Source of the DNA: Paenimyroides baculatum
GTDB lineage: Bacteria > Bacteroidota > Bacteroidia > Flavobacteriales > Flavobacteriaceae
Assembly (NCBI RefSeq): GCF_008629655.1
Contig: NZ_VWSG01000006.1
Coordinates: 124,001 to 188,000, forward strand
Reading direction: 5' to 3'
Length of the DNA stretch: 64,000 nucleotides
Part shown: piece after piece, positions 1 through 64,000 of the stretch
How positions within the stretch are numbered: position 1 is the first letter of the stretch
Layout: each line of letters opens with the position of its first letter
Translations under genes and position numbers: made by a program
The notes under the pieces: generated by a model
Databases searched by the model: none
What the model was told of the DNA's origin: nothing
Seen by the model: only the letters and a program-made list of their open reading frames with translations

Positions 1-639
1 GGTGAAACAGACCTTGGAATTGTCTATGATTTTAATGCAATATGTACAATATCAAGGAATATAGCTGAAACTATTGCACAATTTAATGTGATTTTTACTA
101 AATCAAAAAATGAAGATGAAGAAAAGTTTAACCTACTATTATTAAAGTATAACTATGCTTTTCAACGTTTCAAATTATTTGATGATAAACATGAATCAAA
201 TCAACCATATAAACTAGAAGCAAAAAAAGAACTTGATATTATTGATAATGAAATAAGAACACATAAAATTTTTAAACCACATTTTAAATATAAGATGGTG
301 CATAAATTTAATTATGTTCAGAATGGTAAATTTTACTCATCTTCACTTTCAGATTTAATTGATGGAATAATAAGTGAGTATAAAATTTTTAGTAGTGGAT
401 ACAAGCCAAAATTTTACAAACTTCTGTCAAACGAATCACACACAACCATTGGTGTATTAGATTACTTTAAATATTTTCCTACTACCGAAAGAGTACAAAA
501 TGGAATAAATAGGATAATAGATGTTGTATTCCAATACCTTAAATGCTTGTATTCTTCAATGGTAAAATATTATAATATTGAAGGAAATCGCCATTTTGCA
601 TTATTACAAACAATTCATTACATAAAAAAGAATAGTTAA
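1..639 (+). CDS. Hypothetical protein, 5' end outside the window
   Basis: The reading frame is open from base 1, so the gene starts before the window; the first possible internal start is GTG at 88, but there is no stop upstream of it and the codons 1-87 read naturally. At least 212 residues are present. The protein is charged, rich in Lys, Asn, Tyr and Phe, mostly helical in appearance, with no signal peptide or membrane segment. I do not recognise a family; the helical pattern near the visible N-terminus (around NAICTISRNIAETIAQF) is vaguely like HEPN-type proteins such as DUF5677, which is only a weak impression. It ends in a hairpin terminator shared with the convergent gene at 667-984. 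Its composition matches the AT-rich island. Confidence 0.7.
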   Translation, partial: GETDLGIVYDFNAICTISRNIAETIAQFNVIFTKSKNEDEEKFNLLLLKYNYAFQRFKLFDDKHESNQPYKLEAKKELDIIDNEIRTHKIFKPHFKYKMVHKFNYVQNGKFYSSSLSDLIDGIISEYKIFSSGYKPKFYKLLSNESHTTIGVLDYFKYFPTTERVQNGINRIIDVVFQYLKCLYSSMVKYYNIEGNRHFALLQTIHYIKKNS

Positions 640-640
640 T

Positions 641-668
641 AAAAACACTCCTTAAAGGGGTGTTTTTT
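641..668. terminator. Bidirectional intrinsic terminator between convergent genes
   Basis: An 8-bp stem (644-651 with 657-664, one G-T pair) closes a 5-base loop and is followed by a T run at 663-668, preceded by an A run. It lies between the stop of the gene ending at 639 and the stop of the minus-strand gene at 667, so it can serve both. Confidence 0.75.
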
Positions 669-984
669 ATTTCACAGTAATTTTATTATCAACCCTCCAG
701 CCAATCCGAACCACATTTTTATTATAATACATAAAAAACTCGTGTTCAATTATATCAATCTTTTGTAAAATCCTTTTCATTTTCGCCTCATTTAACCCCT
801 CAAAATCCATAAAAATACCCAAACAATTACCTTTCTTATCTAGCACTTTATAAACATGATTAAGGCTCATCTTTAAATCTTTATCCCATATTTTGGTTGA
901 ATCGCTAGCACTTGCATTGACATACTTAAACATAGAAAAGGTTAAGTTTATCTCATAAGCATTGATGAATTTATTTGATTGCAT
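667..984 (-). CDS. Hypothetical protein (105 aa)
   Basis: A small protein of 105 residues starting at an ATG whose complement is at 982-984. It has no signal peptide or clear membrane segment. I see no motif I can name; the middle has a hydrophobic-charged alternation (VYKVLDKKGNCLGIFMDF) compatible with a small alpha/beta fold. It is transcribed toward the gene ending at 639 and shares its terminator. It is divergent from the pair beginning at 1030, 45 bp away. Base composition is that of the AT-rich island. A real gene is likely from length and placement, but function is unknown. Confidence 0.55.
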   Translation of the reverse strand: MQSNKFINAYEINLTFSMFKYVNASASDSTKIWDKDLKMSLNHVYKVLDKKGNCLGIFMDFEGLNEAKMKRILQKIDIIEHEFFMYYNKNVVRIGWRVDNKITVK

Positions 985-1029
985 GGTATTATAATAATTA
1001 TATATAGATTATAAAATTAATGATAAATA

Positions 1030-1467
1030 ATGTCGCCAAAATATGTCATATTAGAAAACCTCATCTTTATTCTTAACCAGCATTCAACCGATAATGTTAC
1101 CCTTTTGCATTATAAAAAATCAAAATCTAAAAAGTATTTTTTTAGCAATGAATATTTCATTTTACTTAACACCGATGATAATGAATATGCTGGTAAAGTC
1201 TTTCAAACAACATTATATGATGATAACGACAATTTTTTATATGAGGATATACCCTTTAAATACACAACAGAAAAGTACTATTATTTTATAGATGATTTGG
1301 TTGATGACCTTCTAAAAAGATTTAAAAATTGTAATATACCAATTGATTTAAAAACCTCATCATTTATAAAAGCTACCTATAAAAAACAATGGATACATCA
1401 GTTATGCAATTTGAATGATAATTTTAATATTCTTGATGAAATGGCTGATGATTTTAATAATATATAA
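1030..1467 (+). CDS. Hypothetical protein (145 aa), first gene of a pair
   Basis: This 145-residue protein is rich in Asp, Asn, Lys and aromatic residues, acidic toward its C-terminus (MADDFNNI), and has neither a signal peptide nor a transmembrane segment. No family was recognised. It ends 3 bp before the next gene, which is of similar size and composition, so the two are probably co-transcribed and may act together. The codon use (AAA, AAT, TTA, ATA heavy) is that of the island and more AT-biased than the housekeeping genes to the right. Confidence 0.6.
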   Translation: MSPKYVILENLIFILNQHSTDNVTLLHYKKSKSKKYFFSNEYFILLNTDDNEYAGKVFQTTLYDDNDNFLYEDIPFKYTTEKYYYFIDDLVDDLLKRFKNCNIPIDLKTSSFIKATYKKQWIHQLCNLNDNFNILDEMADDFNNI

Positions 1468-1470
1468 TAC

Positions 1471-1986
1471 ATGAAGATAGATTTTAATACCCTTAAAAAA
1501 ATATGTCAAGATGAAAATGAGGTATATTTTACCAAATACGATTGCTGGCAATATAGCATACCATCACAATTATTAGTATTACACAAAGACAATGATACTT
1601 ATATTGATATTTATGATACTTTGATAAAAAACAATTTAATAACAATTGATAACGATAATTATTCAAAATCATTTATGCGTAAAGCATTTGCATTTTCCAT
1701 GAATGCAGTTTTCGTTGACTATTATAATATTCAAAATAAACCTTATTTAATACACCATTGTTTAACTGTTGGTGATTTAATTGATTACAGATTTTATAAA
1801 AGAATAGACAATAAATTATACCAATTTAAAATGGCATTTATTGTAGAATTAAATGATGATAAACAATTAATAATTAGAACATTTGATACCAATTTAGACT
1901 TTGTAAAAGCATGTAAGGATAGTCTATTGAGGGTTAATAAAAATTTGATGGAAAGAGAATATTTAAGGCTTAATAAAAAAAGGTGA
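1471..1986 (+). CDS. Hypothetical protein (171 aa), second gene of a pair
   Basis: The 171-residue product starts 3 bp after the preceding stop. It contains no recognisable motif, signal peptide or membrane span. The C-terminus is basic (LRLNKKR). The similar size, the Asp/Asn/Tyr-rich composition and the tight spacing with the preceding gene suggest that the two form an operon; a relationship such as toxin-antitoxin or a two-part system cannot be shown from the sequence. No terminator was seen directly after it; the next hairpin is at 2164-2194. Confidence 0.6.
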   Translation: MKIDFNTLKKICQDENEVYFTKYDCWQYSIPSQLLVLHKDNDTYIDIYDTLIKNNLITIDNDNYSKSFMRKAFAFSMNAVFVDYYNIQNKPYLIHHCLTVGDLIDYRFYKRIDNKLYQFKMAFIVELNDDKQLIIRTFDTNLDFVKACKDSLLRVNKNLMEREYLRLNKKR

Positions 1987-2113
1987 TGAATATAGTAATA
2001 GATGACTTATAAAAAATATGTAAGTAGGTCAATTTTAATTACTTATTTCATTCATTTCTACTTTTCTTATATTTAATTATTCTGTTTTTCTTTTATTTTT
2101 TTTTCGTTTTTCT

Positions 2114-2143
2114 TTTGTTTTAAAAAAAATGTATCTATCTTTG
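2114..2143 (+). promoter_or_regulatory. Bacteroidota-type promoter with no gene downstream on the same strand
   Basis: TTTG at 2114-2117, an 18-bp spacer and TATCTTTG at 2136-2143 match the TTTG - N17-23 - TAnnTTTG consensus of the Bacteroidota primary sigma factor. Transcription would start near 2148 and run almost at once into the hairpin at 2164-2194. Either a very short RNA is made or the promoter is a relic. Confidence 0.5.
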
Positions 2144-2163
2144 CATGTATCAAAAAGAAATGA

Positions 2164-2194
2164 AAAAGGAACTGACTGTGAATCAGTCCCTTTT
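2164..2194. terminator. Hairpin terminator downstream of the 71-aa gene
   Basis: A 12-bp stem with one mismatch (2164-2175 with 2183-2194) and a 7-base loop has an A run on one side and a T run on the other, so it can act on both strands. On the minus strand it follows the stop of the gene at 2200-2415. Confidence 0.65.
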
Positions 2195-2199
2195 AAAGT

Positions 2200-2415
2200 C
2201 TAGTTTACATAAGTAAGAATAAATTCAATTATTTCTACAAATATTTTAAGGGTTATTGCAAGTGACCCAATTTTAGAAATAATGTCCTTCTTCTTTGATT
2301 TTGGAGGTTTTTCCATAATAAAAGTATGAGGTGTTAGTAATTCCGTTCCCGAAGCCATGTCGGTGCATGTTGTTGTTTGTGTCCCATTCATGAGATTTTG
2401 TGAATTTAAATTCAT
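2200..2415 (-). CDS. Small protein with C-terminal hydrophobic helix (71 aa)
   Basis: The 71-residue product has a polar Thr/Asn-rich first half, a basic patch (KPPKSKKK, about residues 37-44) and a hydrophobic C-terminal segment (residues about 49-70: SLAITLKIFVEIIEFILTYV). That layout, basic patch then one hydrophobic helix at the C-terminus, suggests a small single-span inner-membrane protein with a cytoplasmic N-terminus. A TAATTTTG box upstream on its strand (complement near 2473-2480) and a hairpin just after the stop make it a self-contained transcription unit. Small membrane toxins have a similar shape, but nothing here proves that. No family was recognised. Confidence 0.5.
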   Translation of the reverse strand: MNLNSQNLMNGTQTTTCTDMASGTELLTPHTFIMEKPPKSKKKDIISKIGSLAITLKIFVEIIEFILTYVN

Positions 2416-2808
2416 CCTTTAGTTATTTAAGCGTTACGTTAGTGATATAGACTAGTAAGGCAAATTTGTTTTGCAAAATTAAGAAATTATTTTGATATTT
2501 CCTAATATTTTGTTAACTATTTTCGGCTACATGATTATTTTTATGAATTCTGTAACTAATTAAAATAAAAATCAATTATTCAGTAGCAAATTTATAGTAA
2601 ATAACTCAATTTAATAATTTTCCCTTATTACTAAAACACATATTACCTCACATTCTAATCTAACCAAAAATCTATTTTTCAAAAGTTTATATTGGTAAAT
2701 TTTAAAATTTCATATTGTAAATTCAATTAACTACAACAAATTTATATTGAATATTTCTAGTTAAGAAATTAATCCTAATATTGCTAAACATACAATTTAA
2801 CCAAAAAA

Positions 2809-2828
2809 CATTTCAAAATTTTGAAATG
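2809..2828. repeat. 20-bp perfect palindrome
   Basis: CATTTCAAAATTTTGAAATG reads identically on both strands. It lies 24 bp before the strong hairpin at 2852. It may be a protein-binding site or a hairpin within an RNA; in such AT-rich DNA chance is possible but unlikely at this length. Confidence 0.45.
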
Positions 2829-2851
2829 GTGAATTTCAAATTTCCATAAGC

Positions 2852-2890
2852 AAAAGACCCCAGCTAACATAATTTAGCTGGGGTCTTTTT
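2852..2890 (+). terminator. Orphan strong intrinsic terminator
   Basis: A perfect 16-bp stem (2852-2867 with 2874-2889), GC-rich in the middle (GACCCCAGCT), closes a 6-base loop and is followed by more T. It is the strongest hairpin in the island, yet no coding region ends just before it on either strand: the nearest rightward gene ends at 1986 and no leftward gene lies to the right. It therefore suggests an unannotated transcript, perhaps a small RNA. Confidence 0.7.
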
Positions 2891-2939
2891 TAGTCAAAAA
2901 TTTAATAGTATAACATATATAATTATTGTTCTATTCCCT

Positions 2940-2952
2940 TTCAAACCCTTAT
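2940..2952. repeat. Left copy of a 13-bp inverted pair
   Basis: TTCAAACCCTTAT here is the exact reverse complement of 3652-3664. The two copies bracket the excisionase-like gene, and the right copy lies 8 bp from the yifB breakpoint. They may be recombinase sites or remnant element ends. Confidence 0.35.
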
Positions 2953-3135
2953 TTTTACTACATTTAAAGCGATTTAAGAGCTTCTTTATTGCGTGCTAAC
3001 ATTATTCTTCTTTCCAAATATAATGGCTTAAATCGCTCATTTAGGATATAATAATTATAATTATTTACAACTTTTTTTACCCATTTCAACAACTTTTTTT
3101 AAAAATTCTATATAAGGAATATAAAAAGTTATAAA

Positions 3136-3534
3136 ATGAAAAAGTACACAGATAAAGAAAAGATTAAGTTTGAAATATATGGTGAAGAATTAAATGAATA
3201 TATTGAATTTACTTATGGTTACTCAACTTTTGGTAAAATGATTGATGCAATGATTGCACAACGAGTTGACAAAATCGAACCAATTTTAATTGATAATAGG
3301 ATAGAAGCACCACATTTAATTGATAGAAAAGGTTTAGCCGATATGTTTGGCACATCGACCGAAAATATTATAAAATGGCAAAAGAATAAAACTATTGAAA
3401 ATGTATATGTAGCTGATACAAACAAGGTCTATTATAATTTTAAAAATTCAATTGAAGCGATTAAAAACATGTCAAATATCAAATCAAAATATTTGGATAA
3501 TTTAAAGATGAATCTTCAAAAATATATACTGTAA
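3136..3534 (+). CDS. Helix-turn-helix protein resembling excisionase / HTH_17
   Basis: The 132-residue protein has a putative MerR/excisionase-type helix-turn-helix at about residues 64-110: the pattern DRKGLADMFGTSTENIIKWQ followed by a short wing and VYYNFKNSIEAI has the usual layout (hydrophobic helix, GTS turn, recognition helix ending in W, wing with a tyrosine pair, dimer helix). Such proteins in Bacteroidota are frequent on integrative elements, where they act as excisionases or local regulators. It lies 138 bp from the yifB breakpoint, consistent with a recombination-directionality role (inference). The first 60 residues are not recognised. No integrase gene is next to it in the window. 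Confidence 0.6.
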   Translation: MKKYTDKEKIKFEIYGEELNEYIEFTYGYSTFGKMIDAMIAQRVDKIEPILIDNRIEAPHLIDRKGLADMFGTSTENIIKWQKNKTIENVYVADTNKVYYNFKNSIEAIKNMSNIKSKYLDNLKMNLQKYIL

Positions 3535-3651
3535 GTCTTGAATTTGAAGGAATTACAACTTAATACAAGTTTTGTTATTTAAACAATAATTACTATGTTT
3601 GGAGGAAATATTGGAGGCGATTAGCTGTTGAAATTGATAAACCTAGTGTTT

Positions 3652-3670
3652 ATAAGGGTTTGAACCCTAT
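3652..3670. repeat. Right copy of 13-bp inverted pair overlapping a 14-bp palindrome at the yifB breakpoint
   Basis: ATAAGGGTTTGAA (3652-3664) is the inverse of 2940-2952. It overlaps the palindrome AGGGTTTGAACCCT (3655-3668), which looks like a tRNA T-arm (GGGTTTGAACCC). The yifB homology starts at 3673. Together these make an attachment-site relic plausible but unproven; no remaining tRNA could be folded here. Confidence 0.35.
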
Positions 3671-3672
3671 GA

Positions 3673-4059
3673 GTTGACCTGCACATTGAAGTTAATCCTG
3701 TTCCGTTTGAAAAGCTGGCGGATAAATCAACAGCCGAAAAAAGCGATGCTATAAGAAACCGTGTCATCCACGCTCGTTCGCTTCAATCAAAAAGATTTAA
3801 AGAGTATCATGGAATTCATTACAACGCACAAATGCCTACAAAACTCATTTCGATTTTTTGTGAGCTCGATGAAACTTCACTGAATCTATTGCAAACAGCC
3901 ATGGAAAAACTGAATTTATCTGCCCGAGCGTACGACAGAATTTTAAAAGTTGCACGAACAATTGCCGATTTGGAAACTGCCGATAAAATAAAACCCCAGC
4001 ATATTGCCGAGGCTATTCAGTACCGAAGTTTAGATCGTGATTTATGGACAAACAATTAA
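3673..4059 (+). pseudogene. yifB: 3' fragment of yifB/comM (Mg-chelatase-like AAA ATPase)
   Basis: Reading from 3673 gives about 128 residues starting VDLHIEVNPVPFEKL, and continuing with HYNAQM, LNLSARAYDRILKVARTIADLE and IQYRSLDR, the C-terminal domain of the YifB/ComM family. ComM is a helicase-like AAA ATPase that helps branch migration during natural transformation; the full protein is about 510 residues. The N-terminal two thirds, with Walker A and B, are absent, and in-frame TGA codons lie at 3661 and 3670 just before the homology. The homology begins right after the conserved LDRI of the family. An ATG at 3832 would allow only 75 residues. The break is abrupt and the remainder undecayed, so the loss looks recent. 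It overlaps the convergent gene at 4056 by 4 bp. Confidence 0.85.
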
Positions 4060-4769
4060 GATTGTTGTTCAGTTATATGTGTGTATAAACTGTATGCAAC
4101 TATGTAGTTTAAAGGCAAAGTTAACACGATTCCGATTCCGAAAAATAAAATCCCAATAAACGACAAAAGATAGGTAAATGCGATGAATGCAAATAAAAAT
4201 CCCGGTTTTTGATTGACCGTTTGTATACTGAAATTCACGCTTTTTGTAATGTTGAAATTGCTTATATAAATGCTTGGAACGGCGAAATAAGTTAAAAGTT
4301 GTATCAGCAGACTAATGCCTAAACCAACCAAGCCAAAACCGGCAAGTTCCAAATAATAAGATATTGCGGTAGTTATAATTTGAATAAGGATGATTACATT
4401 CAATGCTTTTAGTCCCTGTTTACTAAAAATAGTTGTAAAGGCACTGCCTAAATCGGCATATGGTTGTGCGTTTACTTTTTTGATCATACCGTAAATTCCG
4501 CCAAAAAAATAATGCAGAACTATGCTTGCCACCATGTTTACAATCATAATTTCGGTTGCATTTGCGGCAATAAATTCTTCGGCAATTGTTTGGTTAGAAA
4601 GTTTTATAAACTCGTCGGGCGATCCTATTAAAGAAATCAACCCAACCATATAAATAAACGAAACAATTATAAACGTAAGAAAAATATACAAACCAGCCGT
4701 AACTGATACTTTTTTGGCAAGGGAAATTATTTGTTCTGATAATTTCAGCTGATCGATTTCGTAACTCAT
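4056..4769 (-). CDS. Multi-pass inner-membrane protein of unknown function
   Basis: The 237-residue protein has about five or six hydrophobic segments (around residues 25-47, 73-95, 120-140, 143-168, 190-215 and 212-230) separated by short polar loops, a short cytoplasmic-looking N-terminus and no signal peptide. No catalytic motif is visible, and I do not recognise the family; glycerophosphoryl-diester-like or DUF4013-like membrane proteins have a similar layout. Its stop overlaps the end of the yifB fragment by 4 bp, an arrangement that suggests this was the original chromosomal neighbour of yifB. A hairpin at 4776-4810 separates it from the metallopeptidase gene upstream. Confidence 0.75.
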   Translation of the reverse strand: MSYEIDQLKLSEQIISLAKKVSVTAGLYIFLTFIIVSFIYMVGLISLIGSPDEFIKLSNQTIAEEFIAANATEIMIVNMVASIVLHYFFGGIYGMIKKVNAQPYADLGSAFTTIFSKQGLKALNVIILIQIITTAISYYLELAGFGLVGLGISLLIQLLTYFAVPSIYISNFNITKSVNFSIQTVNQKPGFLFAFIAFTYLLSFIGILFFGIGIVLTLPLNYIVAYSLYTHITEQQS

Positions 4770-4775
4770 ATAAAA

Positions 4776-4810
4776 ATAAAATGCCTCGCAAAAGTACGAA
4801 GCATTTTTTT
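4776..4810. terminator. Terminator after the metallopeptidase gene
   Basis: AAATGC at 4779-4784 pairs with GCATTT at 4801-4806, with an inner TCG/CGA pair, and runs of T follow on both strands. It lies between the stop of the gene at 4825 and the start of the gene at 4769. Confidence 0.55.
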
Positions 4811-4824
4811 AATTGTTTGCTGTT

Positions 4825-5691
4825 TTAGTATCGAATACTGTTATATATTGTTTCAATATCGCCTTGGTTGATATCTCCTGTGTTATATCCTTTCATAAAC
4901 CAGGCTTTACGCTCTGCCGATGTTCCGTGGGTAAAAGTTTCCGGTTGAACGTGACCTTGCATTTTACTCTGAATGGCGTCATCACCAACTGCTTGTGCTG
5001 CACTAATTGCTTCTTCAATATCGCCAGCTTCCAACTTTTCTTTGTTACGGCTTGCCCAAACTCCTGCATAAAAATCTGCCTGTAATTCTTGTGCAACCGA
5101 TAACTTGTTGGCTGCTGCTTTACCTTTGCCTTCTTGTGCTTGACGAACTTTTTGATTGGTTCCTACTAATGTTTGTATGTGATGACCAACTTCATGTGCA
5201 ATTACGTAGGCAATAGCAAAATCGCCACCTTTTGCTCCAAAACGTGTACGCAATTCTTCGAAAAAGCGTAAATCCATATAGATTTTTTGATCAGCCGGAC
5301 AATAAAACGGACCTGCTGCAGATGTTGCCGAACCGCATGAAGTATTTACACCATCATCAAACAAAACCATTCCCGGCTCTTGATACTTTTGACCGTTTTC
5401 TTGAAAAATTTGTGTCCAAGTTTCATTATTATAAACAAAATTAGCTTCAGAAAACTGTCCTAATGTTATTTCCTCGTCTGATAATTCTCTTGTTTTTACT
5501 TGTTCCGATGATTGTGTTGTGCCCTGTGTTTGGTTTAAAATGTTACCGATTACCTGACCGGTTTCTCCACCAAACATGGTTAATAATAATGCAACCACAC
5601 CAATGATTCCGCCGCCAACAACGGCTTTACCACCGCCCGACATTCCGCGACGGTCTTCAAAACCACCGCTACTTTTTCTTTCCCATTTCAT
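4825..5691 (-). CDS. YpfJ-family neutral zinc metallopeptidase
   Basis: This 288-residue protein belongs to the YpfJ family of putative neutral zinc metallopeptidases. It opens with the family's MKWERKSSGGFEDRRG stretch, then a glycine-rich hydrophobic segment (about 20-42) that should anchor it in the inner membrane, with the domain facing the periplasm. The catalytic HEVGHH is at residues 166-171, and the conserved CGSATSAAGPFYCPADQ with two cysteines at 119 and 131 precedes it. Length is typical. It sits upstream of a membrane protein and downstream of the rluA-type gene, both on the same strand; the 24-bp gap to the latter suggests co-transcription. The physiological substrate of the family is unknown. 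Confidence 0.9.
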   Translation of the reverse strand: MKWERKSSGGFEDRRGMSGGGKAVVGGGIIGVVALLLTMFGGETGQVIGNILNQTQGTTQSSEQVKTRELSDEEITLGQFSEANFVYNNETWTQIFQENGQKYQEPGMVLFDDGVNTSCGSATSAAGPFYCPADQKIYMDLRFFEELRTRFGAKGGDFAIAYVIAHEVGHHIQTLVGTNQKVRQAQEGKGKAAANKLSVAQELQADFYAGVWASRNKEKLEAGDIEEAISAAQAVGDDAIQSKMQGHVQPETFTHGTSAERKAWFMKGYNTGDINQGDIETIYNSIRY

Positions 5692-5715
5692 ATCTAAAAT
5701 TTTTAATCTAATATA

Positions 5716-6411
5716 CTATTTTTCTACATTTTTCCAAATAATATCATCGGGAACCGGAGCAATAATTTTTATTTCTTCTTTAGTAACGGGATGGTTCAAT
5801 ACTAATTTTCGTGCGTGCAGATGAATTCCGCCGTTTGGATTGCTTCGATCGAAACCATATTTTAAATCGCCTTTAATAGGGCAGCCAATGGCAGTTAACT
5901 GACAACGGATCTGATGATGACGACCCGTATGTAGATTGATTTCTAACGCAAAATAAGAATTCAATTTTTGAATGATCTTATAATCTAAAACCGCTTGCTT
6001 GCTGTCTTTAACTTCTTTTAAATGCGCTTTTGATGTATTGTTTTTTGGATTTCGAGTTAGGTAGTGAATCAACGTATCGCTTTCTTTTGGCGGCTGATTT
6101 TTTACAACTGCCCAATAGGTTTTCTGCGTTTCACGATTTTTAAACAAATCGTTCAGTCGGGTTAACGCCTTCGATGTTTTTGCAAACAACACAATGCCTG
6201 ATGTTGGTCTGTCTAACCTATGAACCACACCCAAAAAAACCGCGCCCGGTTTACTGTATTTATCTTTTATGTATTCTTTTACAACATCGCTTAAAGGTTT
6301 GTCGCCGGTTTCATCGCCCTGAACAATATCGCCCACACGCTTATTTACCACAATTATATGGTTGTCTTCGTATAAAACCTGTAAATTTTCTTTTGTTGAA
6401 TAGATTTTCAT
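5716..6411 (-). CDS. RluA-family pseudouridine synthase
   Basis: The 231-residue enzyme isomerises uridine to pseudouridine in rRNA or tRNA. The catalytic motif HRLDRPTSGIVLFAKT is at residues 64-79 with the aspartate at 67, and the downstream motifs INLHTGRHHQIRCQL and the KGDLKYG stretch are present. It lacks the N-terminal S4 domain of RluC/RluD, as in the short RluA-type enzymes, so the target base cannot be assigned. The gene follows panB on the same strand, a neighbourhood common in flavobacteria, but 146 bp containing a long inverted repeat separate the two. Confidence 0.92.
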   Translation of the reverse strand: MKIYSTKENLQVLYEDNHIIVVNKRVGDIVQGDETGDKPLSDVVKEYIKDKYSKPGAVFLGVVHRLDRPTSGIVLFAKTSKALTRLNDLFKNRETQKTYWAVVKNQPPKESDTLIHYLTRNPKNNTSKAHLKEVKDSKQAVLDYKIIQKLNSYFALEINLHTGRHHQIRCQLTAIGCPIKGDLKYGFDRSNPNGGIHLHARKLVLNHPVTKEEIKIIAPVPDDIIWKNVEK

Positions 6412-6432
6412 TAGTTATGAAAATAATAATTT

Positions 6433-6548
6433 ACCACAGATGCACAGATGAAAATGTGATTTCATTTGATTGTTTTAGATGCAATGTATTTTGTAGATCA
6501 AATCTAGAGAAATATTTAGATTGAAGAAAAGATCTGTGCATCTGTGGT
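6433..6548. repeat. Long inverted repeat, ATCTGTGCATCTGTGGT family
   Basis: A perfect 17-bp arm (6433-6449) is repeated inverted at 6532-6548 with an 82-bp centre. The 17-mer of the right arm occurs exactly again at 43551-43567, where another such structure lies. This is a dispersed REP/BIME-like intergenic repeat rather than a gene feature. Confidence 0.75.
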
Positions 6549-6557
6549 TTATCGTAA

Positions 6558-7376
6558 TTAATACTGCTCTGTTGTATTAGGGAAATCTTTTGATTTTACA
6601 TCGTCAACATACTGACCGATAGATTTTGTCATGTCTTCGTATAAATTCATGTATCGTCTTAAAAATTTAGGACTGAATTCATGCGTCATTCCAATCATAT
6701 CGTGTACAACTAAAACCTGACCGTCAACGCCGCCACCTGCACCAATTCCAATAATCGGGATAGATACTTCTTGTGCGACTCTTGTAGCTAATGTTGCCGG
6801 AATTTTCTCTAAAACAATGGCAAAACATCCAATTTTTTCCAACATTTTAGCGTCTTCGATCAATTTTTCGGCTTCAGCATCTTCTTTTGCTCTAACCGTA
6901 TATGTTCCGAATTTATAAATAGATTGCGGCGTTAAACCCAAATGCCCCATGACAGGAACACCAGCACCCAAAATCTTTTTAATTCCCTCTTTAATTTCTT
7001 TACCGCCTTCTAACTTCAAGGCATGCGCACCACTTTCTTTCATTACGCGAATGGCAGATTCTAATGCTTTTTTAGAATCAGATTGATAGGTTCCAAAAGG
7101 TAAATCAACCACTACCAATGCACGATCTACACCACGAACCACGCACGATGCATGATAAATCATCTGGTCTAAAGTTATAGGTAAAGTAGTTTCGTGACCC
7201 GCCATTACGTTGCTGGCAGAATCGCCCACCAAAATCACGTCAACCCCGGCAGAATCTACAATTTTAGCCATGGTATAATCGTAAGCGGTAAGCATAGAGA
7301 TTTTTTCTCCGTTTTGTTTCATATCAAAAAGCGACTTGGTAGTCACTATTTTATAATCTTTTTTTGCAACAGACAT
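6558..7376 (-). CDS. panB: 3-methyl-2-oxobutanoate hydroxymethyltransferase
   Basis: PanB transfers a hydroxymethyl group from 5,10-methylene-tetrahydrofolate to 2-oxoisovalerate, giving ketopantoate, the first committed step of pantothenate and CoA synthesis in the cytoplasm. The 272-residue length is typical. Visible signatures are [19 protein letters not shown], the metal-site region [16 protein letters not shown], the [11 protein letters not shown] segment, KLEGG, and [16 protein letters not shown], followed by [18 protein letters not shown]. The catalytic region is complete. No other pan gene is in the window. The start ATG directly precedes [12 protein letters not shown]. The 129-bp gap to the upstream gene holds no clear terminator. 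Confidence 0.97.
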
Positions 7377-7505
7377 ACTGTAATAATTGTTGTTTAGTTG
7401 TGGTAAAATTAGATAAAAAGTTTAAGAAAAAGGCAGTTAGCTGTTATTTCTTGCTTTTTTCGTTTAAATACTGAAGTTCAAATTGTGTTTATTGTAAGTT
7501 TCTAT

Positions 7506-8705
7506 TTAACAATAATAATGAGCCGTTACTTTAAAAAGGTGGTCATTTTTAAACTGAAATTCGTACGTCATGTAATCATTGCTGATGTAATATGAATTGG
7601 TAAGCGGATTTATAGAGGAGATCAATCCCATACCGGCTTTTAAAAATTCGGTAGGAGTTGTTGTATTATTTAAATAGGTGTTTTTAATTTTAAAACCGTT
7701 GGTATTTACCATTTCCATAGATCGTATGTGGTAGGTTTTATTTACATCGTGCCCAATACATTCTACCGAACCAAAAAACACGTTGGTTTCATAATCGCCC
7801 AAACCACAATCGTCTAAATTGGTATATTGATCTTTAATCTTTCCTAAATTAGTTTCCAAAAAAGCTTTTTTAAATCCCTTTTCAGGTTCTACTTCGTTAT
7901 TCAATGTAAAGCCAAACTGCTTTTCCTTCTGTAATTTAATCGGAAGATTAAAATCGTCTTTTGGAATATTCTTTAAAACATCGGCTTGCAGTAAACAAAT
8001 CTCCGCAACATCCTGTTGATTATTTTTTGATGCAAATTCGGCATACAAACGCAAAGCCGCTTCGTTTTCTTCGGGATTGCTGTTCCAACCTAATTCTAAA
8101 ATACGTTCTGCAAATTTCTTTTGATCTTCTAAAGTTTCGGCCTTTTTGTATTCGTTCTTTAAAGCATTTAAATCTGGTCGCTTGCCAACATATTTCACAG
8201 GAATGTATCCTTTTTTATCATCAATCTGCACCGGAATCCAAGATTCTGCATTGTATGGATAATAATAAATTGGTACAGGTGTTCCGTTTAACAGATTTCC
8301 TACAGCTGCAGACGAACTGTTAGGTAATTCGCGAATTTTAAGACTTGCAACTGTTGTAAACAAATGGGGCGATCCGTAATAACCATCGTTTTCTATAATA
8401 ATTGCCGGCGATTTTTCGTAATCGTCGCTGGCATTTAAACGTTCTTTTACATTGTAAGTATCGGTAATGTAAATGGTTTCGGTATGCGGTGTGTAAACTT
8501 TATAAACATATTTATCCTGAAGAAATTCATACGAATCTATTTGTGCACCACGTAGAAAAATGCCCACGGCTTTTGATCCTTTTTCGTTGTTAAATGCAAC
8601 GGTGGGAGTTACCACATACAAACGAGGTAATGGTTTGACAGGATGTTTAGGTTGCGCCCAAAATTGAGTTGTTGAAAGTAAAACAAATAAAAGTGCTTTT
8701 TTCAT
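7506..8705 (-). CDS. Secreted/periplasmic SH3-domain protein
   Basis: The 399-residue protein starts with a signal peptide (MKKALLFVLLSTTQFWAQ, cleavage after about residue 18). Residues of about 115-180 form a bacterial SH3-like domain (VASLKIRELPNSSSAAVGNLLNGTPVPIYYY...WIPVQIDDKKGYIPVKYV), the kind that binds peptidoglycan or envelope ligands. The rest, including a helical stretch at about 185-270 and a C-terminal beta-rich part, is not recognised. It follows the serine dehydratase gene by 12 bp on the same strand, so it may be co-transcribed. It could be a lineage-specific envelope protein; no enzymatic motif is visible. Confidence 0.75.
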   Translation of the reverse strand: MKKALLFVLLSTTQFWAQPKHPVKPLPRLYVVTPTVAFNNEKGSKAVGIFLRGAQIDSYEFLQDKYVYKVYTPHTETIYITDTYNVKERLNASDDYEKSPAIIIENDGYYGSPHLFTTVASLKIRELPNSSSAAVGNLLNGTPVPIYYYPYNAESWIPVQIDDKKGYIPVKYVGKRPDLNALKNEYKKAETLEDQKKFAERILELGWNSNPEENEAALRLYAEFASKNNQQDVAEICLLQADVLKNIPKDDFNLPIKLQKEKQFGFTLNNEVEPEKGFKKAFLETNLGKIKDQYTNLDDCGLGDYETNVFFGSVECIGHDVNKTYHIRSMEMVNTNGFKIKNTYLNNTTTPTEFLKAGMGLISSINPLTNSYYISNDYMTYEFQFKNDHLFKVTAHYYC

Positions 8706-8717
8706 TGATAAAATGCA

Positions 8718-10139
8718 TTAACAGTCGGCCATATTAACGGCAATTGCCAAACCACCTTCTGATGTTTCTTTGTATTTGTTGTTCATATCCTGCGCAGTTC
8801 GCCACATGGTATTCACAACTTTATCTAACGGAACTTTTACGTTTTTAGGATCGGTGTCTAACGCCAATTCGGCTGCGTTAATGGCTTTAATGGCACCCAT
8901 GGTGTTGCGTTCAATACATGGAATCTGTACCAAACCACCAATTGGGTCGCACGTTAAACCTAAATGATGTTCCATGGCAATTTCGGCAGCAACGGTAACT
9001 TGTTCGGGTGTTCCGCCCATTAATTCGCACAATGCCGCAGCAGCCATTGCAGACGATACGCCAATTTCTGCCTGACAACCGCCCATTGCAGCAGATATAG
9101 TCGCTCCTTTTTTAAAGATCGAACCAATTTCGCCGGCAACCATTAAAAACTGTTTAATTTCTTTATCGCCCGCTTTATGGTTTTCAATAGTTAAGTAATA
9201 CATTAAAACGGCAGGTATTACGCCTGCGCTTCCGTTGGTAGGTGCAGTAACCACGCGACCTAACGATGCGTTAACTTCGTTTACCGACAAAGCAAAACAG
9301 CTTACCCATTTTAAGATCTGACGGAAATAAACTTTTGTTTTGCGAATGGTTTGCAGCCATTCCTGCGGATTGTTATAAGGTAAATCGCCTTTTAATTTTT
9401 GATACGTATCGTAAGCACGTCTGCGAACATTCAATCCGCCCGGAAGTGTTCCTTCGGTGTGGCAACCAATGTAGATACACTCTAGCATGGTGTTCCAAAT
9501 GCGCATTAGTTCATGATCGATTTCTTCGGGAGATCGTAACGATAATTCGTTTTCGTAAACCAGTTCTGATATTGATTTGTTTTCTTGTTTGCAGAAAGCT
9601 AAAAGTTCATCGGCTTTATCAATAGGAAATGGGAAAGTCGCTTTAATTTCGTCTTTTTCTGAACTTTCTGAAGATTCTTCTTTTACAACGAATCCGCCAC
9701 CAATAGAGTAGAAGGTTGATACATATTCGCCACCCTGATAAAATGCCGTAAACGTTAAACCGTTGGCATGAAAAGGTAAAAAGTTTTTGTTGAATACAAT
9801 ATTTTCGCTTGGATTAAACTGTATGTGGACAGCATTTCCCAAGTTTAAAATATTTGTTTGCTTGATTTGATCGATAATTCCGGAGATATCATCAACAGGA
9901 ACGTATTCAGGATCGGCACCGCTTAAACCCAGCATTACTGCTAAATCGGTAGCATGACCAATTCCGGTTAACGAAAGCGATCCGTATAAATCAACAGAAA
10001 CACGTTCAACCTTTTCAAAAATATTCAACTCTTTTAATTCGGCAATAAAGCGTTCGGCGGCTCTCCAAGGTCCTAATGTGTGGGAGCTCGATGGACCAAC
10101 GCCAATTTTTAACATATCAAAAACCGAAATACATTCCAT
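8718..10139 (-). CDS. sdaA: L-serine ammonia-lyase (iron-sulfur dependent)
   Basis: This single-chain L-serine dehydratase converts L-serine to pyruvate and ammonia using an oxygen-sensitive [4Fe-4S] cluster. The N-terminal domain carries [24 protein letters not shown], and the C-terminal domain has [13 protein letters not shown], the cysteine-containing [15 protein letters not shown] and the [16 protein letters not shown] cluster region. The two domains are separate genes in some Gram-positives but fused here, giving about 473 residues. I start it at the ATG whose complement is 10137-10139 (MECISVF); a TTG three codons earlier is less likely. It is divergent from dnaK, separated by 264 bp. 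Confidence 0.95.
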
Positions 10140-10209
10140 AAAAATCAAACAATTAATAAAGCGAAGATAGGCAAAAATAAATGGAAGTTTTTTAAAATTT
10201 TGTTAGATA

Positions 10210-10306
10210 TGACAAATGTTTGCAACAGATACTTTTTGACATTATTGTTGATTAATTATGAAGCGATTTCTGACAGTATGTCATTTTGTTCTGACGGTTT
10301 CTGACA
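10210..10306. promoter_or_regulatory. TGAC-repeat cluster upstream of dnaK
   Basis: TGACA or TGACG occurs at 10210, 10237, 10271, 10292 and 10302, and the first three bases of a TCTGAC motif repeat at 10269, 10290 and 10300, that is about two and one helical turns apart. TGACAGTATGTCA (10271-10283) is an inverted repeat. The cluster ends about 100 bp before dnaK. No CIRCE element is present. A heat-shock or other regulator site is an inference. Confidence 0.45.
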
Positions 10307-10403
10307 TTTTTTTATACTTTTTAAGTTAGGCACAACAATTGACTAATAGAATCCGTGAACAAATCACAAAAACAATAAATACAAAATAAAAAGATATAAT
10401 AAT

Positions 10404-12293
10404 ATGAGTAAGATAATTGGAATTGACTTAGGAACTACGAACTCTTGTGTTGCTGTAATGGAAGGTAACGAAGCTGTGGTTATTCCAAATGCAGAAGGTA
10501 AAAGAACAACGCCGTCTGTGATTGCCTTTGTAGAAGGTGGCGAAATTAAAGTGGGTGATCCTGCAAAACGTCAGGCGGTAACAAACCCTACAAAAACCAT
10601 AGCGTCTATTAAGCGTTTTATGGGTGAGAAATTTTCTGAAGTTCAGAAAGAATTAACCCACACTGCTTACAAAGTAGTTAAGGGTGATAACGATACACCA
10701 CGTGTTGATATCGACGGTCGTTTGTACACTCCGCAAGAATTATCGGCAATGACACTTCAAAAAATGAAGAAAACTGCCGAAGATTATTTAGGACAAACAG
10801 TTACACAGGCAGTTATTACGGTTCCTGCATATTTTAACGATGCACAACGTCAGGCTACTAAAGAAGCTGGTCAAATTGCTGGTTTAGAAGTTATGCGTAT
10901 TATCAACGAACCTACTGCTGCTGCGTTAGCTTACGGTTTAGATAAAGGCGGACAAGATAAGAAAATTGCAGTTTACGATTTAGGTGGTGGTACATTTGAT
11001 ATCTCGATCTTAGAATTAGGTGACGGAGTTTTTGAAGTATTGTCTACAAACGGAGATACACATTTAGGAGGTGACGATTTTGACCAAGTAATCATTAACT
11101 GGTTAGCAAACGAATTTAATAGTGCAGAAGGTGTAGATTTACGTCAGGATCCAATGGCATTACAACGTTTAAAAGAAGCTGCAGAGAAAGCGAAGATCGA
11201 ATTATCATCATCAGCTCAAACTGAAATCAACTTACCTTACGTAACTGCTACTGCTACAGGACCAAAACACTTGGTACAAACATTAACTCGTGCAAAATTC
11301 GAGCAATTAGCAGACGAATTGGTACGTCGTTCAATGGAACCATGTAAAAAAGCTTTAAACGATGCAGGTTTATCAATCTCTGATATCGATGAGGTAATCT
11401 TGGTAGGTGGATCAACACGTATTCCGGTAATTCAGGAACAAGTAGAGAAATTCTTCGGTAAAAAACCATCAAAAGGAGTAAATCCTGACGAAGTTGTTGC
11501 TTTAGGAGCTGCAATTCAAGGTGGCGTTTTAACGGGCGATGTTAAAGACGTATTGTTGTTAGACGTTACACCTTTATCATTAGGAATTGAAACTATGGGT
11601 GGTGTTTTTACAAAGTTAATCGAATCGAACACAACCATTCCAACAAAAAAATCACAAGTGTTTTCTACGGCTGTAGATAATCAGCCATCGGTAGAAATTC
11701 ACGTATTGCAAGGTGAGCGCCCAATGGCAAACGATAATAAAACAATTGGTCGTTTCCATTTAGACGGTTTACCACCAGCACAACGCGGTGTGCCACAAAT
11801 TGAAGTTACTTTTGATATTGATGCAAACGGTATCATTAAAGTATCGGCAACCGATAAAGGAACAGGAAAATCACACGATATCCGTATCGAAGCTTCTTCA
11901 GGATTAACTCCGGAAGAAATCGAAAAAATGAAGAAAGAAGCGGAAGCAAATGCTGAAGCAGATAATAAATTGAAAGAAACTGCTGATAAATTAAACGAGG
12001 CAGACGGAATGGTTTTCCAAACCGAAAAACAATTGAAAGAGTTTGGCGATAAATTGTCAGACGCTAACAAATCGAACATCGAAGGTGCATTGGAAGAATT
12101 GAAAAAAGCATACGAAACTCGTGAAGTAGCTACAATTCAACCTGCTTTAGACAAAATCAACGAAGCTTGGAAAGCAGCATCGGAAGAAATGTACAAAGCA
12201 CAAGACGGTCAGCAAGGTGGTGCGCAACAAGCACAACCAACGCAAGACGGTGGCGATGCTACACAAGATGTAGATTACGAAGAAGTAAAGTAA
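10404..12293 (+). CDS. dnaK: Chaperone DnaK (Hsp70)
   Basis: DnaK is the ATP-dependent cytoplasmic chaperone that, with DnaJ and GrpE, binds exposed hydrophobic peptides. The 629-residue protein begins [21 protein letters not shown], has the actin-like ATPase signatures [17 protein letters not shown] (about 189-205) and [14 protein letters not shown] (about 330), the linker [17 protein letters not shown] (about 388), the substrate domain, and the helical lid. The tail ends DYEEVK, close to the usual EEVDYEEVK. Neither dnaJ nor grpE is adjacent, as is common in Bacteroidota. A 110-bp upstream stretch with repeated TGAC motifs and no standard -7 box may hold its heat-shock control. It ends in a terminator at 12314. 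Confidence 0.98.
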
Positions 12294-12313
12294 TAGATTT
12301 TTTCATAAATGCG

Positions 12314-12346
12314 AAAAACCTCAAGCAGAAATGTTTGAGGTTTTTT
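12314..12346 (+). terminator. Terminator of dnaK
   Basis: An 11-bp stem (12314-12324 with 12335-12345) and T run lie 21 bp after the dnaK stop. Confidence 0.85.
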
Positions 12347-12378
12347 GTTTATATTTATATTTTAAAAATAACACTCTT

Positions 12379-13260
12379 ATGAAAAACAAATACTTATCAT
12401 TAACATTTTTGTCAGTTTTATTATTTAGCTGTAATAATAATGATGAAGAAATCGTAGAGAGCTATACATCAGACTTTCCAAATATAGATAATACGCAGGC
12501 AATGGGCGTGGGAGAAACTTTATCAACACCAACTGCAACGAATGTAAAATTAGATTCTATGAAGATGTATTATTATGATTTCTTTTCTAAAGCTACACCA
12601 AGTTTACCAGGATTGACTTATATGTATGAAACTAAAGAATCTCATCCGCCATCTACTTTATTAGAGATTAAGCATTATTTTACTTATGAAGCAAATGGAT
12701 TTGTTGATACGAGAACTGTTGTTTTAAGCGGATTTTATAATACAACCTTTACATTTGCATTTAACTATGATTATAATGATGTTAATGAATTAGAAATGTC
12801 AGATTTAGTCATTTATAAGAACAATGAAATGGTTCATGAAAATACTTTAGATTATAGTGTAAATGATCCTAATGAATCTTTAAAGTATTATCAATACAAT
12901 CAGTACAATGTCACATCTAATAGTGTAACAGATTTTAAAACGCCAAAGAATGTGTATAATCCTGAGAGGAATTTATTACCTCCTAACATTAGATTACAAT
13001 ATCTGAATTTATTAGATAATGGTGTGAGTGGTTTTGATTTCGGAAATTATTATTATGTAGTTCGGGATCTATTTGATAACAGAGGATTTATAAATACACA
13101 TTGTACATTTCCTTTACAGAATGAATATATAGAACATCATCAACCCGTTTTACTTGATAATATTCAATACAAAGTAAGGCAAGATCATTATCCTGAAATT
13201 ATTCAGTACGGCAATGTTTATGCTGGTGGATATCGTTTTTTGTATTACTATAAAAACTAA
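12379..13260 (+). CDS. Hypothetical lipoprotein
   Basis: I start this gene at the ATG at 12379 rather than at 12331, because the earlier start would lie in the dnaK terminator and because the later one gives a clean lipoprotein signal: MKNKYLSLTFLSVLLFSC with the lipid-bearing cysteine at residue 18, followed by NNNDEE, an acidic tether typical of surface-exposed or outer-membrane lipoproteins in Flavobacteriaceae. The mature part (about 275 residues) is beta-rich with many Tyr and Asn residues; no domain was recognised. It is a single-gene unit closed by the bidirectional terminator at 13274. Confidence 0.75.
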   Translation: MKNKYLSLTFLSVLLFSCNNNDEEIVESYTSDFPNIDNTQAMGVGETLSTPTATNVKLDSMKMYYYDFFSKATPSLPGLTYMYETKESHPPSTLLEIKHYFTYEANGFVDTRTVVLSGFYNTTFTFAFNYDYNDVNELEMSDLVIYKNNEMVHENTLDYSVNDPNESLKYYQYNQYNVTSNSVTDFKTPKNVYNPERNLLPPNIRLQYLNLLDNGVSGFDFGNYYYVVRDLFDNRGFINTHCTFPLQNEYIEHHQPVLLDNIQYKVRQDHYPEIIQYGNVYAGGYRFLYYYKN

Positions 13261-13273
13261 AATTATACTCACA

Positions 13274-13302
13274 AAAAAATCCGACCATTGGTCGGATTTT
13301 TT
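13274..13302. terminator. Bidirectional terminator
   Basis: CCGACC at 13281-13286 pairs with GGTCGG at 13290-13295, extended by an A run and a T run. It separates the convergent lipoprotein and DUF4293 genes. Confidence 0.85.
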
Positions 13303-13330
13303 AACGCACTAATAAACTAAGATAAAAGGT

Positions 13331-13741
13331 TTATCGTATACGATCTGCAGATTTCACAAGATCTTCGTCCTTCTTTATGGCTTTGTTGGCTAATGCCAGC
13401 AAAATGATAGATCCGATAGGAAGAAACATCCCAATACCCTTCTCTGAAACCAAAGTTTCTCCAGATAAATTTAGCGATTGATACACAAATAATCCTAGTA
13501 ATATAAAGTTCAATATCATGTTCAATCTGTTATAAACAAATTGAGTTTGTCTTTTTTTGTAAGAGAAAATCGAAATAATACTTAAAGCTGCACTTGCACC
13601 AAACATCAACGTGTATAAGGTACTTTGCCCAACGCGAAAATCTATCCCGTTTGCATCTTTCCATAAAGGAAAAACTAAAGATAAAACGCCTGCAATAATA
13701 AATGCCAATGCTAAATAAACCGATTGTATTCTCTGAATCAT
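13331..13741 (-). CDS. DUF4293 family membrane protein
   Basis: The 136-residue protein matches DUF4293, a Bacteroidota family of small four-helix membrane proteins beginning MIQRIQSVYLALAF. Hydrophobic segments lie at about residues 8-25, 42-60, 72-90 and 105-122, and the C-terminus is charged (KKDEDLVKSADRIR). Its function is unknown. It is divergent from rho, a neighbour pair that is common in flavobacteria. A TACTTTTG box on its strand (complement 13759-13766) is a likely -7 element. Confidence 0.85.
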   Translation of the reverse strand: MIQRIQSVYLALAFIIAGVLSLVFPLWKDANGIDFRVGQSTLYTLMFGASAALSIISIFSYKKRQTQFVYNRLNMILNFILLGLFVYQSLNLSGETLVSEKGIGMFLPIGSIILLALANKAIKKDEDLVKSADRIR

Positions 13742-13925
13742 TACTATTTATTTGATTACAAAAGTAACACTAAATTTCATTAAAAAACATTGATATTTAA
13801 AAAAAAATTGTAATATTGCATTAGAAAATCGTAACTTCTTCATTGTTCGAGCTTTCTATCCTTAACAGATATCCTTCTCTTAAGAAAAATCACAATAATA
13901 ATATCTAACAACAACGTCATAATTT

Positions 13926-15617
13926 ATGTTTGACAAAAATGTGTTAAAGGGTATGAAGTTGCCCGAACTTAAAGAAATAGCTAAGAAAGTAGGCGTTGAA
14001 AAGTTGAATCTTAAAAAAGAGGAACTTATTGAGGCAGTTTTAAAAATTCAAGAAGAATTTCAGAAAAGCGAGCCTAAAGCAGAAACACCTGTTAAAGAAG
14101 CATCTGAGGTAACGAATGACTCTGCTGAAAAGAAAGAAAAAAGAAAGCGCATTCACAATGCACCTGAAGAGCAAACAGAGCAGACTTCTTTACCTGAAAA
14201 TCCGCAACCAGTTGCAGAAGAGGGAATTAAAACTGAAGTACCTCAAAATCCTTCTGCCGAAAAGCAACGCAAACCTCAGAATAAAAATCAAAACCAACGC
14301 AATAAAACGAACAATCAGCCACAGGTTCAATCAGAACCAGTAAATGTTGAAAAAGATGTTGTTGCCGAAGTCCCTGCTGAAGAAATAGTTGTGGTGGCTG
14401 AAAAGCAAATTCAGAACCCAAACCAAAATAGAAATAAAAACCAAAATCCAAATCAGAATCAGAAAAAGCAAAATTACCGCGATCCTGATTACGAATTTGA
14501 AGGGATTATAGAATGCGAAGGTGTTCTTGAAGTTCCAAAAGATGGTGGTTCGCACGGATATCTGCGTTCTGCAGATTACAACTACCGTAAATCACCAGAC
14601 GATGTGTATATCTCGCAATCTCAAATTCGTTTGTTTGGTTTAAAAAAAGGTGATACCATTAAAGGAATTGTTCGTCCACCAAAAGGAAACGAGCAACATT
14701 TTCCGCTGGTTCGTATCACAAAAATCAACGGACATGAGCCTGATGAGGTTCGCGATCGTCCTTCATTCGAACATTTAACACCGCTTTTTCCTAAAGATAA
14801 ATTCAATTTATCGGGTAATAATTCTAAACTTTCAACACGCATTATCGATCTGTTTGCGCCAATAGGTAAGGGGCAGCGTGGTATGATTGTGGCACAGCCG
14901 AAAACCGGTAAAACGATGATGTTGAAAGAGATTGCCAATGCTATTGCAGACAATCATCCGGAAGTTTATCAGATTGTTTTGTTGATCGATGAACGCCCTG
15001 AAGAGGTTACCGATATGCAGCGTAACGTACGTGCAGAGGTTGTAGCTTCTACGTTTGATGAAGAAGCACGTTACCACGTAGAATTAGCTGATATGGTTTT
15101 AGAAAAAGCAAAACGTTTGGTTGAGTGTGGGCATGATGTAGTTATCTTGTTAGATTCTATTACACGTTTGGCGCGTGCCTACAATACGGTTCAGCCGGCA
15201 TCGGGTAGAGTGTTGTCTGGTGGTGTTGATGCCAATGCATTGCAAAAACCTAAACGTTTTTTTGGAGCGGCACGTAACATTGAAAATGGCGGATCGTTAA
15301 CAATCATTGCTACTGCTTTAACCGATACAGGTTCTAAAATGGACGATGTAATTTTCGAAGAATTTAAAGGAACTGGTAATATGGAATTGCAGTTAGATCG
15401 TAAAATTGCGAACAAACGTATCTTCCCGGCTGTTGATTTAACGTCATCATCAACCCGTCGCGACGATTTATTGCAGGATCGATATACAAACAGCAAAATG
15501 GTTGTTTTACGTAATATTTTGGCAGATATGAATCCGGTTGAAGCAATTACGTTTATTCATGATCGTATCAAAAACACCAAATCAAACGACGAGTTTTTTG
15601 ACAGTATGCGTGATTAA
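13926..15617 (+). CDS. rho: Transcription termination factor Rho
   Basis: Rho is the hexameric RNA-dependent ATPase/helicase that terminates transcription. The 563-residue protein has an N-terminal Rho_N/SAP-like segment (about 1-45), a long low-complexity insertion (about 46-183) rich in Glu, Lys, Gln and Asn, the OSB-fold RNA-binding domain (about 190-260, with GSHGYLR), and the ATPase core with Walker A in [11 protein letters not shown] (about residues 319-329) and [10 protein letters not shown], plus the R and Q loop regions. The extra 130 residues explain the length over the 420 of E. coli Rho; such insertions are usual in Bacteroidota. A 184-bp leader precedes it without a clear -7 box. 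Confidence 0.97.
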
Positions 15618-15627
15618 TTTTATCAGA

Positions 15628-16059
15628 ATGAAAAAAGCAATTTTTTTACTTATACTATTTTTTGGATTTTTAAACGGAACATCGGCTCAAAGTTTTACCG
15701 ATGTTTGGACACCTAAACAGTTAATGGAAACGAAAATATTGTCAGATAAAATTCAGCAGAATAAAATGAAAAATACTTTTGTAGTTAACATTGGTCCCGA
15801 TGCTGTTATAAAAAAATCATTCAACGCAGGTGCAGCTAAAGATGCTAAAAATTTAGAAACGCTTAAGCAATACTTAAAAAAGATTCCTAAAGATAAAGAG
15901 GTTGTTTTGTATTGCGGTTGTTGTCCGTTTGATAAATGCCCTAATATTCGCCCGGCATTTAAAATGTTGATTGATTTAGGTTATAAAAACGCAAAACTTT
16001 TAAATATTCCAAAGAATATAAAAATAGACTGGATAGATAAAGGTTATCCAATAAATTAA
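15628..16059 (+). CDS. Exported rhodanese-like protein
   Basis: Starting at ATG 15628, 10 bp after the rho stop, this gives 143 residues beginning with a signal peptide (MKKAIFLLILFFGFLNGTSAQ). An earlier in-frame start would overlap rho and spoil the signal. The remainder resembles a rhodanese-like domain in its order: FVVNIGPDAVIKKSFNAG, then KEVVLYCGCCPFDKCPNIRPA and LGYKNAKLLN. The position of the rhodanese active-site loop holds CGCCPFDKC, four cysteines within nine residues, which is more than a normal sulfurtransferase loop and might bind metal. A periplasmic sulfur-carrier or redox role is inferred. Confidence 0.7.
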   Translation: MKKAIFLLILFFGFLNGTSAQSFTDVWTPKQLMETKILSDKIQQNKMKNTFVVNIGPDAVIKKSFNAGAAKDAKNLETLKQYLKKIPKDKEVVLYCGCCPFDKCPNIRPAFKMLIDLGYKNAKLLNIPKNIKIDWIDKGYPIN

Positions 16060-16088
16060 AAACTCCGATCAGCCGATCGGAGTTTTTT
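16059..16088. terminator. Bidirectional terminator
   Basis: A perfect 12-bp stem (16059-16070 with 16075-16086) and a 4-base loop with flanking A and T runs separates two convergent genes. Confidence 0.9.
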
Positions 16089-16089
16089 G

Positions 16090-17208
16090 TTACTTAACTA
16101 TAAATTTCTTTGTAGTTGCTTTCTTTCCACTTGTTAGTTTAAGAATATACGTTCCACTTTTTAAATGATTAATAGTGAAAACTTCATCGTTAAATTGTGG
16201 GTTTGATACTTTCTTGACTAATTTTCCTTCTAAATTATAAACCGTAATTAAATCAATTTTTTCTTTAGTAGAGATGAATATCGTGTTTTTTGGTGCCGGA
16301 TTTGGATACACATTAAACTCAACCAATTCGGCTTTGTTCGCGCTTAATAAGTGTGGATACCAAACAGCAGTTACATATTGCGGATTATCAATGTAAGGAT
16401 TTCTGTTTCCTTGCTCACTGTAGATATAATTATTCAAATCTGTTTCACGGGCATTTACCGGATCTTGCAAATGCCACTGATAAAGCACATCTAAAAAACC
16501 TGTAGTAAATACTTTATCGGTAGATCCATCGAACATCGCTTTGACCTGTGTTTGCGTTTGTGTGGTATCTGTATAAAAATCATCCATTAAATCTTCATAC
16601 CTTGTAGCAAAGTAAAAATAAGCACGTGCAATATCTCCTTTAAACTCATCGATAGGCTCAACAACAGTTCCCGAAAAACCAGCTACACCACTTGTACCGC
16701 GTTTTGTTCCGTTTTGCGATGTGTAATTTGCAGAAGCTACTGTTCCAAAAGGTAAATTTCCGCGTTCTCCATTAACTTTTCCATCACTTGGCCAAACGTG
16801 AAACGCATCTGTTTTCATTGGAGTATTTTCATCGAAATACGATTGCGGAATTAAATGTTCACGATTGTAGCAATCACCTTCGCTGCTGTAATTCCCACAT
16901 TGATCAGAAATCACAGTGTAAGTGTAAGGGTCAACAGCAACCGGTTTTTCAGAATAAATATCTAAAATGGTATTATCGTTTTCGTAATATTTGTCACGGA
17001 AACCATTATTGGTAGCATTAGAACTATATAAATTCCACAAACCAGGAGTATAGCTTAAAGCGTTGTGATTTGCTGAAATTATTGTTTTTAATTGCGATTT
17101 TAATGTGTAGCCCGTTGCAGTTGCACTGTTGTAATAATTCGCCGGTGCCTGCGCAAAAATTGTAAATGAACAACAAACAGTTACAATAAATGATGTGATT
17201 TTTTTCAT
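16090..17208 (-). CDS. Secreted endonuclease I family protein with T9SS sorting domain
   Basis: This 372-residue protein has a signal peptide (MKKITSFIVTVCCSFTIFAQ), an endonuclease I domain (about residues 30-270) and a C-terminal type A sorting domain (about 295-372: VYPNPAPKNTIFIST...LEGKLVKKV...LKSGTYILKLTSG...KKFIVK) that directs export by the type IX secretion system. The nuclease signature YNREHLIPQSYF with the catalytic histidine (about 119) is present, as are VWPSDGKVNGERGNLPFG and the Arg/Asn pattern of His-Me finger enzymes. It probably degrades extracellular DNA or RNA for nutrient or phosphate supply. It sits 6 bp downstream of the RsmB-like gene on the same strand. Confidence 0.92.
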   Translation of the reverse strand: MKKITSFIVTVCCSFTIFAQAPANYYNSATATGYTLKSQLKTIISANHNALSYTPGLWNLYSSNATNNGFRDKYYENDNTILDIYSEKPVAVDPYTYTVISDQCGNYSSEGDCYNREHLIPQSYFDENTPMKTDAFHVWPSDGKVNGERGNLPFGTVASANYTSQNGTKRGTSGVAGFSGTVVEPIDEFKGDIARAYFYFATRYEDLMDDFYTDTTQTQTQVKAMFDGSTDKVFTTGFLDVLYQWHLQDPVNARETDLNNYIYSEQGNRNPYIDNPQYVTAVWYPHLLSANKAELVEFNVYPNPAPKNTIFISTKEKIDLITVYNLEGKLVKKVSNPQFNDEVFTINHLKSGTYILKLTSGKKATTKKFIVK

Positions 17209-17214
17209 ATTTAA

Positions 17215-18429
17215 TTATTTTATGCGTTCCATTAAACACATGTAAAAACCATCGAACCCAGATTGTGATGCCAATACTTTCTCGTCTGTTACAAACTTAA
17301 AGTTTTTACCAAAATCGGTGTTTAAGAAATGGTTAATTTGTTTTTCGTTTTCGGATGGCAGAATAGAACACGTTGCATATACTAGTTTTCCGCCCACTTT
17401 AACCATTTTAGAATAATTTTCTAAAACTTCTTGCTGTGTTTTTTTTATGTTATCGATAAACTCTGGTTGCAGTTTCCACTTACTGTCAGGATTACGTTTT
17501 AGAACACCTAAGCCGGAACAAGGCGCGTCAATCAATACTCGGTCTGCCTTATCGTGTAATTTTTTTATTACTTTGGTTGAATCTATAATTCGGTATTCCA
17601 CATTAAAAACTCCGTTACGCTTGGCACGGATTTTTAACTGTCTCTGCTTACTTTCATATAAATCCATGGCAATAATCTGCCCTTTGTTTTCCATTTTAGC
17701 AGCAATGTGTAATGTTTTACCACCTGCTCCTGCACATGTATCAACAACGCGCATTCCCGGTTGAACATCTAATAAAGGAACAACTTTTTGCGAAGAAGCA
17801 TCTTGTACTTCAAAGAATCCTTCTTTAAAAAGAGGTGTCATAAAAACATTTGCACGCTCCTTCAAAATTAAAGCATCAGGATATTTATCGTGAAATTCGG
17901 TGTCAATATCCAAATCCATTAACTGTGCACGCAATTGCTGTTTCGTGGTTTTCAACGTATTGACTCTTAAAACAACATTAGCCTGTTGGTTTTGTGCAGC
18001 AAGTTCTTTTGTCCAAACTTCTTCGCCCAATTCTTTCACGCCCAATTCATCCATCCAATCAGGAATCGATTCACGGTATTTTCTAATTTTAGAAAGCTCG
18101 TCGAATTTTCCTTTAATTCTGCGAACCGGTGTGTTTTCAAAATATTTCCAATCGGGTAGGGTAATACCGCGCAAAACTGCCCAAACAGCAAAAGTTCTCC
18201 AAATATCATCACGAGTAAAAGGATCTTTTGTTTCGGCAATTTCAGTATATAATCTTTTCCAACGAACAATTTCGTATATGGTTTCGGCAACAAACTTGCG
18301 GTCTTTTGCACCCCAGCGAGGGTCTCTTTTTAAAGCTTTTGCAACTTCTTTATCGGCATATTCACCATCGTTAAATATACTTAAAAGAGAATCTATAACT
18401 GCAAAAACCAAATTTCTGTGTAAACGCAT
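17215..18429 (-). CDS. RsmB/NOP-family 16S rRNA m5C methyltransferase
   Basis: The 404-residue protein has the NusB-like N-terminal RNA-binding part and the SAM-dependent cytosine-5 methyltransferase core. The SAM-binding motif VVDTCAGAGGKTLHIA, motif IV DAPCSGLGVLKRNPDSKWKL with one essential cysteine, and motif VI YATCSILPSENEKQI with the second catalytic cysteine are all visible. RsmB modifies C967 of 16S rRNA; the exact site here is inferred from family. The protein starts with MRLHRNLVFAVIDSLLSIF. It is divergent from the HAD gene and followed closely by the nuclease gene. Confidence 0.92.
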   Translation of the reverse strand: MRLHRNLVFAVIDSLLSIFNDGEYADKEVAKALKRDPRWGAKDRKFVAETIYEIVRWKRLYTEIAETKDPFTRDDIWRTFAVWAVLRGITLPDWKYFENTPVRRIKGKFDELSKIRKYRESIPDWMDELGVKELGEEVWTKELAAQNQQANVVLRVNTLKTTKQQLRAQLMDLDIDTEFHDKYPDALILKERANVFMTPLFKEGFFEVQDASSQKVVPLLDVQPGMRVVDTCAGAGGKTLHIAAKMENKGQIIAMDLYESKQRQLKIRAKRNGVFNVEYRIIDSTKVIKKLHDKADRVLIDAPCSGLGVLKRNPDSKWKLQPEFIDNIKKTQQEVLENYSKMVKVGGKLVYATCSILPSENEKQINHFLNTDFGKNFKFVTDEKVLASQSGFDGFYMCLMERIK

Positions 18430-18504
18430 TTTTTATTTAAATAAGCCTACAAAGTTACGATTTATATGTTGGTTGTGAAATACTTTTTTTACGCTAGCTT
18501 TATG

Positions 18505-18512
18505 TACCTTTG
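18505..18512 (+). promoter_or_regulatory. -7 box of the HAD phosphatase gene
   Basis: TACCTTTG matches TAnnTTTG and lies 18 bp before the ATG at 18531. A good -33 TTG at the correct spacing is not obvious. Confidence 0.5.
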
Positions 18513-18530
18513 CATAAACGTTTGATAATT

Positions 18531-19187
18531 ATGGTTAAAACCGTTATTTTTGATATGGACGGGGTGATTGTTGATACAGAGCCTGTACATAAATACGCTT
18601 ATTTTAAGCATTTTGAAGAATTAGGGATTGATGTTTCTGAAGAATTGTATGCTACTTTTACAGGAAATTCGACAAGAAATGTGTTTCAAAAAATAAAAGA
18701 TCAGTTTGGATTGGATCATGAAGTAGAAGATTTAATACAGAGAAAACGTTCTCTTTTTAATGATGCTTTTGATACAAAACCCGATTTGGAACTGATTGCG
18801 GGAGTTGAAAATTTAATTAAAGATTTGCATGCCAGTAATGTAGAATTGATTTTGGCGTCATCGGCTTCTAAAAGTACTATTAGCCGCGTTTTTAATCGAT
18901 TTAATCTAAACGATTATTTTACGCATAAAGTTAGTGGTGAGGATTTCGTAAAATCAAAACCCGATCCTACTATTTTTATTCATGCGGCTTCGTTATCTAA
19001 AAATAAAGTGGAAGAATGTATTGTGATTGAAGACAGTACAAACGGAGTGAAAGCAGCCTGTGCTGCTGGAATTTATTGTTTGGGATACAACAGCGAAAAT
19101 TCTAAACTGCAAAATTTAGAAGGAGCCAGCGTTTTAGTTAACGACTTTTTTAAGGTTAACGCCGAATTTATAAAGAATTTGAAATAA
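18531..19187 (+). CDS. HAD-superfamily phosphatase / beta-phosphoglucomutase-like
   Basis: Starting at ATG 18531 gives 218 residues: MVKTVIFDMDGVIVDTEPVHK. A TTG at 18510 would also open the frame but it coincides with the -7 box, so it is rejected. The motifs of the beta-phosphoglucomutase subgroup are present: DMDGVIVDTE (motif I, nucleophile Asp), LASSASKS (motif II), KSKPDP with the lysine, and CIVIEDSTNGVKAA (motif IV). The cap is inserted after motif I. It may act as a phosphatase on sugar phosphates or similar metabolites; the substrate cannot be told from sequence. A strong terminator follows. Confidence 0.9.
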   Translation: MVKTVIFDMDGVIVDTEPVHKYAYFKHFEELGIDVSEELYATFTGNSTRNVFQKIKDQFGLDHEVEDLIQRKRSLFNDAFDTKPDLELIAGVENLIKDLHASNVELILASSASKSTISRVFNRFNLNDYFTHKVSGEDFVKSKPDPTIFIHAASLSKNKVEECIVIEDSTNGVKAACAAGIYCLGYNSENSKLQNLEGASVLVNDFFKVNAEFIKNLK

Positions 19188-19215
19188 AAAAAATCCCGAG
19201 TAATCGGGATTTTTT
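19188..19215. terminator. Bidirectional terminator
   Basis: AATCCCGA (19192-19199) pairs with TCGGGATT (19204-19211) across a 4-base loop, with an A run before and a T run after, between convergent genes. Confidence 0.85.
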
Positions 19216-19220
19216 ATTGA

Positions 19221-19703
19221 CTATTTCATTCTTTCGAATTTGTCTATGCTTTCAGATTTTATATAGCTACCTTCAGATTCTACTTCAAACATATTATATA
19301 AATGCAACTTGTTTTCGTTCGATACTAAAATAGTATAAGGATATGGATAATTTTTCAAAATCAATTGATTTCCATTTCGTTCGTAAGTAGTTGTGCCTTC
19401 ACTTTCTCTAGCTTCATTTGATCCTGATGTAGGAATGTAGGTATAATAGTCTACTGTATTGTCTGCTTTAAATTCATATGTTTTAATAATTCCATACATA
19501 GAACCCTCTTCCTCATCTAAATTATCAATTAAAACATCTCCATCCATCACAATTTTTGAATGTGTAGATGTTGCATTCCATTTTCCTAATAAATGATTTT
19601 TTTCTTGTTCTACTACTGGAGTTGAACTGTCATCTGATGAACAAGCTGTTAACGAAGTGAAACCCAGTACTGCCATAAACAGTAAAATACCGACTTTTTT
19701 CAT
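19221..19703 (-). CDS. Lipocalin-like lipoprotein
   Basis: The 160-residue protein begins with a lipoprotein signal ending LTAC, cysteine at residue 21, followed by SSDDSS. The mature part starts HLLGKWNATSTHSKI and continues with alternating strands (KTYEFKADNTVDYYTYI, TTTYERNGNQLILK, ILVSNENKLHLYN), the pattern of small lipocalin-like or DUF4923-type proteins in Flavobacteriaceae. It is presumably anchored in the outer membrane facing the periplasm or surface; ligand and role are unknown. A terminator upstream at 19764 separates it from ndk. Confidence 0.75.
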   Translation of the reverse strand: MKKVGILLFMAVLGFTSLTACSSDDSSTPVVEQEKNHLLGKWNATSTHSKIVMDGDVLIDNLDEEEGSMYGIIKTYEFKADNTVDYYTYIPTSGSNEARESEGTTTYERNGNQLILKNYPYPYTILVSNENKLHLYNMFEVESEGSYIKSESIDKFERMK

Positions 19704-19763
19704 AAGGTGTTTGTTTAAGTTTAAATTTAAGAATTACGAATATAGTTAAATTTAACAAAATAA

Positions 19764-19792
19764 AAAAATCCACCTTTATCGGGTGGATTTAA
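19764..19792 (-). terminator. Terminator of ndk
   Basis: A 9-bp stem (19766-19774 with 19782-19790) is followed on the minus strand by a long T run. It lies 19 bp beyond the ndk stop. Confidence 0.8.
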
Positions 19793-19810
19793 AATATCTG
19801 TATCAGTTGA

Positions 19811-20230
19811 TTAGAACTGCTCTCTTCCTGCAAAGTGGAAAGCTGCTTCAATTTCTGCATTTTCGTCAGAATCTGAACCGTGAACTGCATTTTCACCAAT
19901 TGATTTTGCATATTTTTTACGGATTGTTCCTTCTGCAGCATCAGCTGGGTTTGTAGCACCAATTAATGTACGGAAATCCTCAACAGCGTTATCTTTTTCC
20001 AAGATTGCTGCAACGATTGGTCCTCTTGACATGAACTCTACTAATTCACCATAAAACGGACGCTCTGCATGAACTTCGTAAAATTTCTTAGCATCAGCAA
20101 CTGTTAATTGCGTTAATTTCATTGCAACGATTCTGAAACCGCCTTCAGCAATCATATTTAATATTCCACCAATACTTCCAGCTTCTACAGCGTCTGGTTT
20201 AATCATTGTAAATGTTCTAGTACCTGCCAT
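19811..20230 (-). CDS. ndk: Nucleoside-diphosphate kinase
   Basis: Ndk equilibrates nucleoside triphosphates by transferring the gamma phosphate through a phosphohistidine. The 139-residue length is normal. The start [18 protein letters not shown], the GGFRIVAMK segment, [18 protein letters not shown] and the active-site histidine in [20 protein letters not shown] are all present. It is divergent from the truncated haemoglobin gene. A TATTTTTG box on its strand (complement 20253-20260) lies 22 bp before the start. It has its own terminator, so it is probably monocistronic. Confidence 0.98.
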
Positions 20231-20252
20231 TTTTTTAAGTTTAATTTGTTTG

Positions 20253-20260
20253 CAAAAATA
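20253..20260 (-). promoter_or_regulatory. -7 box of ndk
   Basis: Read on the minus strand it is TATTTTTG, matching TAnnTTTG, 22 bp before the ndk start codon. Confidence 0.5.
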
Positions 20261-20329
20261 ACTATTTTATAAAAATATAAACCATTTTAATTTAAATACT
20301 TTGTAAATTTATAGAAACTTATTTGCGCA

Positions 20330-20722
20330 ATGAAACACGATGTTGAAAACAGGGAAGATTTAGAAAAACTGGTTCGAATTTTTTATGATAAGGTACGGAA
20401 AGATGAAGAAATTGGTCCGATTTTTAATTCGATCATTACCGATTGGGAACCTCATTTACAAAAGATTACCGATTTTTGGGAGCAGCACGTTTTCGGAGTT
20501 CAAAAATATAAAGGAAACCCGATTGAAGCACATAATAAGGTTGACGCCAAAACAAACCACAATGTAACGGCACACAATTTTGGAACCTGGTTGTTTTATT
20601 GGATGCAGACTTTAGACGAACTTTTTGACGGACCTAATAAGGAAGTTTTAAAGTTTAAAGCCCGTAAAATGCAAACTGTTTTTTTTGTAAATATGGTACA
20701 GGCACGATCAAAAACGGTTTAA
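20330..20722 (+). CDS. Group III truncated haemoglobin
   Basis: The 130-residue protein is a truncated (2-on-2) globin of group III, like Ctb of Campylobacter jejuni. It has the start pattern ENREDLEKLVRIFYDKVRKDEEIGPIF, then WEPHLQKITDFWEQHVFGVQKYKGNPIEAHNKV with the likely proximal haem histidine at 68, and TWLFYWMQTLDELFDG with the conserved tryptophan. Proteins of this group bind oxygen, CO or cyanide and are thought to help with reactive nitrogen or oxygen handling. Its end overlaps the convergent VOC-family gene by 4 bp. Confidence 0.92.
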   Translation: MKHDVENREDLEKLVRIFYDKVRKDEEIGPIFNSIITDWEPHLQKITDFWEQHVFGVQKYKGNPIEAHNKVDAKTNHNVTAHNFGTWLFYWMQTLDELFDGPNKEVLKFKARKMQTVFFVNMVQARSKTV

Positions 20723-21078
20723 GTTTTCGATCCGAATTGTAAAATATATCCGTTATTGTCTTTAATAGCAAATTCCATCATTCCCCATTCAAAAGTTTCT
20801 AAAGGATATACAATTTCAACAGATTTTTTTAAAATGTTCCAAAATTCTTCTGCGTTTTCGACTTCAAAATAGAACGATCCTGTAAAACCAATTTTATCAA
20901 ACTTTATATGAGCATTTGGTTTAGATAGCATAATCTCTATTTCGTTTTTATGCAAAGAAGCCCATTGCCATTCTTCATTAAAGTCAGTACATATAAAACC
21001 TAAAACTTCTGTATAAAATTTTATAGTTTCTGCTAGATTTTCTGTATAAAGTATCGGAGTTAATCTTTTGAAATACAT
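20719..21078 (-). CDS. VOC-superfamily (glyoxalase/bleomycin-resistance-like) protein
   Basis: The 119-residue protein shows one VOC domain: LTPILYTENLAETIKFYTEVLGF at the start, a central strand WQWASLHKNEIEIMLS, then GSFYFEVENAEEFWN and a C-terminal WGMMEFAIKDNNGYILQFG. Such proteins include glyoxalases, dioxygenases and antibiotic-binding proteins; the residues here do not fix the function. It is preceded by the DUF2971 gene on the same strand with only 5 bp between, so the two are likely co-transcribed. It overlaps the haemoglobin gene end by 4 bp. Confidence 0.85.
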   Translation of the reverse strand: MYFKRLTPILYTENLAETIKFYTEVLGFICTDFNEEWQWASLHKNEIEIMLSKPNAHIKFDKIGFTGSFYFEVENAEEFWNILKKSVEIVYPLETFEWGMMEFAIKDNNGYILQFGSKT

Positions 21079-21083
21079 ACTGA

Positions 21084-21779
21084 TTAAATTAAAATATCAC
21101 TTTCCAAATCAGATTTTTCAATCAAAAATTCAAAACCTAAACGTTCTACCACTTCAATCACCAGTTTTTTATACCAGTTTTCAGATTTTGGATGAATATA
21201 CAAGCGCTCAATCATTTCGTTTACATCAATCAACACCTTAACACCTTCGTTCACATGAAGATCCAAATGAGTGACATCGGTAATCACGCGGACTTCGTGT
21301 TCGTACTGAAAACTTTTTCGCTTGAAAAGAAACGGGAAAAAATCATCATCAAAAGGAATGTGTTCTTTTTTATAGTCGATATAATTTACCTCGCCAATAA
21401 ACTGATCTGCTCTCGGTTCAATCAATGCTTTCTTTAAACTGCCTATGGTGGACTGTATCGCCAAACCTTCGTTATTCTTTGTAAAAACCTGCCACATAGC
21501 ATAACTTTCGTATGAATTGGCGTGCCAGCTACTTATTACAATATTCTTGCGTTTTGACTTGTAGGCATCTAAATATTCCGGATTATCTGCCAGCAGTTTT
21601 TTAATTTCTTCGTACGTAGGTTCGCTAAAAGTTCCTTCAAACTGATCTTCAAACTTATCAGATCGAGCCATAAACATACGTTTAGACAGCAACAAATCCA
21701 GAAATTTAGAAAGATCTAAATACTTCCAAATTATGGTGTCGTTTTCAGGAATATGTAGTTTTTGGTTTTCTTTAAACAT
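21084..21779 (-). CDS. DUF2971 domain protein
   Basis: The 231-residue protein resembles the DUF2971 family: an early IIWKYLDLSKFLDLLLSKRMFMARSDKFEDQFEG, then ISSWHANSYESYAMWQVFTKNNEGLAIQS and a later FKRKSFQYEHEVRVI. The W-Y-S-rich core (WHANSYESYAMW) and the RSDKFEDQFEG motif are typical. The biochemical function is unknown, though the family is frequent in accessory and defence-associated regions. The gene precedes the VOC gene on the same strand by 5 bp. Confidence 0.8.
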   Translation of the reverse strand: MFKENQKLHIPENDTIIWKYLDLSKFLDLLLSKRMFMARSDKFEDQFEGTFSEPTYEEIKKLLADNPEYLDAYKSKRKNIVISSWHANSYESYAMWQVFTKNNEGLAIQSTIGSLKKALIEPRADQFIGEVNYIDYKKEHIPFDDDFFPFLFKRKSFQYEHEVRVITDVTHLDLHVNEGVKVLIDVNEMIERLYIHPKSENWYKKLVIEVVERLGFEFLIEKSDLESDILI

Positions 21780-21862
21780 TTAGAATTTCTTTCTTTTAAA
21801 GATAATAATTTACAGATGATTTGAAATGCTGAAATTGTTCTTTAAAAATAAAAAATCTGAAA

Positions 21863-22075
21863 CTAATCTCTATCAGGAATATACTCTAAAATATCACTTG
21901 GCTGGCAGTTTAGTTCTTTGCAAATGGCTTCTAAAGTAGAAAAACGAACGGCTTTAGCTTTTCCGGTTTTCAAAATAGATAAGTTGGCAGTTGTTATACC
22001 AATTTTGTCTGCCAGCTCTTGCGACTGCATTTTGCGTTTTGCCAGCATAACATCAAGGTTTACTATTATTGCCAT
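21863..22075 (-). CDS. YozG-like Cro/CI-type regulator
   Basis: The 70-residue protein is a single helix-turn-helix domain: VNLDVMLAKRKMQSQELADKIGITTANLSILKTGKAKAVRFSTLEAICKELNCQPSDILEYIPD. This is the small HTH_26/YozG group that is usually encoded next to a DUF2975 membrane protein, as in Bacillus subtilis yoaS-yozG. Here it is the last gene of a five-gene leftward run with three DUF2975 genes, and its first 23 bp overlap the end of the serine-hydrolase gene. It probably regulates this operon; the ligand or signal is unknown. Confidence 0.88.
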   Translation of the reverse strand: MAIIVNLDVMLAKRKMQSQELADKIGITTANLSILKTGKAKAVRFSTLEAICKELNCQPSDILEYIPDRD

Positions 22076-23162
22076 TTGTTATTTTTTTGAGTTGTGAAAT
22101 TAACTGCTGCTGCATTTCGTAAATTGCTTCCATATGTTTTTCATCGGCAGCGTTTGCAAAAATCGTGATTCCTAATTTATTTTCAGGGATTAAAATTGCG
22201 TGCGTGTAAAAGGTGCCGGTGGTTCCATCGTGAAAACTCAACTTTTGAGTTCCTTGAACGGCATTTCCCCAACCATAGCTGTAATTATCCACCTCAAAGT
22301 GCATTTTTTTAAAGTTTTCAGACTTTAATATACCTATTTCAGAATTATATCCTTTTAAATGGAGTTGCAACCACGAGGAATAATCAACAATATTCATAGA
22401 TAAATCACCAGCCGAAAGCATAAAATCTTCTAATTTGTACGAATGTGTTGATGGCAAAGCTGTCAGTTCGTTATTTTCAACCCAATGTCCCCAAGCGTGA
22501 TTCAAGCTTTTTTTGTTTGGAAATCCAAAACTGTAATCCCAATTCTGCTGTTTCATGAAATCTGCCAATAAATTTTCGTACGATTTTTTTGCAGATTTTT
22601 CAATCATCATAGCTGCCAGCACATAACCCGCGTTTGAATAGGTTCCTTTTTCTACGGTTGGTTGTGCTAAAACTTGTTGTGCAAATTCTACTCGTTTTGA
22701 TTCGGTTGTTTTAGCCGTTATTTTTAATGAAAGAAATTCTGTACCTGCTGTGAATGGCTGAACTTGTGCGTTGTGCGACAATAAATCTTTTAATGTTATG
22801 GAATGATATGCCGAGTTTTTATCATTTTTCAATTCAGGAAAGAGTGAAAAAAAAGGAGTTTCTAACGATAAATTTCCTTTTTCGATTTGTTGGAATGCTA
22901 GAAACGATGTAAACGCTTTGGTGTTTGATCCTATATGAAACAAAGTTTTATTGGTAACAGCTTCGCTGCTTTTGTTAGAAATTGTTCCTGCTGTTCCGTA
23001 AAATACGTTATCACCATTAATTACAGCAGCTGCCATTGCAGGAATATTATTTTCTTTTATCGATTTCTGTAGCAAACTATCGATAACTTTACTATGTTGT
23101 GTATTTTGTGCTAACATTAAAGTTGTTGTTAATGTAAAACAAAGTGTGATTATTTTTTTCAT
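22053..23162 (-). CDS. Serine hydrolase of the class C beta-lactamase / esterase family
   Basis: The 369-residue protein has a signal peptide (MKKIITLCFTLTTTLMLAQ). The SxxK motif GSNTKAF carries serine 79 and lysine 82, the YxN motif is in YSNAGYVLAAMM (about residue 173), and HDGTTGTF (about 309) corresponds to the KTG-like HxG. These define the AmpC/EstB family of periplasmic hydrolases, which includes beta-lactamases, D-alanyl-peptidases and esterases; which applies is not decided by the sequence. It lies between a DUF2975 gene (4 bp apart) and the YozG-like regulator, an unusual insertion into the known DUF2975-HTH pair. Confidence 0.9.
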   Translation of the reverse strand: MKKIITLCFTLTTTLMLAQNTQHSKVIDSLLQKSIKENNIPAMAAAVINGDNVFYGTAGTISNKSSEAVTNKTLFHIGSNTKAFTSFLAFQQIEKGNLSLETPFFSLFPELKNDKNSAYHSITLKDLLSHNAQVQPFTAGTEFLSLKITAKTTESKRVEFAQQVLAQPTVEKGTYSNAGYVLAAMMIEKSAKKSYENLLADFMKQQNWDYSFGFPNKKSLNHAWGHWVENNELTALPSTHSYKLEDFMLSAGDLSMNIVDYSSWLQLHLKGYNSEIGILKSENFKKMHFEVDNYSYGWGNAVQGTQKLSFHDGTTGTFYTHAILIPENKLGITIFANAADEKHMEAIYEMQQQLISQLKKITNGNNSKP

Positions 23163-23166
23163 GATA

Positions 23167-23715
23167 TTATATAGTTAGTTCGTTTTCTTGTTTTAATTCT
23201 ATGTTTTCTTCTTTTTGAATTTTAGCTATTTGAAATACCTTACTTAATACTAAAAAGAACAAACCGATGATTAATCCGTTTAGTGGAAAATTGAATAAAT
23301 TGGTTAAGGAATTTTCATTATAATCAATCCCGATATATCCTTTCAAATCATTAAAATAAAAAGGAAGAATCGATTTTGACATGACAGAAATTAAGTAACC
23401 AGCCAAATAAATAATTCCCATGACTTTAAAATTTCGTATTACCTGATTAGTAAACAACTGAAGTTTTATAAATGAATCAATATTTTTCTTGAATAAAAAA
23501 AGAGAATATACATACGAAGCATAGAAAATTAATATACTTGTAAGGAACAAATACATAGGAAGTTTATTTTTATCGGAAAAAACTATAGTCGTTTGAATTC
23601 CTAACTCATAACCTAAAAAGATACATATGAGTAGAACAAAAAATAAAATTCCTATTCCAAATAAACTATAAAATAATATATTGATGATAAGGCTTAAAAG
23701 ATGTAATGTTTTCAT
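23167..23715 (-). CDS. DUF2975 membrane protein, copy 3
   Basis: The 182-residue protein has four hydrophobic segments (about residues 10-35, 50-72, 92-112, 140-162) with the family ending LKQENELTI. DUF2975 proteins pair with YozG-like regulators and their role is unknown. The last roughly 50 bases are nearly identical to those of copy 2, which is stronger than the similarity in the rest of the proteins and suggests recent local duplication or gene conversion. It is third in the run, 3 bp after copy 2 and 4 bp before the serine hydrolase. Confidence 0.82.
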   Translation of the reverse strand: MKTLHLLSLIINILFYSLFGIGILFFVLLICIFLGYELGIQTTIVFSDKNKLPMYLFLTSILIFYASYVYSLFLFKKNIDSFIKLQLFTNQVIRNFKVMGIIYLAGYLISVMSKSILPFYFNDLKGYIGIDYNENSLTNLFNFPLNGLIIGLFFLVLSKVFQIAKIQKEENIELKQENELTI

Positions 23716-23718
23716 AAG

Positions 23719-24276
23719 TTAAATAGTTAATTCGTTTTCTTGTTTTAATTCGATGTTTTCTTCTTTTTGTTTTTTAGCTTCTTTAAAAACCTGGCTTAAC
23801 ACCAAAAAGAAAAAGCCTATGATTAGTCCGCCTAAAGGAGATTGTAATTGGTTAAAAGCGGCCTCTGAAATAGGTGAAGTTTTACCTATGATATCTTCTG
23901 GTCTTTTAATGATTACATATTTGGATAATGTAAATGTTAGGAGATAATTGATTATAAATATGATTCCTATCCAATTGAATCTTTTTGAATGTTTATTATT
24001 GTAGAAATCTCTTTTTTCGAAATTTCGAACACTTAAGTTAAAAAGAAATATCGCAACAAAATATAAGATATAAAGAATCCAAATCAAAATAAAGAAAGAT
24101 TTAATGATTATATCTTTTTCATCAATAAATTCATTGCCATTAATCAGTAATGTCCATTCTGAATAATCATCATATCTTAAAGAGCTTTTGGTTGCTAAAA
24201 AGAATATAATTCCGAATAAAAAGATTGCTACCGTTAAAAAATGTGATAGCCAGCCAAATATTTTTAATGTTTTCAT
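23719..24276 (-). CDS. DUF2975 membrane protein, copy 2
   Basis: A 185-residue four-span membrane protein (hydrophobic stretches about 10-30, 58-80, 100-122, 148-165) of the DUF2975 type, ending LKQENELTI like copy 3. The 3-bp gaps on both sides show tight co-transcription. The three copies differ a good deal in their middle parts (this one has a long loop DYSEWTLLINGNEFIDEKD), so they are paralogues rather than identical copies. No catalytic residue is evident. Confidence 0.82.
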   Translation of the reverse strand: MKTLKIFGWLSHFLTVAIFLFGIIFFLATKSSLRYDDYSEWTLLINGNEFIDEKDIIIKSFFILIWILYILYFVAIFLFNLSVRNFEKRDFYNNKHSKRFNWIGIIFIINYLLTFTLSKYVIIKRPEDIIGKTSPISEAAFNQLQSPLGGLIIGFFFLVLSQVFKEAKKQKEENIELKQENELTI

Positions 24277-24279
24277 AAG

Positions 24280-24834
24280 TTATATAGTTAAATCGTTTTC
24301 TGATTGAAATTCAATTCCTTTTTTAATAATCTGCGTAATTACCAAAAGAATTATTGCCATAAAAAACCACACATCTGATCCTGTTAAATTTAAAGACTCA
24401 AGGCTTGTTATTTTGGCACCCTGACCTGTAATCCATACGCAGAATTCGGATCCGCAATGCGTAAACAGACCAATCCCGAAAGACAAGTACGATAGTTTTA
24501 AAATGAAATCTTTTAAATGTGTATTGAATGGTTTTGTGAAATCTAGTTTTTTCTCTGAAAGCAGTTTAAGGATCAAGTAAAACATAATTGCTTTTAATAC
24601 GGCTATGATAATCATTACGAGTGCAAGCACTGTAAAATGATTGGTATTAAGCTGGTAAATTGCCAATATATCGGCACCTTCCCAAAAATTCTTTACTGCA
24701 TCGGGATTAATAAAGAGCGTAATAAACGTATTAACGATGATTGCACCGGCTTCTACACATAAACCAATAAAAATGATCCACGTTAGCAAAAGCAATACTT
24801 TTAAAATATGACTTGTAGTAATTCTAATTTCCAT
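24280..24834 (-). CDS. DUF2975 membrane protein, copy 1
   Basis: The 184-residue first gene of the operon is a four-span DUF2975 protein (hydrophobic stretches about 10-35, 68-92, 108-128, 150-170) ending FQSENDLTI, closer to the usual family ending than the other two copies. It is preceded by a strong promoter (24880-24907) and shares the operon with two paralogues, a serine hydrolase and the YozG-like regulator. It may act with the regulator in sensing an envelope state; this is inferred from gene pairing only. Confidence 0.85.
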   Translation of the reverse strand: MEIRITTSHILKVLLLLTWIIFIGLCVEAGAIIVNTFITLFINPDAVKNFWEGADILAIYQLNTNHFTVLALVMIIIAVLKAIMFYLILKLLSEKKLDFTKPFNTHLKDFILKLSYLSFGIGLFTHCGSEFCVWITGQGAKITSLESLNLTGSDVWFFMAIILLVITQIIKKGIEFQSENDLTI

Positions 24835-24879
24835 ATCTGTCAGTTTTTAAATTAATGATAAAAAACATTTTATTATTGA

Positions 24880-24907
24880 CAAAGATATATAAATTATCGA
24901 AAAACAA
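24880..24907 (-). promoter_or_regulatory. Promoter of the DUF2975 operon
   Basis: Read on the minus strand there is TTG, a 17-bp spacer and TATCTTTG, a full match to the Bacteroidota consensus; the start codon follows after 45 bp. Confidence 0.75.
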
Positions 24908-24920
24908 TAATTTATGTAAT

Positions 24921-24950
24921 AAAAAAAATCACTCAATTGAGTGGTTTTTT
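24921..24950. terminator. Terminator of the ABC exporter operon
   Basis: The palindrome CACTCAATTGAGTG (24930-24943) is flanked by A and T runs, so it can act on both strands. It lies 21 bp past the stop of the minus-strand ABC exporter gene. Confidence 0.8.
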
Positions 24951-24970
24951 ACTTTTTTATATGTAATTAT

Positions 24971-26806
24971 TTAATTTTCAAATGATTGAAGCGAAACTAA
25001 TTTAGCATACGTACCATTTTTAGCTAACAGTTCTTCGTGTGTACCTTGTTCGGCAATTTCGCCATGATGCATCACCACAATTAAATCGGCTTTTTGAATG
25101 GTCGATAATCTGTGGGCAATAACAACCGAAGTGCGGTTTTCCATCATTTTTTCCAATGCATCTTGTACTAAACGTTCGCTTTCGGTATCTAATGCCGATG
25201 TTGCTTCGTCTAAAACCATAATCGGTGGATTTTTTAACACAGCACGCGCAATAGAAATACGTTGTTTTTGTCCGCCCGAAAGTTTTCCGCCGCCATCACC
25301 AATATTAGTATTGATTCCTTCAGGTAAATTCTGAACAAACTCGTATGCATTGGCAATTTTCAACGCAGCAATAACCTCGTCATCGGTAGCGTTCAACTTT
25401 CCAATTCTAACATTGTCAGCAATACTACCGTTAAACATAATACTGTCTTGCGTTACCAAACCTAACTGATCGCGTAATGAAACCAAACGGATATCTTTAA
25501 TATTTGTACCGTCGATCAACAATTCGCCTTGTTCTACATCATAAAAACGCATCAGTAAATTTGCTATTGTACTTTTACCAGAACCCGACTGACCAACCAA
25601 CGCAACGGTTTTTCCTTTAGGAATTTCCAAATTAAAATTCTTCAACACATTGTATTCGCCGTTGTAAGAAAATGTAACATTTTTTATGGCGATTTTATCA
25701 TTAAAGCTTTCAATATTTGTTGATTTAATAGTATCTTCAATAGTATTTGGTGTTTCAATAATTTCAAAGACCCTCTCTGCAGCTGCCATACCGTTTTTAA
25801 CCTGATAAGTTGCTTTTGAAATAGCTTTTGCAGGTGTTAAAATATTATAAGCCAATCCGATATAGGCAATGAATAAAGATCCATCTAATGATTTATCAAC
25901 CAATACTAAACTTCCGCCATAAAATAATAATACCGCAATAACTACAATTCCTAAAAATTCAGACATGGGTGATGCTAAATTATTTTTCTTGCCAATTTTG
26001 TTTGTAAGGGTATACATTCTACCAACAGAATCATTAAATAAACTCTTGAAAAATCCTTCTGCATTGTATCCTTTAACTACTTTTAAACCAGCTAAAGTTT
26101 CATCAACTATTGAAATTAAATAACCACCTTCTTGTTGTGCTCGGGTTGATTGTGATTTTAAAGATTTTCCGATCACAGAAATTATTAATCCCGATATAGG
26201 AATAAAAATAAAGACAAATAAAGTTAACTGCCAACTTATCTTTATCATCGCAATCAATGAAAAAATAATAGTTAATGGCTCCTTTACAATCAGTTCTAAA
26301 AGCATGAAGAAAGAATTTTGCATTTCACCAACATCTCCCAACATTCGTGACATAACATCTCCTTTACGCTTCTCCGAATAATATGCAATAGGTAAATTCA
26401 CAATTTTATCGTACATTTTTTTACGTAGATCACGTAGTACACCTGTCTTTAATTTCATTAAATGTTGTAGACCTAAATACCCCGAAATGTTTTTAAATAG
26501 AAATGTTATGATAACAAATGAAACTGTTAGTAACAGCGCGTAATTTGGACCATATTTTTCAGAATAGTGGGTTACATAATAAAATAACGTATCATTTAAA
26601 TAGGTGTCAATTTGTGAAATGCCATTATATGTTGGTAACTGTGTTATTTTTTCTTCATTACCGAACAAAACCTTAAGTACAGGAAAAATCATAACCATTC
26701 CCATTGTACCAAAAAGGGCATACAGAATATTAAAAATAACGTTTAAAACGATATTTCTTTTATAAAATAAAGCGTAAGGAATAAATTTTTTTAAATTATC
26801 GTCCAT
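24971..26806 (-). CDS. ABC exporter, fused permease and ATPase (MsbA-like)
   Basis: The 611-residue protein has an N-terminal six-helix transmembrane domain (about residues 1-340) and a C-terminal nucleotide-binding domain. Walker A is GQSGSGKST near residue 402, the signature LSGGQKQR near 510, Walker B with PIMVLDEATSALD near 533, and the H loop VIAHRLSTI follows. This is the subfamily of MsbA-type half-transporters, which dimerise to export lipids, lipid A or drugs. It is the last gene of a four-gene operon with a phosphosugar mutase and a glycosyltransferase, which favours an envelope polysaccharide or lipid substrate (inference). The start overlaps the mutase stop by one base. Confidence 0.93.
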   Translation of the reverse strand: MDDNLKKFIPYALFYKRNIVLNVIFNILYALFGTMGMVMIFPVLKVLFGNEEKITQLPTYNGISQIDTYLNDTLFYYVTHYSEKYGPNYALLLTVSFVIITFLFKNISGYLGLQHLMKLKTGVLRDLRKKMYDKIVNLPIAYYSEKRKGDVMSRMLGDVGEMQNSFFMLLELIVKEPLTIIFSLIAMIKISWQLTLFVFIFIPISGLIISVIGKSLKSQSTRAQQEGGYLISIVDETLAGLKVVKGYNAEGFFKSLFNDSVGRMYTLTNKIGKKNNLASPMSEFLGIVVIAVLLFYGGSLVLVDKSLDGSLFIAYIGLAYNILTPAKAISKATYQVKNGMAAAERVFEIIETPNTIEDTIKSTNIESFNDKIAIKNVTFSYNGEYNVLKNFNLEIPKGKTVALVGQSGSGKSTIANLLMRFYDVEQGELLIDGTNIKDIRLVSLRDQLGLVTQDSIMFNGSIADNVRIGKLNATDDEVIAALKIANAYEFVQNLPEGINTNIGDGGGKLSGGQKQRISIARAVLKNPPIMVLDEATSALDTESERLVQDALEKMMENRTSVVIAHRLSTIQKADLIVVMHHGEIAEQGTHEELLAKNGTYAKLVSLQSFEN

Positions 26807-28536
26807 TAATTTAAATTCATATCGTTAATAATGCGTTGAATTTTATCTGCTAGATATTCGTCGGCATCTTTTATTTCTTCAACGTTTTCAATAGCTGTAT
26901 TGGTGCTAAAGTAAAACTTGATTTTAGGCTCGGTTCCACTTGGGCGCGCACAAATTTTAGAACCGTCTTCTAAATAATAAATCAACACGTTTGATTTTGG
27001 TAAGAACAAAGGCTCAGTTTCGTTCGAAAACAAATTAGTAGCAATAGAACTTTGATAATCTTCTACAAAAACAACACGTTCACCTGCAATTTCCTTTAGC
27101 GGATTGTTGCGTAATTCAGTCATCATGGTAGCGATTTCTTCAGCACCGTCTTTTCCTTTTTTGGTTAACGAAATTAAATGTTCCTTATAATAACCAAAAT
27201 CGGCATACAAGTTTTGCAGTTCTTTGTAAACCGATGAACCCGATGCTTTTGCAATAGCAGCAATTTCGCAGATTAATAAGGTTGACGCAACGGCATCTTT
27301 ATCGCGAACGGCATCGCCTACCATATAACCAAAACTTTCTTCGCCACCGCCAATAAATTTCTGTTCAGGGAAATCTTTAATAAATTTAGCGATCCATTTA
27401 AAACCGGTTAATCCAACTTTACAATCAACTTCGTAAGCTTCGGCAAGTGCCAAAATCATTGGAGTTGATACAATGGTTGATCCTATAAAATGTTTTTTAC
27501 CTTCTAATTTTCCGTCGCGTTTCCATTGTTCCAACAAAAAGGCAGTCATAACAACCATTGCCTGATTTCCGTTCAATAAAATCATTTTTCCTTCGTTATC
27601 TCGAACGGCAATTCCCAATCGGTCAGAATCCGGGTCAGTTCCAATAACAATATCGGCATTTGTTTCATTTGCCAGATCAATTGCCATTTTCAACGCTTCA
27701 GGTTCTTCGGGATTTGGTGATTTAACCGTAGGGAAATCTCCGTTTGGTTCCGCCTGTTCCGCTACAATATTCACATTGATGTAACCAGCTTTTTCCAAAA
27801 CATTCGGAATAGCTTTGATCGATGTTCCGTGTAACGACGTGTAAACGATTTTTAAGTCTTTACGAGCATCTTCAGGAAGATTAAACGTAGCATTTTCAAT
27901 TGATGATTGTGCAAAAGCTTCATCGATTTCTTTGCCGATATATTCGATTAATTCCGGATTTGAATCGAACAAAATATCCGAATAATCCAAATTATCAATT
28001 ACCTGAATAATTTCCTTGTCTTGCGGTGGAACCAACTGTCCGCCATCTTGCCAATACACCTTGTAACCGTTGTATTCAGGCGGATTGTGCGAGGCTGTTA
28101 ATACAATTCCTGCGTGACAATTTAAATATCGAACCGCAAAAGATAATTCCGGCGTAGGACGTAAATCTTCAAACAAAAAAACCTTGATTCCGTTTGCAGA
28201 AAAAACATCGGCAACCACTTTCGCTAACGATTTACTGTTGTGGCGGCAATCGTAAGCAATTGCTACCTTAATTTGTTCGTTTGGAAAACTCTTTTTTAAA
28301 TATTGAGATAATCCTTGCGTATTTTTACCTAATGTGTATTTGTTGATTCGGTTGGTGCCAACGCCCATTATGCCGCGCATTCCGCCGGTTCCGAATTCTA
28401 AATTACGGTAAAAAGCGTCTTCTAATTCTTTTGGAGAAGAAGTAAGTAATTCTTTTACCAGGTTTTGCGTTTCAACATCAAAAGGATCTTGGATCCATTT
28501 ATTGCTGTGTTCTAATATATTTTTAGGAATGTCCAT
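26806..28536 (-). CDS. Phosphosugar mutase (phosphoglucomutase/phosphomannomutase family)
   Basis: The 576-residue enzyme belongs to the alpha-D-phosphohexomutase superfamily. The phosphoserine loop TASHNPPEYNGYKVYW is near residue 147, the metal loop GTDPDSDRLGIAV near 300, the substrate loop GGGEESFGY near 393 and the phosphate-binding RPSGTEPKIKFY near the C-terminus. Length fits the long form that interconverts glucose-1- and glucose-6-phosphate in Bacteroidota; mannose specificity is not excluded. It feeds sugar nucleotides to envelope glycans, which fits its position beside the glycosyltransferase and ABC exporter genes. Confidence 0.93.
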   Translation of the reverse strand: MDIPKNILEHSNKWIQDPFDVETQNLVKELLTSSPKELEDAFYRNLEFGTGGMRGIMGVGTNRINKYTLGKNTQGLSQYLKKSFPNEQIKVAIAYDCRHNSKSLAKVVADVFSANGIKVFLFEDLRPTPELSFAVRYLNCHAGIVLTASHNPPEYNGYKVYWQDGGQLVPPQDKEIIQVIDNLDYSDILFDSNPELIEYIGKEIDEAFAQSSIENATFNLPEDARKDLKIVYTSLHGTSIKAIPNVLEKAGYINVNIVAEQAEPNGDFPTVKSPNPEEPEALKMAIDLANETNADIVIGTDPDSDRLGIAVRDNEGKMILLNGNQAMVVMTAFLLEQWKRDGKLEGKKHFIGSTIVSTPMILALAEAYEVDCKVGLTGFKWIAKFIKDFPEQKFIGGGEESFGYMVGDAVRDKDAVASTLLICEIAAIAKASGSSVYKELQNLYADFGYYKEHLISLTKKGKDGAEEIATMMTELRNNPLKEIAGERVVFVEDYQSSIATNLFSNETEPLFLPKSNVLIYYLEDGSKICARPSGTEPKIKFYFSTNTAIENVEEIKDADEYLADKIQRIINDMNLN

Positions 28537-28553
28537 TTTCTTGATTAATTAAA

Positions 28554-29510
28554 TTATAAGTTGCTTTTAGTTGCTATTTTATAACGCGGTTCATTGTTTT
28601 TTGTTCGAAGGATAATTTCGCCCAAGAAACCTGCCAAAAACAGCTGCGTACCTAATATCATTGCGGTAAGCGATATGTAAAACCACGGATTATTTGCTAC
28701 CAAAATTGCGGGTTCGTGCATTGAAAGTTTGTACAGTTTGTAAACGCCGATAAACGCCGCACTGCAAAAACCTACAATGAACATAATAACGCCCAACGCG
28801 CCAAACAAATGCATTGGCCTTTTACCGAATTTAGATAAAAACCAAATAGTGATTAAGTCTAAAAAACCGTTTACAAACCGGCTCATTCCAAACTTTGAAA
28901 CACCGTATTTACGTGCCTGATGCTGTACGACTTTTTCACCGATTTTGTTAAAACCTGCATTTTTTGCCAACACGGGAATATAGCGGTGCATTTCGCCATA
29001 AACATCAATGTTTTTTACTACTTTATTGCTGTAAGCTTTTAAACCACAGTTGAAATCGTTTAGTTGAACGCCCGATGTTTTGCGTGCTGCCCAGTTGAAT
29101 AATTTTGACGGAAGGTTTTTTGATACGATGGAATCATAACGTTTCTTTTTCCAACCTGAAACCAAATCGAATTTTTGATTGACGATCATGTTGTATAAAT
29201 CGGGGATTTCATCGGGACTGTCTTGCAAATCGGCATCCATTGTAATAACAACATCGCCATTCGCAATTGCAAAACCTGCGTGCAACGCTTGCGATTTTCC
29301 AAAATTTTTCTGAAAACGGATTCCTTTCACATTGGTATCGTTTTTAGAAAGATTATCAATAATACCCCAAGATTCATCGGTGCTTCCGTCATCAATAAAA
29401 ACAACTTCATACGAATAGTTGTTCTGCTGCATTACTTTTGTAATCCAACGGTACAATTCGGGTAGCGATTCGGCTTCGTTCAATAAAGGAATTAAAATCG
29501 TAAGGTTCAT
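28554..29510 (-). CDS. Family 2 glycosyltransferase with C-terminal membrane anchor
   Basis: The 318-residue enzyme resembles the DPM1/ArnC-like branch of GT2. It has LTILIPLLNEAESLPELYRW, FIDDGSTDESW (about 40-50), the metal-binding MDADLQDSPDEIPDLY (about 90), and FGMSRFVNGFLDLITIWFLSKFGKRPMHLFG followed by two transmembrane helices (about 232-258 and 275-300). Such enzymes move a sugar from a nucleotide donor to a polyprenyl phosphate at the inner membrane. It overlaps the DUF4199 gene by one base and precedes the mutase by 17 bp, so the four genes form one unit. Confidence 0.92.
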   Translation of the reverse strand: MNLTILIPLLNEAESLPELYRWITKVMQQNNYSYEVVFIDDGSTDESWGIIDNLSKNDTNVKGIRFQKNFGKSQALHAGFAIANGDVVITMDADLQDSPDEIPDLYNMIVNQKFDLVSGWKKKRYDSIVSKNLPSKLFNWAARKTSGVQLNDFNCGLKAYSNKVVKNIDVYGEMHRYIPVLAKNAGFNKIGEKVVQHQARKYGVSKFGMSRFVNGFLDLITIWFLSKFGKRPMHLFGALGVIMFIVGFCSAAFIGVYKLYKLSMHEPAILVANNPWFYISLTAMILGTQLFLAGFLGEIILRTKNNEPRYKIATKSNL

Positions 29511-30058
29511 TATTGGTTTCTTGGTGTTGAAAGTTCTGATCTGTTTTTAAATGTCAATGCAATTAACAAACCTGCAATTGATGAACCTAAAATGGTTTGT
29601 GCGTAACTGAAAAATAATGTTTTTGGCGAAAAGTTATCGTCGGCATTATTGTTTACAACGCTGATTTTTTCGTTAATTTCAGCTTCAGATAAATTTAAAT
29701 CTTTACCAATTTTCTGTGTCATTTCAATCATCAGATCATTAGTAACTATCTTTGCTTCGGGATTTACAAAGTTGAACAATATATACTGTATAATGTAGTT
29801 TGCCAGAAATCCTAAAACAATCATTATAAAAAAGGCAGTAAAACCTTCTTTAAAAGTAATAAGGTTGTTTAAGCGTCTTTTGGTGATCCAAACGCAGCAA
29901 ATTCCTAAAATTAAAACTACAACCATATTTACAATGGTAAGGTACGATTTTACGAACAACGTATAATCTGCAAAGAAAACAATTAGGTTTACAAGTGCGT
30001 AGTAAGCCATTAAAATATAGCCGAATGTTAAACCTGTTGTTTTACTGATAGTATTCAT
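29510..30058 (-). CDS. DUF4199 membrane protein
   Basis: The 182-residue protein shows the DUF4199 layout: four hydrophobic segments (about 10-30, 40-58, 72-95, 145-168), FGYILMAYYAL near the start, TFKEGFTAFFIMIVLG and a polar loop before the last span (KIGKDLNLSEAEINEKI). The family is restricted to Bacteroidota and often precedes the GT2 gene; function unknown. It is the first gene of the exporter operon. A TATATTTG -7 box lies on its strand (complement 30086-30093) 28 bp before the start. Confidence 0.85.
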   Translation of the reverse strand: MNTISKTTGLTFGYILMAYYALVNLIVFFADYTLFVKSYLTIVNMVVVLILGICCVWITKRRLNNLITFKEGFTAFFIMIVLGFLANYIIQYILFNFVNPEAKIVTNDLMIEMTQKIGKDLNLSEAEINEKISVVNNNADDNFSPKTLFFSYAQTILGSSIAGLLIALTFKNRSELSTPRNQ

Positions 30059-30150
30059 GGTTTTATGAATTTTTATAAAATCTTACAAATATACAAAAAT
30101 AGGCGGTAGAAAATTTTGCTGTTTCATGATAAAAAAAGTATAAAGTTATG

Positions 30151-30181
30151 TTTGCAGATTAAAAATATGTTCTTAAATTTG
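30151..30181 (+). promoter_or_regulatory. Promoter of rpmE2
   Basis: TTTG at 30151-30154, 19-bp spacer, TAAATTTG at 30174-30181: a textbook Bacteroidota promoter. The start codon is 112 bp downstream, leaving a leader of about 105 nt. Confidence 0.8.
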
Positions 30182-30292
30182 CATTCTGAAAAATAAACAA
30201 TTACATAAAAAGCTGTTGTTTTGTTTATACCTTTTTGAGAGATAAAAGCATCAGAATAAAAAACAGCAATTAATTTAAAAACAAGATTTACA

Positions 30293-30544
30293 ATGAAACA
30301 AGGTCTTCACCCAGAAAATTACAGATTAGTAGCGTTTAAAGATATGTCTAACGAGGACGTATTCATAACAAAATCAACAGTTGATACAAAAGAAACAATT
30401 GAAGTTGATGGAGTAGAGTACCCAGTTTATAAAATGGAGATTTCGCGTACATCGCACCCATTCTACACAGGTAAATCTAAATTAATTGATACAGCAGGTC
30501 GTATCGATAAATTCAAAAACAAATACTCTAAATTCAAAAAATAA
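30293..30544 (+). CDS. rpmE2: Type B ribosomal protein bL31
   Basis: The 83-residue protein is ribosomal protein bL31 of the type B form: [83 protein letters not shown]. The Cys-rich zinc ribbon of type A bL31 is missing, as in zinc-independent paralogues; in many Bacteroidota this is the main bL31. A long leader with potential hairpins precedes it. It ends in a terminator. Confidence 0.96.
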
Positions 30545-30566
30545 TTTTTGGATTCATCAAAATATC

Positions 30567-30595
30567 AAAGCCTTACTTTTTAGTAGGGCTTTTTG
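30567..30595 (+). terminator. Terminator of rpmE2
   Basis: An 11-bp stem with one G-T pair (30567-30577 with 30582-30592) and a T run follow the rpmE2 stop by 22 bp. Confidence 0.8.
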
Positions 30596-30610
30596 TTTGT
30601 ATTTAAACTG

Positions 30611-30639
30611 TTGATCTAAACAAAAACTTTGTACCTTTA
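30611..30639 (+). promoter_or_regulatory. Near-consensus promoter of the GlmU-like gene
   Basis: TTG at 30611-30613, 18-bp spacer and TACCTTTA at 30632-30639 differ from TAnnTTTG only in the last base; the start codon follows at 30661. Confidence 0.55.
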
Positions 30640-30660
30640 AGCCTTTAAAAAAGCATAAAA

Positions 30661-31833
30661 ATGAACTACATATTATACGACGGATCTGTGCGTAACAACT
30701 TGTTGCCGTTTACATTTACACGACCTGTTGCCGATATCCGCATTGGAATTTTAACCATTCGCGAAAAGTGGGAAAAGTATTTGGGAACCACAACAACTAC
30801 GGTAACCGAAGAATATTTGTCTGAAAAATTCCCGATGGTTGAAATGGCAGAAAACGTAATGATTAATGCATCGTTTTGTCCGAATGAAGTGTTGGTGGAA
30901 ATGATTCAGTTTTTACAGCCAAACCAGGCAATTGTGAAGAACGATGAAATTATTGCTTTTTATACCACAGATGAACAGGAAGAAGTAGTTTTTGAAGAGT
31001 ATGATTTATTAGAAATTGAAGAAGATTGTTTGGAGGTGGAACATACCTGGGATATTTTTCAAAAGAACGATCAGGCAATTCGCGATGATTTTGAGTTGCT
31101 TACACAAGACCGTAAATCACAATCAATTCCTTCTACAGTAAATGTTTTAGGAGCTGAAAATATTTTTATTGAAGAAGGTGCCGTTTTAAATTTTTGTACC
31201 TTAAACGCAACAACCGGACCTATTTATATTGGAAAAGATGCCGAAATTATGGAAGGATCTGTAATTCGCGGACCTTTTGCGTTGTGCGATCATGCGCAGG
31301 TTAAACTGGCGACAAAGATTTATGGAGCAACAACGGTTGGTCCACATTCACGTGTTGGCGGAGAAGTGAACAATTCGGTTCTTTTTGCATATTCAAACAA
31401 AGGGCATGACGGATTTTTAGGAAATGCCGTTTTGGGAGAATGGTGTAACATTGGTGCAGATAGTAACAATTCTAACCTTAAAAATAATTACGAATCGGTT
31501 AAATTATGGAATTACGAAAGTGAACGTTTTGAAAATACAAGCTTGCAGTTTTGCGGTTTAATGATGGGCGATCACAGTAAATGCGGCATTAACACTATGT
31601 TTAATACGGGAACGGTTGTTGGTGTGGCTGCAAATATTTTTGGTGCAGGTTTTCCAAGAAATTACATTCCGAATTTTACATGGGGTGGTGCACAAGGAAC
31701 ACAAGCATATTTACCGGTAAAAGCTTTTGAAACCGCTAAAATTGTTATGAGTCGCCGTAATATTGATTTTACCGATTTAGATGAAGATATTTTAACCCAC
31801 ATTTTTAACGAAACTAAAGAGTGGCAGAAATAA
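30661..31833 (+). CDS. Bacteroidota-type GlmU-like sugar nucleotidyltransferase/acetyltransferase
   Basis: The 390-residue protein resembles the alternative GlmU-family protein of Bacteroidota. The N-terminal half starts NYILYDGSVRNNLLPFTFTRPVADIRIGILTIREKW, which resembles the sugar-nucleotide-binding region of that group but lacks the classic LxxGxGTRM loop of GlmU. The C-terminal half (about residues 170-360) is a left-handed beta-helix of hexapeptide repeats (IFIEEGAVLNFCTLNA, IYIGKDAEIMEGSVIRGPFALCDHAQVKLATKIYG). It probably makes UDP-GlcNAc for peptidoglycan and lipid A, but the substrate is inferred. Confidence 0.85.
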   Translation: MNYILYDGSVRNNLLPFTFTRPVADIRIGILTIREKWEKYLGTTTTTVTEEYLSEKFPMVEMAENVMINASFCPNEVLVEMIQFLQPNQAIVKNDEIIAFYTTDEQEEVVFEEYDLLEIEEDCLEVEHTWDIFQKNDQAIRDDFELLTQDRKSQSIPSTVNVLGAENIFIEEGAVLNFCTLNATTGPIYIGKDAEIMEGSVIRGPFALCDHAQVKLATKIYGATTVGPHSRVGGEVNNSVLFAYSNKGHDGFLGNAVLGEWCNIGADSNNSNLKNNYESVKLWNYESERFENTSLQFCGLMMGDHSKCGINTMFNTGTVVGVAANIFGAGFPRNYIPNFTWGGAQGTQAYLPVKAFETAKIVMSRRNIDFTDLDEDILTHIFNETKEWQK

Positions 31834-31863
31834 ATAATTGAGTTGCCTAAAGAGTTGCTTACA

Positions 31864-31944
31864 TGTCAAGCTGAACTTGTTTCAGCTTCGCACACTTTTT
31901 TATATATAAATAATGAGATTCCGGATCAAGTCCGGAATGACAAA
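31864..31944. repeat. Composite intergenic inverted repeats
   Basis: Two small hairpins lie side by side: AAGCTGAA/TTCAGCTT (31868-31888) and ATTCCGGA/TCCGGAAT (31918-31938). Both words are of the dispersed type found in many bacterial intergenic regions; no coding role. Confidence 0.65.
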
Positions 31945-31969
31945 GAAAATACTTTTTAGGCAGCTGCTT

Positions 31970-32470
31970 TTATTTTTCTATTTTATAAATTAAAGCTTCT
32001 TTATTTTCAAACACACAGTCAGTTTCATAAATCAAACCAATTTTTTCCAATACTTTGATTGATGCTGTATTTTCTTTCATTGCACGTCCAATTATTCGTT
32101 TTAATTTCAAAGCTTCAAAGCCATATTTTAAACAGGCGGCTGCACTTTCGTTAGCGTAACCTTTGTTCCATTCTTCTTCAAAAAAGCGAAAGCCAATGTC
32201 GGTTTCATTTTCTAGTTCCCCATATTTCAAACCGCACCAGCCTATAAATTCGTTAGATTCTTTATTAATCACAGCCCATCGTCCGTAACCGTTTGCCTTA
32301 TAATCTTTATAGTTTTCTAAAAACGATTTTGCTTCTTCAATACTTTTAAAGGCAGCATTTCCGGTATATTTAATTACTTTCGGATTTAAGTTCAGTTGAT
32401 AAAACTTTTCAGCATCATCTAAAATAAATTCTCTTAAAAGTAATCGGTCGGTTTCAATAATAAATTTCAT
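31970..32470 (-). CDS. GNAT-family N-acetyltransferase (RimJ/RimL-like)
   Basis: The 166-residue protein starts IETDRLLLREFILDDAEKFYQLN and ends with LKLKRIIGRAMKENTASIKVLEKIGLIYE, the start and acetyl-CoA-binding region of RimJ/RimL-like GNATs. The middle has IGWCGLKYGELENETDIGFRFFEEEWNKGYANE. Such enzymes acetylate N-termini of proteins or small amines; the target is unknown. It follows the outer-membrane protein gene by 6 bp and is likely in the same transcript. Confidence 0.87.
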   Translation of the reverse strand: MKFIIETDRLLLREFILDDAEKFYQLNLNPKVIKYTGNAAFKSIEEAKSFLENYKDYKANGYGRWAVINKESNEFIGWCGLKYGELENETDIGFRFFEEEWNKGYANESAAACLKYGFEALKLKRIIGRAMKENTASIKVLEKIGLIYETDCVFENKEALIYKIEK

Positions 32471-32476
32471 ACTACA

Positions 32477-34318
32477 TTAATTATAAGGCACCAATTCCGG
32501 CTTGCCATAATCGAACTGTTGCAGGTTAAAATTAGTGTTTCGCAGGTTGTTGGTTTTAAAAATATTGTGTCCGTTACCCGGAATATTCGGATAAAAAGCC
32601 AAGGAGAACTGGAAATTATTAAAAACCAGATAATCGTTACTAATTACCACACCCAAACCAATTTTACTGTACATATCTTTTGTTACAAACGTATTGTCAT
32701 TATCGCCCATAAAACCTATCGAAGTACTAAAAAACGGACTAAATCTAAAGCCTAACCATTCATACGGAGCGTACGACTGCAGCTGTAAATTCAATAAAAC
32801 TTTTTTAGTTCCGCGCAATTCGTAACTGTCAAATCCATCAATACCGTAAGCTCCGTTCAAGGTAATTTTATCCATAGCATAATCCCATCTGTTTAAACCA
32901 ATAACAATTTCCGGATTGAAAAAGTGCCTGAAACCCCAACGCCCCCAATGATACAATTTAGAAAAATACAATCCTTCTACTCTAAAAACACCTTCTTCAA
33001 AACGTTTTTCGTTAATATAACTTCCCCACTGAACTTCTCCACCAAAATAACCACGCCTAGTGTATTTTCCCAAAGCAAACTGCGCACCTATGTACGGACG
33101 ATTGATATTGTTTTTCTGCTGAATTCCGCCTGTAATCATAAACGTTTTTCCTACCGCAATATCTTCAATCATATCATAATAAAAAATGTAACGGTCTTGC
33201 ACATAGTTGATCGATGCCAAACCAACCGTTGCCATATACAATTTTTGGTTGGTAAAGTAATTATGCGGATCGTACTCACCAACAGGATGTTCTGTATAAT
33301 TTTTTGAGTAATAGCGCAGCGATGTGATTAAATTAGTTTGTACCTTATGTAGGTTATTATAACGGTAATACAAAGGGGTTGAATGCCCAAGCCACAAATC
33401 GATATCATTCGATTTAAAACTTTGAAGTTTGCGTATGCCTTCTAAATTAGGAACCGAATCTCGAGTTGAGCTTTGATACCATGTAGTACCGCCTGCCCAA
33501 CGCGTCATTGGTGTTAGAAACCTTCGGTTTGCATATACCTGTTTAATGTAATTTTCGGCTAAATCTAAATTGTAATAAACACCGGCATCAATAAACGTCT
33601 GTCCGATATTATTTACCTGATATTGCGTTCTGTAGGCGTGTCGACCTTCTTTAAAACGCGTACGGTATTGGTTGTTGAAATAATGACCCAATCCACCAAA
33701 ATTACGCGTAGTTAAACTTAATCGAGCACTCGATGTTGATAATGATCCGGTGGGATACCAGCTCCATGCATCTAAAACCTTTATGTGGATATCTACAGAA
33801 TCGGAATTTTCTGAAATTGTTTCAGGCTTTACCGAAACTCTACGAATATAACGCTGTGTACGCAATAAACGTTCAGATTCTTTTAATTTGATGGAATCTA
33901 AAGGTTGGTTGCGTTTAAAAAGCAATAAACTGCGAACAGTAAATTGCTTGGTTTTTAAATGGAGTCTGTTTCCAATTTTCTCGATCTGTTTTTTAGGAAC
34001 ACGGGTAGAATCCTGAATAGAAAAACCAAAAGGATCGTATGTATCAATAATTATATTACGAATAACCTTACCTTGAAATTTTTCAAAATCGTAGTCAATA
34101 TCGGCTTGCTTTACCGCCTGTACATTGGTATTTACGTTTGTTGCCTTTTTACGAACAAGCAGTTTGTGTAGTTGCCTTGTAAACTTTCCCTTTTTAGAAA
34201 GTTCTTCCAGTTTTTGCATTTGTTGCTGTGTTGTTACAATGCTGTCTTTCGTTTGCGAAAAAGCACTGCAACAACATAAAAATGCAAGTAATACTAAAAA
34301 CTGATAATATCTTTTCAA
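32477..34318 (-). CDS. Outer-membrane protein with POTRA-like domain and beta barrel
   Basis: The 613-residue protein begins at a TTG start (MKRYYQFLVLLAFLCCCSAFSQ, signal peptide). Residues about 75-185 contain alpha/beta segments of the POTRA type (VIRNIIIDTYDPFGFSIQD, QRYIRRVSVKPETISENSDSVDIHIKVLDAW), and from about 190 a long beta barrel of aromatic-rich strands runs to the end. The layout resembles Omp85/BamA-type proteins with a single POTRA domain. The ligand and role are unknown; transport, assembly or lipid insertion are possible. A TTG start is unusual for a signal-bearing protein but no better one is in frame. Confidence 0.8.
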   Translation of the reverse strand: MKRYYQFLVLLAFLCCCSAFSQTKDSIVTTQQQMQKLEELSKKGKFTRQLHKLLVRKKATNVNTNVQAVKQADIDYDFEKFQGKVIRNIIIDTYDPFGFSIQDSTRVPKKQIEKIGNRLHLKTKQFTVRSLLLFKRNQPLDSIKLKESERLLRTQRYIRRVSVKPETISENSDSVDIHIKVLDAWSWYPTGSLSTSSARLSLTTRNFGGLGHYFNNQYRTRFKEGRHAYRTQYQVNNIGQTFIDAGVYYNLDLAENYIKQVYANRRFLTPMTRWAGGTTWYQSSTRDSVPNLEGIRKLQSFKSNDIDLWLGHSTPLYYRYNNLHKVQTNLITSLRYYSKNYTEHPVGEYDPHNYFTNQKLYMATVGLASINYVQDRYIFYYDMIEDIAVGKTFMITGGIQQKNNINRPYIGAQFALGKYTRRGYFGGEVQWGSYINEKRFEEGVFRVEGLYFSKLYHWGRWGFRHFFNPEIVIGLNRWDYAMDKITLNGAYGIDGFDSYELRGTKKVLLNLQLQSYAPYEWLGFRFSPFFSTSIGFMGDNDNTFVTKDMYSKIGLGVVISNDYLVFNNFQFSLAFYPNIPGNGHNIFKTNNLRNTNFNLQQFDYGKPELVPYN

Positions 34319-34371
34319 GGCTGTGTTTTAAAAACATTAAAGTACTAAAAGTTTTTATATGTGTAGATTTG

Positions 34372-34818
34372 TTAGGTGTTAATTTCTAAATCTTTAATAT
34401 AATCTTCGTATTCGTAGAAAAACAGTTCAAAATTAGTCATTTTCTCTGCGAAAAAATCATAAATTTCCTGCCATGTGTTTTTATTGTTCACACTTACGCT
34501 TTTATCGATATCAACCCAAATTCTACTGATTAATTTTCCGTTTGGCAGGTAATAATTACGTTCAAAAACTGCATCGGGTAAAAATTCTTCCAACAAAATA
34601 GCCTTTAACGATTCTATCTTTTCAAAATAAATTTTGCGTTTTTCATCGTCTTTCGGTTCAATTTCCAAAGCAACCTGTGCCGTTTTGTTATCCACAAAAA
34701 ACTTAAAAGTAACATCTTTTATCTTGGTATTATGCAACAGCCATTTGCGTGGATAAGTATCAGCAAACCCAGTCCAGAAATCTTTTTTTATTTGTAGCGC
34801 TTCTTGTTTACTAAACAT
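34372..34818 (-). CDS. DUF4268 protein
   Basis: The 148-residue protein matches DUF4268: MFSKQEALQIKKDFWTGFADTYPRKWLL, KDVTFKFFVDNKTAQVALEIE and a C-terminal NNKNTWQEIYDFFAEKMTNFELFFYEYEDYIKDL. The family has a restriction-endonuclease-like relation in other proteins, but this short version is a stand-alone gene common in Flavobacteriaceae. It begins only 30 bp from the divergent Nudix gene, so the two start regions share promoter space. Function unknown. Confidence 0.87.
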   Translation of the reverse strand: MFSKQEALQIKKDFWTGFADTYPRKWLLHNTKIKDVTFKFFVDNKTAQVALEIEPKDDEKRKIYFEKIESLKAILLEEFLPDAVFERNYYLPNGKLISRIWVDIDKSVSVNNKNTWQEIYDFFAEKMTNFELFFYEYEDYIKDLEINT

Positions 34819-34834
34819 TGAGTATATTTAAAAA

Positions 34835-34842
34835 TATTTTTG
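34835..34842 (+). promoter_or_regulatory. -7 box of the Nudix gene, very near the start codon
   Basis: TATTTTTG lies 6 bp before ATG 34849. Transcription would start within about 2 bases of the start codon, giving a leaderless or nearly leaderless mRNA. The -33 TTG at 34818 is only 14 bp away. Confidence 0.4.
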
Positions 34843-34848
34843 TGAGCT

Positions 34849-35487
34849 ATGCAATTTGAACAGTTTTTAGATAAAATAAGTGTTGTGGCAAAACAACCGT
34901 TATTTGCCTTGGATGCCCATTTGAAAATGGCACCGTTAGAGCGTGTTCAATACCTTCAAAATTACGATTATTCTGCAAAGAATCCTAAAGCATCGGCAGT
35001 TTTAAGTTTGTTCTACCCTAAAAACGGTTTGGCGCATCTGCTTTTAATTGTTCGATCGTCTTATCCGGGTGTACATTCATCTCAAATTGCTTTTCCGGGC
35101 GGTAAGAAAGAATTAGAAGATTTAGATTTGCAGGAAACCGCTTTGCGCGAAGCAAATGAAGAGGTAGGAGTTAGTTCAACGGAAATTGAAATTGTAAAGC
35201 AATGGAGCGATTTGTATATTCCGCCGAGTAATTTTATGGTTTCTGCTTTCATGGGAATATCACAACAGACGCAAAATTTTGTGTTGCAACCTGATGAAGT
35301 GAGTGGTATTATTGAACTTCCTGTAACCGATCTGCTAAACGATTCGTTGGTACAAAACGTTCGTATGAACACATCGTATGGAAGCGACATTTCTGTTCCG
35401 GCTTTTGTAATTAACGATCATATTGTCTGGGGTGCAACTGCTATGATTTTAAGTGAAATTAAAGAAACTTTTAGAGCCGTTTTTTAA
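34849..35487 (+). CDS. Nudix hydrolase, CoA pyrophosphatase type
   Basis: The 212-residue enzyme has a Nudix box GGKKELEDLDLQETALREANEEVG at about residues 84-107, with the glutamates that bind magnesium. The CoAse-type upstream signature SSQIAFPGGKKELED and LLIVRSSYPGVHSSQ are present. CoA pyrophosphatase splits CoA or its oxidised forms into phosphopantetheine and adenosine 3',5'-bisphosphate. It overlaps the hydrolase gene region only in non-coding bases: the next gene starts 11 bp after its stop at 35498. Confidence 0.9.
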   Translation: MQFEQFLDKISVVAKQPLFALDAHLKMAPLERVQYLQNYDYSAKNPKASAVLSLFYPKNGLAHLLLIVRSSYPGVHSSQIAFPGGKKELEDLDLQETALREANEEVGVSSTEIEIVKQWSDLYIPPSNFMVSAFMGISQQTQNFVLQPDEVSGIIELPVTDLLNDSLVQNVRMNTSYGSDISVPAFVINDHIVWGATAMILSEIKETFRAVF

Positions 35488-35497
35488 TTTTTGGCTG

Positions 35498-36136
35498 ATG
35501 AGGAAAATCTATATTTTTAGTGGATTAGGAGTTGATAAAAGAGTATTTGACAACATTGATTTTTCAGATTTAAACATTGCTTTTGTTGATTGGATCGATC
35601 CTATAAAAAACGAAACCTTTGAAAGTTATGCAAAACGAATTTCAAAAGATTTTGAAAAAGATGCCATTTTAATAGGATTGTCTTTTGGCGGAATGTTAGC
35701 TGTTGAGGTTTCTAAAATCATTCCTGTTAAAAAGGTCATTTTAATTGCATCTGCTAAAAATAAAAGTGAATTACCTAAATGGTTTCTACTTGCAGGAAAG
35801 TTAAAATTAAATCGAATAGTTCCTTCTTCATTATTAAAAACAACAAATTTTATTACCAATTGGCTTTTTGGAGCAACCACTTCAACAGAAAAGTTGTTAT
35901 TGAAAAACATTATAAAAGATACTGATCCCAGATTTTTAAAATGGGCGGTCGATCAAATTGTTAATTGGAAAAACCTATCTGTACCTCAAAACTGCATTCG
36001 TATTCATGGCACAAACGATCGTATTCTTCCTGCAAAATACCTAAAAGTTGATTACAAAATTAAAAACGGCGGACATTTTATGACGGTTAATAAAGCAAAA
36101 GAGATTGAAGTTATTATTAAAAAGCTTTGTTGTTAA
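35498..36136 (+). CDS. Alpha/beta hydrolase fold protein
   Basis: The ATG at 35498 gives a 212-residue protein starting MRKIYIFSGLGVDKRVF; an earlier start would overlap the Nudix gene. The core has a nucleophile elbow with ILIGLSFGGMLAVEVSK (G-L-S-F-G-G, serine nucleophile near residue 64), a helical lid, and a C-terminal strand with HGTNDRILP and a final GGHFMTVNKA supplying the catalytic Asp and His. It is a small esterase/thioesterase-like hydrolase of unknown substrate. It follows the Nudix gene closely and is probably co-transcribed. Confidence 0.85.
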   Translation: MRKIYIFSGLGVDKRVFDNIDFSDLNIAFVDWIDPIKNETFESYAKRISKDFEKDAILIGLSFGGMLAVEVSKIIPVKKVILIASAKNKSELPKWFLLAGKLKLNRIVPSSLLKTTNFITNWLFGATTSTEKLLLKNIIKDTDPRFLKWAVDQIVNWKNLSVPQNCIRIHGTNDRILPAKYLKVDYKIKNGGHFMTVNKAKEIEVIIKKLCC

Positions 36137-36191
36137 TGATTTATTCATTTTCAGGTTTGTTAAAAACCAAAAATCTATAATGTTTAAGATG

Positions 36192-36199
36192 TATCTTTG
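36192..36199 (+). promoter_or_regulatory. -7 box of the acyltransferase gene
   Basis: TATCTTTG exactly matches TAnnTTTG and lies 17 bp before ATG 36217. The nearest TTG is 32 bp upstream, too far for a standard spacer. Confidence 0.5.
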
Positions 36200-36216
36200 T
36201 TATTTCAAAAGAAAAT

Positions 36217-37032
36217 ATGAGCTTGTTTAAAAAAGATCCGTTCGGACATATAATATTTATCAAAAAGTGGTTAATCAGAATCTTTGGTGTTCTTACGCAT
36301 AAGCGCTACCGTGGCTTTAACCAGTTGGTAATTGATGGATCTGAAGTCATAAAAAATCTTCCTGAAAACAACGTACTTTTTATATCGAACCATCAAACGT
36401 ATTTTGCCGATGTAGTGGCAATGTTTCATGTTTTCAATGCCAGTTTAAAGGGTAGAGTTGATAATATTAAGAATGTACTTTATCTATGGAATCCAAAGAT
36501 GAATCTCTATTACGTTAGTGCGAAGGAAACAATGGAATCGGGTATTTTACCAAGGATTATGGGTTATACCGGAGCAATAACCGTTGAAAGAACGTGGCGT
36601 GCAAAAGGGAAAGATGTTGAAGAAAAAAAAGCTGTTAACCCGAACGATACCGAAAATATTAAAAAAGCGTTACAAGATGGTTGGGTAATTACGTTTCCGC
36701 AGGGAACCACCAAATCATTTAAACCGGTGCGTAAGGGAACGGCACATATTATTAAGGAGCATAAACCAATTGTGGTACCTATCGTTATTGATGGATTTCG
36801 ACGTTCGTTTGATAAAAAAGGATTGTGGCTTAAAAAGAAAGGTATTCTACAAACTTTTACTATTAAAGAACCTTTACAGATTGATTATGAAAACGAAACC
36901 ATTGAACAGATTGTTGAAAAAATCGAATATGCTATTGAACAGCATCCGTCGTTTTTAAAAGTGATTCCTACCGAAGTTATTGAAAGCGATAAAAAACTGA
37001 ATAAAGACCGTCGTTTTCCGTTTGAATATTAA
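36217..37032 (+). CDS. Lysophospholipid acyltransferase (PlsC-like)
   Basis: The 271-residue protein belongs to the 1-acyl-glycerol-3-phosphate acyltransferase family. The catalytic H(X4)D motif is SNHQTYFAD (about 57-65), and the substrate-binding FPQGTTKSFKPVRKGTAHI (about 157-175) is in place. Such enzymes make phosphatidate from lysophosphatidate at the inner-membrane surface; a homologous role in ornithine-lipid synthesis is possible. It is a single-gene unit with a good -7 box. Confidence 0.9.
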   Translation: MSLFKKDPFGHIIFIKKWLIRIFGVLTHKRYRGFNQLVIDGSEVIKNLPENNVLFISNHQTYFADVVAMFHVFNASLKGRVDNIKNVLYLWNPKMNLYYVSAKETMESGILPRIMGYTGAITVERTWRAKGKDVEEKKAVNPNDTENIKKALQDGWVITFPQGTTKSFKPVRKGTAHIIKEHKPIVVPIVIDGFRRSFDKKGLWLKKKGILQTFTIKEPLQIDYENETIEQIVEKIEYAIEQHPSFLKVIPTEVIESDKKLNKDRRFPFEY

Positions 37033-37069
37033 TTGACTCAAGTTTTCTACAATTAACTTTTATGAAACA

Positions 37070-37096
37070 CCGTCACTTCGAGCGAAGTCGAGAAGT
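37070..37096. repeat. Intergenic repeat, TCACTTCGAGCGAAGTCGAGAAG type
   Basis: The stretch contains short inverted CTTCGA/TCGAAG-like halves and resembles a widespread Bacteroidota intergenic word. It lies between a rightward gene and a leftward one. Confidence 0.5.
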
Positions 37097-37099
37097 TAA

Positions 37100-37543
37100 T
37101 TAAAAAGCATTCAGCGGAATATTAAATCCTAACGAAAAACTGAAGCCATCAATTGGTTTTAAATCTTGCTTAGTTTTAATATCAAAACCGTATCCAAAAC
37201 CAAACTCAACAATACTTGCTATAGATAATCCTACTTTAGGCGTGGCAGTGTACGGCGTTAATTCGCCTTCTACAAACGGAACAATTAAATTGTTAAACGT
37301 AGGGTAAAATGTAAAACTTCCTTCAGGAATTACCAAAAACTGATCTCTAAAATAAGCTAAATTAGCATTGGCTTCCAGTTTAATTCCTACTGCATTTCCT
37401 GCCAACGGCTGTAAATAATAACCACCTACTTTTAGCATGTTTCCTGCTTGTGACTGATAAGCCACCGACGGACCCACTAAAAAATCTTGGGCATTTGCTA
37501 ACAAAGGAAATGCTAAAGTAATGATGAATAAGAATTTTTTCAT
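37100..37543 (-). CDS. Small outer-membrane beta-barrel-like protein
   Basis: The 147-residue protein has a signal peptide (MKKFLFIITLAFPLLANAQ) and amphipathic strands with Gly and aromatic ends: DFLVGPSVAYQSQAGNMLKVGGYYLQPLAGN, GIKLEANANLAYFRDQFLVIPEGSFTFYPTF, ending in FSFSLGFNIPLNAF with an aromatic last residue typical of outer-membrane barrels. A small porin-like or structural barrel is likely. Family not recognised. Confidence 0.7.
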   Translation of the reverse strand: MKKFLFIITLAFPLLANAQDFLVGPSVAYQSQAGNMLKVGGYYLQPLAGNAVGIKLEANANLAYFRDQFLVIPEGSFTFYPTFNNLIVPFVEGELTPYTATPKVGLSIASIVEFGFGYGFDIKTKQDLKPIDGFSFSLGFNIPLNAF

Positions 37544-37585
37544 TTGTAGATTTTTAAGTTTTAATAGCCATTTTGTTTGGAATTA

Positions 37586-37618
37586 AGACCTCACAGGTTT
37601 TTAAAACCTGTGAGGTCT
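37586..37618. repeat. Perfect 16-bp inverted repeat (GACCTCACAGGTTTT type)
   Basis: Arms 37586-37601 and 37603-37618 are perfect complements with one base between. I believe this word recurs between genes in Flavobacterium-like genomes, though only one copy is in the window. The lack of a T run on the leftward strand argues against a terminator. Confidence 0.7.
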
Positions 37619-37629
37619 GTCTTTATTAG

Positions 37630-37679
37630 AAGCTTCTCGTTCATAGAAACCAAGCTTCTCATCACCCAACGAGAAGCTT
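37630..37679. repeat. Tandem AAGCTTCTC inverted repeats next to tpiA
   Basis: AAGCTTCTCGTT at 37630-37641 is complemented at 37668-37679, and a third related AAGCTTCTC lies between them at 37652-37660. The structure abuts the tpiA stop, but has no T run on that strand. Confidence 0.6.
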
Positions 37680-37684
37680 GATTT

Positions 37685-38434
37685 CTATATCGCATTAATA
37701 ATCGCAGTGAAATCTGCAGTATTTAAAGCGGCACCGCCAATTAAACCACCGTCAACATCGGGTTGCGAAAAAATGGTTTTTGCATTGTCTGGCTTTACGC
37801 TGCCACCGTATAAAATGGTCACGTTATCTGCCAAACTGCCGTAATGATGAGCAATTTGCTCGCGAATAAACTGATGCATTTCTTGTGCTTCTTCCGGAGT
37901 TGCAGTTTCGCCTGTACCAATTGCCCAAACAGGTTCGTAAGCAATTATTATGTTTTCCCAAGCTTCTTTTGGTAAATGAAACAAAGAATCTTTTAACTGA
38001 TAAAACACCACGTTTTGAAACTGTTTGCTTTTACGGTCTTTTAATTCTTCGCCTACACAAAAAATCACGCGCATTTTATGGCGTAAAGCGGTATCAACTT
38101 TATTTGCCAATGAAGACGGAGTTTCCTTAAAATACTGTCTGCGTTCTGAATGCCCCAAAATAACGGTTTCAACACCTACGCTTTTTAGCATATCGGCAGA
38201 AATTTCGCCTGTAAAAGCACCACCTTCAGCCTGATGCATATTTTGTGCAGCTACCGTAATATTGGTGTCTTCTAAAATTTGCGTTGCCAGCATTAAGTTG
38301 GTAAAAGCCGGTGCAACCATAACCTCGACTTCTTTACCGGTTGGCATATTGTTTACTAAATCATTTAAAAAAGCTACAGTTTCCTGTGCGTTTTTATGCA
38401 TTTTCCAGTTGCCTGCAATAACTTTATGTCTCAT
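37685..38434 (-). CDS. tpiA: Triosephosphate isomerase
   Basis: TpiA interconverts dihydroxyacetone phosphate and glyceraldehyde 3-phosphate in glycolysis. The 249-residue protein has the start MRHKVIAGNWKMHKNAQE (catalytic lysine), the VILGHSERRQYF signature with the electrophilic histidine, AYEPVWAIGTG with the base glutamate (near 166) and the phosphate-binding GGSV and GGLIGGAAL loops. It is one base after the TlpA-like gene, so the two share a transcript. Neighbouring DoxX/DUF1599/folP genes form a conserved flavobacterial cluster. Confidence 0.98.
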   Translation of the reverse strand: MRHKVIAGNWKMHKNAQETVAFLNDLVNNMPTGKEVEVMVAPAFTNLMLATQILEDTNITVAAQNMHQAEGGAFTGEISADMLKSVGVETVILGHSERRQYFKETPSSLANKVDTALRHKMRVIFCVGEELKDRKSKQFQNVVFYQLKDSLFHLPKEAWENIIIAYEPVWAIGTGETATPEEAQEMHQFIREQIAHHYGSLADNVTILYGGSVKPDNAKTIFSQPDVDGGLIGGAALNTADFTAIINAI

Positions 38435-38435
38435 A

Positions 38436-39017
38436 TTAAGGTTGTAATTTATCTAATGTTTTAATTAAAAGGGTGTCGTTTGCTACAATGGCTTTTTTAA
38501 GTGCGATGTTTCCTTGGGCATCGACTAAAATATAACGCGGAATCCAATCTAATTGAATAGACTGACCAAATTCGTCTTTCATTTTTTCGTTCAGATAGTA
38601 GTGATCGCCTTTTAAATCGTAATTTTTAATAGCTTCTGTCCATTTGTCTTTTGTTTTATCTAACGATAGAAAAACGTAAGACGCCTTTGGATATTTCTGC
38701 TGAAGGTTCTTTAATTCGGGAAATCCTTTGATACAATCGGGACACCATGATGCCCAAACATCAATAACGATTGGAGATCCTTTATGCTTCTCTAAAATGT
38801 TTTTGAACGAAATTTTGTTTCCTGAAACATCGTCAAACTCCTTATTTAAAGTAACCGAACTGAATTTTTTATCGTTAATTGAAATGGTATCTTTTTTAAT
38901 TGCCAACGTATCTTTAAGATCTTCTATTTCGTGTGCAATTTTCTCGTCAACTTTTTTAGTATCACAACTTATCGCGATAAATCCCAAAGCTAAAAGGGTT
39001 ATAAAAATCTTTTTCAT
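38436..39017 (-). CDS. TlpA-like thioredoxin-fold lipoprotein
   Basis: The 193-residue protein begins with a lipoprotein signal (MKKIFITLLALGFIAISC, cysteine 18) and carries a thioredoxin-like fold with the redox motif WCPDC in WASWCPDCIKGFPEL (near residues 90-95), IDVWAS before and RYILVDAQGNIALKKA later. TlpA/ResA-type proteins reduce or isomerise disulfides in the periplasm. It overlaps the start of tpiA by no more than the gap of one base and follows the GNAT gene. Confidence 0.9.
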   Translation of the reverse strand: MKKIFITLLALGFIAISCDTKKVDEKIAHEIEDLKDTLAIKKDTISINDKKFSSVTLNKEFDDVSGNKISFKNILEKHKGSPIVIDVWASWCPDCIKGFPELKNLQQKYPKASYVFLSLDKTKDKWTEAIKNYDLKGDHYYLNEKMKDEFGQSIQLDWIPRYILVDAQGNIALKKAIVANDTLLIKTLDKLQP

Positions 39018-39026
39018 ATTTAATAA

Positions 39027-39572
39027 TTATTTTCGTTCATCTGTTGATAAAATTGCATAGCCATAATTATCTGACCAGCCAGATTTTAAAGGTAATAATT
39101 TTCTAGTATGCGCTTCTCTTAACATTCCAACTTTTTCTAAAACAGTTATTGAGCCAATGTTTTCAATTGCACAACCGGCTTCTATTCTGTGGAGGTTAAG
39201 ATTTTCAAACCCAAAATCTATTATTTTTTTTAAACTTTCAGTCGCATAACCTTTATTCCAAAAATTGAAATGATATTGAAACCAAACTTCTGCGTTCCTA
39301 TAATGTTCTTTTCCTAAATTTAGTCCAATTAATCCGATAAATTTATTTTCTTCAATCAATTCAACTACAAAAGTATATCGTTTGATATTTTCTTGGCTAT
39401 TATCAGAAATCCATTTTTCAACAGAAACAGATGTTTCGTATATATTCTGTGGAATTCCTGCAGTATTAAACTTGGCTGTTTCTTCTAAACACTGTAAATT
39501 ATAAACGTTTTCAATATCTAATTCAGAAATAAGTCTAATATTTAATCTTTCGGTTTTTAAATTAATTTCCAT
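39027..39572 (-). CDS. GNAT-family N-acetyltransferase
   Basis: The 181-residue protein begins INLKTERLNIRLISELDIENVYNLQ, with FIGLIGLNLGKEHYRNAEVWFQYHFNFWNKGYATESLKKI and LNLHRIEAGCAIENIGSITVLEKVGMLREAHTRK, a RimJ/RimL-type acetyltransferase. The acetyl-CoA-binding region is in the last part. Its target is unknown. It lies between the TlpA-like gene (9 bp) and the permease (122 bp), interrupting a cluster that is usually contiguous. Confidence 0.87.
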   Translation of the reverse strand: MEINLKTERLNIRLISELDIENVYNLQCLEETAKFNTAGIPQNIYETSVSVEKWISDNSQENIKRYTFVVELIEENKFIGLIGLNLGKEHYRNAEVWFQYHFNFWNKGYATESLKKIIDFGFENLNLHRIEAGCAIENIGSITVLEKVGMLREAHTRKLLPLKSGWSDNYGYAILSTDERK

Positions 39573-39694
39573 TTTTTAAATATTGTCTTGGATAAAAGTT
39601 GAGCAGTTCAATGTATCGAGGAGTTTTTTAATTATAAGTTCTCGACAAGCTAGAACTGACGAAGATCGATTAATATAAACTTTCGATAATTACA

Positions 39695-40771
39695 CTATTT
39701 TAATTTAATTCTTGGATCTAAATAAGCGTAGATTAAATCTACTAAAATGGTAATTAATACAAAGGTGGTGGCTACAACGATAACCGATCCCATGATTACC
39801 GGAAGGTCTAAATTATTCAGCGCATCAACTATTTCTTTACCTAAACCGTTCCAGCCGAAAATATATTCAACAAAAACCGCACCAGCCAACATAGATGCAA
39901 ACCAACCCGAAATTGCTGTTACAACCGGATTCATAGCATTTTTCAACGCATGTTTGGTTATGATTTTATAGGTCGATAATCCTTTGGCTCTTGCGGTACG
40001 AATGTATTCCTGATTCATTACTTCTAACAGCGAATTTCGCATTAACTGTATTACAACACCCAATGGTCGAATTCCTAAAACCACTGCGGGAAGTATGGCG
40101 TTTTTCAATGCTAAATGCGTTCCTTCTCCAAAATCATCAACTTCGTACAAACTGCCGGTCATGTTTAAACCCGTGTAATTGTGCAACACGTAGCCAAAAA
40201 TCCAAGCGAATAAAATTGCACTGAAAAACGATGGTACACTCATACCTAACGTACTGATTAACGCAATCAATCGATCGAAAAAACTGTTGGCATTCAAAGC
40301 CGATAAAACGCCCAACACTACACCAATAAGCAATGCAATTACAATGGAAAGCACGGCTAAAACTACGGTACTTGGCAGGGTGTGTAAAATAATATCGGTT
40401 ACTTTTTTGCCGTTTTTCTGGAAACTTTCGCGCAGATAAGGCGTTTTTAAAACGACATCGTACTTTTTTGTGCTGAATAAAACGCTTCCACCATATTTTT
40501 CTTCAGTATAAAACGTATAATGATCGTTTTGATTTTTGTGAAACGATACCGGCGATAAATCGTTCAAATAATATAAATATTGTGTTGAAACGGGTTGGTC
40601 AAAACCATACTTCTTTTTAATTAATGCCAATTGTTCCGAGTTTTCGTTTTGATCTAACATCATTCTGGCAGGATCGCCCGGCAAAATGTTGAACAATATA
40701 AACACAACGGTTACTACGCCAAAAAGCGTAAAAAACGAATAGCCTAATTTATTTAGAAAGTAGGTAACCAC
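39695..40771 (-). CDS. DppB-like ABC transporter permease
   Basis: The 358-residue protein is a binding-protein-dependent transport permease of the dipeptide/oligopeptide class. It has the N-terminal VFILFNILPGDPARMMLDQN signature, six membrane spans, and the cytoplasmic EAA loop (YIRTARAKGLSTYKIITKHALKNAMNPVVTAISGWFASMLAGAVFVE). It starts with GTG, whose first base overlaps the stop of the next gene upstream. No DppA, DppC, DppD or DppF is beside it in the window, so the partner subunits must be encoded elsewhere. Confidence 0.9.
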   Translation of the reverse strand: MVTYFLNKLGYSFFTLFGVVTVVFILFNILPGDPARMMLDQNENSEQLALIKKKYGFDQPVSTQYLYYLNDLSPVSFHKNQNDHYTFYTEEKYGGSVLFSTKKYDVVLKTPYLRESFQKNGKKVTDIILHTLPSTVVLAVLSIVIALLIGVVLGVLSALNANSFFDRLIALISTLGMSVPSFFSAILFAWIFGYVLHNYTGLNMTGSLYEVDDFGEGTHLALKNAILPAVVLGIRPLGVVIQLMRNSLLEVMNQEYIRTARAKGLSTYKIITKHALKNAMNPVVTAISGWFASMLAGAVFVEYIFGWNGLGKEIVDALNNLDLPVIMGSVIVVATTFVLITILVDLIYAYLDPRIKLK

Positions 40772-41862
40772 TATTTTTTAATTTCGGAATAATTCTTTTT
40801 CAAGATGGTTTTTAGTTCTGATCCAACGAATTTTTTCTCGTTAATACCGTCCCATTCTTTGATTTTGTTACCATTCCAAAAATAAATGATTCCAGGTGTA
40901 TCTTTACCGCTACCCAACAATTTCCAAAACGGAATTACCTCAATAATCTTGTAAGGATATATTGCACCAGCAAACGAAAAGAAATCAGGAATTTTCTCTG
41001 GTTCTTCGTTCATAAAAACAATTTGGATTTTCGGGAAATTTTTATCTTTCGCTTTCATTTCCGTCAGTTCTTTTGCAACATCTCTACAATGCTCACAACC
41101 AGGTACAAACAATGCCAATATTTTTTTACCTTGATCGATATTCGAAAAATACTGTGCATAACCCGATTTTACTTGTGCAGGTTCATCAACAACCGGTTTA
41201 GCTATTTCAGTCGGAACTTCTTCTGTAACCGTTGTTTCAGCTGGAGTTATAGCTACCGGTTCAGTTGGTTGTGTTTCAATCGTTTCTGTTTTTTCTAAAG
41301 GCGTTTCAATTTCTTCTGTAGCAACTTCTGCTACTTTTGGCTGAATTGGCGCGATCATAAATAATGCTAAAATTGATGCAAAAGTTATGGTTGATAAAAC
41401 CCAGAAATTGTTCCCTTCTTTTACCGTTTTAGATGTAACGTATAAGTAAATGATCAATAAGATAATGGCAACAACGTTTTTAATAATCGCTTCGATAGGT
41501 GTCATTGGCAACAAACTTCCAAAACATCCGCAGTTACCAGAATTACCACCGGTTTGTATGGTATCAATCGTTAAATGAACTGTGAAAACCACCAACATTA
41601 ATATGGTAGACGGAACTACAATTCTTCGCAAGAAATTATTCTGTAACAGTAAAATTCCTAATGCCAATTCAATGCCAATCAAAATTCGAGAGAAAAATAC
41701 GGCAAAATCTTCCGAAAATCCAAGTGGATACAATTGCTTAACTTCAAATGTTGAAATAGCAAAATACGGACTCGGGTATAATTTGGCAACGGCAGAAATC
41801 AAGAATAAAAACGAAATAATTATTCTAATTGTCCACGGTAAATATTTTTTAAAGTTTTCCAT
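40771..41862 (-). CDS. BT_3928-type DoxX-like membrane protein with thioredoxin-like domain
   Basis: The 363-residue protein has an N-terminal DoxX/MauE-like four-helix membrane domain (about residues 1-170, with FLISAVAKLYPSPYFAIS and a cysteine pair CGCFG), a Glu/Thr/Pro-rich linker (about 180-225) and a C-terminal thioredoxin-like part with VPGCEHCRDVAKEL (CxxC near residue 256). It is a predicted periplasmic redox protein linked to the membrane, common beside tpiA and folP in Bacteroidota. Its start and stop fit tightly with neighbours. Confidence 0.87.
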   Translation of the reverse strand: MENFKKYLPWTIRIIISFLFLISAVAKLYPSPYFAISTFEVKQLYPLGFSEDFAVFFSRILIGIELALGILLLQNNFLRRIVVPSTILMLVVFTVHLTIDTIQTGGNSGNCGCFGSLLPMTPIEAIIKNVVAIILLIIYLYVTSKTVKEGNNFWVLSTITFASILALFMIAPIQPKVAEVATEEIETPLEKTETIETQPTEPVAITPAETTVTEEVPTEIAKPVVDEPAQVKSGYAQYFSNIDQGKKILALFVPGCEHCRDVAKELTEMKAKDKNFPKIQIVFMNEEPEKIPDFFSFAGAIYPYKIIEVIPFWKLLGSGKDTPGIIYFWNGNKIKEWDGINEKKFVGSELKTILKKNYSEIKK

Positions 41863-41895
41863 TTTTATTTTTCAAAATAAGGTTTAAAATATATA

Positions 41896-42438
41896 TTATT
41901 GGGCAAAATCCATTAAAATTAAAGCAAAAACCGCGTAATTAATCATGTCTTGATAATTAGCATCCAATCCTTCTGAAACAATGGTTTTTCCGTTATTGTC
42001 TTCAATTTGTTTAACGCGCAACAATTTTTGCAGAATAATATCGGTGTGCGATGAAATACGCATATCGCGCCAAGCCTCGCCGTAATCGTGGTTTTTATTC
42101 AGCATTAATTCCTTGGTAATCGCCAAATGTTTATCGTACAAATCAATTGCTTCTTGGTTTGTTAGATCGGCTTCTTTAGAAACCCCTTTTTCCAACTGAA
42201 TCAACGCCATAATGCTGTAATTGATGATTCCAATGAATTCTGAAGTTTCATCTTCATCAATCTTTCTTACATCATTTTCCTGTAAAGATCTAATTCTACA
42301 CGCTTTAATGTAAATTTGATCGGTTAACGACGGTAGTCTTAAAATGCGCCACGCACACCCGTAATCTTGTAATTTTTTAATGTATAATTGTCGGCAAATG
42401 GCAATTATTTTATCATATTGTTCCGCTGTAGAAAGCAT
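41896..42438 (-). CDS. DUF1599 protein
   Basis: I start this gene at the ATG whose complement is 42436-42438 (MLSTAEQYDKI), because an upstream start would run through the folP promoter. The 180-residue product consists of two copies of the DUF1599 pattern, YDKIIAICRQLYIKKLQDYGCAWRILRLPSLTDQIYIKACRI and YDKHLAITKELMLNKNHDYGEAWRDMRISSHTDIILQKLLRV, a clear tandem duplication typical for the family. Function unknown; it almost always lies beside folP. Confidence 0.88.
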   Translation of the reverse strand: MLSTAEQYDKIIAICRQLYIKKLQDYGCAWRILRLPSLTDQIYIKACRIRSLQENDVRKIDEDETSEFIGIINYSIMALIQLEKGVSKEADLTNQEAIDLYDKHLAITKELMLNKNHDYGEAWRDMRISSHTDIILQKLLRVKQIEDNNGKTIVSEGLDANYQDMINYAVFALILMDFAQ

Positions 42439-42445
42439 ATTCAAG

Positions 42446-42453
42446 TATCTTTG
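42446..42453 (+). promoter_or_regulatory. -7 box for folP
   Basis: TATCTTTG lies 71 bp before the folP start, between divergent genes. The nearest TTG at 42418 is 25 bp away, a little long. On the other strand a TATTTTTG box can serve DUF1599. Confidence 0.5.
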
Positions 42454-42524
42454 TGTAAATTTTATCAAAAATAACAATCTGTTTTCACAATAAAAATTAA
42501 AAGCAGGTAATTATTCCAATAATA

Positions 42525-43352
42525 ATGAAATCAATCAACTGTAAAGGCAAATTAATCACGTTTGAAGTTCCAAAAGTAATGGGGATTTTAAATGTTACAC
42601 CCAATTCTTTTTTCGATGGCGGATTGCATAATTCGTTAGAAAAAATCGAACAACAAACCGAAAGAATGTTGTTAGAAGGTGCTGATATTATTGATATTGG
42701 TGCGTATTCAACTCAACCAAATGCACCTTTTGTTTCAGAAAAAGAAGAGTTGGAACGAATTACCCCTGTGGTGAAACATTTGGTTGATAAATTTCCCGAT
42801 ATTATTTTATCAGTTGATACTTTTAGGTCTGAAGTTGCAAAACAGACATTGGATTTGGGTGCAGCGATGATAAACGATGTTTCGGCAGGAAATTTAGACG
42901 ATAAAATGATGCAGGTTGTAGGTAGTTTTAAAGCGCCGTACATTATGATGCACATGAAGGGAACGCCGAAAAACATGCAGCAGTTTACCAATTATGATGA
43001 TGTTATGCAGGAAATGATTTATTATTTTTCTGATAAAATAGCACAGGCACAAAAGCACGGAATTGTTGATGTGATTGTGGATCCCGGTTTTGGATTTTCG
43101 AAAACATTGGATCAGAATTACGAAGTTTTAAATAAGCTGGATTTACTGCGGCATTTAAATGTTCCGGTATTATCGGCACTTTCAAGAAAATCGATGATTT
43201 ATAAATTTTTCAAAACCACGCCGCAAGAGGCATTAAACGGAACAACGGTTTTAAATACCATTTCATTAACAAAAGGAGCTAATTTGTTGCGTGTACACGA
43301 TGTGAAAGAAGCGGTAGAATGTGTAAAACTATATAAGAAAACAGATAATTAA
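42525..43352 (+). CDS. folP: Dihydropteroate synthase
   Basis: FolP joins dihydropterin pyrophosphate to p-aminobenzoate in folate synthesis and is the target of sulfonamides. The 275-residue protein has PKVMGILNVTPNSFFDGG, ADIIDIGAYSTQP, ILSVDTFRSEVA, INDVSAGN, MMHMKGTPKNMQ, VDPGFGFSKTLDQNYEVLNKL and LSALSRKSMIYK in order. All match the family. It is divergent from DUF1599, a standard arrangement. Confidence 0.97.
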   Translation: MKSINCKGKLITFEVPKVMGILNVTPNSFFDGGLHNSLEKIEQQTERMLLEGADIIDIGAYSTQPNAPFVSEKEELERITPVVKHLVDKFPDIILSVDTFRSEVAKQTLDLGAAMINDVSAGNLDDKMMQVVGSFKAPYIMMHMKGTPKNMQQFTNYDDVMQEMIYYFSDKIAQAQKHGIVDVIVDPGFGFSKTLDQNYEVLNKLDLLRHLNVPVLSALSRKSMIYKFFKTTPQEALNGTTVLNTISLTKGANLLRVHDVKEAVECVKLYKKTDN

Positions 43353-43355
43353 TTT

Positions 43356-43567
43356 GCCACAGATTCACAGATAAAAAACACTTATGTATGAAGATTTTCT
43401 AACTGAATGTCCAATTTAAATAACCACAGATTTAGGGATTTACATTGATTTATAATCCTAAAAATCTTTTAATCTGTGGTAAAAAAAAATTAAAAGAGTG
43501 TTGATGCATTTTAAGTATATATTTGGCTTTTGAAATCTATAAGAATATAAATCTGTGCATCTGTGGT
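43356..43567. repeat. Nested inverted repeats, ATCTGTGCATCTGTGGT family
   Basis: The outer arms are 43356-43372 (GCCACAGATTCACAGAT, two differences from perfect) and 43551-43567 (ATCTGTGCATCTGTGGT). An inner pair, ACCACAGATT at 43423-43432 and its complement at 43471-43480, also exists. The outer right arm equals the arm at 6532-6548 exactly. Confidence 0.7.
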
Positions 43568-43592
43568 AAAAAGATAAAATCTATCAATGATT

Positions 43593-44180
43593 ATGAAAAC
43601 TAAACTATTTACCTTGATTTTTGGTACGATTTTATTCGCATCTTGTCAACAAAAAGAAATGAAAATCAGTCGATCTGATTTTTCTGTTGTAACTGAAATG
43701 ACTGATTTTAGTCCGGCATATATTATTAAGAATGCAGAAAGTAAAGTCGAAATCAAAAAAAACAGCTTGATAGGAAATACGCATTGGGTACTTTCTGTTG
43801 ATAGGGATTTAACGATGAATGAAGTTGCTCCGTTTTTACATGAACTGACCGAAAAAAAGCATAAAGTTGGCGGTATGCACGAAGATACCAAAGATATTTA
43901 CATGGTTTACAGCGATACCCTTCACAAGCAAAATGCGTATGTAAAAATTCCGTTTAAAAGCTTTGCTTTAGGCGAGCAACCCGTTTATGAATTAGCTGAA
44001 GGAGTTCAAAGTTTGTTTTTAAAATCGGTTGCCGATGCAAAAAATCCTTTAGATAAAACACAGACTTATTTGGTAAGAATCGATGAAAAAATAAGGGTTG
44101 AAACCTTTGTGAATATTCTAATAGAATTAGAAAAACAAAAGGTTTCAGAAAGCCTGAATAGCGAAGTTTATGTGAATTAA
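43593..44180 (+). CDS. Hypothetical lipoprotein
   Basis: The gene is read from ATG 43593 (MKTKLFTLIFGTILFASC), which gives a lipoprotein signal with the cysteine at about residue 18; an ATG two codons earlier is possible. The 195-residue product is mixed alpha/beta with LTMNEVAPFLHELTEKKHKVGGMHEDTKDIYMVYSD and a C-terminal VRIDEKIRVETFVNILIELEKQKV. No family was recognised. It precedes another small protein by 9 bp, so the two may form an operon. Confidence 0.65.
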   Translation: MKTKLFTLIFGTILFASCQQKEMKISRSDFSVVTEMTDFSPAYIIKNAESKVEIKKNSLIGNTHWVLSVDRDLTMNEVAPFLHELTEKKHKVGGMHEDTKDIYMVYSDTLHKQNAYVKIPFKSFALGEQPVYELAEGVQSLFLKSVADAKNPLDKTQTYLVRIDEKIRVETFVNILIELEKQKVSESLNSEVYVN

Positions 44181-44189
44181 TAGTGATTG

Positions 44190-44576
44190 ATGATGAATAA
44201 AAAATGGATATTTAATATTTCGATTTTACTAAATGTACTTTTTATAGTTGTATTTGTTTTTAATTATTTTAATTCGCCAACGTATGAGCTAGGAAGATTA
44301 AAGAAAGATTTAAAAATAAGTTATTTCAGTAGCGATAGTACATTTTTTTACCTGCCAAAAGGACTGACTGTAAGAAATGTATCTCAAAGAGGGATAGCTG
44401 CGATTAGTCAATTTGAGAATGAGAGATTTGCAATTGTTATTACAAGTGATAATGATTTGGTAGATTATGATGTTTCTAAAGATAGTTTAAGCCCTGTTGG
44501 TAATTTTTATTCTGCGGATAATTATAAATATGAACAAAAATCTATTGATGATGATACGGTTCATTCTTTAAAATAG
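44190..44576 (+). CDS. Hypothetical membrane-anchored protein
   Basis: The 128-residue protein starts MMNKKWIFNISILLNVLFIVVFVFNYF, an uncleaved N-terminal membrane anchor, followed by about 100 polar residues that should lie in the periplasm. No motif was recognised. The last 35 bases overlap the convergent rlmH gene, which is long for real genes but possible. It probably forms a pair with the preceding lipoprotein. Confidence 0.55.
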   Translation: MMNKKWIFNISILLNVLFIVVFVFNYFNSPTYELGRLKKDLKISYFSSDSTFFYLPKGLTVRNVSQRGIAAISQFENERFAIVITSDNDLVDYDVSKDSLSPVGNFYSADNYKYEQKSIDDDTVHSLK

Positions 44577-45015
44577 TAAAACCACGGTAAATCTGTTCAA
44601 TAACAAACAAACGGACCATTTGGTGCGAAAACGTCATAGCTGAAAGCGATATTTTACCGTTTGCTTTTTTGTAAACATCGTCTGAAAAACCATAAGGTCC
44701 GCCAATTACAAATACCAAAGTTTTAATACCAGCATTCATTTTCTTTTGAAGTTCATCGGCAAAACCAACGCTCGAAAAACTTTTTCCGTTTTCATCCAAT
44801 AAAATCAAATGATCGGTTGCGGTAAGTTTACTTAAAATCAATTCGCCTTCTTTTTGCTTTTGTTGCGCTTCCGAAAGGTTTTTAACATTTTTAATATCGG
44901 CAATAACCTCTAAATCAAACTTAATATAAAAGCCCAAACGCTTGGTATATTCGTCAATTAACGCTTGCAGATTTTTATTGTCGGTTTTACCAATTGCCAA
45001 AAGTTTGATGTTCAT
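44542..45015 (-). CDS. rlmH: 23S rRNA (pseudouridine-1915-N3)-methyltransferase RlmH
   Basis: The gene is read from the ATG at 45013-45015 (MNIKLLAIGKTDNKNL). The SPOUT-class methyltransferase has the knot signature LVFVIGGPYGFSDDVYKKANGKISLSAMTFSHQMVRLFVIEQIYRGFTILKNEPYHH, ending like E. coli RlmH. RlmH methylates pseudouridine 1915 in helix 69 of 23S rRNA as a dimer. The length of 157 residues is normal. Confidence 0.96.
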   Translation of the reverse strand: MNIKLLAIGKTDNKNLQALIDEYTKRLGFYIKFDLEVIADIKNVKNLSEAQQKQKEGELILSKLTATDHLILLDENGKSFSSVGFADELQKKMNAGIKTLVFVIGGPYGFSDDVYKKANGKISLSAMTFSHQMVRLFVIEQIYRGFTILKNEPYHHQ

Positions 45016-45045
45016 AGAAATTTGTTTTTGCAAAAATAGTTTAGT

Positions 45046-45387
45046 TTAGCCAATTGCCAAACCATTTTCTACAGCTTTTCCCGGAGCAAGCAAAGTAACT
45101 TCCTTATCACTACCAACAACGCCCAAAACCAGACATTCGCTCATAAAATCGGCAATTTGCTTTGGTGGAAAATTAACCACAGCAACAATTTGTTTACCAA
45201 TTAAATCATCAATACCATACAAAACGGTAATTTGCGCCGATGTTTTTCTAATGCCTATTTCTGATCCAAAATCAATCCACAATTTATAAGCAGGATTTTT
45301 AGCTTTTTCAAACGGTTGTGCATCAATGATGGTTCCTACACGAATATCGATCTTTTCAAAATCGTTCCAAGAAATTTCTGTTTTCAT
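45046..45387 (-). CDS. csaA: CsaA-type tRNA-binding protein
   Basis: The 113-residue protein is a stand-alone EMAP/tRNA-binding domain of the CsaA type: WNDFEKIDIRVGTIIDAQPFEKAKNPAYKLWIDFG, KTSAQITVLYGIDDLIGKQIVAVVNFPPKQIADFMSECLVLGVVG. CsaA binds tRNA and was described as a chaperone in Bacillus. It is 30 bp upstream of rlmH in the same direction. Confidence 0.92.
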   Translation of the reverse strand: MKTEISWNDFEKIDIRVGTIIDAQPFEKAKNPAYKLWIDFGSEIGIRKTSAQITVLYGIDDLIGKQIVAVVNFPPKQIADFMSECLVLGVVGSDKEVTLLAPGKAVENGLAIG

Positions 45388-45458
45388 TATTGTTTTATCT
45401 GTAACTATATTCCAAAAATACCAAAATTTCGTACTTTAGCCATTAAAGATTGAAAAAA

Positions 45459-46319
45459 ATGATATCAAAAGAACAGTTTAATAAAGAATTAGAATTAATT
45501 ATACAAAATGCCATTCGTGAAGACGTAGGCGATGGCGATCATAGTTCGTTAGCCTGTATTCCTGCAGATGCTATGGGAAAAGCAAAATTATTAGTGAAAG
45601 ACGAGGGAATTTTAGCCGGAGTTGATTTTGCTAAAATGGTTTTTAATTATGTGGATCCAAAAATGCAGGTCGAAGTTTTTATAAACGACGGAACTCCTGT
45701 GAAATACGGTGATATTGCTTTTTATGTTACAGGTAAATCACAATCGATCTTAAAAGCAGAACGCGTGGTTTTAAATTCCATGCAGCGAATGAGTGCTATT
45801 GCAACGAAAACCAAGTTTTTTGTAAATTTAGTGGAAGGAACGAAAGCAAAAGTGTTGGATACCCGCAAAACTACGCCGGGAATTCGCGCTATTGAAAAAT
45901 GGGCAGTAAAGATTGGCGGAGGCGAAAATCATCGCTTTGCTTTATACGATATGATTATGCTGAAAGACAATCATATTGATTTTGCAGGCGGAATTACACA
46001 GGCAATCACACAAACAAAGCAGTATTTAAAAGACAATAACAAAGACTTAAAGATTATTGTTGAAGCCAGAAATTTAACCGAAATTGAAGAAATTCTTACA
46101 AATGATGGTGTTTATCAAATTTTAATCGATAACTTTAATTATGATGATACCAAAACAGCCGTTGCAATGATAAACGGTAAGTGTTTTGCAGAATCATCGG
46201 GAAATATCAACGAAAAAACCATTCGTAATTATGCAGAATGTGGTGTCGATTTTATATCAAGCGGCGCACTAACACACTCTGTTTACAATATGGATTTAAG
46301 TTTAAAAGCCGTTTTATAA
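45459..46319 (+). CDS. nadC: Nicotinate-nucleotide pyrophosphorylase
   Basis: NadC (quinolinate phosphoribosyltransferase) makes nicotinic acid mononucleotide from quinolinate in NAD synthesis. The start at ATG 45459 (MISKEQFN) is preferred to a TTG three codons earlier. Signatures are AIREDVGDGDHSSLA, LNSMQRMSAIATKTK, LDTRKTTPGIRAIEKWAVKIGGGENHRFALYDMIMLKDNHI, IIVEARNLTEIEEIL and ISSGALTHSV. No nadA or nadB is in the window. The next gene starts right after its stop. Confidence 0.96.
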   Translation: MISKEQFNKELELIIQNAIREDVGDGDHSSLACIPADAMGKAKLLVKDEGILAGVDFAKMVFNYVDPKMQVEVFINDGTPVKYGDIAFYVTGKSQSILKAERVVLNSMQRMSAIATKTKFFVNLVEGTKAKVLDTRKTTPGIRAIEKWAVKIGGGENHRFALYDMIMLKDNHIDFAGGITQAITQTKQYLKDNNKDLKIIVEARNLTEIEEILTNDGVYQILIDNFNYDDTKTAVAMINGKCFAESSGNINEKTIRNYAECGVDFISSGALTHSVYNMDLSLKAVL

Positions 46320-47249
46320 TTGGGGAAATCATCAGTTAAAATAACAAAACTGCCGGTCATTGGCAAACTCATTAAGCTTTCTATGCGGACAAAGCTGCCC
46401 GGTTTAGAAGGCTTAACTTTATATGAATTGTTGCGAATTTATTTTGCAGGAATCGTAGAAGGCGCCTTGAATTACAAAGCCGGATCCATTGCCTTTACTT
46501 TTTTTATGGCACTTTTTCCGTTTGCGTTATTTTTGCTGAACCTTATTCCTTATATACCTATCGATAATTTTCAGCAGAGTTTTTTGTTGTTTGTAGAAGA
46601 AAATGTTCCACCGAATACCTACGATGCTATTGAATTAATTTTGGTCGATATTATGAGTAATTCGTACAAAAGCTTGATATCAACAGGGGTAATTATGTCG
46701 GTTATTTTCATGGCTAATGGTGTAAACGCCATCATTAACGGTTTTCAGTCATCTTCGCATTTATCAATTTCTCGAAATTTTTTCAGACAATATTTAATAG
46801 CAATCGTTTTATCGGTGTTGTTAAGTTTAATGCTGGTTCTTTCTGTAGCCGTGTATTTATCAGTAGAAGTATTGATGCATTTTTCGGAATATCCGTATTT
46901 GGCTGATATCGGTCGAAATATTTTTGTGGTTTTAATGATCTTGCTCACCGTATCCATTCTTTACAAATTTGGATCAAGAGAAACCAAACATTTGTCTTTT
47001 ATATCCTACGGATCGGTTTTTACAACCATCTTAATGTCTTTAACTTCGGTAGCTTTCGGGTTCTATGTATCAAAATTTGCAAAATATAATGAGTTGTACG
47101 GATCAATTGGTACACTTTTGGTTATAATGATTTATATTTGGATTAACTGTATGATTTTATTGTTGGGTTTTGAATTAAATGCAGCGATTTATACAGCTAA
47201 ACGAAGAAATTTGTATATTAGTAACAGTAAAACAAAAAATAACGTATGA
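46320..47249 (+). CDS. YihY/BrkB-family membrane protein
   Basis: The 309-residue protein is a YihY-type (formerly RNase BN/BrkB) inner-membrane protein with six hydrophobic spans. The family pattern YKAGSIAFTFFMALFPFALFLLNLIPYIP, MSVIFMANGVNAIINGFQSS and YIWINCMILLLGFELNAAIY is present. It starts with TTG directly after the nadC stop, since the next ATG (46383) would drop the conserved KLPVIGKLI segment. Its function is unknown. It overlaps the DUF2147 gene by 4 bp. Confidence 0.88.
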   Translation: MGKSSVKITKLPVIGKLIKLSMRTKLPGLEGLTLYELLRIYFAGIVEGALNYKAGSIAFTFFMALFPFALFLLNLIPYIPIDNFQQSFLLFVEENVPPNTYDAIELILVDIMSNSYKSLISTGVIMSVIFMANGVNAIINGFQSSSHLSISRNFFRQYLIAIVLSVLLSLMLVLSVAVYLSVEVLMHFSEYPYLADIGRNIFVVLMILLTVSILYKFGSRETKHLSFISYGSVFTTILMSLTSVAFGFYVSKFAKYNELYGSIGTLLVIMIYIWINCMILLLGFELNAAIYTAKRRNLYISNSKTKNNV

Positions 47250-47671
47250 AAAATGTAATTGCAACTTTTGTATTAACAGCTTTTGCGGCTTTAAGCATGC
47301 AGGCGCAAACAGTAACAGGTAAGTGGAAAACGATTGATGATGAAACGGGTAAACCAAAATCAATTGTAGAAATTTCAGAAAAAAACGGAAAAATTTATGG
47401 TAAAGTGGTTGAGATTTTAACTGATAAAAAAGATGCCAAATGTGATAAATGTCCGGGTGCCGATAAAGGTAAACCAGTTAAAGGCTTAACAATTATCAAA
47501 GGACTTTCTAAAGATGGTAAGGAATATTCTGGTGGAACAATTACCGATCCTTCATCAGGAAAAGAATATAAATGTGCCTTAAAATTGAACGGATCCGATA
47601 AATTAGACGTTCGTGGCTACGTTGGTATCCAAGCTTTAGGACGCACACAAACGTGGGTTCGCGTTAAGTAA
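47246..47671 (+). CDS. DUF2147 periplasmic protein
   Basis: The 141-residue protein has a signal peptide (MKNVIATFVLTAFAALSMQAQ) and the DUF2147 domain: GKWKTIDDETGKPKSIVEISEKNGKIYGKVVEIL, DKCPGADKGKPVKGLTIIKGLSKDGKEYSGGTITDPSSGKEYKCALKLNG, GYVGIQALGRTQTWVRV. The fold is a small beta barrel; ligand unknown. Its start overlaps the yihY stop by 4 bp (ATGA), showing translational coupling. Confidence 0.9.
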   Translation: MKNVIATFVLTAFAALSMQAQTVTGKWKTIDDETGKPKSIVEISEKNGKIYGKVVEILTDKKDAKCDKCPGADKGKPVKGLTIIKGLSKDGKEYSGGTITDPSSGKEYKCALKLNGSDKLDVRGYVGIQALGRTQTWVRVK

Positions 47672-47690
47672 TTTCACAATAAACAATTTA

Positions 47691-47727
47691 AAAGCACTTC
47701 TTTATTAAATGTAAAGAAGTGCTTTTT
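47691..47727 (+). terminator. Terminator after the DUF2147 gene
   Basis: A perfect 14-bp stem (47691-47704 with 47712-47725) and 7-base loop are followed by a T run. Confidence 0.88.
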
Positions 47728-47731
47728 GTTT

Positions 47732-47739
47732 TATCTTTG
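47732..47739 (+). promoter_or_regulatory. -7 box of priA, 4 bp from the start codon
   Basis: TATCTTTG is a perfect match to TAnnTTTG and ATG begins 4 bp later, so the mRNA may be leaderless. A clear -33 TTG is not placed at the usual spacing, since the terminator hairpin occupies that place. Confidence 0.5.
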
Positions 47740-47743
47740 TTTT

Positions 47744-50194
47744 ATGGACTATTTTCTAGATGTTATTGTGCCCATAGCAGTAACAACTACTTTTACATAT
47801 AGGGTTTCGCAGGCAGAGTACAATTTTTTGCAGCAGGGCATGCGCGTTGCCGTTCCGTTTGGCAAACGTTTGGTTTATACTGCAATGGTGTTGAATAAAC
47901 ACAGTCAGAAACCGCAGGTTTACGAACCAAAAGACATTCATACGATTATAGATGAACAGCCTATTGTTACTAAAATTCAGATTGAATTTTGGCAGTGGAT
48001 TTCGCAATATTATATGTGTTCGTTAGGCGAAGTTTACAAAGCGGCTTTACCAAGTGCTTTTTTGTTGGAAAGTGAAACAATATTGAGTTTTAACCGCGAT
48101 TTGGTGGTTGATTTAAGATCACTGTCTGATGATGAATTTTTATTGTACGAAGCTTTTGAAAAGCAGCCCATTTTACGGTTTGATGAGGTTCAGAATATTC
48201 TTAACAAAAAGAAAGTTTTCGGAGTTATTGATGAATTATTGAAAAAAGATATTATCTACCTAAACCAGCATATTCACGAAAAATACAAACCAAAACTGGT
48301 TAAATACGTTTCATTACACGATAATTATAAAGAGGAAAAAAACTTAATAAACCTTTTAGACAATGAATTAAAAACAGAAAAACAGCGTGCGCTTGTTTTA
48401 AAGTATTTTCAATTGAATACACAAAAAGCAGCTGTCGAATTAAAAGAATTATTGAAAGAAGCCGAAGTTTCTGCAGCTATTTTTAATAATTTGGAGAAAA
48501 AACAGGTTTTTACGGTTTATACGTTAGCCGAAGATCGTGTGCAGTTTACCGATGCTTTTTTAAACGATATTCAGTTTACCGAAGCCCAAACAACAGCCAT
48601 TCAAACAATAGAAGATCAGTTTGAAAAACACGATGTAACCTTATTAAATGCCGTTACCGGAGCAGGAAAAACCGAAATTTATATAAAGCTGTTGCAGGAA
48701 TGTATCGAAAAAAATCAGCAGGCATTATTTCTGGTTCCCGAAATTGGCTTAACCACACAATTGGTTCAGCGTTTAACGGCTTATTTTGGAAACAAAATTG
48801 CAGTTTATAATTCTAAATATTCCGAAAACGAAAGGGTAGAAGTATATCAGCATGTGTTGAATAATACCGAAAATGCTCAAGTTGTAATAGGTTCACGCTC
48901 ATCAATCTTTCTCCCGTTTAAAAATCTGCAGTTAATTATTGTTGATGAAGAACATGAAGCAAGTTACAAACAGGTCGATCCCGCACCACGTTTTCACGCG
49001 CGTGATGCCGCTATTGTTTTGGCGAAAATGTTTAATGCGAAAGTTTTGTTGGGATCGGCAACCCCAAGTTTGGAAAGTTATTACAATTCGTATCAGCAAA
49101 AATACGGCTATGTAGAATTAAATCAGCGTTTTACAAACGTTCAGTTGCCCGAAATCGTTTTGGTCGATTTAAAAGAAGCTCGCAGAAAGAAAGAAGTGAA
49201 CGGAATTTTCAGCGTAAAGTTGATTGATGCCATTACCGAAGCTTTTTATAACGGCGAACAGGTTTTGTTGTTTCAAAATCGACGCGGATTTTCGCCTGTT
49301 TTAGAATGTTTAACCTGCGGAAATGTGCCGCATTGTACCTCGTGCGATGTCAGCTTGACCTATTATAAACGACAAAATTATTTAAAATGTCATTATTGCG
49401 GTTACACCATGGCAATGCCTACAAAATGCCATAGTTGCCATAGTACCGAATTGACAACGAAAGGCTTGGGAACCGAACAGATTGAGGATTCTTTACGATC
49501 GATTTTTCCAAACAAGCGAATTGCCCGAATGGATCAGGATACAACTCGTGGAAAATTTGCTTTTGAACGATTGATCGATGCTTTTAAAAATCAAGAGATC
49601 GATGTTATGGTTGGAACACAAATGCTGGCAAAAGGACTCGATTTTGACAATGTTTCGCTTGTAGGTATCATGAATGCCGATAGTATGCTGACTTTTCCCG
49701 ATTTCCGAGCTTATGAACGTGCTTATCAGTTAATGACACAGGTTGCAGGTCGTGCCGGCAGAAAAAACAAACAGGGTAAAGTATTGATCCAAACTTACAA
49801 TCCATACCACAACACCATACAGCAGGTTACCCAAAACGATTATAAAGGAATGTTTAAGGAACAGATGTATGAGCGTTTAAACTTTAAATATCCGCCGTTT
49901 TACCGTTTGATACGTTTGCAAATGAAACATGCAGATTTTAATAAAGTAAAAGAAGCATCGAATTGGCTAGCTTCAAATATGCGGAATAATATAAACGGAA
50001 TTTTAGTTTTAGGTCCGCAGGAACCATCAATAAACCGAATCCGAAATCAGTATATTCAGATTATTTTAATAAAACTTCCGCTTAACAAACCGGTAAATGT
50101 TCTAAAAACCGCTATTCAGAAAAGTATCAATAGTTTAGAAACCATTGGTATGTATAAAGGTGTAAAAACAACTATAAGCGTTGATTTTTATTGA
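47744..50194 (+). CDS. priA: Primosomal protein N' (replication restart helicase PriA)
   Basis: PriA reloads the replisome at stalled forks. I start at ATG 47744 (MDYFLDVIVPIAVTTTFTYRV), which gives 816 residues; an earlier in-frame start would lie in the terminator. The protein has the N-terminal DNA-binding domain, a superfamily 2 helicase core with LLNAVTGAGKTEIY (Walker A, near residue 304-310) and LIIVDEEHEASYK (near 400), and a zinc-binding region with eight cysteines (four CxxC pairs: CLTC, CTSC, CHYC, CHSC) near 522-566, then the second helicase part (GTQMLAKGLDFDNVSLVGI). It is complete. Confidence 0.96.
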   Translation: MDYFLDVIVPIAVTTTFTYRVSQAEYNFLQQGMRVAVPFGKRLVYTAMVLNKHSQKPQVYEPKDIHTIIDEQPIVTKIQIEFWQWISQYYMCSLGEVYKAALPSAFLLESETILSFNRDLVVDLRSLSDDEFLLYEAFEKQPILRFDEVQNILNKKKVFGVIDELLKKDIIYLNQHIHEKYKPKLVKYVSLHDNYKEEKNLINLLDNELKTEKQRALVLKYFQLNTQKAAVELKELLKEAEVSAAIFNNLEKKQVFTVYTLAEDRVQFTDAFLNDIQFTEAQTTAIQTIEDQFEKHDVTLLNAVTGAGKTEIYIKLLQECIEKNQQALFLVPEIGLTTQLVQRLTAYFGNKIAVYNSKYSENERVEVYQHVLNNTENAQVVIGSRSSIFLPFKNLQLIIVDEEHEASYKQVDPAPRFHARDAAIVLAKMFNAKVLLGSATPSLESYYNSYQQKYGYVELNQRFTNVQLPEIVLVDLKEARRKKEVNGIFSVKLIDAITEAFYNGEQVLLFQNRRGFSPVLECLTCGNVPHCTSCDVSLTYYKRQNYLKCHYCGYTMAMPTKCHSCHSTELTTKGLGTEQIEDSLRSIFPNKRIARMDQDTTRGKFAFERLIDAFKNQEIDVMVGTQMLAKGLDFDNVSLVGIMNADSMLTFPDFRAYERAYQLMTQVAGRAGRKNKQGKVLIQTYNPYHNTIQQVTQNDYKGMFKEQMYERLNFKYPPFYRLIRLQMKHADFNKVKEASNWLASNMRNNINGILVLGPQEPSINRIRNQYIQIILIKLPLNKPVNVLKTAIQKSINSLETIGMYKGVKTTISVDFY

Positions 50195-50210
50195 GATGTT
50201 TGGTGTTGTC

Positions 50211-50305
50211 ATTCCGACGAATGGAGGAATCTGAAAAAGATATAAATTTGATGGATTTTAGAGATTCTTCATTCTACTTCGTTCCATTCAGAATGACAGA
50301 CGATA
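50211..50305. repeat. Intergenic inverted repeat, GTCATTC...GAATGAC type
   Basis: GTCATTCCGACGAATGG at 50215-50231 is answered by an imperfect inverted copy (CCATTCAGAATGAC) at 50284-50297, with AGATTCTTCATTC in between. The motif is of the widespread Bacteroidota type. It lies between priA and the rpsF promoter. Confidence 0.6.
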
Positions 50306-50332
50306 CTTTGTATCAAAATAAATAAGAAACTA

Positions 50333-50363
50333 TTTGTTAATAAAAATAACTATCGTATCTTTG
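50333..50363 (+). promoter_or_regulatory. Promoter of the rpsF operon
   Basis: TTTG at 50333-50336, 19-bp spacer and TATCTTTG at 50356-50363 form a perfect Bacteroidota promoter, 34 bp before the rpsF start. Confidence 0.85.
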
Positions 50364-50397
50364 CACCCAATTTTATAACAAATTAAATATAATTATT

Positions 50398-50739
50398 ATG
50401 AATCATTATGAAACTGTTTTCATTTTGAATCCCGTTTTATCTGAAACTCAGGTAAAGGAAACAGTACAGAAATTCGAAGATTTTCTTGCTTCAAAAGGGG
50501 CTAAAATGATCTCTAAAGAAGATTGGGGCTTAAAAAAATTAGCTTACGAAATTCAAAACAAAAAAAGTGGTTTTTACCATTTATTCGAGTACACTGTACC
50601 AGGTGAGGCAATCATTAGTTTAGAAACTGAATTCCGTCGTGACGAAAGAATCATGCGTTTCTTAACAGTAGCTTTAGACAAGCATGCTATTTCTTGGGCA
50701 GAGAGAAGAAGAGAGAAATTAAAAACTAAAAAAGCGTAA
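50398..50739 (+). CDS. rpsF: 30S ribosomal protein bS6
   Basis: bS6 binds bS18 on the 30S platform. The 113-residue protein has the pattern MNHYETVFILNPVLSETQVKETVQKFEDFLASKGAKMISKEDWGLKKLAYEIQNKKSGFYHLFEY and the basic C-terminal tail. It is the first gene of the rpsF-rpsR-rplI operon. Confidence 0.98.
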   Translation: MNHYETVFILNPVLSETQVKETVQKFEDFLASKGAKMISKEDWGLKKLAYEIQNKKSGFYHLFEYTVPGEAIISLETEFRRDERIMRFLTVALDKHAISWAERRREKLKTKKA

Positions 50740-50745
50740 TTTATC

Positions 50746-51042
50746 ATGTCAACAATCGAGCAATCTGCAAAAGGTAAAAAAGACGGAGATATCAGATATT
50801 TAACGCCTTTAAACATTGAAACTAACAAGACTAAAAAATATTGTCGTTTCAAAAAATCTGGAATCAAATACATCGATTATAAAGATGCTGATTTCTTATT
50901 AAAATTCGTTAACGAGCAAGGTAAAATTTTACCACGTCGTTTAACAGGAACTTCTTTAAAATACCAAAGAAAAGTATCTGTAGCTGTAAAACGTGCACGT
51001 CATTTAGCGTTAATGCCTTACGTTGCAGATTTATTAAAATAA
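50746..51042 (+). CDS. rpsR: 30S ribosomal protein bS18
   Basis: bS18 is a small basic protein of the 30S platform. The 98-residue sequence contains [64 protein letters not shown], all of the family core. It follows rpsF by 6 bp. Confidence 0.98.
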
Positions 51043-51054
51043 AAACAAATTAAA

Positions 51055-51107
51055 GTTGTTGCCTCGCTACTGGCGGGCTAACTTCTTATTTAAAAAAGGA
51101 CAACAAC
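51055..51107 (+). promoter_or_regulatory. Possible two-state RNA structure in front of rplI
   Basis: GTTGTTGCC (51055-51063) can pair with GGACAACAAC (51098-51107), which directly abuts the rplI start and holds its likely ribosome-binding bases. The GC-rich stretch 51061-51078 (GCCTCGC...GCGGGC) can fold instead into a local hairpin that shares bases 51061-51063. The two folds exclude each other. The GC-rich patch stands out from the AT-rich surroundings. A regulatory role is inferred. Confidence 0.4.
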
Positions 51108-51548
51108 ATGGAAATTATCTTAAAACAAGATGTTCAAAAATTAGGATTTAAAGACGATGTAGTAACTGTAAAACCAGGATACGGTCGTAACTATTTAATT
51201 CCTCAAGGTATTGCTATTTTGGCTACACCTTCTGCTAAAAAAGTTTTAGCTGAAAACTTAAGACAAAGAGCTCACAAAGAAGCTAAATTAGTTGCTGATG
51301 CTAACAAAATTGCTGATGCATTAAAAGCTTTAGAGATCAAGATTGCTGTTAAAGCTGGTGGTGAAAAATTATTCGGTTCGGTAACGAATGCTGATATTGC
51401 TGCTGCTTTAGAATCAAACGGTCAATCAATCGACAAGAAATTCATCACTTCAGGTACAATCAAACGTTTAGGTAAATATGCTGCAAACGTACGTTTACAC
51501 CGCGATGTAATTGTTGAATTACCATACGAAGTTGTTGCTGCTGAGTAA
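51108..51548 (+). CDS. rplI: 50S ribosomal protein bL9
   Basis: bL9 has two globular domains joined by a helix. The 146-residue protein shows the signature MEIILKQDVQKLGFKDDVVTVKPGYGRNYLIPQGIAILAT and the C-terminal AGGEKLFGSVTNADIAAALE, KKFITSGTIKRLGKYAANVRLHRDV. It closes the operon, 65 bp after rpsR, with a putative regulatory hairpin between. Confidence 0.98.
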   Translation: MEIILKQDVQKLGFKDDVVTVKPGYGRNYLIPQGIAILATPSAKKVLAENLRQRAHKEAKLVADANKIADALKALEIKIAVKAGGEKLFGSVTNADIAAALESNGQSIDKKFITSGTIKRLGKYAANVRLHRDVIVELPYEVVAAE

Positions 51549-51570
51549 TTAGTTGCAAAATAGTATATTG

Positions 51571-51600
51571 AAAAACCTTCTTTTTAAGAAGGTTTTTTTT
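51571..51600 (+). terminator. Terminator of the rpsF operon
   Basis: A 12-bp stem (51571-51582 with 51586-51597), a 3-base loop and a T run lie 22 bp after the rplI stop. Confidence 0.9.
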
Positions 51601-51614
51601 ATTAAATTTATCGA

Positions 51615-52184
51615 ATGAATTTTACAGATTTAAACCAGAAACTTACCAGTGCTTCAAACCAAATTGCTGTAACAACCTATCAATCTCCGTTAGGGTTGAT
51701 GTTTTTGGGCGCTACCGAAAATGGAATTTGTCTGGCTGAATTTTATGATCGAATTCATTTAGAAAAAACGTTATTAAAGTTAGCCGAAAGTTTAAAGTCA
51801 CAATTTGTTGAAGAAGAAAATAAACATCTAAATCAATTAAAAACAGAACTTGCTTTATATTTCGATAAAAAACTACAAGAATTTACTGTTCCGTTGGTGT
51901 TGACAGGAACCGATTTTCAACAGAAAGTATTTCAATCATTAATTAAAATTCCGTACGGAAGCACATCAACCTATAAAAATCAGGCAATTGTTTTGGGCGA
52001 TGTAAAAGCTATTCGTGCCGTTGCAACTGCGAATGGATTGAATAAAATTGCCGTTGTAATTCCGTGCCATAGAATTATTGGAAGCGATGGATCGATGGTT
52101 GGTTATGCAGGCGGAATCCACAGAAAAGAAGCATTATTGCAGCTTGAAGGCGCTTTGCAGCAAACCCAGTTAAGTTTATTGTAG
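51615..52184 (+). CDS. ogt: Methylated-DNA--protein-cysteine methyltransferase
   Basis: The 189-residue protein repairs O6-methylguanine by accepting the methyl group on a cysteine. The active motif PCHRIIGSDGSMVGYAGGIHRKEALL is near residues 149-175, with the cysteine near 150, and YGSTSTYKNQAI before it binds DNA. The N-terminal domain is present but not the AdaA domain, so it is the Ogt/Ada-C-type stand-alone protein. The next gene starts 3 bp later and is probably co-transcribed. Confidence 0.94.
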   Translation: MNFTDLNQKLTSASNQIAVTTYQSPLGLMFLGATENGICLAEFYDRIHLEKTLLKLAESLKSQFVEEENKHLNQLKTELALYFDKKLQEFTVPLVLTGTDFQQKVFQSLIKIPYGSTSTYKNQAIVLGDVKAIRAVATANGLNKIAVVIPCHRIIGSDGSMVGYAGGIHRKEALLQLEGALQQTQLSLL

Positions 52185-52187
52185 TTT

Positions 52188-53144
52188 ATGAGCGAGCTTG
52201 ATGTAAAGAAATTCAACCGTATTTTAAGCATTTACGTGCAACTTCAATCACGAAATTGGATTACGGCACAACAATTTGCAGATCGTTATCAGGTTAGTGT
52301 TCGAACTATTTATCGCGATATAAAAGCATTGGAAAATGCAGGAGTGCCTATTTACAACGAGCAGGGTAAAGGGTACGCTTTGGTTGAAGGATATAAAATT
52401 CCGCCGACTATTTTTACGAAAGATGAAGCGTTTAGTTTTGTGATTGCCGAAAAACTGATGGGAAAGTTTGCCGATAAAAAAATGAGTTTTAATTTTTCAT
52501 CAGCCTTACATAAAATGAAAGCTGTTTTGCGATCTAGCGAAAAAGAAAATGTAGCTTTAATTGAAGATCAGTTTTTAATATTTGATACTGCGTCAAACGA
52601 AACTTCTAACGAAGTACTTTCAACTTTGTTGGAAAGCATTGTTTCAAAAACACAAATAGAAATTTTATACCAAAAACCTGGCGATAATAAAGCCGATAAA
52701 CGACTTTTAGAACCCATCGGAATTTTTTACGAACATGATTATTGGTATTTTATGGCTTTTTGCTATTTAAGAAATGATTATCGTCAGTTTAGAATTGACC
52801 GCGTAAAGCAGATTGTAAATACGGATGTTTCTTTTAATCGAGAACACAAACAATTAGATTATTTTCTGAACGCAAAAAAACAGGCTGAAGTTATAAAAAC
52901 AACGGTTAAAATTTTAGCACCTAAAAAATCGGCACATTATTTTAACTGGGATCGGGATACGTATGGCTTTGTATCAGAAAAAGAACTAAACGATAAAATG
53001 GAGTTGACTTTTGAAACAACAACCCATTTACAATATTTTGCTCGCTGGTTTTTAATGTTTTCTGCTGAAGCCGAAATTTCCGAACCTTTAGAATTAAAAC
53101 AAATAGTTACCGATTTATTAAAAAAGGCAATTGAAAAGATATAA
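52188..53144 (+). CDS. YafY-type WYL-domain transcriptional regulator
   Basis: The 318-residue protein has an N-terminal winged HTH (FNRILSIYVQLQSRNWITAQQFADRYQVSVRTIYRDIKALENAGVPIY, about 6-55) and a WYL domain (about 145-235: EILYQKPGDNKADKRLLEPIGIFYEHDYWYFMAFCYLRNDYRQFRIDRVKQI), with a C-terminal WCX-like extension. WYL regulators respond to nucleic-acid or related ligands, often after DNA damage. The tight coupling to ogt supports a DNA-repair link (inference). Confidence 0.92.
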   Translation: MSELDVKKFNRILSIYVQLQSRNWITAQQFADRYQVSVRTIYRDIKALENAGVPIYNEQGKGYALVEGYKIPPTIFTKDEAFSFVIAEKLMGKFADKKMSFNFSSALHKMKAVLRSSEKENVALIEDQFLIFDTASNETSNEVLSTLLESIVSKTQIEILYQKPGDNKADKRLLEPIGIFYEHDYWYFMAFCYLRNDYRQFRIDRVKQIVNTDVSFNREHKQLDYFLNAKKQAEVIKTTVKILAPKKSAHYFNWDRDTYGFVSEKELNDKMELTFETTTHLQYFARWFLMFSAEAEISEPLELKQIVTDLLKKAIEKI

Positions 53145-53172
53145 AAAAGAGAGCAATTTGCTCTCTTTTTTA
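53144..53172. terminator. Bidirectional terminator spanning both stop codons
   Basis: AAAAAAGAGAGCAA at 53144-53157 is inverted at 53159-53172. It starts in the last base of the WYL regulator stop and ends in the DinB stop, an economical convergent arrangement. Confidence 0.85.
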
Positions 53173-53640
53173 GTAACGTTCCCAGAAAAAAGGTGGTTCA
53201 ATATTTAAGCTTCTTAAATAAACGTAACCTTGTCCGCGGTGGTGAACTTCATTGTCAACAAAATATAGAATATTCTGAATAACCGGAAACTTGTATTCGC
53301 CAAACAGATTGAAATCTTCCTTAAAACGATCTTCAGAAATCTGCATGAATAAGTCATTAATTTTCGGCGTAGCTTCGTCCCAAGCGTTTAACAGTTCAGC
53401 TTTAGTGTTAAGCGGCAAATTGTGGTTGTAACCTTCGGTAGAACTGTTCACAATTCCTTCTAAACCGGGAACTGCGATAGACAACAATTCTTTAACCAAA
53501 TCGGCAAACGTACGCATTCCGCCAATGCTGAATTCAAAAAGTTCTTTCTCGGGAAAAGTTTCAATAACTCTTCTTGTTAATGCTCTGTGACCTTGCCAGT
53601 GGTTTAATAATTCCTCGTTTGTTAAAATGTTTGCTTTCAT
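53170..53640 (-). CDS. DinB-family protein
   Basis: I start at the ATG at 53638-53640 (MKANILTNEELLNHWQGHRALTRRVIETFPEKELFEFSIGGMRTFADLV), giving 156 residues. A helical four-helix bundle with the C-terminal metal-site pattern DNEVHHRGQGYVYLRSLNIEPP is typical of DinB/DfsB-like thiol transferases. Its partner thiol and substrate are unknown. It is convergent with the WYL regulator. Confidence 0.88.
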   Translation of the reverse strand: MKANILTNEELLNHWQGHRALTRRVIETFPEKELFEFSIGGMRTFADLVKELLSIAVPGLEGIVNSSTEGYNHNLPLNTKAELLNAWDEATPKINDLFMQISEDRFKEDFNLFGEYKFPVIQNILYFVDNEVHHRGQGYVYLRSLNIEPPFFWERY

Positions 53641-53713
53641 AATAATTGATTTAGATGTTATTTTCAGTTCAAAATTATGAAGCAGGTTTGACAACGGTGT
53701 GTCACACTAAAAA

Positions 53714-54880
53714 TTAATTTTCTACTTTATAATTATATTTTTTTGCTAGCTCTAAAATTGATGCTGTTATTGCGGCACCCAAATCATCACCATCACTTTT
53801 ACTGGTGTTTTCTTCAACATACAACGTTCGTTTTTTTGCAACCGCATCAATTTCTTTCTGAATTTCCTCACGCTGTTTATCTGTTTCTTTTAATTTCGAT
53901 TTTAATTCTTCTTTGGTAAGATCTTTAAATTCACTTGGCAATTCTTCTTTTTTTACCTTATCAACGAACGATGCATCTTTTTTATAGGCATCAACAACAT
54001 CCCAACTTTCATTTTTGTATGCAGCTTTCGATTTTGAAACCGCACGTTCTGCATAAATTGCTTTGTTCATGCTGTTTGCATTAGAATCTTGAACCAGCTG
54101 ATTGGCTTTTTTGCTTACACCTAATGATCCGTAACCGTAATAAGTATCATTCAGTTTTTTGTTTAGTCGTTCAATATCTGCATCATACGGAGTTTCAACA
54201 TAACGAATAGTTCTGTTTTGATCGATATTAAAATATTTACCCTGACCTTTTGTTGCACCTGCCTGCCAATATTCGCTGATTCCTGATTGACGATCACCAC
54301 AATAGATTGTGTTCACAAAAATTTGTCTGGAAACCGCTGTAGAAATGGTTTCAACATAATTTACACTTCCTTGATCAAAATTCTCATTTCCGGCAATGTA
54401 AATCAATTTCATAGAGTTTTTTTTGCTGTCCCATTCCAATTGGTTGATCGATTTTTTAATAACTTCCCCACAATATTCCTGTCCGCCGTTGGTGCGCAGA
54501 GCAAAAAGTTTTTCTGATAGTAGATCTAGATCCGTAGTAAATTTTGTAACCTGTCTTATATAACCTTCTTTTTCGTTTAATCCGTCATTTCCATATTCGT
54601 ACAAAGCAATTTCCAAACCAGGCGTTTTTCCTTCGTGTTTTAAGGTTGATAACGTATTAACAATGTTCCACAAACGCGCTTTTGCCTGATCGATTAATCC
54701 GTCCATACTACTTGATGTATCTAACAATAAAGCCACCTGTATTTTTGTATCTTCACTTTTTTCTACAACTACTTCGGGCTGTTCTTTTTTAGGTTCGTTA
54801 CTTGCAAAAAGCAGACTTGTAACCGTTAAACTTGTAAAAAAGATCATTCGTGCCGAAGCGTTTACTAAATTCGTTTTCAT
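53714..54880 (-). CDS. VWA-domain protein with signal peptide
   Basis: The 388-residue protein has an N-terminal signal (about 1-27, ARMIFFTSLTVTSLLFAS), a VWA domain (about 45-220) with the MIDAS start LLLDTSSSMDGLIDQAK and YGNDGLNEKEGYIRQVTKFTTDLD, and a C-terminal highly charged helical part (about 290-375: KKEELPSEFKDLTKEELKSKLKETDKQREEIQKEIDAVAKKR) likely to form a coiled coil. It is a periplasmic or surface protein that binds others through metal; function unknown. Confidence 0.88.
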   Translation of the reverse strand: MKTNLVNASARMIFFTSLTVTSLLFASNEPKKEQPEVVVEKSEDTKIQVALLLDTSSSMDGLIDQAKARLWNIVNTLSTLKHEGKTPGLEIALYEYGNDGLNEKEGYIRQVTKFTTDLDLLSEKLFALRTNGGQEYCGEVIKKSINQLEWDSKKNSMKLIYIAGNENFDQGSVNYVETISTAVSRQIFVNTIYCGDRQSGISEYWQAGATKGQGKYFNIDQNRTIRYVETPYDADIERLNKKLNDTYYGYGSLGVSKKANQLVQDSNANSMNKAIYAERAVSKSKAAYKNESWDVVDAYKKDASFVDKVKKEELPSEFKDLTKEELKSKLKETDKQREEIQKEIDAVAKKRTLYVEENTSKSDGDDLGAAITASILELAKKYNYKVEN

Positions 54881-55023
54881 AATAATTGTATTTAAGATTT
54901 AGTACGAATGTATTGTGAAATAAATGGTGTTTTAATCAAACTTGGTGAAATGCTTTTATGACTTGGTAAAACAGGTTGAAGTTTAAAATATATTGATTTT
55001 CTTTGTGTTGTAAATTATAGGTG

Positions 55024-56811
55024 ATGCGTATTTTTTTAAGTTTGTGTTTTTTAATGCTGTTTGGTTTTGCGGGAATTGCACAGCAGGAAACCAAAAATAA
55101 ATCGGTTAAAGAATCTAAAGTCGGCAGTCTTAAAAAGGCTGAAAAAGCTATTAAGGAAGATAATCCTACGGAAACTGCTGCGCAATACACAAATTTAGGT
55201 AACCAATACGCAGCCGGTAAGCAATATTCCGTATCAAATACTTACTATCAACGTGCGTTAAACATCTATAAAGATTTAAAAGATAACGACAAACAAGCCG
55301 AAATATTACGAAAAATAGCCATAAATAATGAGGCTTTGAATAATATTCCGTTAGCAACTTCATATTTTTCGCAGGCACAAGATAAAGCGACTAATGTTCA
55401 GGAACGACAATTGAATTCGAATGATTTGAGCCGGGTTCAGAACAATACAAATGCTTCCAAACAAGCCGATTTTTTGAATGATAATATCCGGATTTTAGAA
55501 GAATCGAACAAAAGGGAAGAGGTTGCACAAACGTATCAGCAACGAGCAAAATTATCGCTTGCCAACAAAGATACACTTGCAGCGATTTCAGATTTGAAAA
55601 AGGCAGCTAAAACCAGCACAAACGATGATGTTAAAAAAGATGCTGCTACCAAATTAGCTTTTATTTATGCAGCCACAGACAGTTTAAAAATGGCGATTAA
55701 AATATTAGAAGAAAGCAGTGAAAAAGCATACAATATAAAAGATTGGGACAATTATTTTGATTTACAGCAAAAACTGTCCGATTATTATTTTAAGGAAAAC
55801 AATACAACAAAAGCGCTGCAAAGTTTAGAAACATCTTTACAAAAGGCTTACGAACTTTCAAACACCAAATGGGTAAGTGCTTTCAACAACAAACTTTATA
55901 GTTATTATTTGCAAGCAGGAAATACGGTAAAAGCCAATGAATATGCGCAAATTTTTATGCAGCGCGCCTGGAATTTGGTAAATAACGACAGCCTGTTAAT
56001 GCAAAATAAAATTTTTGGAGAAATTTCACAGCGAATTTCATTGTTGGAAAAAGAAAAAGAAACGCAAACAGTTTTATATAACAAATCTAAAAGGTTCAAT
56101 ACCGTTTTGTTGATTTTATTAAGCGTTTTGTTTTTAGCTGTTTTGGCAATATTTTTCACTTTAAAACGATTAAAAAAGAAGAATTTACAGGTTCAGTTGC
56201 AATCGCTGCGCAGGGAAATGAATCCGCATTTTGTGTTTAATTCGTTGAACAGCGTCAATCAGTTTATAGCATCGAACGACGAAATTGCAGCGAATAATTA
56301 TCTGACAAAATATGCCACTTTAATGCGCAATGTTATGAATGCATCGAACAAAGATTTTGTAACGTTGCAGGAAGAAAAAGAAGCGTTGCAGCATTATATT
56401 TCGTTAGAACATCTGCGTTTTGAAGATCAGTTTAAGTTTAAAATTACTATTGATGAAAATCTGGATCATAATCAAACCAAAGTTCCTAATATGTTGTTGC
56501 AGCCGTTTATAGAAAATGCCATTTGGCACGGTTTGCGATACAAAAAGGATAAAGGTTTGCTGTCTGTATTGATCCGAAAAAATAATGATAGAATAGAAGC
56601 TGTTATTGAAGACAACGGAATTGGAGTAGAGGCAAGTAAGGCAATAAAAACGGTGCATCAGCAAACATACGATTCGCGCGGTATAAAAAATACGATTGAA
56701 CGTATTGAAACCTTGAACAAACTTTATAATTGTTCGATAGCATATCGAACAGAAGTTTTAAACACAGCCGATAATTCGGGTACTCGAGTAATTATTTCAT
56801 GGAAAAACTAA
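55024..56811 (+). CDS. LytS-type sensor histidine kinase with TPR domain
   Basis: The 595-residue protein starts at ATG 55024 with a signal peptide, followed by a periplasmic TPR-like helical repeat region (about 30-340), a transmembrane segment near 360-380, and a cytoplasmic kinase of the LytS group: LRREMNPHFVFNSLNSVNQFIASNDEIAANNYLTKYATLMR (phospho-accepting histidine near 403) and a GHKL ATPase with IENAIWHGLRYKKDKG and IEDNGIGVEASKA. It phosphorylates the LytTR regulator that follows by 6 bp. A TPR sensor suggests a protein ligand. Confidence 0.92.
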   Translation: MRIFLSLCFLMLFGFAGIAQQETKNKSVKESKVGSLKKAEKAIKEDNPTETAAQYTNLGNQYAAGKQYSVSNTYYQRALNIYKDLKDNDKQAEILRKIAINNEALNNIPLATSYFSQAQDKATNVQERQLNSNDLSRVQNNTNASKQADFLNDNIRILEESNKREEVAQTYQQRAKLSLANKDTLAAISDLKKAAKTSTNDDVKKDAATKLAFIYAATDSLKMAIKILEESSEKAYNIKDWDNYFDLQQKLSDYYFKENNTTKALQSLETSLQKAYELSNTKWVSAFNNKLYSYYLQAGNTVKANEYAQIFMQRAWNLVNNDSLLMQNKIFGEISQRISLLEKEKETQTVLYNKSKRFNTVLLILLSVLFLAVLAIFFTLKRLKKKNLQVQLQSLRREMNPHFVFNSLNSVNQFIASNDEIAANNYLTKYATLMRNVMNASNKDFVTLQEEKEALQHYISLEHLRFEDQFKFKITIDENLDHNQTKVPNMLLQPFIENAIWHGLRYKKDKGLLSVLIRKNNDRIEAVIEDNGIGVEASKAIKTVHQQTYDSRGIKNTIERIETLNKLYNCSIAYRTEVLNTADNSGTRVIISWKN

Positions 56812-56817
56812 TTTGTA

Positions 56818-57567
56818 ATGTGGCAGCAAAAAATTAAAACGGTTATTATTGAAGATGAAATGGCGGCACAGAAAGCGTTGCAATCGTACCTTCAGAAATA
56901 TTGTCCGCAGGTAGAAATTATCGGCGCGGCTTTTAACGGTACAGATGGTATCGAACTGATAAAAAACACCAATCCGCAACTGGTTTTTTTAGACGTTGAA
57001 ATGCCTTTCGCCAATGCTTTTGACGTTTTAGATGCGTGTAAACACATTAATTTTCAAACAATATTTGTAACTGCTTTTACGCAATATGCCATTCAGGCTT
57101 TAAATATCAGCGCGGCTTATTATCTTTTGAAACCGGTGAATATCGAAGAATTAATTGTTGCGGTAAATAAAGTGGTAGAAAATCTGCAAAAGGAAACTTA
57201 TTTTAACCACAACCAAATGGTAATGCACAATCTGCATCATTCAACAGATCAGCAGCAACTGGTTTTGCCTACTTTAGAAGGATTTGATGTGGTGACTGTT
57301 AAAGAGGTTGTTCGATTGAAAGGAAACGGTAATTTCACCAACGTTTACACTACAGACGGTAAAGATTTTATGGTGTGCAGATTCTTAAAACATTTCGAAG
57401 ATATTTTGCCAAAACAATTCGTCCGTATTCATAAATCGCATATTGTTAATACGCAGTTTATAAAATCGTATCATAAAGGTTCGGGCGGATTTGTTACTTT
57501 ATTGAACGATATAGAAGTAGAAGTTTCTGCCAGTTATAAAGATTCGCTGTTAAAACATTTTAAATAA
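56818..57567 (+). CDS. LytTR-type response regulator
   Basis: The 249-residue protein has an N-terminal receiver domain (KTVIIEDEMAAQKALQSYLQKYCPQVEIIGAAFNG, with the phospho-acceptor Asp near 59 in LVFLDVEMPFANAFDVL, then FVTAFTQYAIQALNISAAYYLLKPVNIEEL) and a C-terminal LytTR DNA-binding domain (VVRLKGNGNFTNVYTTDGKDFMVCRFLKHFEDILPKQFVRIHKSHIVN). It is the partner of the upstream kinase. Confidence 0.95.
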   Translation: MWQQKIKTVIIEDEMAAQKALQSYLQKYCPQVEIIGAAFNGTDGIELIKNTNPQLVFLDVEMPFANAFDVLDACKHINFQTIFVTAFTQYAIQALNISAAYYLLKPVNIEELIVAVNKVVENLQKETYFNHNQMVMHNLHHSTDQQQLVLPTLEGFDVVTVKEVVRLKGNGNFTNVYTTDGKDFMVCRFLKHFEDILPKQFVRIHKSHIVNTQFIKSYHKGSGGFVTLLNDIEVEVSASYKDSLLKHFK

Positions 57568-57570
57568 TTC

Positions 57571-57599
57571 TTGTTAATAAACGGATAACTTTATCTTTG
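57571..57599 (+). promoter_or_regulatory. Promoter of the LpxL-like gene
   Basis: TTG at 57571-57573, 18-bp spacer and TATCTTTG at 57592-57599, 14 bp before the start codon. Confidence 0.75.
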
Positions 57600-57613
57600 C
57601 AAAAATTTCTTTA

Positions 57614-58507
57614 ATGAAATATCTTTTATTTATCATTATATATGCTTTGTTATGGTGTGTGTCTATACTGCCGTTTCGAGTTTTGTATTTGCTTTCGAAT
57701 ATTTTTTATTTTCTGATATATAAAGTTGTAAAATACCGCGTTAAAACGGTTCGATACAATTTAGAATTGACTTTCCCGCATTTATTAGCTACAGAGAGAA
57801 GAGAAATCGAACGAAAATTTTACATTCATTTATGCGATTTGTTTCTTGAAATGATAAAAACCATTACCATTTCACCAAAAGAATTAGATAAACGCTTTGT
57901 TTTTAAAAATGTAGAACTAATGAAAACCTACGAACAAAAACAAAAAAGCATTATTTTAATGTTACCACATTACGGAAATTGGGAGTGGGTTATAGGCTTG
58001 GGTCAACATTTAGAGTTTAAAGGTTTTGGTATTTATAAAGCATTAAAAAACAAGTATTTTGATAAACTTTTTAGAGATATTCGTTCGCGATTTAATGCCG
58101 AATTGATTGATACACACCATACAACAGGCGTAATTCGTGAAAATCAGGCAAAGGGATTGTATGGAACTTATTTGTTTTTAAGCGATCAGACTCCGTTGTT
58201 AAGAGCAAATCTTCACTGGGAATCGTTTATGGGAATTGATGTGCCAATACATATGGGTGCCGAAGTGTTGGCCAGAAAATTAAATATGAATATTTTGTAT
58301 TTAAAGGTTGATAAAGTTAAGCGCGGACATTATGAAGCTACTTTTTCTGAAATTACAGATGATATTAAAAGCGAACCAAAATACAAACCAACCCGAATGT
58401 TTTTAGATAAGGTAGAAGAGCAGATAAAGGCAGCTCCCGAATACTATTTTTGGACACATAAACGATGGAAACATAAAGACCAAAAAGATCAATTTGAACC
58501 TAAATAG
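57614..58507 (+). CDS. LpxL/HtrB-type acyltransferase
   Basis: The 297-residue protein belongs to the bacterial lipid A lauroyl/myristoyl acyltransferase family. It has an N-terminal membrane segment (LLFIIIYALLWCVSILPFRVLYLLSNIFYFLIYKV), the catalytic HxxxxE motif HYGNWE (near 119-124) and the DQTPLLRANLHWESFMGIDVPIHMGAEVLARKL region. It acylates lipid A or a related envelope lipid at the inner membrane. It has its own promoter and terminator. Confidence 0.92.
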   Translation: MKYLLFIIIYALLWCVSILPFRVLYLLSNIFYFLIYKVVKYRVKTVRYNLELTFPHLLATERREIERKFYIHLCDLFLEMIKTITISPKELDKRFVFKNVELMKTYEQKQKSIILMLPHYGNWEWVIGLGQHLEFKGFGIYKALKNKYFDKLFRDIRSRFNAELIDTHHTTGVIRENQAKGLYGTYLFLSDQTPLLRANLHWESFMGIDVPIHMGAEVLARKLNMNILYLKVDKVKRGHYEATFSEITDDIKSEPKYKPTRMFLDKVEEQIKAAPEYYFWTHKRWKHKDQKDQFEPK

Positions 58508-58513
58508 TTCGAT

Positions 58514-58543
58514 AAAAAAAGAAGACGTAACGTCTTCTTTTTT
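58514..58543. terminator. Bidirectional terminator
   Basis: GAAGACG (58521-58527) pairs with CGTCTTC (58531-58537) around a 3-base loop, with A and T runs at the sides, between convergent genes. Confidence 0.9.
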
Positions 58544-58544
58544 G

Positions 58545-59306
58545 TTATTCTTTTTTGAAAATCATTTTTAGCTCGTCACCTTTAAAAAGATGCAGTTCGC
58601 TATCAATAATTTTATATTTGGTAATAGTTGCAATTTCTTTTAAAAATTCTTGTTCCATATTTTCGTGTACGCACATCATACGTGTAACGCCTAATTTTGA
58701 AAATCGGATGTATTGATTATCAAAGAAAACAGCTCCGTTAAAACCATTGCAACTTGCGTTTCCGTTGACGTGTTTTTCTTCATTTTCAAATTGTAAATAA
58801 GGTGTTTTAAGGTATTTGTCTTGCAGTATTTCTGCACCGTTAAAACTTATTAAATTCCATTTACCTTGTAATTTTAAGGGAATAATGTAATTTCCGCAGC
58901 CGTTTAATTTCAATTCGTTTTCTTTTGTAATGATCGAAACTTCGGTTTTATAATCAAACTCTGTATCTGACATTCCATCAGAACAAGATTTTTGTGTAAT
59001 GGTAACACGTAACTGTTGGTTTCCTTTTTCAGATCTGATCAACTGAACATTGGCATCTTGCGCTTTATCGATACTATTCACAGGAAAAACTTCCGACTTT
59101 CCGTCAATATCTTTATAAACAATAAAATCATCACTTATTTCAATGTTCCAAAAAGGTTCGGTTCCTAATCCTTTAAAATACGGATCAAACGTTTTTTCAT
59201 TGAATTTTTTTGCAGAAGAAGTATTATCCACGGTAGTTTGTTTGCTTTTACACGAACTTACAAAAGCTATCAAAATCGCAAAACATATTAACTGTATCTT
59301 TGTCAT
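58545..59306 (-). CDS. META-domain lipoprotein
   Basis: The 253-residue protein is a lipoprotein (MTKIQLICFAILIAFVSSC, cysteine 19). Residues about 40-140 form a COG3650-like part (GLGTEPFWNIEISDDFIVYKD...SCSDGMSDTEFDYKTEVSI) and residues about 145-250 a META/HslJ-type domain (LQGKWNLISFNGAEIL...NGNASCNGFNGAVFF...KLGVTRMMCVHENMEQEFLKEI). Such proteins occur in the outer membrane or periplasm; function unknown, heat-shock link in E. coli HslJ. Confidence 0.87.
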   Translation of the reverse strand: MTKIQLICFAILIAFVSSCKSKQTTVDNTSSAKKFNEKTFDPYFKGLGTEPFWNIEISDDFIVYKDIDGKSEVFPVNSIDKAQDANVQLIRSEKGNQQLRVTITQKSCSDGMSDTEFDYKTEVSIITKENELKLNGCGNYIIPLKLQGKWNLISFNGAEILQDKYLKTPYLQFENEEKHVNGNASCNGFNGAVFFDNQYIRFSKLGVTRMMCVHENMEQEFLKEIATITKYKIIDSELHLFKGDELKMIFKKE

Positions 59307-59375
59307 AGTAAAATCTTTTACATTAAATGTACTAAAAATTGATGTAATATGAATTTGAAGAAGTGTTTAAAATAA

Positions 59376-59400
59376 AAAACCTTCTATAAAAGAAGGTTTT
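59376..59400 (-). terminator. Terminator of fabG
   Basis: AAAACCTTCT at 59376-59385 pairs with AGAAGGTTTT at 59391-59400, with a T run on the minus strand, 6 bp beyond the fabG stop. Confidence 0.85.
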
Positions 59401-59406
59401 GATATA

Positions 59407-60153
59407 TTATGTTAGCATTCCGCCATCAACATTTATAACCTGACCGGTAATGTACGTTGCTAAATCTGATGATAAGAACACACATGCATTTGCAATATCT
59501 TCCGGAGTTCCGCCGCGTTTTAACGGAATAGCATCTGTCCAACCTTTAACGGTTTCTTCGCCTAATTTTGCTGTCATTTCAGTTTCAATAAATCCTGGAG
59601 CAACCACATTACAACGAATATTTCTTGAACCTAGTTCTAAAGCTACCGATTTTGAAAAACCAATAATTCCGGCTTTCGATGCTGCGTAATTTGCCTGACC
59701 CGCATTTCCTTTCACACCAACAACCGAACTCATGTTAATAATAACACCGTTTCTGGTTTTAAGCATGGTTTTTTGCACGGCTTTGGTCATGTTAAAAACC
59801 GATTTTAAATTCACATCCATTACATTGTCAAAGTCGGCTTCGCTCATTCGCATCAACAAATTATCCTTTGTAATACCGGCATTGTTAATTAAAACATCAA
59901 CAGTTCCAAAAAATTCTAACACCTGATCAACTAAAGATTGTGCTTCGTTAAAATCTGCAGCGTTTGATTTGTATGATTTTGCTTTAACACCCAATGCTGT
60001 TAATTCTTGTTCTAAAGCAATAGCGGCTTCATCAGATGAGCTGTATGTAAATGCAACATTTGCACCTTGTTTTGCGAAAGTTAAAGCAATGCCTCTACCA
60101 ATTCCACGAGTTGCTCCTGTTATTATTGCGGTTTTTCCTTCTAATAATTTCAT
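59407..60153 (-). CDS. fabG: 3-oxoacyl-ACP reductase
   Basis: FabG reduces 3-ketoacyl-ACP with NADPH in fatty-acid elongation. I start at the ATG at 60151-60153 (MKLLEGKTAIITGATRGIGRG), which is 248 residues, typical for the family. The cofactor motif TGATRGIGRG, NNAG, catalytic Ser in NMSSVVG, YAASKAG and the C-terminal GQVINVDGGM are all present. No other fab gene is next to it. Confidence 0.95.
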   Translation of the reverse strand: MKLLEGKTAIITGATRGIGRGIALTFAKQGANVAFTYSSSDEAAIALEQELTALGVKAKSYKSNAADFNEAQSLVDQVLEFFGTVDVLINNAGITKDNLLMRMSEADFDNVMDVNLKSVFNMTKAVQKTMLKTRNGVIINMSSVVGVKGNAGQANYAASKAGIIGFSKSVALELGSRNIRCNVVAPGFIETEMTAKLGEETVKGWTDAIPLKRGGTPEDIANACVFLSSDLATYITGQVINVDGGMLT

Positions 60154-60190
60154 GTAATAGTTTTTAACACTTTTAGGCAAATATAATTAT

Positions 60191-61480
60191 TTAAACTGTT
60201 TTTTCTAATCGTTTTTCATTCTTATTCATAAAAAATACAATGTAAATAACACTTACAAATAATAGAATGATTAAATAGTAACTTTTAGAAACCAAATCTA
60301 TAAAACTGATTTTCTGATTTATCAAGGCAAGCAATATTAAAACTTGCGCACCGTATGGAATAAATCCTTGCGTTATGCAACTGAAAATATCTAATAAAGA
60401 TGTTATTCGAATTTTGTTTAGATTAAATCGTTCGGAAATCTGTCTAGCAATTGGTCCGCAAATCAGCAACGCAATGGTATTATTTGCAACAGCCATATTA
60501 ATAAAAACGATCATTGATATTATAGATGAAACCGCTACCCATGTTTTTTTACTTTTTCAAATAAGTGATAAAACATTTTCAAACCCTTTATTTTTTTCGA
60601 TTAAGAATGATAATCCGCCAATTAGCAATGAAAGTAAAGAAATTTCGAAGGTAGATTGCATACCGTCTAATGCTAGCTTTGAAATCGACAAAAATGATAA
60701 GTCTTGAAAAAATGCAATAGTTATAGCCAATAAGCAGCTAATTGTTAATACAACTAATACGTGTAAACGGCATAGTGCCAATACTACAATGGCTATATAA
60801 GGAAGTAAAACAACACCTGTTTTATCGCTTTTATGGATGATACTTGAAGTGAATTCTGGTTGATTTAAATAAATAAAAACACACGTAATTATTGCTGCAA
60901 TAAGAGCAATTAGTCCATTTGCTTTAAACTTGTCGATCATTTTTACACCCATAGTTTGCGTTGCCGCAATAGTAGTGTCTGATATTATAGAAAGATTGTC
61001 ACCAAACATTGCACCACCCAACAAACTGCCTGATAGTAGAATTAAAGCATCGGTACTGCCGCTTGACAATCCTGGTAAAAGTGGTGCTAAAGTAACAATT
61101 GTACCAACCGATGTGCCTAAAGCAAAAGATATTAAGCAGGATATAACAAAAAAGGCAATGAATAATATCTGTGGAGTGATGTGGTTTAAAATCAATGCAA
61201 CCAAATAATCTACACTGCCAATTTCTTTTGTAATAAAGCTAAAAGATCCGGACAAGAAAAATATAAAACACATGGTTAATATTTGATCATTGCCTGCACC
61301 TTTTAAAAATAGGTCGATATTTTTATTAATTGATCCTTTAAAGTAAGTTATTGCAAAAGCAACTGCACCAAAAGCAATAATAACGGGCGATAACGCGTAA
61401 AAATCGTTATAATAAATTCCTGAACCTAAATATATTCCGAAAAACAGGAATAATGGCAGAAAATTCTTTAATATTTTCAT
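60191..61480 (-). pseudogene. NhaC-type Na+/H+ antiporter interrupted by one in-frame TGA
   Basis: Two reading frames on the minus strand, 60557-61480 and 60191-60514, lie in the same phase and together form one NhaC-family antiporter of about 430 residues. They are separated only by a TGA (complement 60557-60559) between LSLI and KSKKTWVAV. The first part holds GGAMFGDNLSIISDTTIAATQTMGV, the second FINMAVANNTIALLICGPIARQISERFNLNKIRITSLLDIFSCITQGFIPYGAQ, both conserved. The rest shows no damage. The likely ancestral codon is CGA (Arg). Start is the ATG at 61478-61480; an upstream TTG is unlikely. Nonsense mutation, readthrough and sequencing error are all possible. Confidence 0.9.
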
Positions 61481-61555
61481 TAAAAAAGTTTTTTTACAGA
61501 ACAAATATAGTGTTTTTGTTTTGTTTGAAACTTTTACGATCGTACATTATAGTAT

Positions 61556-62449
61556 CTAAAGTTCTGTAGGATCTTTAAACTCGTATTTTTTATGATTTCT
61601 CCACGAAGCGCCAATTCCTGCCTGAATTTTATGCGGAGTATTTTCAATGCTTGTTCCGCCAAAAGCATCAATCTGTAAATTTTGATGAATTTTATAGGTT
61701 AAGCCTCCTTTTAAAGAAGCTTCGTTCATAAACGGAACTGCTACATTTTTGTATTTACGATCAATAATTCCCTGATGTTCGCCAAAAATGCTCCATCTGT
61801 CACTTAATCCCAAAGATGCCGTTACAATATAACTAATGTTTCTAAATTCTTCTTCGGTAACGTTTTCGCCGATAAAGTTATAGGTAATGCTAAAGCGTTT
61901 GCTTAAATGTTGTTGGGCAATAAGCATGGTTTTTAAGCCAATTTCGGGTAATTCCGGATAGTAAATATTGTGTTTAAAATTAAATTGTCCACCTGCATAA
62001 ATCGATATTGCCGGAATCAATCTTCCCCATTTAAAACGCTGATTCGCTTTCCAACTGTAAACATTTCGCTTTTCAACGTAATATTTGTAATGATCGTAAA
62101 TTAAATATTTCGCACCAAAGTTTAACTGACGAAAACCGCTATTGGTTACATCAACGTTAAAGTCGGTTTGGTTGTAACTGCTAAAATTAAGATCGGCAAC
62201 AAATTCCAAGTTTTCAAGCATTTCGCCGTATCGCAACTGCAAATTAAAATTATTATATGTATTTACTTTTTCGGTATGAAATTCATCGTTCTGATACGTA
62301 TATCCGCCTTCAATCTGAAAAATTCCTTTACTAACGCTGTATGCGCCCATAGAAGAACTCGGTCGGTTGGTGTTGATGTCTTTTGTGTATTGCGCTTTTG
62401 CAGAAATCGATCCTAACAAAACGGCTGTTATATAAATGTACTTTTTCAT
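61556..62449 (-). CDS. Outer-membrane beta-barrel protein of the MetA/phenol-degradation type
   Basis: The 297-residue protein has a signal peptide (MKKYIYITAVLLGSISAKAQ) and a barrel of strands with many aromatic residues (SKGIFQIEGGYTYQNDEF, LNFSSYNQTDF, FRQLNFGAKYLIYD...). It resembles the Phenol_MetA_deg (PF13557) group of outer-membrane proteins; the ligand is unknown. It overlaps the upstream PABS gene by 4 bp (ATGA) and is the last gene of the XRE operon. Confidence 0.82.
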   Translation of the reverse strand: MKKYIYITAVLLGSISAKAQYTKDINTNRPSSSMGAYSVSKGIFQIEGGYTYQNDEFHTEKVNTYNNFNLQLRYGEMLENLEFVADLNFSSYNQTDFNVDVTNSGFRQLNFGAKYLIYDHYKYYVEKRNVYSWKANQRFKWGRLIPAISIYAGGQFNFKHNIYYPELPEIGLKTMLIAQQHLSKRFSITYNFIGENVTEEEFRNISYIVTASLGLSDRWSIFGEHQGIIDRKYKNVAVPFMNEASLKGGLTYKIHQNLQIDAFGGTSIENTPHKIQAGIGASWRNHKKYEFKDPTEL

Positions 62450-63114
62450 TTTACTTTTTTAGTGATGATTAAATGATTGTGCCCGTATAAGTTTGGAAAT
62501 TCCTGAACTGAAAAATACAGCTTTAAATTTTCGACAAACTTTTTGTTTCGTACTTTATGCACATCACTTATAATAAGGGTATTAAAAATTATGCTTCCGT
62601 TCAAATCCAAAACATTGTAAACCGATTTGATAAATTCTGTCTGAAAAACAAAATCAGGAATCGTTACATCATTAAAAAGATCAACAATAATAAGGTTGTA
62701 GCGCTCTTTGGTGTATTTTAGAAAAAGGTTGGCATCGTTATTTATAATTTCCAGTTTGCTGTTTGGAATAATATCGAATTCTTTTAAAGCAATTTCAATA
62801 ATAACAGGGTCAATCTCAACAGCAGTAATACTTGCGTGCGATTTAAAGTTATTTCGTAATTGCTTTACCACATCGCCACCGCCCAAACCTAAAATCAAAA
62901 CCGATGTTTCTTCACTTCGAAAATCCGTAGTGACCGATTTTAAACCTTTTTGCAAAACCTTTCCCAGATTTCCGTATGAATAGTTGGTGTTTTTGGTATC
63001 CAGAATTTTTTTACCGTTCAGCCAGTTAATTTCCAAAATACCGTTGTAGGTAGATTGGTAGATGCGTTCGGGAATTACATTTAAATAACTAATATATTTT
63101 TTTAAAATACTCAT
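62446..63114 (-). CDS. Spermidine-synthase-fold (PABS) protein
   Basis: The 222-residue protein shows the Rossmann-type nucleotide-binding motif SVLILGLGGGDVVKQL (near residue 75), ITAVEIDPVIIEIALKEF, NLIIVDLFND and IPDFVFQTEFIKSVYNVLDLNG, the fold of polyamine aminopropyltransferases. It is shorter than SpeE and lacks the conserved N-terminal polyamine strand region, so it may be another SAM or decarboxy-SAM-dependent transferase. It starts one base after the XRE gene ends and overlaps the barrel gene by 4 bp. Confidence 0.85.
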   Translation of the reverse strand: MSILKKYISYLNVIPERIYQSTYNGILEINWLNGKKILDTKNTNYSYGNLGKVLQKGLKSVTTDFRSEETSVLILGLGGGDVVKQLRNNFKSHASITAVEIDPVIIEIALKEFDIIPNSKLEIINNDANLFLKYTKERYNLIIVDLFNDVTIPDFVFQTEFIKSVYNVLDLNGSIIFNTLIISDVHKVRNKKFVENLKLYFSVQEFPNLYGHNHLIITKKVK

Positions 63115-63582
63115 TTACGGATTGTACTTTTTAAAACTTCCGTCGTTGTAAAAAATAACGATACAGTCAATTTCTTTAGATTGGAAAGATAAAATGTTTT
63201 TTGGATTCTCCGTTATATTTTGATTGATATTTTTAGGTTCGATTTCTTCAGGTTGACTTTCATTTTGATCTTCATTTTCGATTTCATTCACCATTTCAAC
63301 TTCCGAAATTTCATTTAAAACAGGTATTTTATTTTGATCTTTTTCGATTGATTTTGGATAAATTTCGGTCACCAAAAAAGGTTCTTTTTCATAAATCAAC
63401 CATTCCAAATTTAGGGTAGGAAAGGTGGTATGTAACTTCATTATAAACTCTAAACTCGGTTTGTTTCGCTCCGAAATAAGATGCGAAATTGTTGCTTTTG
63501 GAACCAAAATTTTATCTGCCAATTCTGTTGTGCTTAAACCAAAATGATGCATTATTTTTTGTAGCTGTTTACTGAATTTCAT
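63115..63582 (-). CDS. XRE-family regulator, first gene of the PABS/barrel operon
   Basis: The 155-residue protein has an N-terminal HTH (QLQKIMHHFGLSTTELADKILVPKATISHLISERNKPSLEFIMKLHTTFPTLNLEWLI, about 5-62), a linker rich in Glu and Asn, and a short C-terminal segment (IVIFYNDGSFKKYNP). It is a typical cytosolic repressor-sized regulator. Three palindromes overlapping its promoter region (63615-63677) are probably its own operators. It is directly followed by the PABS gene. Confidence 0.9.
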   Translation of the reverse strand: MKFSKQLQKIMHHFGLSTTELADKILVPKATISHLISERNKPSLEFIMKLHTTFPTLNLEWLIYEKEPFLVTEIYPKSIEKDQNKIPVLNEISEVEMVNEIENEDQNESQPEEIEPKNINQNITENPKNILSFQSKEIDCIVIFYNDGSFKKYNP

Positions 63583-63614
63583 AAAAAAAGAAGCTTTTTT
63601 AATTAAAAATAGAC

Positions 63615-63677
63615 TTTACAAATGTAAACAAAAGTGTATTTACAATTGTAAAATGATTTATTTTACAATTGTAAAAT
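63615..63677. promoter_or_regulatory. Three palindromic operators over the XRE promoter
   Basis: Palindrome 1, TTTACAAATGTAAA (63615-63628), palindrome 2, TTTACAATTGTAAA (63639-63652), and palindrome 3, ATTTTACAATTGTAAAAT (63660-63677), lie 24 and 23 bp apart centre to centre. Read on the minus strand, palindrome 1 contains TACATTTG, the probable -7 box of the XRE gene, and palindrome 2 contains a TTG about 16 bp upstream, near the -33 position. This is a classic autoregulatory layout (inference). Confidence 0.75.
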
Positions 63678-63796
63678 CAATTATATATATTTAAGTAATA
63701 GTTGATTTGATTATATTTAATGTGTTGGTTTTTAACTTATAAATGTATAAAAATTAAGTTTTGTTAAATGATGAAATTAACATTTGTTTACAAAAA

Positions 63797-63810
63797 TAAA
63801 CAGCTGTTTA
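63797..63810. promoter_or_regulatory. Fourth, divergent-side palindrome
   Basis: TAAACAGCTGTTTA is a perfect 14-bp palindrome with ACA/TGT in the same positions as the XRE operators but different flanks. It lies before the -7 box of the rightward gene. Confidence 0.45.
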
Positions 63811-63836
63811 AAAATGGTTTTATTAGAGATTGATAG

Positions 63837-63844
63837 TATATTTG
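63837..63844 (+). promoter_or_regulatory. -7 box of the last, partial gene
   Basis: TATATTTG matches TAnnTTTG and lies 18 bp before ATG 63863. Confidence 0.5.
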
Positions 63845-63862
63845 GAAAAAATTAAAACAAGC

Positions 63863-64000
63863 ATGCGATTTTTAAAACAGGAAGAAATTAACGAGCGTTA
63901 CATAACAAATTCTAGGTTAGAAAGTCTTTTAGAAACTCTTGATAAAGATATTTTTAAAGTGTCGGTTGCCGGAAAAAGTGTGTTGCAAAAAAACATTTAC
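63863..64000 (+). CDS. N-terminus of a protein, 3' end outside the window (possibly an M14-type carboxypeptidase)
   Basis: Forty-six codons from ATG 63863 are open to the end of the window: MRFLKQEEINERYITNS, then LESLLETLDKDIFKVSVAGKSVLQKNIY. The FKVSVAGKSVLQKNIY segment is like the strand that opens zinc carboxypeptidase (M14) domains, whose sequence often reads x-IGxSxxGRxIxxxxIG. That identification is tentative. It is divergent from the XRE operon, with about 280 bp between the starts carrying four palindromes. Confidence 0.6.
   Translation, partial: MRFLKQEEINERYITNSRLESLLETLDKDIFKVSVAGKSVLQKNIY

Follow-up and report, generated by a model that had tools for sequence, protein, structure and literature searches.

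The yifB/comM gene of Paenimyroides baculatum (genome G000; 3.34 Mb in 31 contigs) is split after codon 385, within the conserved LLDRIDLH motif, by an element of 33,463 bp (C28:94213–127675, left core to right core). The element, which looks complete, is very probably a temperate prophage of the tailed-phage type, whose own tyrosine recombinase integrated it at the 8 bp sequence GACCTGCA within this motif. The window, i.e., the whole stretch of 64,000 nt that was analysed, corresponds to C28:124001–188000 and begins inside the element, the right end of which, delimited by flank comparison and phage genes, occupies nt 1–3675 (C28:124001–127675). Recombination of the 8 bp core by the integrase would have inserted the prophage directly after codon 385. 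Mobile elements in comM have been published before (PMC4774983, PMC10083194, PMC9203015, PMC11472951), so that comM is already known as a target; what appears to be new is the orphan tyrosine integrase and its point of insertion in this gene.

Homology to the YifB C-terminus begins abruptly in the window, as described in the first-pass annotation, and nt 3673–4059 match the Mg_chelatase_C domain (PF13335, 2.6e-35). The valine codon (GTT) at nt 3673 that had been taken as the start of the homology is prophage DNA, however, and host DNA begins at nt 3676 (D386). The 3' fragment, as established by Pfam and by joining of the flanks, is at nt 3676–4059 (+ strand) and consists of codons 386–512 (nt 3676–4056) and the stop codon (nt 4057–4059); its earliest in-frame start codon lies at nt 3832. 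The missing 5' part, which the annotation had proposed to search for leftward, was found on the same contig and strand as a 394-aa frame (C28:93058–94242) with ChlI and Mg_chelatase domains, the ChlI match lying at C28:93115–93480, about 34 kb left of the window fragment. The two halves of the gene are 33.5 kb apart. Joining the flanks at the shared 8 bp core gives a single YifB frame of 512 aa, free of gaps and stops, in which the ChlI, Mg_chelatase and Mg_chelatase_C domains, divided over the two fragments, become contiguous and make up the YifB/ComM domain set. The joined protein is identical to the intact YifB of the relative G501 at 492 of 512 residues (96%), without a gap. The proposal that yifB had been cut at a single point by accessory DNA is borne out by the two halves, the common core and the gap-free joined frame.

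An intact yifB elsewhere in the genome, or relatives with the same truncation, had been named as findings that would speak against an interrupted gene. A profile search of the P. baculatum genome with PF13541 (the N-terminal ChlI domain) returned three places, one of which was yifB (152 bits); the other two matches (41.6 and 37 bits) belong to frames that code for 468 and 839 aa and are presumably RadA and Lon. As no second yifB was found by this search, the reading of the window fragment as part of a duplicate gene was rejected. The nearest relatives in the genus (N-terminal YifB identity 96% for G501, 95% for G423, and 92% for G568 and G418) are not truncated: all four carry intact yifB frames of 518–523 aa, and three of them read continuously through the junction as LLDRIDLHIEV. 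In P. baculatum, yifB is alone on its strand, since the ORF list places a divergent gene upstream of the 5' part (C28:92360–92935, − strand) and a convergent host gene downstream (nt 4056–4769, − strand) that overlaps the yifB stop codon. The insertion should therefore silence no other genes.

The attL core (C28:94213–94220, 8 bp) and the attR core (nt 3676–3683, + strand; C28:127676–127683) are identical copies of GACCTGCA, and the latter extends over yifB codons D386 and L387 to the second base of H388. A direct repeat at both ends, with restoration of the target frame on joining, is the arrangement sought for a prophage, although the shortness of the 8 bp core counts against this explanation. 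The exact 8-mer is present once among the 46 loci in which the LLDRIDLH motif was found (108 loci examined, strict motif). A short repeat, TGGAGGAAWT, has three exact copies beside attL (C28:94358, 94370 and 94388) and one beside attR, TGGAGGAAAT, at nt 3600–3609 (+ strand). The repeats may be arm-type sites of the integrase, a suggestion from the repeat search that is weakened by a further exact copy in the middle of the element (C28:113228–113237, − strand), so that their occurrence is not confined to the ends; these are all the exact copies across loci L004 and L005 and the window. No terminal inverted repeat was seen, the inner ends of the element agreeing at 10 of 30 positions when compared in register, and the predicted DNA fold of the attR region was not significant (z −1.0).

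The GC content of the element is 0.285, compared with 0.339 for nt 4060–64000 of the window, consistent with the earlier description of the DNA to the left as AT-rich. Between the two cores are 33 ORFs of at least 90 aa; the Pfam, PHROGs and PADLOC scans covered 16, 20 and 10 of the element proteins, respectively. The integrase (467 aa; ORF C28:94534–95937) lies 313 bp inside attL. It matches PF13102 exactly at the cut-off and phrog_1 at 1.3e-6, while its match to PF00589 falls below the cut-off of that family, which counts against the assignment. Residues R282, K306, H390, R393, H416 and Y425 are invariant in all 29 aligned sequences (the integrase and 28 relatives), as are P331 and T414. The R-K-H-R-H-Y set is the catalytic set of tyrosine recombinases, and the assignment of the protein to this group follows from the PF13102 and phrog_1 matches together with these catalytic residues. 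On the opposite strand to the integrase are genes for a portal protein (phrog_33693, 2.6e-32), a putative capsid protein, a tape measure protein (PHROGs, 1.7e-12), neck/tail completion proteins (neck1, PHROGs, 1.4e-7) and the large terminase TerL (phrog_2, 8.3e-30; PF04466, 2.3e-11), so that head, packaging and tail genes are all represented, as sought for a prophage. The putative capsid protein belongs to a nameless family (phrog_11320) and shares 29% identity with a hypothetical protein of Nonlabens phage P12024.

None of the scanned proteins was recognised as a repressor, an endolysin or an excisionase. The 132-aa ORF beside attR (nt 3136–3534, + strand) had been labelled excisionase-like, a label that the searches did not uphold: there was no match in PHROGs or PADLOC, and the sole Pfam match was irrelevant and below the cut-off. 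By its position, it is a candidate excisionase or directionality factor. The other prophage ORFs of the window have no assigned function and code for proteins of 296 aa (C28:123749–124639, + strand, the 3' part at nt 1–639), 105 aa (nt 667–984, − strand), 145 aa (nt 1030–1467, + strand) and 171 aa (nt 1471–1986, + strand). A GIY-YIG homing-endonuclease-like ORF is also carried by the element (L005:10253–10807; C28:120252–120806, − strand; phrog_314, 6.9e-12). Two weak PADLOC matches among the ten proteins (E = 0.0082 and 0.00024, over short stretches) were not accepted as defence genes.

Close relatives of the integrase were not found in either of the collections searched (viral_contigs and genome_contigs), and its matches in the family, the genus, the class and phage records are only 22–34% identical. 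In whole genomes, matches of 23–34% identity were present in 57 of 396 other family genomes (E ≤ 1e-10), in 25 of 198 other genus genomes (1e-12) and in five of 394 others in the class sample (1e-14). TerL relatives (29–32% identity) occur in six of 198 other genomes of the genus, all six of which have a full-length yifB frame, among the matches listed. Flavobacterium phage 11b (TerL, 32% identity) and Nonlabens phage P12024 (putative capsid protein, 29%) are distant kin of the element, neither of them close, and both were absent from the integrase matches at E ≤ 1e-5. The yifB 3' fragment, used as a query against viral_contigs, found no relative. Part of the element is already represented by an IMG/VR provirus entry (IMGVR_UViG_2938225848_000002; 28,523 bp), with no mismatches over the 17,851 bp compared. 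The right end of the entry is at C28:124984, short of attR, and its left end, extrapolated on the assumption of colinearity, would lie near C28:96462, past the integrase and the left end of the element. Provirus ends within yifB are thus easily overlooked: the entry misses the right end and, by this extrapolation, the integrase and left end as well.

Given the insertion of AbaR/Tn6022 transposons in comM of Acinetobacter, a similar Tn7-like (DDE) transposon had been suggested here. The target gene is the same, and a Tn7-like element does adjoin yifB in G452, a member of the same genus, where a TnsA-TniA-TniB-TniQ set abuts codon 284; the idea of AbaR-like targeting in a flavobacterium thus holds for G452 and fails for P. 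baculatum. None of the four G452 proteins has a match in the P. baculatum element (E ≤ 0.01), the ends lack the terminal inverted repeats that would accompany a short target duplication (10 of 30 positions alike), and what the element does carry is a tyrosine integrase together with structural genes of a phage. The proposed check for recombinase genes and a duplication gave a tyrosine integrase and an 8 bp repeat, and no TniA, and a transposon of this type is extremely unlikely here. An element of the large serine recombinase type (Resolvase, Recombinase and Zn_ribbon domains) was rejected after 15 serine recombinases from other yifB inserts were found to match nothing in it (E ≤ 0.01).

The state of the prophage allows two further readings. 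It could be decayed and immobile, with the split yifB a fixed pseudogene. In favour of this, none of the scanned proteins was recognised as a lysis protein, repressor or excisionase, and G552 offers an example of yifB with internal stops. Against it, the integrase and those structural genes that were recognised have open frames, and the joined yifB halves, without stop or gap, are still 96% identical to G501; decay is considered rather unlikely. The opposite reading is active lysogeny, in which the prophage would at times excise without lysis and switch comM back on. Listeria phage 10403S reportedly does so at comK, reactivating that gene. The 8 bp core common to both flanks means that excision would restore the exact yifB frame, but this is to be expected of any site-specific integrase, and the scans recognised no excisionase, so that such switching appears improbable, more so than decay.

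To place the insertion in a wider context, the N-terminal part of YifB was searched for in 397 genomes of the family and 199 of the genus, together 593 distinct genomes; 41 and 22 of the two sets, respectively, mostly low-scoring or empty, were re-examined. At least 19 of the 593 genomes, P. baculatum included, have yifB split into two large pieces, at about six insertion points. In 18 of these, the two pieces share a contig and a strand and are separated by 10.5 to 58.4 kb. In G544, they are on opposite strands about 720 kb apart (C1:2693765–2694613, +; C1:3417035–3417379, −), as if a chromosomal inversion had used inserted elements. The splits lie near codon 148 (G560, G582), codon 202 (G433), codon 218 (G434, G443, G452), codon 280 (G039, G049, G063, G090, G155, G294, G304, G496, G544, G548) and codon 297 (G018, G384), and at codon 385 in P. 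baculatum, which has the sole frame running from codon 1 to codon 385–394 among the matches listed. The number of split genomes is a lower bound because the count leaves out genomes with pieces on different contigs (e.g., G041, G048, G086, G147, G188, G194, G235, G360, G362, G397, G451, G500, G516, G525), with one piece only (e.g., G106, G161, G210, G232, G305, G326, G330, G424, G526, G563) or with a frameshifted or stop-bearing yifB (G264, G300, G344, G543, G552), as well as G431 (pieces about 1 kb apart), a second short copy in G082, and the genomes without a yifB match (49 of 397 in the family, 10 of 199 in the genus). Six of the matchless genomes (G030, G075, G099, G142, G416, G437) were re-examined and still gave none. 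The yifB of G552 (C1:2401855–2403033) is unsplit and has seven internal stops, an instance of decay without an insert.

A full large serine recombinase was found in 15 of the split genomes, in eight by Pfam and in seven by a profile of those eight. Most adjoin a junction, while that of G063 lies several kb inside, and in G544 the start of a serine recombinase is present at the edge of the fetched stretch. Serine recombinases of different sites are 21–43% identical (66 pairs); sites 148, 218 and 297 are each represented by one pair, with 42%, 69% and 57% identity, respectively. Identities among the nine recombinases of site 280 lie between 26 and 85%, so that this site is used by quite different enzymes. 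G433 carries a tyrosine recombinase of 600 aa (PF00589, 2.3e-15) that is unrelated by BLAST to the P. baculatum integrase. In G452, a serine recombinase remnant lies inside the insert and yifB codons 219–283 were not found; the gene appears to have been hit twice (C2:17600–77800; loci L176, L306, L307, L177), and this is the closest case here to the AbaR idea. The cargo beside the G452 yifB fragment includes a 504-aa protein with a TssD (Hcp) domain (L176:1148–2662). Among IMG/VR loci, three with a distant yifB (L079, L117, L121) lose similarity at codons 383–386, just after GPLLD, and the breaks adjoin large recombinases that, read by eye, are resolvase-like. Judging by these sequences, other elements also seem to exploit the LLD(R) motif. 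A fourth candidate among the viral loci, L112 (identity about 31%), likewise ends near codon 385 but was excluded because its break was not clear. In 17 of 55 IMG/VR loci (L078, L081–L086, L090, L094–L097, L101, L104, L114, L116, L118), two of them on one contig, YifB similarity ends near codons 340–359; these are alignment ends only, and possibly represent a second cluster of breaks.

Open-literature titles and abstracts, with subscription journals largely outside this scope, returned no tyrosine-integrase prophage in comM of Flavobacteriaceae. The recombinases of group sr1 in prophage WO are presumably serine enzymes. Prophage WO sr1WO of Wolbachia is described as likewise splitting a gene annotated as magnesium chelatase, and differs from the window prophage in its recombinase group (sr1) and in the phylum of its host (PMC9203015). 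Durrant et al. 2022 (PMC10083194) report large serine recombinase elements in a gene annotated as 'magnesium chelatase/ATP-dependent protease', which was hit by 12.4% of their predicted site-specific integrases and, by its annotation, apparently belongs to the yifB family. Elements of this kind also occur in the Flavobacteriaceae examined here, near codons 148, 218, 280 and 297, in contrast to the window element, which has a tyrosine recombinase and sits at codon 385/386. The AbaR islands of Acinetobacter also interrupt comM, where this is associated with lower transformation, but they are Tn7-like elements and not tyrosine-integrase prophages (PMC11472951). Croucher et al. 2016 (PMC4774983) describe mobile elements in comM of several proteobacteria (Aggregatibacter, Mannheimia, Francisella and Pseudomonas) and prophages in comYC and comFA; like the window element, these place mobile DNA in competence genes, with orthologous sites and divergent integrases. 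With respect to the comM integrase of Aggregatibacter in that report (CF65_00446; PMC4774983), the novelty of the P. baculatum integrase is provisional.

In the lysogen, the interrupted gene would specify a 394-aa ComM without the C-terminal Mg_chelatase_C domain, which is expected to be inactive. In other bacteria, ComM is described as a helicase that aids recombination of heterologous transforming DNA (PMC11472951), and by analogy this help would be lost in the lysogen, while exact excision of the prophage would restore yifB. Reduced transformation is plausible by analogy; P. baculatum has both comEC and dprA as open frames, so transformation is conceivable, and competence has been reported within the Flavobacteriaceae for Riemerella (PMC7965970). 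In V. cholerae, the role of ComM is described as very minor for identical DNA (PMC11472951).

A conserved motif, a gene that is probably dispensable and its solitary position on the strand all make yifB suitable for an integrase. It may therefore be merely a convenient landing site, the loss of ComM bringing the phage no benefit and changing transformation little or not at all. This reading, which is given somewhat less than an even chance, agrees with the several different points of yifB that inserts occupy, with its being alone on its strand, and with F. johnsoniae, which has comEC and dprA homologues and was not transformable in one study under the one condition tested (PMC7965970). Set against it are the enrichment of competence genes reported among serine-recombinase targets (PMC10083194), the targeting of comK, comYC, comFA and comM by mobile elements (PMC4774983), and the open comEC and dprA frames of P. 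baculatum. For a prophage integrated by its own tyrosine recombinase, reduced clearing by transformation is a possible added benefit. A broader proposal is that three unrelated modes of integration in the Flavobacteriaceae (serine, tyrosine and DDE/Tn7-like) converged on different points of this one gene because knockout of ComM shields the elements from removal by transformation, with the window prophage perhaps acting as a reversible switch; it is at present speculative and rather doubtful.

The present analysis contributes a prophage with a tyrosine integrase, together with a series of naturally occurring insertions in comM of Flavobacteriaceae. The genomes with split and with intact yifB provide a resource for asking whether disabling transformation is a means by which mobile elements escape being cured from their hosts.
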